Under the pieces are notes generated by a model. That model worked only from the letters and a program-made list of their open reading frames with translations, was not told where the DNA came from and did no database searches. 27,363 bases of DNA from a virus, in IMG/VR virus record IMGVR_UViG_3300009001_000071, positions 1 to 27,363 of that record, one strand, 5' to 3'. Below are positions 1-27,363 of this stretch, piece by piece (position 1 is the stretch's first letter; each line of letters opens with the position of its first letter). Both the position numbers and the translations under genes were made by a program.

Positions 1-2410
1 CAGTTGTATTCAGAGACGGAGGTGTCAGGGTACCAGCAAAGGTAATGTTAGCACCGCTGAATGTCATTGCTGTGGTAGAACCAGACTTGATGATCAGGTT
101 GCCAGAGGTATTTGCAAAGTTGCCGTAGGTTGTTCCATCATCCTTGAGGTAGATGTTACCACCACCAGCATCAAGACTCAGGTTTCCAGGAACATCAATG
201 GTCAATGCACCAGTGGACTTAGAGATCTTTCCTGACGTTGTAATGTCATTAAATGTAACATTTGACGTTGTAAGAACTTCTTGATCAAGGAGTCCTTCAA
301 CAGAGTCAAGGCGAGTATCTAAGTAGTTCGCTGCAGTTACAAGGTCGGTTGCAGTAGTAGCAGAACCTTCTGAATTGTTGACGCTAAGAAGAGCAATGTC
401 ACCAATGTCAGTATGTAATTCGTTGATAGCGACGACAGCGCTGGTGGTTGTTTCTGTGTCAAGCGATGTGTGATTACCAAGTTCTGTACGAAGTTCACGA
501 ATCGCTGCAGAGATATCGGTCGCAGAAAGACCTGTGAAGGTCATATTGCCAATATCAGTCTCGTGCTCGCGGATAGCATCTCTGAAGTTCTGTGCCGTAG
601 TCGTCAGAGCGTAGTCGGCATTTGCCCCTCTTGCTGCACTCTCTAATTCATTGATTGCTGCAGCAACTGCGGTAGCATCAGTTCCTAGCGCAGAGTCGGT
701 AAACAGAACCTTGTGGAATTGTGCACTGGTAGAATTAAATGTCAGGGCATCGTCTGTGCTTGACTTGATAGCAAGGTGGTTTCCAGATTGAACAAACCGA
801 CCAAACTGAGTGCCGTCATCTCTTAGAATAACATCAGCACCACCAGCATCTAGGATGATGTCACCAGATGCGTCTACCTCGAAATCACCAGTAACCGTTG
901 TAGTAAAGTTACCGCCAGAGACTTGATCAAATGTTCCGCCTGCAGTCTGAGAGACAGTGGTTCCAGCAACAAGAGTATAACTTGTCGAGGCAGAGTCAGT
1001 GAGACTTCCATCAATGTTATTGACCAGACTACCAAAGACGTCAATCGTGCTAGTCGCACCGAAGGTGTATTGAACACGATCAGAGTCGCCGTCTCTGAAT
1101 GTGATATTGTCGTCGCCAGCGTCGAAGATAATATCGCCGCCAGCATCAATCGTATAGTCCCCTACCACTGTGAGGAGATAGTCTCCACCGACAGTAACAG
1201 TAAAGTCTGTACCTGAAGTCAGGTCAAACGTTGTTCCAGCAGTCTGGTCGACAGCAGAACCAGCGATCAGGGTGTAGTCAGTTCCTGCCGAGTCAGTCAG
1301 AGAACCAGAAACGTTATGCTCTAGATTTCCAGTTACATCAAGGACATTTGTGGCAGCAAGAGTGTAGGCAAATCTGGTGGTCCCTGCATCTTTCAGGGTG
1401 ATATTATCGCCAGCAGCGTCGAGAACAATATTGCCAGAAACGTCAAGAACATAGTCGCCTGTTACTGCAACAGTGTTGGTTGTTCCAAGAGTGTGCTTGA
1501 TGCGTTCAACACCACCATCTTTAAAGAAGATGTCAGCATCATCTGCATCAAGAGTAATATCGCCAGAAGCATCAATGGTATAGTTACCTGTGACGGCATC
1601 TGTGTTTGTAGCACCAACAGTTCTTACAATACGAACCGTGCTATCGTCTTGATAGGTAAAGGTTCCGCCGCCAGCATCAAACTTAATATTGCCGCTAACG
1701 TCAAAGAACAGATCCCCAGTGACATATGTTTGAAAATCAGAGGGAGAAGTGATCTGCGTTTCAGAGGCATCAAAGACTGCCTCGATCTCATTTACAGCGC
1801 CAACAACCGTTGTTGCTTCTGTGTCCATGTCTGCTTTGGCATTACCACCGCCAGCGCCATGAAGGTCAGAGTCAAGTTCTTTGATTGCCCGAATGATTGT
1901 CTTGGCGCTAGTGGGAAGAACACTAGAATCGTCGCCAATAAATGCGTCAATAGCATTTACAGCACCAACAAGATGCTGATTACCCAGTCCCTCGCTATAC
2001 GAGGTATAGGTTAGATCTGCTTTAACGTTACCGCCAGAGGCACCATGAATGTCAGAGTCAATTTCGTTCAGCGCACCAACGAGAGTGGTTGCGTCTGTTG
2101 GGAGAGTTGTAGAGTCGCCGCCGATATATGCATCGATGGCATTGAAACCACCAACAAGTCCGCTGTCTCTTACTCTCAGTTCAGAATAAGAAAGATAGTT
2201 AAGATCAAGTTTGGTATCACCACCTCCAGCACCGTGGAGGTCAGAGTCGATTTCATTGAGTGCACTTACAAGGTCAGAAGAGTCAGACCTTTGGCCTGCC
2301 CGAGTTGTTGTTGTAAGAAAATCAGGATCACCAACATTAACAGAAATGATGTTAACATTGTCCTTGAAAATCTTAAACGAATCTATAATTCTAGTAATAG
2401 GACGGGCCAT
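1..2410 (-). CDS. Repeat-rich tail-fibre-like structural protein (C-terminus beyond window)
   Basis: An unbroken frame of 803 codons runs from an ATG at 2410 to the left edge, so the C-terminus is missing. The start directly follows the TAA of the 77-aa gene, with GAGAAG about 8 bases upstream. Residues 45-215 hold alternating short repeats: three copies of a 'LNEIDSDLHGAGGG'-like unit and two of a 'LVGxxNAIDAxIGxDS' unit. From residue 230 onward there are about six copies of a beta-type unit reading roughly 'GDYxIDASGDIxLDAG' followed by 'IxxxDxG'. A larger block of about 99 residues is duplicated (about 361-458 and 460-540). Residues 575-700 return to helical 'AINELxxxIG' units. Low-complexity, Asp/Thr/Gly-rich repeats in a late operon behind the baseplate genes fit a trimeric fibre or peripheral adhesin. 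The class is well supported; the specific fibre (long, short or whisker) is not. Confidence 0.8.
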   Translation of the reverse strand, partial: MARPITRIIDSFKIFKDNVNIISVNVGDPDFLTTTTRAGQRSDSSDLVSALNEIDSDLHGAGGGDTKLDLNYLSYSELRVRDSGLVGGFNAIDAYIGGDSTTLPTDATTLVGALNEIDSDIHGASGGNVKADLTYTSYSEGLGNQHLVGAVNAIDAFIGDDSSVLPTSAKTIIRAIKELDSDLHGAGGGNAKADMDTEATTVVGAVNEIEAVFDASETQITSPSDFQTYVTGDLFFDVSGNIKFDAGGGTFTYQDDSTVRIVRTVGATNTDAVTGNYTIDASGDITLDADDADIFFKDGGVERIKHTLGTTNTVAVTGDYVLDVSGNIVLDAAGDNITLKDAGTTRFAYTLAATNVLDVTGNLEHNVSGSLTDSAGTDYTLIAGSAVDQTAGTTFDLTSGTDFTVTVGGDYLLTVVGDYTIDAGGDIIFDAGDDNITFRDGDSDRVQYTFGATSTIDVFGSLVNNIDGSLTDSASTSYTLVAGTTVSQTAGGTFDQVSGGNFTTTVTGDFEVDASGDIILDAGGADVILRDDGTQFGRFVQSGNHLAIKSSTDDALTFNSTSAQFHKVLFTDSALGTDATAVAAAINELESAARGANADYALTTTAQNFRDAIREHETDIGNMTFTGLSATDISAAIRELRTELGNHTSLDTETTTSAVVAINELHTDIGDIALLSVNNSEGSATTATDLVTAANYLDTRLDSVEGLLDQEVLTTSNVTFNDITTSGKISKSTGALTIDVPGNLSLDAGGGNIYLKDDGTTYGNFANTSGNLIIKSGSTTAMTFSGANITFAGTLTPPSLNTT
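790..1330 (-). repeat. Tandem internal duplication in the fibre gene (about 297-bp period)
   Basis: Two adjacent blocks encode similar sequence. Each begins with 'GSLTDSAxTxYTLxAG', continues with 'QTAGxTFDxxSGxxFTxTVxGD', and ends in the 'DAxGDIIxDAG' beta unit. The first serine of SLTDS lies at residue 370 in one copy and 469 in the other, an offset of 99 codons. The DNA copies have diverged, so this is an old duplication in the protein and not a recent nucleotide repeat. It is not a mobile element or a CRISPR array. Confidence 0.7.
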
Positions 2411-2644
2411 TTATAGCTTCTCTACAATCTGGGAAAGCATCCGTTTGATGTCACTCATTTCACTTTCGAGTTTGTCAACTGTTGCTTTCAGTTGTTGATC
2501 TTCTTCTTTTTGTTTTAATCTCAAAGACTTTCTTGCTTTTGCAGCTTCTATCTCACCTTTATTTATATTGAGGACCATTCCGGTATTTTGGTCTTTTACA
2601 ATACCGTCATAACCCTCAATCTTTTTATAGCGTTCAGTCGTCAT
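2411..2644 (-). CDS. Small coiled-coil protein of unknown function, between giant structural protein and fibre
   Basis: This 77-aa frame has an ATG at 2644 that shares its A with the TAA of the upstream 2015-aa gene (TAATG), so coupled translation is likely; its own TAA abuts the ATG of the fibre gene. Residues 1-33 contain a 'VKDQNTGMVLNINKGEIE' stretch, a pattern I associate with small conserved proteins in T4-type phages. Residues 33-77 are Lys/Glu/Gln-rich with hydrophobic heptad spacing (LRLKQ, VDKLESEM, IKRMLSQIVEKL), indicating a coiled coil. The position between two large surface proteins suggests an assembly factor or a small fibre subunit, but I do not recognise a named family. There is no signal peptide and no membrane segment. 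Confidence 0.75.
   Translation of the reverse strand: MTTERYKKIEGYDGIVKDQNTGMVLNINKGEIEAAKARKSLRLKQKEEDQQLKATVDKLESEMSDIKRMLSQIVEKL
2560..2567 (-). promoter_or_regulatory. Possible late promoter inside the 77-aa gene
   Basis: A perfect TATAAATA on the minus strand lies inside the 77-aa coding sequence, where it encodes part of an Ile-Asn-Lys run. By the T4 late-promoter rule, with the octamer at about -13 to -6, transcription would start near 2554, leaving a leader of about 144 bases before the fibre gene at 2410. It could give the fibre gene its own late transcript. It could also be chance, since Ile-Asn-Lys codons easily produce this octamer. Confidence 0.4.
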
Positions 2645-5600
2645 TAAACTGCCAGAGCAATTGCTCTCAGATCACGAATCAGAGGAACCTTAGCACTGTT
2701 CGTGGACTTGAAGACAATCTTAATTTGGAACTGGTTAAAGGGATCAAGTTGATCGCCATCAACACCACCGACAAGGTAGCGATACTCTCTGAAGATATTC
2801 GGATTAGTATCTGCCTGTCTTGCTTCTTCTTCTTCAATCAAAATCCATTCTTGACTTCTGATCTTCTGGTCAGCAGAAGCAACTCTGTAGTAAACATCGA
2901 AATCTGCTTCCGGCGGCTTATGAGCAGCAAGAATAACCTTGAGACCAACTGCTTCCTCTGCGAGAGTAGAGGGAGAAGTCAAATGCTTAGCAAGGTGTGT
3001 CCCAAGATTCTTGTCTGTTTCAGGGAAGAAATCTAGCGGAACATTGAATCCGCTGCTAGCAGCAGAGTCTTGTTTGTCAATCATATTGCCGACAGCAACA
3101 AACCCGCAACGCTCAAGGTCAATCACAGGACTAACTCTCGGGTCAGTTGTGGTCATGGTGCACTTAACTGTCAGAGAGCGACCTTCGCCTTGATCAACAA
3201 GGTTGGTTGCTTCGTCTTCAGGGTTGTAGATACCTCTAGGGCGATTGAACGAGAATGCCTGCTTATTCGGGATAGAGGTATATCCGACATCCTGGTCGTA
3301 TCTTGCTTCATTGCCAGCAAGAGATTGAGCAGAGGTAAACTTACCAAAGAACGTATGGTTAGTCGTCTGAGGTTGGAGAACTTCTGCTGTCAAAATACCC
3401 TTATCGAAGATAATATTTTGACTTCCGAAGCATCCGCCACGTCCGAAGTTTGCAGTCGAGGTAGCGTCAGAGTCAGCATTGAAAGAGTAGAAACTACCAT
3501 CTGCTTCAAGAACTGTTCTACTTCCGATAATAGAAGAACCAAGAACACCAGCGTATCTTGTATCACTATCAAGTCCGCCAATAACCGTTGTATCACCAAC
3601 ACTCAGACCATGTCCATAGTGGTTAACACGAACCCTTCTGTTATATCGCTCAACATAGAAGGGGTTGAACGGCAGATAATCTCTAGAAACATCAACGTTT
3701 TCTAGGATCGAAGTGCCCTTAGATACGAAGTTTGCACGATAGATTCTAAAGGCAAGATCTTCTCTACCATTTGGTTCCCAGGTCTTAGAATTCTGAGACT
3801 TAAAGAGCGAACCAAGATAGGGTTGCTTGCTGATTCTACGCTCGGTTGAACCAAGGACAAAGTCCTCAACTTCCGAAGTAAAGACTTTGTACTCCTGAGA
3901 GTCAGAACGAAGAACGATTGCGTACTCAGTTCCACCCTGCAGATAAACAGGTTCTTCGAAGATGAAGTCTGTTCCATTACTCAGCATATGAGTAGAACTT
4001 ACACCAGTAACAGTTCCGCTGTTATTAGGAGCAACAACAGCACCAGGAACCAGGTTTACCTTTGATGCAGGTTTTACAACCTTCGAACCAGGAATAATAT
4101 GGTTAGAGTGAGGCACTCCATTTACCATCGGACGAAGTTCGAAATGAACAGGAAGGTTAGCAGAACCGTTTGTAACATCAGGTTTCGTCGCAAAATAAAC
4201 TCTAACTCTTGTCACAAAGATGCCGTTAGGATCAGGAACTTCAAAAGACTGAGCAAGAGGGTCAATGTAGATATTGACACCCTCGCCGTCTCTCATAGCA
4301 GACATGCCACCACGTGATCTTCCGAGATAGATGTCTCCTGCGCCAACAGAACCAGCACCAGTTACAGGATCAAGCGTTGTAGCAGGTCCTTTCCTAGGCA
4401 AAGAGATGCTGGGAGGATTAGAAGCAGCAGGAATTGCGACACGAGGATCTGTCGGCGGAACCGTAGCAGAACCAGGCTCAGAAACCACAGGAACCTCGTT
4501 GGCGATAACTGTTTGTGGTTCTTGAACCTCAGCATCAGTACGAGTATCACCATAAGATTCAGTGACAGTTGTTTCTGTCTCAGAACGCTCTTCGGTGGTC
4601 AGATCAACAAAAGTGTTTGTAGAGAAGGAACTTCCCTCTGTCACTGTGTCAAAGGTTTCAGTTGTCGTCTGAGAACCGACGATTTCAATATGACGGGTAG
4701 ACTTGAACGTTTCTTGAGTGGTTAGTATCATACCTGCAGCATCATAATAAGATTCTGCAAAAGAAAGAGCATTGTCTTTATTATAGGAACTAATGTCATA
4801 GAGGGCAAATTCACGAGTTCCAACCTGGAATCGCAACCATCTATCTCTCAACTGGACATTAGGGATCTCAAAAGAACCTTCAATAATACCATCAGCGTTA
4901 GAAATCAGGTTTGTAGAACCCTCGGTGTGCTCGTAAAGGTTTCCGGTAGCAGGATTGAAAGGAGTAACCCCACGATCAGACATTCTCTGGAAATCGCCCT
5001 GATGACAGAACTTGCTAACAGGAACGCCGTCGAAGAACGGGAAGTATCTTGTATTAGGACGAAGACCTTCGGCACGGAAAGCAACTCTGCGACGACGCAT
5101 CCAAGGGATGATGTATACGTCAATTACCCGAGTACCAAGACTCTCTCGAACTGTATAGTCAGCAGCGATTCTGTCAACTGTTTCGGTCGTTGTTGTATTA
5201 ACATTGGTTGTGGTCAACTGAAGATATGTGTCAGTCTGAACCGTCTCAACCTCTCGACCATAGTTTACAGTCGTGTGAGTAGAAGTTTCGATGATGTCTC
5301 TTTCGGTTGTTGTGATAACATCTACGTAATCGTCAGCAGGTTGCTCATAACCTGTAACTCTTGTAAGAGCATAGGTATTAGCTGCTTTAAAAGCGCCTCT
5401 ACGATATCCGCCAAGTTCATAGGGCAAACCACCAGCACCCCTGCTAGCAACCTGAGAACCATTTACATAAACTGAAACGTCCCAGATATCGCGGTCCCCT
5501 TCAGGATTTGTTCGTTCTTGAAACCAGTAGGTCTGACCAGGAGAATACAGCGTCTCATAAATTGGTTTCGGTGGTTCGTTACTAGGAACTGCAGTTCTGT

Positions 5601-8600
5601 CTGTGCTAACATCAGTCTCAGAACCAATAGTTTGTTGGTCAATACTTTGAGAAGTTCCGGTTTGAACCCAAGAACCAACATTCTGACTTGTAGCAGATCC
5701 AGTCAGAACAGGTTCAGAAGTATTTTGTGTCGTGGTTGTAGTTGTTACAGAACCAGTCCCAACAACTGTACCAATCGGTTGCTCATTTACATCTTGACCA
5801 ATCCAGCTATACTGTTCTTCATTATAGAGGAATGCCTTCGAGGCATCAATTACAAACCCGTTGTCGATAACTCTTTCAGGTGCTTGTTTTGTCTCTTTCC
5901 AGTAATCAGAGGAGGGAGAGAGTTTTACTGCACCAACAACCTTTTCAATATAGAAGGGGTTTACGTTCTCAACTCTGGAAGCAAGATCCTGTGCTGTATG
6001 AATAACTTCGGAGTGGTTCAGCATGATCAAGTCGCCGAACCGGACAACACTGCTTTGCTCAGGATGAGCAGAATCCCAGGTGAGGTCAATTGCTTCTTGC
6101 TTGAAGGAAGGTCTTAGAAGTTTCCCTCTCGTGTCAATCGATGCTCTGTACTCAGGACTCTTGGTATCGGAGTAAGTGTGCGTCGTGAAGTTGTCAACGA
6201 AGAAACCAGACTTGGTTCTGTCGTTACCAGAACCATCCAGAACTTTGGTATTCTGAGTCGAGAGTTCAAGCATCGAGAGAGTAACAAGTTCTTCGAGTTT
6301 ATTAATCTTCTTCTCAAGTTTGTTAATATCGGACATCTTATAACCCTTGAGAGTCATCATCTCACTGGTGATGTCGCGAGTATGGAGCGTGTTTGCCCCG
6401 AGTTGGAACTTGTAAAGATCAATGCAGTTTTGCGGAGTCGAGGGGAACTTCGGTTGTAGCGAAGGAACGCCAGTCAGGTAGCGAAGTTCTCCGCCTTTCG
6501 ACAGAACAAGTTTGTCGAATCTCGGGAGATAGTATGTTGCATCCGTCTCAACCAATCCAGTAGGTTGGGGGAGATCATTGACAACAGTAAATGTACCAGA
6601 ACCGTTAGTCGCAGGTCTGAAGTCAAGGACGTTTCTCAGAGAGAGGTTATTACCAGCATTGTCTCTGAAACTCGGGATATCCTGATATTCGAGTTGCCCG
6701 TCATAAGAATTAACAGCAAAGAAATCGCCGTCGCCGTGCTCGAAGTATCTGTAGCGAACAAAGACGCTTACACCATCAGAGTCAAGTCCTCCGGTGTAGA
6801 TCATTCTACCGTCATCGTAATGAGTTTCTCTCTGACCAGGATCAAGTGCAAAAGCAGAGGCAACATTATTCCCGTCAGAATCGTTAGTCGTAACTCTAAG
6901 AACGTCATAGATGTCAGAGTTAAGCAACGAGATATACTTCTTGCCCTGTCCATCAGAATCAAGAGTAGAGGTAACAGTTGTTTCGGTCAGAGTCTTTTGG
7001 CGAACTTTACCATTTGCTCTACGAATATATGCTAGGATTTCTACTGCACCATTATCCAGTCCAGTAATCGTGGCAGAACGCTGATTGTTTGTGAGAGAAA
7101 CGCTAAATGTCAGGAGTGCATCGCTAGAGTTAGAAACAATCCAGTCACCAGTATTTGTAAAAGTGTCTGTTGCAGAACTTGTTGTAATTGTTACCGAGTT
7201 CCCACTAGCAGTTTCTTCAAACTTCTGTGCTTTGGTAAGACTAATGCTCTCAAATGTCTGAGGTCTCGGAACAGGAGTCGGGAAAAGCAGACTCTTTTTA
7301 CGAGGTTCCTTAAGAACAGCATTACCGCTCGAATTCAAAACAAGGTTTACGTATGCAGAAGTGTCGCTTTGAACAATCGATTTTACGAGGTTTGATCCAA
7401 CCGACGCATTCACATCTCTTTGGATATCGAAAAGGTGGATATTGTAGTTGCTCCCGACGCCTTCTCGAATTGCTCGAACCTTTGCGGTAGCAATGAGACT
7501 TCCAGTTCCATTGAGTCCGCTCATTAGATTGACAGTTGCGGCATCGTCGAAATCCATCATACCAACACCGGAATCCCACTCATAGTAGTTTCCGTAGTCA
7601 ATACCAATGTTCTCGTTTTCTTGTTGGAACGTACTATTTGCTTTCGGTACAATCAGGGTAGTATCAATTTCTTTTGATACACGATACCCTTCAATGTATG
7701 CAGTTCCGGGTTGAACCTTCAGTTTGAGTTCTGTTGCGTTGTTCGGGTGGAACTTTGCCTTGAAGTATTTGGTGATGTAATCTCCAGACTCTTCTTTGGT
7801 CCGAAGTGCCATCTCCTTACGAATAGAGTTGAACCCATCAGTCGTAGTTGGTTTGGTCTTAATTACACCGAACTGAATATCTGAGATATAGACAAAGTTG
7901 TCTGCCTCTGCCAGATCTGCCTTATTAATTAACTGAAGGCGAATTCTATAGCGATCTGCACCAGGAGATGCTCTGTTGGGAACAACACCCTGGTTGTCAA
8001 ACAATGCTTCATTGTCAGAAGCAGTAACAATATCTTGAACAACCTTAAATCCAACTGTAGCATTTGGGTTGTTGGTATACTTGGAGAGGATAATGCTTTG
8101 CTGAGGAGCAAAGACAAAATGTCCCTGAACAAAGAAACTACCAGAAGCACTGGTGAAGCGAGAACCATAACCAACTGCAGGGTTTTGGGTTGTGTTGATT
8201 CTCTGAACCTTCAGCGTAACTGTGGAACTGTTTACAACACCTGTGAAAATTTCTTCCGGTTGAAGAGTCGGAACAGTTGTCTGTGCTGTGTCTGCAGGTT
8301 GATCCATATAGGTGACGTATACCGTCGGCGGATCGCCATCCTCTGCTGCAATTGCCTCGAAGATCTTTACTTTGATTCCTGTTGTCTGACCAGTAAATAC
8401 GATATTCTGAACAGAGGTCAGGTCAGAAGGAAGAGGGTATGCCGGATCAAGTTTAATGAAGTCATAGAAGTTGTCAATCTTGACGCCACCAGGCTGAATC
8501 GGCGCACCATCAACGAAAAGGTTAGAAGCAAATCGAGAGATTTCAGACTGGATAATAGTCTGGAGTTGTGTAAGTTCTCTTGCCTGAAGGGCACGACCGC

Positions 8601-8691
8601 TATTAAACAAGATGCGATAATAGTTATCGCTGTCTCGGTAATCGTCTTTATAAGTCGTTCTAAAAACTTGTTCGGTATACGGCTTGGTCAT
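2644..8691 (-). CDS. Giant virion structural protein (DUF4815-type N-terminus), probable baseplate/fibre component
   Basis: At 2015 aa this is the largest gene in the window. Residues about 20-75 carry the 'YYRILFxxGRALQARELTQLQTIIQ' pattern of the DUF4815 family of phage structural proteins, followed by 'FVDGAPIQPGGVKID'. Around residues 1120-1180 and 1330-1380 lie Thr/Ser/Glu-rich low-complexity stretches that look like flexible linkers or beta stalks. Between them, near 1185-1215, is a conserved-looking block 'DVYIIPWMRRRRVAF' then 'GLRPNTRYFPFFDG'. Near residue 1470 is a 'DPLAQSFEV' motif followed by a beta-rich region of the type found in marine T4-like structural proteins. The start at 8691 has AGGG about 9 bases upstream. 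The gene follows gp8 after a 66-bp gap and ends overlapping the 77-aa gene. A surface or baseplate-periphery role is inferred from family and position; the exact role is unknown. Confidence 0.85.
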   Translation of the reverse strand: MTKPYTEQVFRTTYKDDYRDSDNYYRILFNSGRALQARELTQLQTIIQSEISRFASNLFVDGAPIQPGGVKIDNFYDFIKLDPAYPLPSDLTSVQNIVFTGQTTGIKVKIFEAIAAEDGDPPTVYVTYMDQPADTAQTTVPTLQPEEIFTGVVNSSTVTLKVQRINTTQNPAVGYGSRFTSASGSFFVQGHFVFAPQQSIILSKYTNNPNATVGFKVVQDIVTASDNEALFDNQGVVPNRASPGADRYRIRLQLINKADLAEADNFVYISDIQFGVIKTKPTTTDGFNSIRKEMALRTKEESGDYITKYFKAKFHPNNATELKLKVQPGTAYIEGYRVSKEIDTTLIVPKANSTFQQENENIGIDYGNYYEWDSGVGMMDFDDAATVNLMSGLNGTGSLIATAKVRAIREGVGSNYNIHLFDIQRDVNASVGSNLVKSIVQSDTSAYVNLVLNSSGNAVLKEPRKKSLLFPTPVPRPQTFESISLTKAQKFEETASGNSVTITTSSATDTFTNTGDWIVSNSSDALLTFSVSLTNNQRSATITGLDNGAVEILAYIRRANGKVRQKTLTETTVTSTLDSDGQGKKYISLLNSDIYDVLRVTTNDSDGNNVASAFALDPGQRETHYDDGRMIYTGGLDSDGVSVFVRYRYFEHGDGDFFAVNSYDGQLEYQDIPSFRDNAGNNLSLRNVLDFRPATNGSGTFTVVNDLPQPTGLVETDATYYLPRFDKLVLSKGGELRYLTGVPSLQPKFPSTPQNCIDLYKFQLGANTLHTRDITSEMMTLKGYKMSDINKLEKKINKLEELVTLSMLELSTQNTKVLDGSGNDRTKSGFFVDNFTTHTYSDTKSPEYRASIDTRGKLLRPSFKQEAIDLTWDSAHPEQSSVVRFGDLIMLNHSEVIHTAQDLASRVENVNPFYIEKVVGAVKLSPSSDYWKETKQAPERVIDNGFVIDASKAFLYNEEQYSWIGQDVNEQPIGTVVGTGSVTTTTTTQNTSEPVLTGSATSQNVGSWVQTGTSQSIDQQTIGSETDVSTDRTAVPSNEPPKPIYETLYSPGQTYWFQERTNPEGDRDIWDVSVYVNGSQVASRGAGGLPYELGGYRRGAFKAANTYALTRVTGYEQPADDYVDVITTTERDIIETSTHTTVNYGREVETVQTDTYLQLTTTNVNTTTTETVDRIAADYTVRESLGTRVIDVYIIPWMRRRRVAFRAEGLRPNTRYFPFFDGVPVSKFCHQGDFQRMSDRGVTPFNPATGNLYEHTEGSTNLISNADGIIEGSFEIPNVQLRDRWLRFQVGTREFALYDISSYNKDNALSFAESYYDAAGMILTTQETFKSTRHIEIVGSQTTTETFDTVTEGSSFSTNTFVDLTTEERSETETTVTESYGDTRTDAEVQEPQTVIANEVPVVSEPGSATVPPTDPRVAIPAASNPPSISLPRKGPATTLDPVTGAGSVGAGDIYLGRSRGGMSAMRDGEGVNIYIDPLAQSFEVPDPNGIFVTRVRVYFATKPDVTNGSANLPVHFELRPMVNGVPHSNHIIPGSKVVKPASKVNLVPGAVVAPNNSGTVTGVSSTHMLSNGTDFIFEEPVYLQGGTEYAIVLRSDSQEYKVFTSEVEDFVLGSTERRISKQPYLGSLFKSQNSKTWEPNGREDLAFRIYRANFVSKGTSILENVDVSRDYLPFNPFYVERYNRRVRVNHYGHGLSVGDTTVIGGLDSDTRYAGVLGSSIIGSRTVLEADGSFYSFNADSDATSTANFGRGGCFGSQNIIFDKGILTAEVLQPQTTNHTFFGKFTSAQSLAGNEARYDQDVGYTSIPNKQAFSFNRPRGIYNPEDEATNLVDQGEGRSLTVKCTMTTTDPRVSPVIDLERCGFVAVGNMIDKQDSAASSGFNVPLDFFPETDKNLGTHLAKHLTSPSTLAEEAVGLKVILAAHKPPEADFDVYYRVASADQKIRSQEWILIEEEEARQADTNPNIFREYRYLVGGVDGDQLDPFNQFQIKIVFKSTNSAKVPLIRDLRAIALAV

Positions 8692-8725
8692 TTAAGTACC
8701 CTTGAAAAAAATTAATACGGCAAGC

Positions 8726-8739
8726 GATAACGTGTTATC
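8726..8739. other. Palindrome in the gp8 / giant-protein intergenic gap
   Basis: The 66-bp gap 8692-8757 is the largest gap within the leftward cluster. It contains GATAAC-GT-GTTATC (6-2-6 inverted repeat, or a 5-bp stem with CGTG loop). On the transcribed strand it is followed about 15 bases later by seven T residues and then by the AGGG ribosome site of the giant gene. The stem is too weak and the T run too distant for a convincing intrinsic terminator. It may be an operator, a processing site or chance. No TATAAATA-like box is present here. Confidence 0.3.
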
Positions 8740-8757
8740 ATGTTTCCTGACAAATTT

Positions 8758-10155
8758 CTACAGTTGGATAACGATTTTAATATCTTCTGTTTGATCAGCA
8801 GATCTAAACACTGCTGCTCTGTTATCAATATATAGAAGTTCTCCAGAGTGAGGATCAAACACACCCTTCAGAACCTTAGAGACAATACCTGTAGTGGAAC
8901 CACCACCCTCATGAATGCTGATTGTCTCACCGGAATCAAAGACGCCGAAACCAGTATATTCGCTCTGATGATAGTAAACCATCGAAGAGTCAACATTGTC
9001 AATATATGCCTTGGCGCCAGACTGAGTTCCGATAATGATCTTATCGTTCTCAAAAGGACCGTCAGCAACAGAAGTTACTTGCAACCTTCTTAGACCCAGT
9101 CCAGTCTCGTCTGTAAAAGATCCAGAGCTGTCTTGAATCTTGATATTTTTCATCAAAGAAATTTGACGGAAATCTTGCCCAACAATGAATGTGTTTTGTT
9201 CGTCGCCATTTGGTTTTGTGTTGAACATCAGAGCAGCGGACTTGAGGTCCTCTCTTGCATCAAAACCAAGTCCATCTTCAGGACCAATAATCGCACGAGC
9301 AGAAGCACCAGTGCCGTTACCACCTTCAATAACAACGTTGGCATATGTGTATCCATTACCGAAAGCAAATGTGCCATCAGAACTATCTTTTACTCTCAGG
9401 TTAACAACCGAACCGCCAGCAACTGTAGGGGTTGCTTTGGCGCGGATACCGTTACCAATTACTGTCACTGTAGGAACAGAGGTGTATCCTGTACCAAAAC
9501 TAGTCATGACATAATTAAGAACCTGTCCGCCAATTGCATTCTGCTGGATCAACTGCTGCTCAACATCTTCGGCAGGAGCATCAGAGTCAACCAGATATTC
9601 GCCAACATCAACCGTATCGCCTGCAGAGTCTTGTACTCTCGCAACAGGGATATAAGCAGAAGAAATAAACTTCGATGCCTTCAAAGCACCGATGGAGTAT
9701 AGGAATTTCCAGACATAACCGTCCGCAGTTCTAAATGCTGTACCTTCTGTATTGCCTGTCGGTTGAACCGTCGAGGCAACAGGTTGAGGCGGATTCGCAT
9801 TTGTCTTGCCTTGCTCAAGGCAAATATAGACTTGCTGGTTATCGTTCATGACATAGAAGGGGAGGATCGGGAATCCATCAACATTGTCGTCATAGGCAGA
9901 GTAGATTGCACCAGAGACCCAGTTATACCGAGGGACAGTAAATGTAAGGTCGGTAATGTTTTTAACAGACTGGATACCGAGTCTCATGTTTCTGACGTCT
10001 CTTACACTATTTCTAGGAGCATCAGCAATGTCAGAATCATTCCAGACTTCTGATTTACCAATAGCAGCAAAATAATTATTGGCAGAATCTTCAAAGTCTC
10101 TGAATAAGTCTTTGAGAATAATTCTTTTTAGATCATCTGTGAGTACAGCAGCCAT
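8758..10155 (-). CDS. 8: Baseplate wedge protein gp8
   Basis: This 465-aa protein matches T4 gp8 (334 aa) at several places I recognise: 'IGKSEVWND' near residue 32 (T4 has FGRSEPW), 'DGYVWKFLY' at 145-153 (T4 DGYVWEYLF), 'DFRQISLMKN' in the second half (T4 GFRQISIITN), and the C-terminal 'HSGELLYIDNR' and 'DQTEDIKI' at about 436-461 (T4 HSGEMIYMENR and DQTEEINI). gp8 dimers bridge gp7, gp10 and gp6 in the baseplate wedge. An insertion at about residues 205-300 carries two beta units of the 'GxGYTxxPTVTVIGNG' and 'GGNGTGASARA' type that T4 lacks. The start is preceded by AGGAC with 7-base spacing; the SD overlaps the TAG of the gp10-like gene upstream. Confidence 0.93.
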   Translation of the reverse strand: MAAVLTDDLKRIILKDLFRDFEDSANNYFAAIGKSEVWNDSDIADAPRNSVRDVRNMRLGIQSVKNITDLTFTVPRYNWVSGAIYSAYDDNVDGFPILPFYVMNDNQQVYICLEQGKTNANPPQPVASTVQPTGNTEGTAFRTADGYVWKFLYSIGALKASKFISSAYIPVARVQDSAGDTVDVGEYLVDSDAPAEDVEQQLIQQNAIGGQVLNYVMTSFGTGYTSVPTVTVIGNGIRAKATPTVAGGSVVNLRVKDSSDGTFAFGNGYTYANVVIEGGNGTGASARAIIGPEDGLGFDAREDLKSAALMFNTKPNGDEQNTFIVGQDFRQISLMKNIKIQDSSGSFTDETGLGLRRLQVTSVADGPFENDKIIIGTQSGAKAYIDNVDSSMVYYHQSEYTGFGVFDSGETISIHEGGGSTTGIVSKVLKGVFDPHSGELLYIDNRAAVFRSADQTEDIKIVIQL

Positions 10156-10164
10156 TTATCTGTC

Positions 10165-11160
10165 CTATGTAATCGTTGCGCCATTGTTATTTGCAATGAA
10201 CCATTCAGATCCACTCCAAATAAGCATAATAGAATCACCAGAGGAATCAAAGGTGATGCTTGTAGCATTTGCAAGGTTAGATGGTGTTAGTGTATGGAAA
10301 GCAGATCCACCAGGAACACCAGTCGCTAAGAAGTATTTAGTTTCCCCAGATTGATCCGCATCAGCAAGAGTTACAGTAATTGCAGTTGCTTGATTCAGGA
10401 ACGTTACTGGAACTTCGAGAGATGCTGCGCCAGAAGCAGTAACTGTTTCCGTCGCCATAATAAAACTGCTTTGAATCCGAACGCCACCGTTACCTTTGCC
10501 AGAAAGTCTCAGGTCAATATTCGTGTCGTCGCCTGCAGCAGAAATGATGGGATCGTTTGTCGAGGTTGCGTTGGTAATTTCAACATGATTATCAGCACCA
10601 GCAGTTTCGCTAAACGTCAACAATTCATTACCGTTATTATCAATAACGTCACCCGTTAGAGTTATGTCATCGATAACAGGAGCAACGAGAGTCTTATTAG
10701 AAAGTGTTTGTGTTGCACCATTAAGGGTAAATTGATCAGAGTCAGAAACGGCAGGAATTGTAAGCAGTGCGTTTGCAGAAAGTCCTGCCGGACGAACCTG
10801 GTAAATATATGAACCAGAACTGTCTCTTAGATCTAGATTAGAAACAATAGGATTTACTAGAGTCTTTGACGAAAGAGTTTGTTCTGCCGAGTCTAAGACA
10901 AGAGTGCCAGAAGCATCCGGAAAATAATTGGCACGGGCAGCAGAAGAGTTAGGGGCACTGATTCGGGTATCAAAGGAGAGTCCACCCTGAATCAAAATAC
11001 CAGAACTATCGAAGTCAATGTTCGGCATCAGGAATGTGCCGTTACCTAGTTTCTGATAGATCTCTTCGAAATTTTGCTCGATTTTTAATGTGGCAGAACG
11101 AAGGGTGTCCCCTGTGCCATCATTTGCAATCGTGCCTCTATTAAGAACTTGTCTTGTCAT
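10165..11160 (-). CDS. gp10 N-terminal-like baseplate protein with fibre repeats
   Basis: In this 331-aa protein, residues 7-41 contain 'NRGTIANDGTGDTLR' followed by 'KIEQNFEEIYQKLGNG', closely matching the N-terminus of T4 gp10 (IGNVVDDGTGDYLR, KINENFDELYYELGDG). The C-terminal ~60 residues, ending 'GDSIMLIWSGSEWFIANN', resemble the T4 gp10 stretch after residue ~100 (GDTIKG, CAPGRWEYVKN). Between these lie two copies of a fibre-type unit 'QTLSSKTLVNPIV' / 'QTLSNKTLVAPVI' about 60 residues apart. T4 gp10 is 602 aa and trimeric, joining the short tail fibres; only its N-terminal modules are represented here. The gene has its own late promoter at 11197-11204, about 37 bases upstream. The link to gp10 is strong for residues 7-41 and moderate elsewhere. 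Confidence 0.8.
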   Translation of the reverse strand: MTRQVLNRGTIANDGTGDTLRSATLKIEQNFEEIYQKLGNGTFLMPNIDFDSSGILIQGGLSFDTRISAPNSSAARANYFPDASGTLVLDSAEQTLSSKTLVNPIVSNLDLRDSSGSYIYQVRPAGLSANALLTIPAVSDSDQFTLNGATQTLSNKTLVAPVIDDITLTGDVIDNNGNELLTFSETAGADNHVEITNATSTNDPIISAAGDDTNIDLRLSGKGNGGVRIQSSFIMATETVTASGAASLEVPVTFLNQATAITVTLADADQSGETKYFLATGVPGGSAFHTLTPSNLANATSITFDSSGDSIMLIWSGSEWFIANNNGATIT

Positions 11161-11170
11161 TTACGGACCT

Positions 11171-11189
11171 ATAATCCTTGCAAGGTTAT
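11171..11189 (-). promoter_or_regulatory. Predicted 5'-terminal hairpin in the leader of the gp10-like mRNA
   Basis: From the predicted start near 11191, the leader begins G-T and then ATAACC-TTGCAA-GG-A-TTAT: six base pairs around a six-base loop with one bulged A. The Shine-Dalgarno AGG follows directly after the 3' arm. Such a hairpin at the very 5' end could stabilise the late transcript or modulate initiation. The structure is read by eye only. Confidence 0.35.
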
Positions 11190-11196
11190 ACTTTCT

Positions 11197-11204
11197 TATT
11201 TATA
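11197..11204 (-). promoter_or_regulatory. T4-type late promoter for the gp10-like/gp8/giant-protein unit
   Basis: A perfect TATAAATA on the minus strand, overlapping the TAA stop of the gp7-like gene. The predicted +1 is near 11191, giving a 31-base leader before the ATG at 11160. Match, orientation and distance all fit a late promoter read by a gp55-type sigma factor. Confidence 0.8.
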
Positions 11205-12726
11205 CAGAGTCTGGCCAGTTAGTGCTGTCCAACTCGTATAATGTGATTTCAGAATCAGAGTCATCACGGACAACAAGAGTGCCTCCAGAGTCTCTGTAAT
11301 AAGGTTCGACCCAGGTGAATTGGTCTTGGTCGATAGTCTCTGTACTTCCGATATCCAGACCAAACCTTTCGCCGTTGTATCCGCTGTCGCCTTCGTCGAG
11401 TGTTGGCGAGTTGGGAGACAACAGTTCGCCAATCGAGGAATACTGCTGGTGAACCTGATCGAGAGTAAAGTCCTCGTAATCTTTAAGTTCGTTACCAGAA
11501 GTCGGATAAGTTCCAGGAGTACCTAACGTAGTTCTGTACTGCAATTGTCCTGCTCCTTCGATCATATTGAACAGCGCGGTATGCTGAGCAAAACCACGTG
11601 GTGTAAGGGATGCTTCGCCCTCGATAATAAATGGCGGAATATCGAAAACGCCAGGATCGGGTTGGTTGTCAATATCTAGGTCGAATGCACTTACAAGTTG
11701 AACCTCGCTACCAAGGTAGATTCCTGCAGGATGCGCAAACAACTTGTATACTTCTTTCCATGTTGCAAGAGGAAGTCCACTCTTAATCAGGATTGCGAAG
11801 TCTTGATAGAGTTTGTCGTCTGTCAAGAATCTCTGAGAATTCGGACCAATCATAGAGTCCGGCACATAGTTAAGCGCAATGTATTCTTCGAACCGCTGAA
11901 ACCCATTGTTTATTTTGGCGGTCAAAATATACTCAGATGTCGGACTATTCAGTGTCACATTTACCTGAGAAACACCATATCTGTAAGGAGTTGGTGTGTC
12001 TTGAATGATCGGAGTAATTGTTGCTACACTAATCGGAACTTCTTCAAGTGTAAGATTACCATCTGCATCCTCTGCAACAATTCTTTCTAGTTTCCATTCA
12101 TATTGACTGCGGACAATGTCTTGATAGTAAAAGAAATTTTTATCATGGGGAACGGTTAGTGTAACAGTGGTGCCGAATGTATAGTCAAAACGATATGCCT
12201 CGTCAACCATAAAATCTGGATAACGATCTAACTGATAGTAAGAATCCACACCCAAATCTCTTAATGCTTCCTTCTCAACTGTGGCGTAGTCTCTATTTCC
12301 ACTTACATTGAATATCTGCTCTTTCGTGTATACGATGTCAGGATCAATGTTAAAGAACATTCTGAAGAACTGCTGAATAGAAAACTTCGTTCCCTTTGAA
12401 CGATAAAGAGTGTTTGAGAATTTGGCAGCACTTCTTTTGTCGGGGAATCCTTGGAAGTAGGATTGACCAAGAAGGAGTTCGTCTTCAATATAATTCAGCA
12501 GAGTAAAATCAGTCTGTGAAATGTCTCTTGTGTTAAACAGATCATCAATTAACCTAGAGGGAGAATCGGGTTCATTTTCAAAATCAAAATAGTTCTTGAG
12601 AAGAGAAACAAACTTAGGATAATTCTGAACGATATAGTCTGGAAGAATTTCCTCTATACGATACTCTCGGAGATTTATTTCTCTCCTTCCGGTATCTCTT
12701 AATGTTTTGTCTAGGTTAATTGACAT
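11200..12726 (-). CDS. 7: Baseplate wedge protein, gp7 C-terminal-like (short form)
   Basis: In this 508-aa protein, residues 96-126 read 'DKRSAAKFSNTLYRSKGTKF' followed by 'SIQQFFRMFF', aligning with T4 gp7 'DKRDAVARFFESRSYDFYST' and 'GIEASYKFLFKVLY'. Around residues 314-342 'SGLPLATWKEVYKLFAHPAG' matches T4 'SNLPSSRWKSDVIRFVHPVG'. Order and spacing are preserved, and the gene sits directly after gp6 as in T4 (6-7). T4 gp7 is 1032 aa; here only the C-terminal part is represented, so the large N-terminal arm is missing. I chose the ATG at 12726 (MSINLDKT) over one at 12780 because the latter lies inside gp6 and 12726 is one base past the gp6 stop. gp7 ties the gp6 inner ring to the wedge periphery. 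Confidence 0.8.
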   Translation of the reverse strand: MSINLDKTLRDTGRREINLREYRIEEILPDYIVQNYPKFVSLLKNYFDFENEPDSPSRLIDDLFNTRDISQTDFTLLNYIEDELLLGQSYFQGFPDKRSAAKFSNTLYRSKGTKFSIQQFFRMFFNIDPDIVYTKEQIFNVSGNRDYATVEKEALRDLGVDSYYQLDRYPDFMVDEAYRFDYTFGTTVTLTVPHDKNFFYYQDIVRSQYEWKLERIVAEDADGNLTLEEVPISVATITPIIQDTPTPYRYGVSQVNVTLNSPTSEYILTAKINNGFQRFEEYIALNYVPDSMIGPNSQRFLTDDKLYQDFAILIKSGLPLATWKEVYKLFAHPAGIYLGSEVQLVSAFDLDIDNQPDPGVFDIPPFIIEGEASLTPRGFAQHTALFNMIEGAGQLQYRTTLGTPGTYPTSGNELKDYEDFTLDQVHQQYSSIGELLSPNSPTLDEGDSGYNGERFGLDIGSTETIDQDQFTWVEPYYRDSGGTLVVRDDSDSEITLYELDSTNWPDSV

Positions 12727-12727
12727 A

Positions 12728-14557
12728 TTAGTTGGTCGCTTCGACAAGAACACCCTTCGCAACAGTTCTTGCTTCATCAAACTCTAGCACATTATTCCGC
12801 AGAGGAGTAATGGCACTTTGATTTGCAGGAACCGCAGCAATTTTGATAAACGTTTGCCCGCCAAGAATCGTATCAACCTTCAGTCCTACAATTCTGACTT
12901 CACCGCTGACAGGATCATAGTAACCAACATTGTCAACAAGGACCGTATCATTCGAGAGGTTAAACACCTGAAGTTTATTGGTGGTCAATTGATTCTTAAT
13001 CTGACATGTTGTACTGCCAATAGTAAATGTTGACGAGGTAATTCTGAAGTTTACATCATCCGGGTCAGCAATCGGGACAGGGAAAAGGAAACTGTAATCA
13101 GATTCAACCGTCAGAGAAGGAGTAAATCTCTGCTGCATTTTAACGTCTGCTCTAGAGGAAAGAACAGCAGGACTTACATCATCAACAAGACTCAGAAGAT
13201 TTGATCTACGGAAAGACAAACCAAACTTGCCTGTGACTTTGGTAAAGTAATTCCGAATGACTTCTCTTACCTGCTCCTGAACAGTGTTTAGCGCGAGAGT
13301 TGTAAGTCTAGGGTTAAACTGGAAGAATAATTCCAATTCAACATAAGTCTTAATCGGATCATCGAACTTAAGTGTAAAGGAAGCAACCGAGAGTTGTTCG
13401 GCAAGATCCTGAATAGATTGTTTGGTGATTCTCTTTCTTTCTTCGGTAACGTTATCCTTGAACAGAACCGACATAAAGACTGCACCGTACTCAGGTTTAA
13501 GTGCATCCTCTCCGCCCCAAGATTTGATGTCGTCGATCAGGGTAGAGAAATTTCTCAGTACCAGAGTGGAGTAGTCAGGATGAGTTACCATTCTGTTTTG
13601 TGAAGCATACTGAAACGGTGCATTCTTACGAATGGATTCTAGAGATTCTTTCTCGCCACCTCCAGCACCCTTTGCGACTGTCGTGATAGTCGGAGTTCTG
13701 CTGATCAGGTTTGTGACTTTAATCTGTTCTGCTGCCTCGAAAATATATGCTTCGTTTGCATTAGGACCAGAACTTGACAGATAGTCAACGGTGATCTTAT
13801 TACCAGCAAGAGGAGTGCGACCAAGAGTTGTGCCGTTACCAAAACTCAGTTCATAGTAACCATTGGGCATCTCTTTAATGATGTACAATACAGACTGTTC
13901 GTTTATCGTAGTTGCAGAGAGAATATTATTAAATGTAATGAAGGAAAGTGCAGTCGGACTTTCATAGACACGAACAACTGCAGTGTTGATGTCCATATTC
14001 TCGTCAGGGATGACATAGACAGTATTCTCATCACTCCTTCCGGCAATAAAGGTTTTTTGTTTCGCCACACCTTCGAAGATGGGGATTAGTTCCTCGCCAT
14101 CCAGCGTCTTGAATTGGTAGAATCCAGCGCCATCGTCAGAAGCAATGATTGTTTCTGTCGTCTGAAACACATAATTAACTTCGTCAACAGTGGTGTTAAA
14201 TTTAAACCCTGCTTGAACACTGATCGTAGGTTCTCTATCAGGAACAGAGGAGAGATTCAAGGACAGTCTTACTCTTGCCTCTGAAGATTTCTTGGAGTCA
14301 GGAATGTAACCAATACCTTCAGAAAGAGAGACCAAAGAAGAACGAAGTTGTGCAGTCCCAAGGAAAGACTCGTTCAATGCAAAGTTTGCAGTCAAAGCAT
14401 TGATGTGTGTATTGTATGCAAGGACGTCAAGAATATTGTTAAGAGCAGATGCTTCAAAGTTATAATCAGCAAACTCTTCTTGCTGTTGTAGATACGTCTT
14501 TAGATTGTTCTTGATATTCTGAAAATCTAAAGCTGTTGACTTGATAGTTGTTGCCAT
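12728..14557 (-). CDS. 6: Baseplate wedge protein gp6 (Baseplate_J-like)
   Basis: This 609-aa protein has an N-terminus ('ALDFQNIKNNLKTYLQQQ', 'NILDVLAYNTHINALTANFA', 'NESFLGTAQLRSSLVSLSEG') typical of T4 gp6 in marine T4-like phages. The middle ('GTTLGRTPLAGNKITVDYL', then 'ESIRKNAPFQYASQNRMVTH' and 'DYSTLVLR') is the Baseplate_J region found in gp6 and in P2 gpJ. gp6 forms the inner ring that closes the baseplate around the hub. T4 gp6 is 660 aa, so the length is near normal. The gene begins one base after the gp25 stop; the ribosome site is weak (AGG about 12 bases upstream), suggesting coupled translation. It sits between gp25 and the gp7-like gene. Confidence 0.95.
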   Translation of the reverse strand: MATTIKSTALDFQNIKNNLKTYLQQQEEFADYNFEASALNNILDVLAYNTHINALTANFALNESFLGTAQLRSSLVSLSEGIGYIPDSKKSSEARVRLSLNLSSVPDREPTISVQAGFKFNTTVDEVNYVFQTTETIIASDDGAGFYQFKTLDGEELIPIFEGVAKQKTFIAGRSDENTVYVIPDENMDINTAVVRVYESPTALSFITFNNILSATTINEQSVLYIIKEMPNGYYELSFGNGTTLGRTPLAGNKITVDYLSSSGPNANEAYIFEAAEQIKVTNLISRTPTITTVAKGAGGGEKESLESIRKNAPFQYASQNRMVTHPDYSTLVLRNFSTLIDDIKSWGGEDALKPEYGAVFMSVLFKDNVTEERKRITKQSIQDLAEQLSVASFTLKFDDPIKTYVELELFFQFNPRLTTLALNTVQEQVREVIRNYFTKVTGKFGLSFRRSNLLSLVDDVSPAVLSSRADVKMQQRFTPSLTVESDYSFLFPVPIADPDDVNFRITSSTFTIGSTTCQIKNQLTTNKLQVFNLSNDTVLVDNVGYYDPVSGEVRIVGLKVDTILGGQTFIKIAAVPANQSAITPLRNNVLEFDEARTVAKGVLVEATN

Positions 14558-14558
14558 C

Positions 14559-15014
14559 TTATCTTAACCTGTTTAGGACTGTGGTGAATTCTACAGTTTC
14601 GTTTGTATTGATTACCTGAAATACTACAGTGACATCCACTGAATTGAAATCAAGGTTTACATCTGCGGTAACTTTCAAACTAGAAAAATCTACTCTTGGT
14701 TCATAGACTCTGATCTGTTCTCTGATGTTTTCCTCGATCTCTGTTGCAGTATTTTCGTCAGCAAGTTCAAAGAGCAGAGAGTTAAGGTCAGCACCATAAT
14801 AAGGTTGGAATGGTTTCTCATTCCTGTTTGTCATAACCAAATTTTTTACTGCTTGCTTCACAGCAGCAGCATTAAACTTTTTATAGATTTCGCCGCTAGT
14901 TGGTTTCTTATTGAAGGCAAGATCCACATCAATATACTCTCTGTTGCGCGTGGTAGCAAGAGATACTGTGGATAAGTTCTTGTCCTCAATAGAGAGTGCT
15001 CGTTGAGTTGCCAT
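14559..15014 (-). CDS. 25: Baseplate wedge protein gp25
   Basis: This 151-aa protein is close in size to T4 gp25 (132 aa). The 'NEKPFQPYYGADLNSLLFEL' stretch at about 65-84 and 'IREQIRVYEPRV' at about 97-108 are signatures of the gp25/lysozyme-like family (PF04965), which includes contractile-tail and type VI baseplate wedge proteins. gp25 binds the gp6-gp7 core and the first sheath ring, so it initiates sheath assembly. The ATG is preceded by GAGAG at a 9-base distance, and a perfect late promoter lies 28 bases upstream. The gene leads directly into gp6. Confidence 0.95.
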   Translation of the reverse strand: MATQRALSIEDKNLSTVSLATTRNREYIDVDLAFNKKPTSGEIYKKFNAAAVKQAVKNLVMTNRNEKPFQPYYGADLNSLLFELADENTATEIEENIREQIRVYEPRVDFSSLKVTADVNLDFNSVDVTVVFQVINTNETVEFTTVLNRLR

Positions 15015-15041
15015 AAGATTTCTCTCGGAATATTCTTTTTT

Positions 15042-15049
15042 TATTTATA
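15042..15049 (-). promoter_or_regulatory. T4-type late promoter for gp25-gp6-gp7
   Basis: A perfect TATAAATA on the minus strand, directly after the stop of the 198-aa gene (15050). The predicted +1 is near 15036, giving a 22-base leader before the gp25 ATG at 15014 with a GAGAG ribosome site inside it. Position, orientation and spacing are all consistent. Confidence 0.85.
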
Positions 15050-15646
15050 TTACTTAATCTTAACTTCTATCAATTCATCACTACTCAACAGAGTTCCATT
15101 AAATCTGGTCTCAACATTCTTAGAGAAATTCAAATCAAAACTCTCGGGGACTTCCGGAACCTCGACAAGAATCTGCGAGGTCAGAGAACCGTCAGGATTG
15201 TATATGTCATAATCTAAGATCAGTTTTTCATATTGGAAATAGTCTTTCCAATATTCAGCGACGTCAAATGTTTTGAAATTGTCAATCTTGCCTTTTTGAT
15301 TGATTACCTGATACCCAACCAGTGTGCCATTTTGTTTCTTGATGTTCTCGCCTGCAACAGTCTCGTCAGGACCGCCTCTGTAAATACCTTCAGAGACAAT
15401 CAGTCTCACATCGTTAAACAGATCAATGTTGCCGTTAATCGAACGATATAGTTCAGCATGGAGATAAAGGTTTCTGGCCATTTGCTTTCTTTGCGCAGAA
15501 GAACCAATGAAGTTAAAGTGTGTTCTGTCTCCATATGCCCCAAGAAACTTAGCAATACTCACTCCAGGAGCAAGTTTAGTTTTTGCCGAGATCTTAGAGT
15601 CTGGAACAAAGTTGGGATTATAAACAGGATCTGGGATATAAATCAC
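15050..15646 (-). CDS. Conserved-looking tail protein of unknown function, GTG start
   Basis: This 198-aa protein starts with GTG at 15646 in a GTGA overlap with the stop of the gp5 C-terminal gene. The next in-frame Met ('RKQMARN') is about 55 residues in and would remove well-ordered sequence, so the GTG start is preferred. Residues 28-70 ('VSIAKFLGAYGDRTHFNF' then 'QRKQMARNLYLHAELYRSI') look helical; residues 80-200 are beta-rich with 'VRLIVSEGIYRGGPDETV' and 'NGTLVGYQVINQKGKI'. I do not recognise the family. Location between the gp5 needle gene and gp25 suggests a hub or baseplate part, or a needle accessory. I looked for a D,D-peptidase M15 motif (SxHxxGxAxD) and did not find it. Confidence 0.75.
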   Translation of the reverse strand: MIYIPDPVYNPNFVPDSKISAKTKLAPGVSIAKFLGAYGDRTHFNFIGSSAQRKQMARNLYLHAELYRSINGNIDLFNDVRLIVSEGIYRGGPDETVAGENIKKQNGTLVGYQVINQKGKIDNFKTFDVAEYWKDYFQYEKLILDYDIYNPDGSLTSQILVEVPEVPESFDLNFSKNVETRFNGTLLSSDELIEVKIK

Positions 15647-17016
15647 GGAGTAAACCTCTTTCCTCTACTACCAACGCCATTGCCAATAGGAACCGTTCCG
15701 AATTTGGGATTCGGGGTCTTCGGAGAAGTTCTGCCAATATTCGGTGGAACGGTTTCAGTATATTTCTCGCTGATCTTTCCTTCCCCAACCATCTTTGCAG
15801 CAATCAATGCTTTGTTGGCAGGATCTCGGAAGCATGAACGAAGTTCCTGTGTGCTTGGTACCTTCTCAAACAAACCTTCATAATCATCTTTGAGAAGAAT
15901 CTTATTCTTCATTCGATCGCCAGCATCAACCGAAACTTTACGAATTGCATAACTGCCGCCAAGCAAATGAATACCTACGATTGGTGCTGCTGGCGGAGGT
16001 GCAGAGGGAAAGACAACCTGCAATTTGTAGAAAGTTGGCGGAACACCGCTAAGTCCGCCAGAAAGGTTTGAGTACATTGAAGAAATTGATTGCATGCTTT
16101 GACCAAAGAACGATCCATAGAATGCTGCACCAGAAGCAAAGGGAACAGGACCAAGAGGACCCTGATAAACCTTGCCTGTAAAGTCAACTGCAGATCCACC
16201 AATGCTCCCGCTAACACCAAGAATAGAAACCTTGGTTGCTGAGATATTTGCTGTCTTAGAAACAGCAACCCACTCTTTCTTACCCGACTGCATAAAGTTT
16301 TCGTCGGAGAACATATTGATGTCGCCTTCGACTTCTAGTGAATATTCTTCCTTGACAACTTTCTTATCGCTACCAAGAACAGCATCTAGATTGTTTCCGA
16401 TTGTTTTTGTTGAGCGAGACTTTTTGGTAATGAAATCAGAATGCCCAGCGACTGTGGTTCTATGATTCTGATTTACATTCTCAATCTTATTTCCTGCAAC
16501 ATTGATATTATAGTTCCCACCAACGTCAACGTTGTAGTCTCCAGTTACCTGAAGGTTCAGATTGCCCTTGTAGATCAGATCTCCTTCACCTTCGATAATC
16601 GCAGTCTGATCGCCACCAGTAACTTCAATCTTATTGTTGACTGCAGAGACAATAACAGAACCATCTGCTCGCATCTCAACGCCAGCACCCTTGCGGTGTT
16701 TGATAAGAATACGCTCACCGCCAGGAGTATCATCATACTCCACAATATGACCAGAGGAAGTCTCTGTTGTTTGGTTGAAGGGGAATCGAGAAGGTTCTTG
16801 TGGTTCAATGTTTAGCGAAACGCCAATATCACCACCACCGACATAGAGATCATTTACCTCTAAACCCCGAGCAGCTCTGTTTATGGAGGATCCATAGTAG
16901 TATTTGCTTTTAGGATACTCTCCTGTAGGATCTTGAAACCCATCAACCGGAATACCTTCAGTCTCATCAACAGAAGGGTTTTCACCCAGGATTCGTTTTT
17001 CTCGTGTAGTTGTCAT
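15643..17016 (-). CDS. 5: gp5 C-terminal needle (beta-helix) protein
   Basis: This 457-aa protein corresponds to the part of T4 gp5 that follows the lysozyme, plus the linker. Residues 27-36 'FQDPTGEYPK' match the T4 gp5 linker FSDPTGQYPR. Residues 84-118 'ETSSGHIVEYDDTPGGERI' then 'KGAGVEMRADGS' match T4 'ETESGHIQEFDDTPGQERY' and 'TGTYEEVSPSGR'. Residues about 140-185 contain Val-Gly repeats ('GNLNLQVTGDYNVDVGGNYN') typical of the triple-stranded beta-helix needle (VgrG/gp5C type). After about residue 245 comes a Gly/Ser/Pro-rich region and a C-terminal stretch near 360-430 ('DPANKALIAAKMVGEGKISE') that T4 gp5 lacks. The ATG overlaps the TGA of the amidase gene (ATGA). It would form the membrane-puncturing spike under the hub. 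Confidence 0.9.
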   Translation of the reverse strand: MTTTREKRILGENPSVDETEGIPVDGFQDPTGEYPKSKYYYGSSINRAARGLEVNDLYVGGGDIGVSLNIEPQEPSRFPFNQTTETSSGHIVEYDDTPGGERILIKHRKGAGVEMRADGSVIVSAVNNKIEVTGGDQTAIIEGEGDLIYKGNLNLQVTGDYNVDVGGNYNINVAGNKIENVNQNHRTTVAGHSDFITKKSRSTKTIGNNLDAVLGSDKKVVKEEYSLEVEGDINMFSDENFMQSGKKEWVAVSKTANISATKVSILGVSGSIGGSAVDFTGKVYQGPLGPVPFASGAAFYGSFFGQSMQSISSMYSNLSGGLSGVPPTFYKLQVVFPSAPPPAAPIVGIHLLGGSYAIRKVSVDAGDRMKNKILLKDDYEGLFEKVPSTQELRSCFRDPANKALIAAKMVGEGKISEKYTETVPPNIGRTSPKTPNPKFGTVPIGNGVGSRGKRFTP

Positions 17017-19028
17017 TTGACTTCCTGATTAATTAAGTCTTTTGTTTCATATGCAGCGTCGTTCAAGAGATCTTCATACACATTCTCTTTTCTAAACAGA
17101 TTCTGGACATATTCAGAAACTTCAAAATAAGGATCAAGAGCACCATCAAAGATCTCATTATGCCCCATTACCTGTCCGCCAGGATATCTGCGGTAGAATG
17201 CCTCTAGAACGGATTCCAAGGTTTTCATCTGAGCAATTGTAAATGACTGAGCAGAGCGATATGTCAGAGGATTCTCGGTCCCGCTCGGGCAGTTTAACCC
17301 ACCAATCAGGACAACATCAATACATCTGACATTATGGTTATTGATGTTGCTTGCCTGAGAAGTCGTGTCCAGAGTCATACCTCTTTGTAGTTTCCCGTCT
17401 CGACGAATCACAAAGTGATACTGAATGCCATCAAATCCTTTCTCATTATGGAACGTATGGAGTTCCTCACTACCAATATTGGCATTCGTATAAGTCTCGC
17501 TCGCATGCACGATGACTTCAGAAATATCTCTCTCAACTCTGGCAAACTCTGCAGCAAGTTCTTCCTTTGACTCAATGTAGGTAAAGGCAGAGAATCCTGA
17601 AGCAGCACCCTGGTAACGAGCAGCAAGTTCTGCGAGGTTGACGTCCTCTTGGAAGAAATCAGCAGAACTTTTAATAATGCTTCCGGAGATAGTTGCATCT
17701 AGATCATCAAGCGAAACTTCTATGTCAACTGCTCTTTGTCTGAACGATTGAATTTCTTCGGGAGAAACTCCTGCTGCCCGTGCTTTCTCTTCAACAGTGT
17801 CCATGAATTCATTCAGGTCTTTTGAACCTTTGACGTTATTGATAACGTTTTTCATTTGAGGAGTAAACAGAGTCGTATTCTGAAGCATTGTGCGAATTGC
17901 TTTGGATCTATCTGTCGGGTTGCCACTCAAACTCTGTTGAATTAGTTCCGAGAGTTGATTGTCATTAAAGTTTGTGCCGAAGGTAAGTTGCTCAATTGTT
18001 CCGGAAATGTTCCTGTATAGATCTTCTGCGAAATTAGGAAGAAACCCCTTCCCTGTATTGATCCCAGTCTTAGATAAAAAATCTGATGCCTGTCCGGCAA
18101 TATCATTAAATGCTCCGGCAAGGGTATCACCAACCCCTCTTTCAACTGCTGTTGAGATTTGGTCAACTGTACTAACAACTTCGTTTACTTTATTGATAAG
18201 TCCGCTTGCATTTCCAAACAAATTGGTGTTTCCAGTCACATCAGAAACAACGTCTATTCCTAGTTTGTCACCAGCAAGGTTTGCCGCAGCAACTGCAGGA
18301 TTCAGAGAGGCAATCGCAGAGGCAGACTGGACAATTCCCGCAATATCACCTTCTTGTAGCGCGTCTGTAAGTTCTGTGAGTTCTCCGCCAGAGGCAGCAT
18401 CCAGAGTTGATGTAATATCGCCCAACAAGGAGTTAGATTTTTCTGCTGCTTTCTCTGTCATTGTCTTGAGATCAGTAAGTGCACTTCCCCCAGAAACAAT
18501 GTCGGTAAGTTTCCTTATTGTTGCCAGTCCAGTGATCAAAGAAATGATTTGAGCAACGCTATTTGCTAATCCGCCGCCAACAGTTTCTACCGAGGAGAAC
18601 ATAGCAGCAAGAGCATCGGGGTCAGAAAAGTCAACTGAGTCTAGCGAACCTGCAGCAGCAGAGTCAATTCCAGCATCAGAATCCAACTCTTTGAATAGCA
18701 ACGAAGGTGTTGCATAATTCATATTGATTTTTTCTGGATCGAAGAATTCGTTGGTCAGTTCACCAACCTTTCTTGGAGCAATTCCAGGAACTGCATCGGT
18801 CATGGAGACCATAGCATCTCCGAGTGGAGTATCTGCTGCTCCGTTTGTTACTGTCTCAAGAGACTGAAACCCCCCAACAATCTCTCCTGTGTTCTTCCCG
18901 AGCAAGGTTGCTTTGTTTGCTGCGGTGAAATCGCTGAGTTCTTGTTTCTTGTCGCCAATCAGATTCTCAAAGGTGTTGTTCTGCTGCTTTGCTTTTAACT
19001 GAATATTTAATTGTTTCTTATCAATCAT
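17013..19028 (-). CDS. Hub-associated protein with C-terminal T7-lysozyme-like amidase domain
   Basis: In this 671-aa protein, residues 1-480 are Ala/Ser/Gly/Asp-rich with amphipathic and hydrophobic helices (e.g. 'SVAQIISLITGLATI' near 155) and no family I recognise. Residues about 500-645 form an N-acetylmuramoyl-L-alanine amidase (Amidase_2/PGRP) fold: 'VIVHASETYTN' with His508 (T7 lysozyme IFVHCSATKPS, His17), 'GIQYHFVIRRDG' with Tyr537 (T7 Tyr46, same 29-residue spacing), 'NNHNVRCIDVVLIGG' (T7 YNHNSIGVCLVGG), and 'MGHNEIFDGALDPYFE' with His623 and Asp632 (T7 His122 and Cys130). The zinc ligands would be His508, His623 and Asp632; Asp is also used in AmpD-type enzymes. The T7 Lys128 position is Ala630. 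It lies between the two gp5 fragments, where T4 gp5 has its lysozyme, so a wall-degrading tail role is likely. Confidence 0.85.
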   Translation of the reverse strand: MIDKKQLNIQLKAKQQNNTFENLIGDKKQELSDFTAANKATLLGKNTGEIVGGFQSLETVTNGAADTPLGDAMVSMTDAVPGIAPRKVGELTNEFFDPEKINMNYATPSLLFKELDSDAGIDSAAAGSLDSVDFSDPDALAAMFSSVETVGGGLANSVAQIISLITGLATIRKLTDIVSGGSALTDLKTMTEKAAEKSNSLLGDITSTLDAASGGELTELTDALQEGDIAGIVQSASAIASLNPAVAAANLAGDKLGIDVVSDVTGNTNLFGNASGLINKVNEVVSTVDQISTAVERGVGDTLAGAFNDIAGQASDFLSKTGINTGKGFLPNFAEDLYRNISGTIEQLTFGTNFNDNQLSELIQQSLSGNPTDRSKAIRTMLQNTTLFTPQMKNVINNVKGSKDLNEFMDTVEEKARAAGVSPEEIQSFRQRAVDIEVSLDDLDATISGSIIKSSADFFQEDVNLAELAARYQGAASGFSAFTYIESKEELAAEFARVERDISEVIVHASETYTNANIGSEELHTFHNEKGFDGIQYHFVIRRDGKLQRGMTLDTTSQASNINNHNVRCIDVVLIGGLNCPSGTENPLTYRSAQSFTIAQMKTLESVLEAFYRRYPGGQVMGHNEIFDGALDPYFEVSEYVQNLFRKENVYEDLLNDAAYETKDLINQEVK

Positions 19029-19029
19029 T

Positions 19030-19893
19030 TTAACCTACCAATCTTGTATACAGGTCTAGAGCAGCTTCTTTATAAACATCAACCTCAACAGAACCTTTTT
19101 CACCAAAATAGTTTTTAGCAAAAACTTCTTGGCATGTATTACCATCTTCATCTTCTAGTTTATCTACTCGAAGGAACTTAATATTTGTTTGGGTCTGTTT
19201 GGTATTTAGTTCATAGAGAACAAATGCTAACTGAGAAGCAAACTGGTTCCAAGAGTTAGAAAATATTTTTAGGTCTGTCAATCTACTTTCGTTCCAACCA
19301 GCGATTCCGCTTCCAGAAGTTACCATGCCTGAGCGAATGTCTAAACTCGAAGCAATCGTCACTGATTGGTTGAGAGTGTATCCAGATGTCATAAAGAATT
19401 TGACTGTGGCAAAAATCCTTGCATCCTTGACAGGGACTGTGATGTTCTCTGTATTGAGATTATCAATATCTTGGTTTCCTGCAAGACTTGAGATTTCTTC
19501 GTCATAGAAATCAACTGCAGGATTGAGTCTTTCAACAACAGATTCAAACTCCACCCTCTTTTGAATTCGACTTGGTGTTTCTATTCTTGGCAAACTACCA
19601 AGAACCATAGGAACCTGAGATGCTTGTCCGTCTGCGAAGATTCCGAATACCAGCGCACCTGGTTCAAGTTTTGGTGTTCTCCCCAGTCCGCTAACTCCAC
19701 CCTCTGTGACAGGAAGAATGCATTGTGCCCAGGGAAGATCAGACTGCTTGATGTCCTTTGTAGAAGGAGAGTGGACGCCATGAATACGAACACGAACCCT
19801 GCCCTCTAGACCATAAGGCGGAGTTGTGTCAATGACGTCTGCTACGAACCAGCGAACGTTGTCTCCATAATATTCTGACGGGAGTGCTTTCAT
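19030..19893 (-). CDS. 5: gp5 N-terminal OB-fold hub protein
   Basis: In this 287-aa protein, residues 12-100 match the T4 gp5 N-terminal OB domain in order: 'NVRWFVADVID' (T4 NLNWFVGVVED), 'GRVRVRIHGVHSP' (T4 GRVRVRVVGLHPP), 'LPWAQCILPVTEGGVSGLG' (T4 LPWMSVIQPITSAAMSGIG), 'PGALVFGIFADG' and 'PMVLGSLPR' (T4 GIVLGTYGG). This domain sits on the gp27 trimer and positions the spike. Residues 110-287 have no lysozyme signature and are unlike T4 gp5; the 'TVKFFMTSGYTLNQSVTIAS' part is probably a separate small domain. A strong GAGGGG ribosome site lies 5 bases from the ATG. The gene directly follows the gp27-like gene. Confidence 0.9.
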   Translation of the reverse strand: MKALPSEYYGDNVRWFVADVIDTTPPYGLEGRVRVRIHGVHSPSTKDIKQSDLPWAQCILPVTEGGVSGLGRTPKLEPGALVFGIFADGQASQVPMVLGSLPRIETPSRIQKRVEFESVVERLNPAVDFYDEEISSLAGNQDIDNLNTENITVPVKDARIFATVKFFMTSGYTLNQSVTIASSLDIRSGMVTSGSGIAGWNESRLTDLKIFSNSWNQFASQLAFVLYELNTKQTQTNIKFLRVDKLEDEDGNTCQEVFAKNYFGEKGSVEVDVYKEAALDLYTRLVG

Positions 19894-21264
19894 TTATCCC
19901 CTCGTTAATTTACAAACAGTCATGGCAACGTCATGCCGTGTGTTCTTAAATGTGTGTCTGATATTATAGATGAGGAAGTCTCCACTCCGGAGTCTATCTA
20001 GTTTTTCAATAGAATCCTCGGCATTTACGTTATCAGAAAGAACATTAATTCTTACAATGTCTCCGACGCTTGCTTTTGATATAATGAATCCTGTACCCGG
20101 AACAGTGACTTCATACATGTTTTTATAGAGAGCATTACGAACCGCAATGTTTTCTATCTTCTTGCGGAACTTAATTGGATCAAACTCGTCATGATAACTC
20201 TTGAAATTACCATAGGTACCACTTGAAGTGACAGAATGATAAACCTTTGCCGCATTGTCGTCAATCAAAGATTCGTCTTTGGTAAATTTGAAAAACTCAT
20301 CAAAAACATTTTGATCTTTTTCTTGAGGTATGACTCCATTCGTCTTCAGTCCTTCCAACAAGTTTCTAATCTTAAATGGAGTTGATGTTGTTCTTCCTGT
20401 TGTCAGGTTAGTGTTATTATAGAGAGAACCAACACCACCAGACATCATTTGATTAAAAGTGTTTTGTAGTTTTGCGGTTCTCATAGTTTGAACCTGAAAC
20501 TGCTTCTCAATTTCTCCACCCTCAAGTTCTGCTTTCTGTACATTAGAAGGGGCAAACACATAAGGCAGTTTAGTATTAAATGCTTGTTGCTTCAGCATGA
20601 CTTCTAGATTACCGAGTCTTAGGTTTTCGTCGTGCATTGAAGCATAAAGGAAGAAGGGGCATCCCGTTTGAGTGGTTGCTCTATCTCTTAACCATTCACA
20701 GGCATCAATTGGTGTCATATAGGGAATGATTGCTTTGAAATTGTTTTGCACAGAAGCAACTCTGCCTTGTTCGTTCAGTTCTCCACCTTCATAGAGATAG
20801 GAGACATCCAGGTCCTTTCCTAGATCGTTCAGGCAAAGTTTTTCAATTTCCCTTTCAATATTCCCCGAGACACTTCGACTGATCTTTTTTGATCTACCAT
20901 AGAAAGCATGTTCGTCAATTAGAGTGAATGCATAGAAAGAGGAGTTACCTGCATCAGAGGACTTTGCCATATTTTCTATGCCAGTCATGACGAAGGTTCT
21001 AAATTTAAGACCCGTGCCTGAATTGGTATCCTTCTCAGAAGAAATGCCGAGACTCAGTCTTTCGGTTCCGCTGAATCCAATCTCGTCAAAGAGTCCAGCA
21101 TCATCTGTAATCCCTACCATTCCCGTCACATAAGGTTTTTCTAGATTCTCAAACAGGACAAGTTCTACAATCGCAGAGTTAATGAAGATCTTGTTATCTC
21201 CAAGTCTGTCTGCCGTGATGTAGGCTTCAACAATCTTATATTGTGACTGTGCTTGTTGAGTCAT
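19894..21264 (-). CDS. 27: Baseplate central hub protein, gp27-like
   Basis: This 456-aa protein (T4 gp27 is 391 aa) is followed immediately by the gp5 OB protein, the usual hub pairing. The N-terminal half has the gpD/gp27-type layout of two tube-like beta domains ('IVELVLFENLEKPYVTGMVG'; 'FYAFTLIDEHAFYG'), then 'YMTPIDACEWLRDRATTQTG' and 'CPFFLYAS' near residues 182-210, a pattern seen in hub proteins. The C-terminus 'LRSGDFLIYNIRHTF' and 'RHDVAMTVCKL' matches the closing strands of hub proteins of this type. The ATG overlaps the gp53 stop (TAATG), and no strong SD is visible, so coupled translation is likely. Family assignment rests on layout and context more than on residue-level identity. 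Confidence 0.8.
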   Translation of the reverse strand: MTQQAQSQYKIVEAYITADRLGDNKIFINSAIVELVLFENLEKPYVTGMVGITDDAGLFDEIGFSGTERLSLGISSEKDTNSGTGLKFRTFVMTGIENMAKSSDAGNSSFYAFTLIDEHAFYGRSKKISRSVSGNIEREIEKLCLNDLGKDLDVSYLYEGGELNEQGRVASVQNNFKAIIPYMTPIDACEWLRDRATTQTGCPFFLYASMHDENLRLGNLEVMLKQQAFNTKLPYVFAPSNVQKAELEGGEIEKQFQVQTMRTAKLQNTFNQMMSGGVGSLYNNTNLTTGRTTSTPFKIRNLLEGLKTNGVIPQEKDQNVFDEFFKFTKDESLIDDNAAKVYHSVTSSGTYGNFKSYHDEFDPIKFRKKIENIAVRNALYKNMYEVTVPGTGFIISKASVGDIVRINVLSDNVNAEDSIEKLDRLRSGDFLIYNIRHTFKNTRHDVAMTVCKLTRG

Positions 21265-22301
21265 TATTGATTCAATAACCTGTAGAATTCAGTCGCGACG
21301 GTGTTTATTGCTTCGGGTTTCAAGACTTTAATTTGCTTCAGATCTTCGTTTCTTGCTTCGAGTCTGTCAATATAACGAATCGGAACCAGATCAGAAGGGA
21401 TATTCTGAGAGTAAGGATTAATGTCAACCCAATTGCCGTCTGCATCTTCATAGTGGTGAACAGCATTGTACTGCGCTGTTTCAGAATGGATTGTTGCTGC
21501 GATTTCTAAACCAGATGCTCTATCAAAAAACTTCAACTGTTCGCCAGCATTAAAGTTATTCCCTGTTCCCGCATTGGTGGCAAACAAGAATGCATCTACT
21601 GCATACTCGCCATTCGGATCATAGGGAACATTCTCAATCGTTGCAGTTCTGTTTAGGTTAGAAAGAGTTACCGAAGGAGTAGTGAGAATGCTATAGATCG
21701 GGTCGCCATTACTATCAACTCCGGTCTTAAGTTTAACAACCCAGAGAGAGGGACTGTGGAAAGACTCGCGCTCCTCGGTTAGTTGAAGAGTCGCATACCC
21801 ATTAGAGTTTGGAGTAAACTCAATCTCTCGGCGAACATCTGCCACAGTTGTTGTTGTGTCAATTATGAGTTGACCAAGACTCAGATTTCTTTTAACGATT
21901 GTTCCCACCGTTTCAGAGCGAGAACCAGAGACACCTCGACCCACTCGGAAATCATAGGGTTCTGTTGAGATATCTTCGGCAAATGTTGCAACTCTATGAG
22001 GATAGTAAATCTTTGCTCTTTCTAGGATATCGTTACGAGAGATTGGCCAACCAGACTCACGGAGTTTATCGTTTAGGAGAAAGAAGGTCCAATAGTATTC
22101 TGGAGAACCATACAATCTGAAGGAAGTCGTGTCCGGACGGTCTCCTGCAACAATCGTGTAGTCTTCATAAAAATTAATGTTGTTCTTGATTTGATCGATC
22201 AGGTCAACATATTGAGTTAGGTTCTGGAAAATGGCAGGACTCTCGCCGTCACCAAATTTGTAGTAGAGTCGATTGAAGTTTTTAAAATATTGAGTTGCCA
22301 T
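21264..22301 (-). CDS. 53: Baseplate wedge protein gp53
   Basis: In this 345-aa protein, residues 5-100 carry the gp53 signature: 'YFKNFNRLYYKFG' at the N-terminus, 'YYWTFFLLNDKLRESGWPIS' at about 69-88 and 'ILERAKIYYPHR' just after. The C-terminus 'RLEARNEDLKQIKVLKPEAI' and 'EFYRLLNQ' also fits gp53 proteins, which end with a similar helical segment. gp53 clamps neighbouring wedges together around the hub. T4 gp53 is 196 aa; here about 150 extra residues (about 115-300) of beta-rich sequence are inserted between the conserved ends. The ATG overlaps the gp48 stop (TAATG), with GGGGA about 9 bases upstream. Confidence 0.9.
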   Translation of the reverse strand: MATQYFKNFNRLYYKFGDGESPAIFQNLTQYVDLIDQIKNNINFYEDYTIVAGDRPDTTSFRLYGSPEYYWTFFLLNDKLRESGWPISRNDILERAKIYYPHRVATFAEDISTEPYDFRVGRGVSGSRSETVGTIVKRNLSLGQLIIDTTTTVADVRREIEFTPNSNGYATLQLTEERESFHSPSLWVVKLKTGVDSNGDPIYSILTTPSVTLSNLNRTATIENVPYDPNGEYAVDAFLFATNAGTGNNFNAGEQLKFFDRASGLEIAATIHSETAQYNAVHHYEDADGNWVDINPYSQNIPSDLVPIRYIDRLEARNEDLKQIKVLKPEAINTVATEFYRLLNQ

Positions 22302-23326
22302 TACCGCACATCCCCATAGTAAGGATCATCCAGGATATCTTTCTTGACAAGAGCAGCAGTTTCTTGGAATGCTAGACTCAAATCAACTTCTAGAAACTCT
22401 CCGTCGGAGTGCATTGCCATCGAAGAAGCATTGTATGTTGTAGAAACGTCTCTTAGATAACAGGGTTTTATTTCTGGGGCATTATTCTTTCCAGCATATT
22501 TGATTTTTATATCAAACTTGTTTGGGAAAATATATCCAAGCGATACGTTCTTCCCGCCAATCACGGCATCAATAGACTCGGGATAAATCTCAGAACGGAA
22601 GAAGCGAATAATCTTCTTGATTTGAAGTGCTTCCTCCGGAGAACGAGCAATCATCTTAAAGGCAAAGGTAAACTCACGAATGTTGACACCTTTGAAGAGC
22701 GTTCTTGTGTTGGGGTTTACGGTAACTCCGCCTGCCAATTTCAGTCCGCTCTCTATGGTGCCAGAGGAACCAGGACTCAGTGCCCCTGCTGCTCTGATAG
22801 CAGCGAGTTTTGCCATGTCGGTTGGATTGCTACCAAAACTTGCTTTAAAATTCTCCAGGAACGACTTGGTTCCCTCTACTGCACTGGCAGCAACGCCGAC
22901 TCCAGCAGCAATTGAGGCACCAGTCGGACCAAGATCAAAGTTCTCGTATTGAACATTATCACGATATGCAAGTCCAGGAGGAAGGTACAAACTGACTGAG
23001 GTCTTGTTTACTTTTGTGGTTGCTTTTACAGCAGAAGATCTGCCTTCACCTTCATGCTCTTTTAACTGTGCAGCAATTTGTTCTGTTTCTTGTCGAGTTT
23101 GATTTGCTTGATTAGCAAGTTCAGCAACAAGTTCAAAGTTGCCATCCGCAGCTGCTTGTTTCTGTTGCTTCAGTAGATCCTGGACTTTATTAACACCAAG
23201 TCCGACTATGTCGTCTGCAGTATTTACTTTCTTTTCGCTGAACAAAGTAAACTGGACAGAAGCTTTATAATCATCTTCTTCGTGCAAAGGATATTTTAAT
23301 CGTTCTATTTTTTGTTCAGCTGCCAT
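22301..23326 (-). CDS. 48: Baseplate tail-tube cap protein gp48
   Basis: This 341-aa protein (T4 gp48 is 364 aa) has a block near residues 200-240 ('NPNTRTLFKGVNIREFTFAF', 'MIARSPEEALQIKKIIRFFR') that is the T4 tail-cap signature (PF11091). The C-terminus 'SYNASSM'-like region, here 'TTYNASSMAMHSDGEFLEVD' near 300-320, is typical of the tube fold. 'SVSLYLPPGLAYRDNVQYEN' near 110-130 is also shared by gp48 proteins. Residues 30-90 form a Gln/Ala-rich predicted coiled coil. The start is ATG at 23326 (MAAEQKIERL); an upstream in-frame start at 23470 would extend through the promoter gap into gp4 on the other strand and is rejected. gp48 caps the hub and starts tube polymerisation. It is the first gene of the leftward cluster. 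Confidence 0.93.
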   Translation of the reverse strand: MAAEQKIERLKYPLHEEDDYKASVQFTLFSEKKVNTADDIVGLGVNKVQDLLKQQKQAAADGNFELVAELANQANQTRQETEQIAAQLKEHEGEGRSSAVKATTKVNKTSVSLYLPPGLAYRDNVQYENFDLGPTGASIAAGVGVAASAVEGTKSFLENFKASFGSNPTDMAKLAAIRAAGALSPGSSGTIESGLKLAGGVTVNPNTRTLFKGVNIREFTFAFKMIARSPEEALQIKKIIRFFRSEIYPESIDAVIGGKNVSLGYIFPNKFDIKIKYAGKNNAPEIKPCYLRDVSTTYNASSMAMHSDGEFLEVDLSLAFQETAALVKKDILDDPYYGDVR

Positions 23327-23335
23327 TGAAAGTCC

Positions 23336-23343
23336 AATAAATA
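23336..23343 (+). promoter_or_regulatory. Late promoter for the rightward cluster (gp4 onward)
   Basis: AATAAATA, 7 of 8 matches to TATAAATA, on the plus strand within the divergent gap. The predicted +1 is near 23349, giving a 29-base leader before the gp4 ATG at 23378, which has AAGG 5 bases upstream. Confidence 0.65.
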
Positions 23344-23361
23344 GATTAGGAACACATTTTT

Positions 23362-23369
23362 TATTTATA
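23362..23369 (-). promoter_or_regulatory. Late promoter for the leftward cluster (gp48 onward)
   Basis: A perfect TATAAATA on the minus strand within the divergent gap. The predicted +1 is near 23356, giving a 30-base leader before the gp48 ATG at 23326. The two late promoters face away from each other with crossing leaders, so their transcripts overlap by a few bases around 23349-23356. Confidence 0.82.
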
Positions 23370-23377
23370 AGGTAAAC

Positions 23378-23881
23378 ATGGCATATTCTGGAAGATACAA
23401 AGTGAAAAACCCTGAGAAATATCAGGGTAATCCTGACAACGTGATATACCGTTCTCTTTGGGAGCGCCATTGTTTTAAATGGTGCGACAATAATCCCGAG
23501 GTAAAATATTGGGGTAGTGAAGAGGTAGTCATACCCTATCTATATGAGGTTGATAAAAAATACCATAGATATTTTATGGATTTAAAAATCACCTATCAAA
23601 ATGGGAAAACTGTTCTGATAGAAATAAAACCCGAAAAGGAGACAAAACCTCCTGCGGTGCCTCAGCGAAGAACCAAACGGTATATCAATGAGGGTTTGAC
23701 TTATGTCAAGAATATGAATAAGTGGAGTGCTGCTCAACAGTATGCTCTGGATCGTGGATGGCATTTTGAAATATGGACAGAGAAGCAATTAGAATCGATG
23801 GGCATAATGCCCAAATCAACTAAACAACTTAAACCTTTTGTGAGAAAGGTAAAATCTTTAACGAGGAAAAGAAAATGCTAA
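23378..23881 (+). CDS. 4: Head-completion nuclease gp4
   Basis: In this 167-aa protein, residues 1-70 follow T4 gp4 closely: 'MAYSGRYKVKNPEKYQGNP' (T4 MAYSGKYVPKNPSKYKGDP), 'IYRSLWERHCFKWCDNNP', 'SEEVVIPY', 'DKKYHRYFMDL'. A PD-(D/E)xK nuclease core is visible: Glu29 in SLWER, Asp68 in YFMDL, and Glu82/Lys84 in 'LIEIKP'. Residues 92-120 'PQRRTKRYINEGLTYVKN' also match T4. Gp4 acts after DNA packaging, when the head is completed before tail joining. It is 167 aa against about 150 in T4; the extra C-terminal ~17 residues are Lys/Arg-rich. The ATG has AAGG 5 bases upstream, and its last 7 bases overlap the start of the next gene. Confidence 0.95.
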   Translation: MAYSGRYKVKNPEKYQGNPDNVIYRSLWERHCFKWCDNNPEVKYWGSEEVVIPYLYEVDKKYHRYFMDLKITYQNGKTVLIEIKPEKETKPPAVPQRRTKRYINEGLTYVKNMNKWSAAQQYALDRGWHFEIWTEKQLESMGIMPKSTKQLKPFVRKVKSLTRKRKC

Positions 23882-24558
23882 ATGTAATCTGCGTGTGGGC
23901 ACCTCCAGGCAATGAAATGGAGGGGTGGTTCACAGTCGACTATGTTGAGAAACTCTATAACTCTCTCAAAAGAAACCTTGATGTTGAATTCAAGTTTCAT
24001 GTTCTGACCGATAAGGGTGAAGAACTTCAAGGAGAGCAGTACAATATTGTTCCGCTTAGTGGCGAGAATGATATGTACTGGAATAAAATTGAAGCATTCA
24101 ATCGCGAAAACTTCACTGGTCCTTGTCTTTATATCGACCTTGATGTTGTAATCTGCAAAAACATCACCAATGTTGTTAACAGATTGCTTGAAACCAAAGG
24201 AAGATTCTTCATGCTGCATCAACCAATGGATGGATATGCAAACAGCAGCATCATGTATTGGGACGACGATTTTGGTCACATTTATGAAAATTTCATGTCG
24301 GACATTGCAAGAAATGTTTACATGTTCCGCCGCAGAGGCATTGGCAACATGGGCGACCAGGGATATATCGCCAGCACGGTTGACTTTGAGTACCTGAACA
24401 ATGACGAGTTTGCCAGCGTTGGATGGGTATACAAAGGTGGAAAGCGTGTTGGTGAATCCCCTCACCACTTCCTTACCTTTATGAGTCGTGACCAAAAACC
24501 TCATAAGATGTTGGAAGATCCCACCGTTGGTGAGTTAATAAAGACTCATTGGATCTGA
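23875..24558 (+). CDS. GT-A type glycosyltransferase
   Basis: In this 227-aa protein, 'FHVLTDKGE' at 41-49, 'WNKIEAF' at 69-75 and 'CLYIDLDVVICKN' at 84-96 form the nucleotide-sugar binding half of a GT-A fold; Asp88-x-Asp90 is the metal-binding DxD motif. 'IGNMGDQGYIASTV' near 155-170 is a typical acceptor-side GDQ motif. It resembles glycosyltransferases carried by marine phages. The ATG overlaps the last 7 bases of gp4 and has GAGG 8 bases upstream, so it is made with the head/tail genes late in infection. A late structural-cluster position suggests it modifies a virion protein or a host surface sugar; substrate and donor cannot be told. A minus-strand 208-aa open frame covers the same DNA and is a shadow. 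Confidence 0.85.
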   Translation: MLNVICVWAPPGNEMEGWFTVDYVEKLYNSLKRNLDVEFKFHVLTDKGEELQGEQYNIVPLSGENDMYWNKIEAFNRENFTGPCLYIDLDVVICKNITNVVNRLLETKGRFFMLHQPMDGYANSSIMYWDDDFGHIYENFMSDIARNVYMFRRRGIGNMGDQGYIASTVDFEYLNNDEFASVGWVYKGGKRVGESPHHFLTFMSRDQKPHKMLEDPTVGELIKTHWI

Positions 24559-24566
24559 TATAAATA
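24559..24566 (+). promoter_or_regulatory. Late promoter at the start of the 193-aa gene (predicted leaderless)
   Basis: A perfect TATAAATA begins directly after the TGA of the glycosyltransferase gene. With the octamer at -13 to -6, the predicted +1 is 24572, exactly the A of the next ATG. There is no Shine-Dalgarno at usual spacing. Either the transcript is leaderless, or the gene is translated mainly from readthrough mRNA and this promoter serves the genes downstream. Confidence 0.7.
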
Positions 24567-24571
24567 GATTC

Positions 24572-25153
24572 ATGAGTAATCTATTTCAAAGATTAGAACT
24601 TCAGGCATTTCGTGCGGGGATCAACCCCCGTACGAAAGAGAGTCGGGAGTGGTTTCGGAAGAAGGCAAGTAACCTTCGGGCAATCAACAGACGAGAGTTA
24701 ATGAAAGAGGATCCTCTCAAGAGGAGAAGAAAACAGATCGTCGGTTCGATGCAAATGTTTTTCTATGACCCGAAAACAAAGGACACCCTTCCCTACTACG
24801 ATACATTCCCTCTCGTGATTGTTGTTGGTCCGGCAAAGGATGGGTTTTATGGGATCAACCTTCATTATCTTCCTCCGACATTGAGAGCAAAGTTCCTTGA
24901 TGCTCTTATGGAAATTGCTGGTAGCAAGGTAGACGAGAATACGAAGTTTGATCTGACATACAGAATGCTAACGAAGTCATCGAAACTGAGATACTTCAAA
25001 CCTTGTTTTAAACATTACTTGAGCAAACATGTCAAAAGCGACTTTGCTGAAGTTCTTGCTCCGGAGTGGGAGATCGCAACCTTTTTGCCAACAGCGCAGT
25101 GGAAGAAAACCAGTTCGCAAAAGGTTTACTACGATTCTAGGAATAGCATCTAA
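24572..25153 (+). CDS. Conserved T4-type phage protein, possibly gp2-like DNA end protector
   Basis: In this 193-aa protein, residues 1-65 are basic and helical ('RTKESREWFRKKASNLRAIN', 'KRRRKQIVGSM'). Residues 66-110 contain 'FFYDPKTKDTLPYYDTFPLV' and 'GFYGINLHYLPPTLRAKFLD', a conserved signature I associate with myovirus proteins sometimes annotated as DNA end protector. T4 gp2 (DNA end protector, 274 aa) is encoded beside gp4 in T4, and here the gene is two genes after gp4, which fits but does not prove the assignment. The C-terminus is basic with 'YFKPCFKHYLSKHVKSDF'. A head-DNA or neck role is inferred from the basic charge and context. The next gene starts inside its stop codon (TAATG). 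Confidence 0.7.
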   Translation: MSNLFQRLELQAFRAGINPRTKESREWFRKKASNLRAINRRELMKEDPLKRRRKQIVGSMQMFFYDPKTKDTLPYYDTFPLVIVVGPAKDGFYGINLHYLPPTLRAKFLDALMEIAGSKVDENTKFDLTYRMLTKSSKLRYFKPCFKHYLSKHVKSDFAEVLAPEWEIATFLPTAQWKKTSSQKVYYDSRNSI

Positions 25154-25863
25154 TGGCAGGTATCGACGAGTTTAAATCTCTTGTTTCTCAAGGAGCAGGA
25201 CTAGCAAGACCGAATCTATTTCGAGTCTTTTTACCTTCTCTTGGCGGAAGCACAAAAGAACTCAGTCTATTATGCAAGGCAACTGAATTGCCTGGAAGAC
25301 AGGTAACTTCGATTGACCATCAGGTCGGAACACCACTCAGAAAGATTGCAAATGGATATGCAGTCACAGATGTTAACCTGACATTTCATGTTCTGAACAC
25401 CCATTCAATTAAAAGTTATTTTGAAACCTGGCAGAGTCTTGCGCACAGTAATTCTTCTTATGAGGTTGGGTACTACTACAATTATGTCAAACCTGTTGCA
25501 ATTCAGCAGGTTCAGAGAGGACAAGTAGTTCCCCTTCTTCGCAGGCAGTTAGGTTTTGTTGATAAGATTCCAGGATTCATTTTGAATCGACTGCCAGATA
25601 TTGGTCCGCTTAACACTTCCTCTGGTCAATTGTCTATTGGTCTCGAGTTTGACGAGACGCCAGTGTATACTTGTTTCCTCCTTGAAGCATACCCAACAAC
25701 AATGACTGCGATCCAGTTAGGAGACGAACAAGAAAACCAGACAATGGAGTTGAGCGTTCAACTCTCATATAAAGATTGGGTCAGTGGCGTCAAAGAACCA
25801 AATGATAACCTTGCTGCCTCAATTGCTGGGTTTGGTATTAATAAGATTAGGAACTTTTTTTGA
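25153..25863 (+). CDS. Tail-tube-fold protein, gp54-like (or gp19-like)
   Basis: In this 236-aa protein, 'RPNLFRVFLPSLGG' near residues 19-32, 'LSLLCKATELPGRQV' at about 37-51, 'TDVNLTFHVLNTHSIKSYFE' around 73-92 and 'YTCFLLEAYPTTMTAIQLGD' near 175-194, followed by 'LSVQLSYKDW', form the layout of the T4 gp19/gp54 tail-tube family. An insertion at about residues 118-160 ('LLRRQLGFVDKIPGFILNRL') interrupts the fold. Length lies between T4 gp19 (163) and gp54 (320). Because it is next to gp26 and the tape measure and not beside a sheath gene, I favour the tube initiator gp54 over the major tube protein, but not strongly. The TAATG overlap suggests coupling to the 193-aa gene. Confidence 0.75.
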   Translation: MAGIDEFKSLVSQGAGLARPNLFRVFLPSLGGSTKELSLLCKATELPGRQVTSIDHQVGTPLRKIANGYAVTDVNLTFHVLNTHSIKSYFETWQSLAHSNSSYEVGYYYNYVKPVAIQQVQRGQVVPLLRRQLGFVDKIPGFILNRLPDIGPLNTSSGQLSIGLEFDETPVYTCFLLEAYPTTMTAIQLGDEQENQTMELSVQLSYKDWVSGVKEPNDNLAASIAGFGINKIRNFF

Positions 25864-25883
25864 TTACATTATAGGAGTTTGAA

Positions 25884-26588
25884 ATGGCACTTCCAAAGTT
25901 GAATGAAACGCCAAAGTATGAAGTAGAAATTCCATCGACAGGCAAGACAGTTAGGTTTCGTCCTTATCTGGTAAAAGAAGAAAAAGTCCTCATGATGGCA
26001 TTCGAATCTGGGGATCAGAAAGCAGCGTTAAGAGCAATTGTTGATACAATTGAAGCATGCATTGTAGACAAAATTGATGCTACTAATCTGGCGACGTTTG
26101 ATGTTGAGTACCTGTTTACTCAGATTCGGTCAAAGTCTGTTGGTGAAAGTTCTACGCTGATGATTAAGTGTAAGGAGTGCGAGAAACAGAATGAGTATAA
26201 ATTCGATGTTTCTCAAGTAAACGTCAATGTAGAAAAGAAAGATTCTGTCATTGAGATTACTCCTGAAATTTCTATAGAGTTAGGTTATCCGACATACAGT
26301 TCCATTTCTGAGACAAACTTTGAAGGGAATGAAATGGAAGTCGGATTTGATTTGGCAGTGAGTTGTATCAAAAGGATTATGACAGAGGAAGAATTGATTG
26401 AATCTTCTGATGTCTCCAAACAAGAACTTATTGAGTTTGTGGAGTCCATGAGTCAAGAGCAGTTTAAGAACATAACTGACTTCTTGCAGGCAATGCCTTC
26501 TATGCAACATGTCGCAAACTTCACGTGCGAACACTGCGGAGAAGAAAACGAATTGGTCTTGAGAGGGATGCAAGATTTTTTATCGTAA
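25884..26588 (+). CDS. 26: Baseplate hub / tail-assembly protein gp26
   Basis: This 234-aa protein has an N-terminus 'YEVEIPSTGKTVRFRPYLVK' and 'EEKVLMMA' (residues 12-39), 'IRSKSVGE' (81-88) and a C-terminal region that fit the T4_baseplate family (PF12322, gp26; T4 gp26 is 208 aa). Two CxxC pairs are present, Cys96-x2-Cys99 and Cys215-x2-Cys218, which together could bind zinc. The ATG has AGGAG with 6-base spacing, the best ribosome site in the rightward cluster. The frame ends at TAA (26586-26588), three bases after a T TTT TTA heptamer, and a -1 frame continues beyond. Placed before a tape-measure candidate, it occupies the tail-assembly chaperone position (lambda gpG slot). Confidence 0.88.
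   Translation: MALPKLNETPKYEVEIPSTGKTVRFRPYLVKEEKVLMMAFESGDQKAALRAIVDTIEACIVDKIDATNLATFDVEYLFTQIRSKSVGESSTLMIKCKECEKQNEYKFDVSQVNVNVEKKDSVIEITPEISIELGYPTYSSISETNFEGNEMEVGFDLAVSCIKRIMTEEELIESSDVSKQELIEFVESMSQEQFKNITDFLQAMPSMQHVANFTCEHCGEENELVLRGMQDFLS
26562..26582 (+). promoter_or_regulatory. -1 programmed ribosomal frameshift site (gp26 to extension)
   Basis: The heptamer T TTT TTA at 26576-26582 is in register with the gp26 zero frame (GA-T TTT TTA TCG TAA), the X XXY YYZ form used in HIV-1 and many phage tail genes. AGAGGG at 26562-26567, ending 8 bases upstream, is a Shine-Dalgarno-like stimulator like that of E. coli dnaX. A weak inverted repeat, TATCGT (26581-26586) with ACGATA (26598-26603), overlaps the site's 3' end. 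The zero-frame stop is four bases after the heptamer, and the -1 frame stays open for 62 more residues. Confidence 0.82.
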
Positions 26589-26770
26589 ACCTCTCACACG
26601 ATAGTTTGGTGAACCATTATAAAACAAACTTTTCGTTGATGCAACATCATCACTATAGTCTGACAGAGATTGAATTGATGATGCCGTGGGAGAGGGAAAT
26701 CTACGTTGCTATGTTAATTGAGTATGTAAGAGAAGAGAATGAGAGAATAAAAAACCAACAGAACGGATAA
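26582..26770 (+). CDS. -1 frame extension of gp26 (GT-like chaperone tail; position of gp51)
   Basis: Reading continues in the -1 frame after the slip, giving 62 residues ('IVNLSHDSLVNHYKTNFSLM' then 'HHYSLTEIELMMPWEREIYV') and a total fusion of about 295 aa. The 'LTEIELMMPWEREIYVAMLI' stretch followed by a Glu/Arg/Asn-rich helix resembles the downstream parts of frameshifted tail-assembly chaperones. The only in-frame ATG (26639) has no Shine-Dalgarno, so independent initiation is unlikely. In T4, gene 51 occupies the slot after 26, but T4 gp51 is about 249 aa, so I call this gp51 by position only. It ends 6 bases before the tape-measure ATG. Confidence 0.75.
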   Translation: MVNLSHDSLVNHYKTNFSLMQHHHYSLTEIELMMPWEREIYVAMLIEYVREENERIKNQQNG

Positions 26771-26776
26771 ACTGCA

Positions 26777-27363
26777 ATGGCAGAAAATAAAACTCTAGCA
26801 GATGTAATTAAGGTATTGAGGGACCAGGGGCAACTCACCCGAAATTCTGGTACGAACTCAATCAAATCTGTGAAAGAAATACTCATGGGCGGAGATGAAG
26901 AACTCTCAGAAACAATCTCCGATCTTGTTGATGAGTTTAAGCAAAACAGATTAGACGCTGAAGAGGAAAGAAGGGAAAGGAAACCAGGCAGTTCTGTCCC
27001 TCCTCAAAAAGAACCTGAAAGTGCAAAGGCAGATTTCGGATTCGGTTCATTTGGAATTGCTGGCGTGTTGACTGCTATTGCTGGTTCTGCTGTTGGTGCA
27101 TTGACTGGATTGTTGGAAGGTGCTGCAAAGTTCTTCCGTCCCATTACAAGATTCTTTACCGAGAATCCCATTGTCCGCTCTGTGAAGAAAATGTTCGATA
27201 GTATTAAAGATGCAGAGGGTGGATTCCGTAAAGGGATCAATGATAAGGTTATTAAACCTATCAAAGATTTCGGAGGAAGAATCGCCAAAGTCTTTGAACC
27301 CATTACCCAGTTTTTCCAAGGTGGTGGTGACGATGCATTCAAGAGACTCCGGCAGTTAAAAAC
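26777..27363 (+). CDS. Probable tail tape-measure protein (gp29-like), C-terminus beyond window
   Basis: The frame is open to the right edge (195 codons seen). Residues 1-70 are helical and charged ('DVIKVLRDQGQLTRN', 'LDAEEERRERK'), then a Pro-rich linker. Residues 88-118 form a Gly/Ala-rich hydrophobic segment ('GIAGVLTAIAGSAVGALTGL'). After it come related units 'FFRPITRFF' and 'VFEPITQFF' about 55 residues apart, separated by helical 'VKKMFDSI' stretches. Helical sequence with a hydrophobic segment, directly after tail-assembly chaperone genes, is the usual picture of a tape measure, which sets tail length and leads DNA passage. No residue-level match to T4 gp29 was made. The ribosome site is weak, so coupling from the extension is likely. 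Confidence 0.65.
   Translation, partial: MAENKTLADVIKVLRDQGQLTRNSGTNSIKSVKEILMGGDEELSETISDLVDEFKQNRLDAEEERRERKPGSSVPPQKEPESAKADFGFGSFGIAGVLTAIAGSAVGALTGLLEGAAKFFRPITRFFTENPIVRSVKKMFDSIKDAEGGFRKGINDKVIKPIKDFGGRIAKVFEPITQFFQGGGDDAFKRLRQLK

Follow-up and report, generated by a model that had tools for sequence, protein, structure and literature searches.

A conserved slippery heptamer at the 3' end of gp26 and a covarying long-range RNA stem just past it in T4-related phages point to a tail assembly chaperone made in two forms

Does gp26 of T4-related phages end at its own stop codon, or is it also carried on, by a -1 frameshift, into the short gp51-like reading frame that follows? The locus that raises this question lies in IMGVR_UViG_3300009001_000071, a record of a T4-related marine virus, of which positions 1-27,363 were examined (27,363 nt, hereafter the window). 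The first-pass annotation of this DNA described a T_TTT_TTA heptamer in register at the end of gp26, an AGAGGG sequence 8 nt 5' of it, a zero-frame stop beginning 4 nt past it and a -1 frame of 62 codons, and all of these were borne out (Table 1). The 3' codons of gp26 are GAT (26574-26576), TTT (26577-26579), TTA (26580-26582), TCG and TAA (26586-26588), and the -1 frame closes with TAA at 26768-26770. Judged by sequence, gp26 together with the -1 extension is the long form of a tail assembly chaperone (TAC), i.e., TAC-NC. The locus sits between the tail tube gene (phrog_45) and a tape-measure gene, the latter recognized through relatives, in which the gene downstream of gp26 matches tape-measure PHROGs (3e-9 in L004 and 1e-14 in L008); together with the weak matches in the window, this backs the earlier suggestion that a tape-measure gene comes next. 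Our preferred reading, to which we assign a probability of about 0.92, is that one tail assembly chaperone would be produced in two forms, gp26 (TAC-N) and gp26-gp51 (TAC-NC), by -1 frameshifting at T_TTT_TTA.

Table 1. Features of the gp26 locus in the window (positions counted from the first nucleotide of the window).
Feature	Position	Strand	Details
Tail tube protein gene, upstream of gp26	25153..25863	+	phrog_45 4e-30
gp26, putative short tail assembly chaperone (TAC-N)	25884..26588	+	234 aa, ATG to TAA; PF12322 5e-62, phrog_150 1e-65
Shine-Dalgarno-like AGAGGG	26562..26567	+	8 nt between element and heptamer
Slippery heptamer T_TTT_TTA	26576..26582	+	in gp26 register
-1 frame extension, gp51-like	26582..26770	+	62 codons + TAA; phrog_634 1e-27, phrog_150 C-terminus 1e-5
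Heptamer-to-stem spacer	26583..26589	+	7 nt, inside the 5-9 nt range usual for 3' stimulators
gp26 zero-frame stop TAA	26586..26588	+	starts 4 nt past heptamer
Long-range stem, 5' arm, CCTCTCACA	26590..26598	+	one A.G mismatch in window
Long-range stem, 3' arm, TGGGAGAGG	26687..26695	+	W-E-R codons of the -1 frame
Downstream gene, tape-measure candidate	26777..27363	+	weak phrog tape-measure matches in window

A tblastn search with gp26 returned 686 phage records at a cutoff of E 1e-5, and 1,752 when the cutoff was raised to E 10. We compared 160 IMG/VR loci and a set of named phage regions, and of the 183 sequences scanned 176 carry an in-frame TTTTTT close to the gp26 end; those without it are T6, AbTZA1 and Aes508 (T4-type), SP-15, Sa157lw (Ackermannviridae), Cygsa01 and D494. 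In the non-redundant set of 117 representatives sharing less than 80% DNA identity, NNT TTT TTN is kept in frame in every relative; the remaining 27,832 codon positions of these genes, taken as a control, contain only 7 in-frame TTTTTT. All 117 encode the first phenylalanine of the site by TTT (the TTT share elsewhere is 70%). The codon before it encodes various amino acids but invariably has T as its last base, and the second slip codon is unconstrained at its third base (T in 68, C in 28, A in 15 and G in 6 loci). An invariant TTT with a free last base is the sequence signature of an X_XXY_YYZ site. With synonymous codons drawn at the frequencies of each gene, log10 P for finding the slip site in all these loci is about -50, a value which is overstated since the loci are related, though too little to matter. 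The 117 loci, mostly from uncultured contigs, are mutually related. For the window alone the synonymous chance of the heptamer is 0.25, so the case rests on conservation and the argument from a single sequence is weak. The alignment of gp26 3' ends across T4-like phages, which the first-pass annotation had proposed as a check of heptamer conservation, thus turned out in its favor, with T_TTT_TTN in all 117. We rejected a sequencing error as the origin of the frame break, since the same break is present in 117 distinct loci. Against the frameshift reading, U_UUU_UUA shifts less than A_AAA_AAG in E. coli (PMC5009743).

In the -1 frame, protein conservation starts directly after the slip site. 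Pairwise amino-acid identity per codon among the 117 relatives is 0.08-0.46 before the slip and reaches 0.7-0.9 past it at L5, S6, H7, L10, N17, F18, P36, W37, E38 and L46. In 78 of the 117 loci the -1 frame has its first possible start (ATG, GTG or TTG) 10 or more codons past the slip, within the conserved domain, and in 34 a -1 stop is found no more than 2 codons upstream of the slip. The -1 ORF of the window has a GTG at 26525, inside gp26 and without a Shine-Dalgarno sequence, and its other starts are only TTG/GTG 10-11 codons past the slip, within the conserved domain; the earlier remark that this frame has no usable start is therefore a fair reading. Annotated gp51 starts in relatives are scattered from 4 to 35 codons past the slip, none with a clear Shine-Dalgarno sequence, and a joined gp26-gp51 gene is marked in none of the public annotated regions viewed. 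When the window gp26 is joined to the extension at the slip, phrog_150 is matched in one stretch over positions 5-276 with 263.8 bits, as compared with 222.6 bits for gp26 alone. T6 gp51 matches positions 13-280 of the same profile, which thus evidently holds naturally fused members; the joined match therefore reflects a known protein shape and is not proof that joining occurs.

Upstream of the slip site, the Shine-Dalgarno-like stretch (codons -7 to -2) has a mean anti-Shine-Dalgarno binding energy of -5.98 vs. -4.90 kcal/mol after synonymous recoding. This corresponds to z -9.3 in the 117 relatives, with control windows between -0.8 and +1.9, and the arginine at codon -5 is encoded by AGR in 23 of 23 cases. 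By this measure, the element binds more strongly than expected from synonymous codon usage alone.

Downstream of the slip site, local folding energy reaches z -1.6 at +11 to +71 and stays at about 0 to -0.5 elsewhere. A systematic helix search found that offsets 13-21 pair with offsets 110-118 (offset 0 being position 26577), forming a 9-bp long-range stem which starts 7 nt past the heptamer; 3' stimulators usually lie 5-9 nt past it (PMC5009743). In the window, CCTCTCACA and TGGGAGAGG form 8 of the 9 pairs and the stem is present in the minimum-energy fold. Both arms encode conserved peptide, and the synonymous null was for this reason applied to both. The observed duplex energy is -14.0 vs. 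-6.25 kcal/mol under this null (z -25), with shifted controls between z -3.8 and +2.7. The excess is due to codon choice: AGG makes up 50% of arginine codons at codon 39 vs. 11% elsewhere, CTC 53% of leucine codons at codon 5 vs. 6%, and GAG 59% of glutamate codons at codon 38 vs. 27%. At two pairs both partners are third codon positions, and these pairs covary (C-G in 46 and U-A in 34 loci; C-G in 47 and U-A in 28), with at least 17 and at least 14 independent C-G/U-A double switches, respectively, on the gp26 tree. By pair counting, covariation is 0.185 vs. 0.117 when shuffled, and 88.4% of cells are paired in the stem vs. 42-68% when it is slid. The pairing probability over offsets 13-20 is 0.90 vs. 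0.57 under the synonymous null, is also raised over offsets 110-118, has sharp edges, and exceeds 0.8 in 100 of 114 loci vs. 82 of 570 recoded sequences. Pelagibacter phage Mosig, added afterwards, forms 9 of 9 long-range pairs. Taken with the position of the stem, these data suggest that folded RNA past the slip site probably sets the slip frequency.

RNAalifold returned no structure on the ungapped set, probably because the 3' partner differs among lineages; folding each sequence against a synonymous null revealed the stem where RNAalifold gave none. The most distant relatives were folded singly, since indels put them outside the ungapped long-range test. Rfam gave no frameshift-element match near any gathering score, and a scan of the distant alignment (A2) found no conserved block. 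The first-pass annotation had also pointed to a possible pseudoknot between TCAC (26594-26597) and GTGA (26609-26612). This pairing is present in the window and kept in only 9 of the 117 relatives (0-2 in slid controls), and we rejected it as the stimulator; the candidate stimulatory structure is the different, long-range stem.

The long stem is not universal. Among 114 loci, we found 76 with the long-range partner, 10 with a partner about 70-100 nt past the slip, 15 with a local partner and 13 with no confident 3' structure, the last including S-SM1 and ACG-2014d. Local partners are exemplified by a strong hairpin in P-SSM2 and a hairpin of unrelated sequence in Astolliot; among the named phages added later, Sf-FR1 and S-CAM3 have local hairpins and P-SSM7 a weak structure. 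The position of the 5' arm is constant across the three structured classes. Since the -1 frame runs through the distant arm, a ribosome that slipped would have to melt the stem in passing. This position led us to a speculation which we regard as rather unlikely: a 5' arm fixed about 7 nt past the slip might accept exchangeable partners (a local hairpin, one at ~70-100 nt or one at 110-118 nt), and a slipped ribosome, by melting the stem, might lower the chance of the next slip and so damp fluctuations of the short:long ratio.

As for the protein, the AlphaFold2 model of gp26 (pLDDT 90) matches solved structures through its N-terminal domain only, namely 3fgx (Z 8.1 over 86 residues) and HK97 gp13, 2ob9 (Z 7.5 over 85 residues), with the next-best row at Z 4.4. 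VIA-align scores of 7.5-8.1 over one domain are moderate; still, both top-ranking structures, 3FGX and 2OB9, are known chaperones, listed as tail assembly chaperones in PMC9603447. With moderate confidence, the model suggests that the N-terminal ~90 aa of gp26 adopt the TAC fold (HK97 gp13-like). A PDB sequence search with gp26 found nothing, and Foldseek alone gave no significant gp26 match, placing TAC entries at E 0.66-1.5. Past the TAC fold, gp26 has a domain with two CxxC pairs (C96, C99, C215 and C218). Its C-terminal half weakly resembles ZPR1-like zinc domains (2qkd, Z 3.1), and the CxxC cysteines are missing from P-SSM2-like cyanophages.

Both parts of the window locus are homologous to the T4-like gp26/gp51 families (PF12322, phrog_150 and phrog_634). 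The first 200 residues of T6-type gp51 align with gp26 (hhalign E 5e-14) and its last 50 residues with the -1 extension (E 1e-8), by which T6-type gp51 is the long form, a gp26-like N-terminus plus the extension, encoded as one continuous gene. T6 and Aes508 possess a separate gp51 of 249 aa. We found that the slip site is absent from the gp26 genes of T6 and AbTZA1, and that the gp51 genes of T6, Aes508 and AbTZA1 have no stem (dG equal to the null). As T6-type genes need no frameshift, they act as a control: a lack of both slip site and stem is what one would predict for them if the two elements function in frameshifting. Next to the window gp26, no separate full-length gp51 with its own gp26-like N-terminus occurs in this 27 kb fragment of the genome, only the 62-codon extension. 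The first-pass annotation noted that in T4 genes 26 and 51 are treated as separate hub-assembly genes. T6, which is closely related to T4, has a continuous gene 51 of its own for the long form, and the hub role is disfavored by the TAC fold and synteny. Its proposal that gp26/gp51 are tape-measure chaperones agrees with the TAC fold, the position before the tape measure and the published T4-like reassignment.

The joining of gp26 to its extension in the manner of lambda G/GT, as first proposed, is strongly supported by lines of evidence that come from comparative computation: the conserved heptamer, frame-specific protein selection, selection on the Shine-Dalgarno-like element, the covarying stem, the TAC fold, synteny and homology to a natural fusion. 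The same data bear on other readings. That gp51 is a separate small protein with its own start, translated by re-initiation after the gp26 end, seems to us very improbable. It is listed as a separate gene in those annotated relatives that have it, and in the distant relatives KVP40, Cr30 and AF3 an ATG overlaps the gp26 stop, where a free extension made by re-initiation is possible. Yet the late first start codons (78 of 117 loci), the -1 stops just upstream (34 of 117) and the spread of annotated starts over codons 4-35 without a clear Shine-Dalgarno sequence speak against it, and re-initiation accounts for neither the invariant T_TTT_TTN nor the stem 7 nt past the heptamer. Hardly any weight falls on slippage of RNA polymerase, rather than the ribosome, on the T run as the event that joins the frames: eight consecutive T (TTTTTTTT then AG) are present in many relatives, but the window and others have exactly six, and in 28 of 117 a C after six T breaks the run. 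Polymerase slippage would also give no reason to expect a Shine-Dalgarno-like element or an RNA stem spaced as for ribosomes.

Two further alternatives leave the frameshift in place. The 3' stem might be a by-product of conserved codons (LSH, PWER) and not a stimulator, given that both arms lie in conserved peptide and several pairs are therefore invariant. We find this improbable, since the stem energy far exceeds the synonymous null applied to both arms, the rare AGG and CTC codons are enriched at codons 39 and 5, the doubly synonymous pairs switch together, T6-type gp51 genes lack the stem and non-homologous partners retain the same 5' position. It is likewise improbable, in our estimate, that the two forms serve baseplate hub assembly instead of tape-measure coating. 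The traditional T4 naming of gp26/gp51 favors such a role, as do the labels 'baseplate hub' and 'baseplate hub assembly catalyst' in databases. Against it stand the TAC fold match, the tape-measure gene next in order and the published work that, by its title as cited in PMC10885494, reassigns gp26/gp51 of T4-like phages to the TACs.

Under the frameshift reading, most ribosomes would finish gp26 (TAC-N), stopping at 26586. A minority, held by pairing of AGAGGG with 16S rRNA and by the folded RNA 7 nt downstream, would slip back one base on T_TTT_TTA and read 62 more codons, yielding gp26-gp51 (TAC-NC), in which QDF-L/F-IVNL is the predicted junction. If the two forms act as lambda gpG/gpGT do, the tape-measure protein would be coated by the gp26 part and tail-tube subunits recruited by the extension, in which case the slip rate would set the ratio of the two forms. 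We infer the slipping itself, its rate and the role of each form. Of the earlier claim that two chaperone forms are made at a fixed ratio, the two forms are supported by the frameshift signal, and the fixed ratio would be a consequence of the proposed mechanism.

Among known systems, lambda G/GT (Levin 1993; Xu, Hendrix and Duda 2004, 2013, 2014) resembles the window in having a short and a frameshifted long chaperone before the tape measure, an extension read in the -1 frame where the short ORF ends, and the HK97 gp13 chaperone fold. It differs in that no sequence similarity is seen and in that the window site is flanked by a Shine-Dalgarno-like element and a covarying 3' stem. The lambda heptamer also differs from T_TTT_TTA. 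E. coli dnaX and the IS3-family/IS911 elements share with the window a heptamer with structured RNA about 5-9 nt downstream and, for dnaX, a Shine-Dalgarno-like element upstream; their slip heptamer is another one. Unlike in dnaX and IS911, the loop of the main 3' stem in the window spans 88 nt, the -1 coding region contains the distant arm, and lineages differ in the partner used. The TAC locus of Vandenendeviridae/Andersonviridae (phage Adele), as far as PMC12846349 describes it, is likewise a myophage locus with a conserved poly-T slip motif and an open -1 frame, but it belongs to other phage families and has a GTTTTT motif, and the parts of that source consulted mention no stimulatory structure.

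Within the T4-like group, gp26/gp51 were identified as tail assembly chaperones by Vladimirov, Gautam and Davidson (2022, Virology 566:9-15; as cited in PMC10885494 and PMC12846349), in a paper whose title argues for a mechanism other than frameshifting. In PMC10885494 (PRFect), the short and the fused form are described as encoded by separate genes in some T4-like phages, and PMC12846349 names Vladimirov 2022 as the source for slippery poly-T sequences in TAC-N genes of T4-like phages; that some members of the group frameshift was thus probably noted there already. The TAC-N and TAC-NC of that work belong to the same families as the window proteins (PF12322, phrog_150 and phrog_634), the window fusion being the counterpart of T6-type gp51, and no RNA stem is mentioned in the work as cited. 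The window combines an X_XXY_YYZ heptamer, a Shine-Dalgarno-like element 8 nt upstream and a covarying stem 7 nt downstream, as is characteristic of -1 programmed ribosomal frameshifting. No report of Shine-Dalgarno-like selection or of a covarying stem in T4-like gp26 was found in the partial literature searched, and the conserved stimulatory RNA in gp26 appears to be new.

T4 is the textbook exception to the lambda-type frameshift, which a 2016 review describes as conserved in long-tailed phages 'except T4' (PMC5009743). Our comparison now places the frameshift signal across the wider kin of T4, i.e., cyanophages, Pelagibacter and Methylophilales phages, KVP40-type phages, and Rhizobium and Caulobacter phages, and T6-type phages encode the long form in a gene of its own. 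With the covarying stem, there is now a defined element that can be mutated to study how the chaperone ratio of a phage is set. Re-annotation could also correct the many records in which 'gp51' lacks a proper start. Public gp51 annotations shortened to 31-34 aa are found in P-SSM7 (L188, 2301-2396) and C48C1 (L002, 3783-3887), whose annotated starts lie 35 and 28 codons past the slip, respectively, and which are targets for such re-annotation.

Several loci show variant sites. In Bacillus phage SP-15 (L103, about 2160-2422), a gp26-like gene with GAA TTT TTT CAC near its end is accompanied by an extension-like stretch of ~66 codons in the +1 (= -2) frame, which suggests a different shift direction. 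Sa157lw (L098), Cygsa01 (L100) and D494 (L101) have extension-like -1 frames at their gp26 ends with ATT_TTC or CTT_TTC at the site, on which full re-pairing of the P-site tRNA would not be possible; Cygsa01 and D494 also have an ATG overlapping the gp26 stop. Rhizobium phage RHph_I1_18 (L086, about 2196-2235) carries an in-frame T_TTT_TTA about 10 codons before the zero-frame stop, a distance of 2-3 codons in nearly all others. Elsewhere in the window, the tail/baseplate region contains an ORF of 671 aa on the minus strand (17013-19028), whose end resembles, by eye only, N-acetylmuramoyl-L-alanine amidase (GFDGIQYHFVIRRDGKLQRG...).
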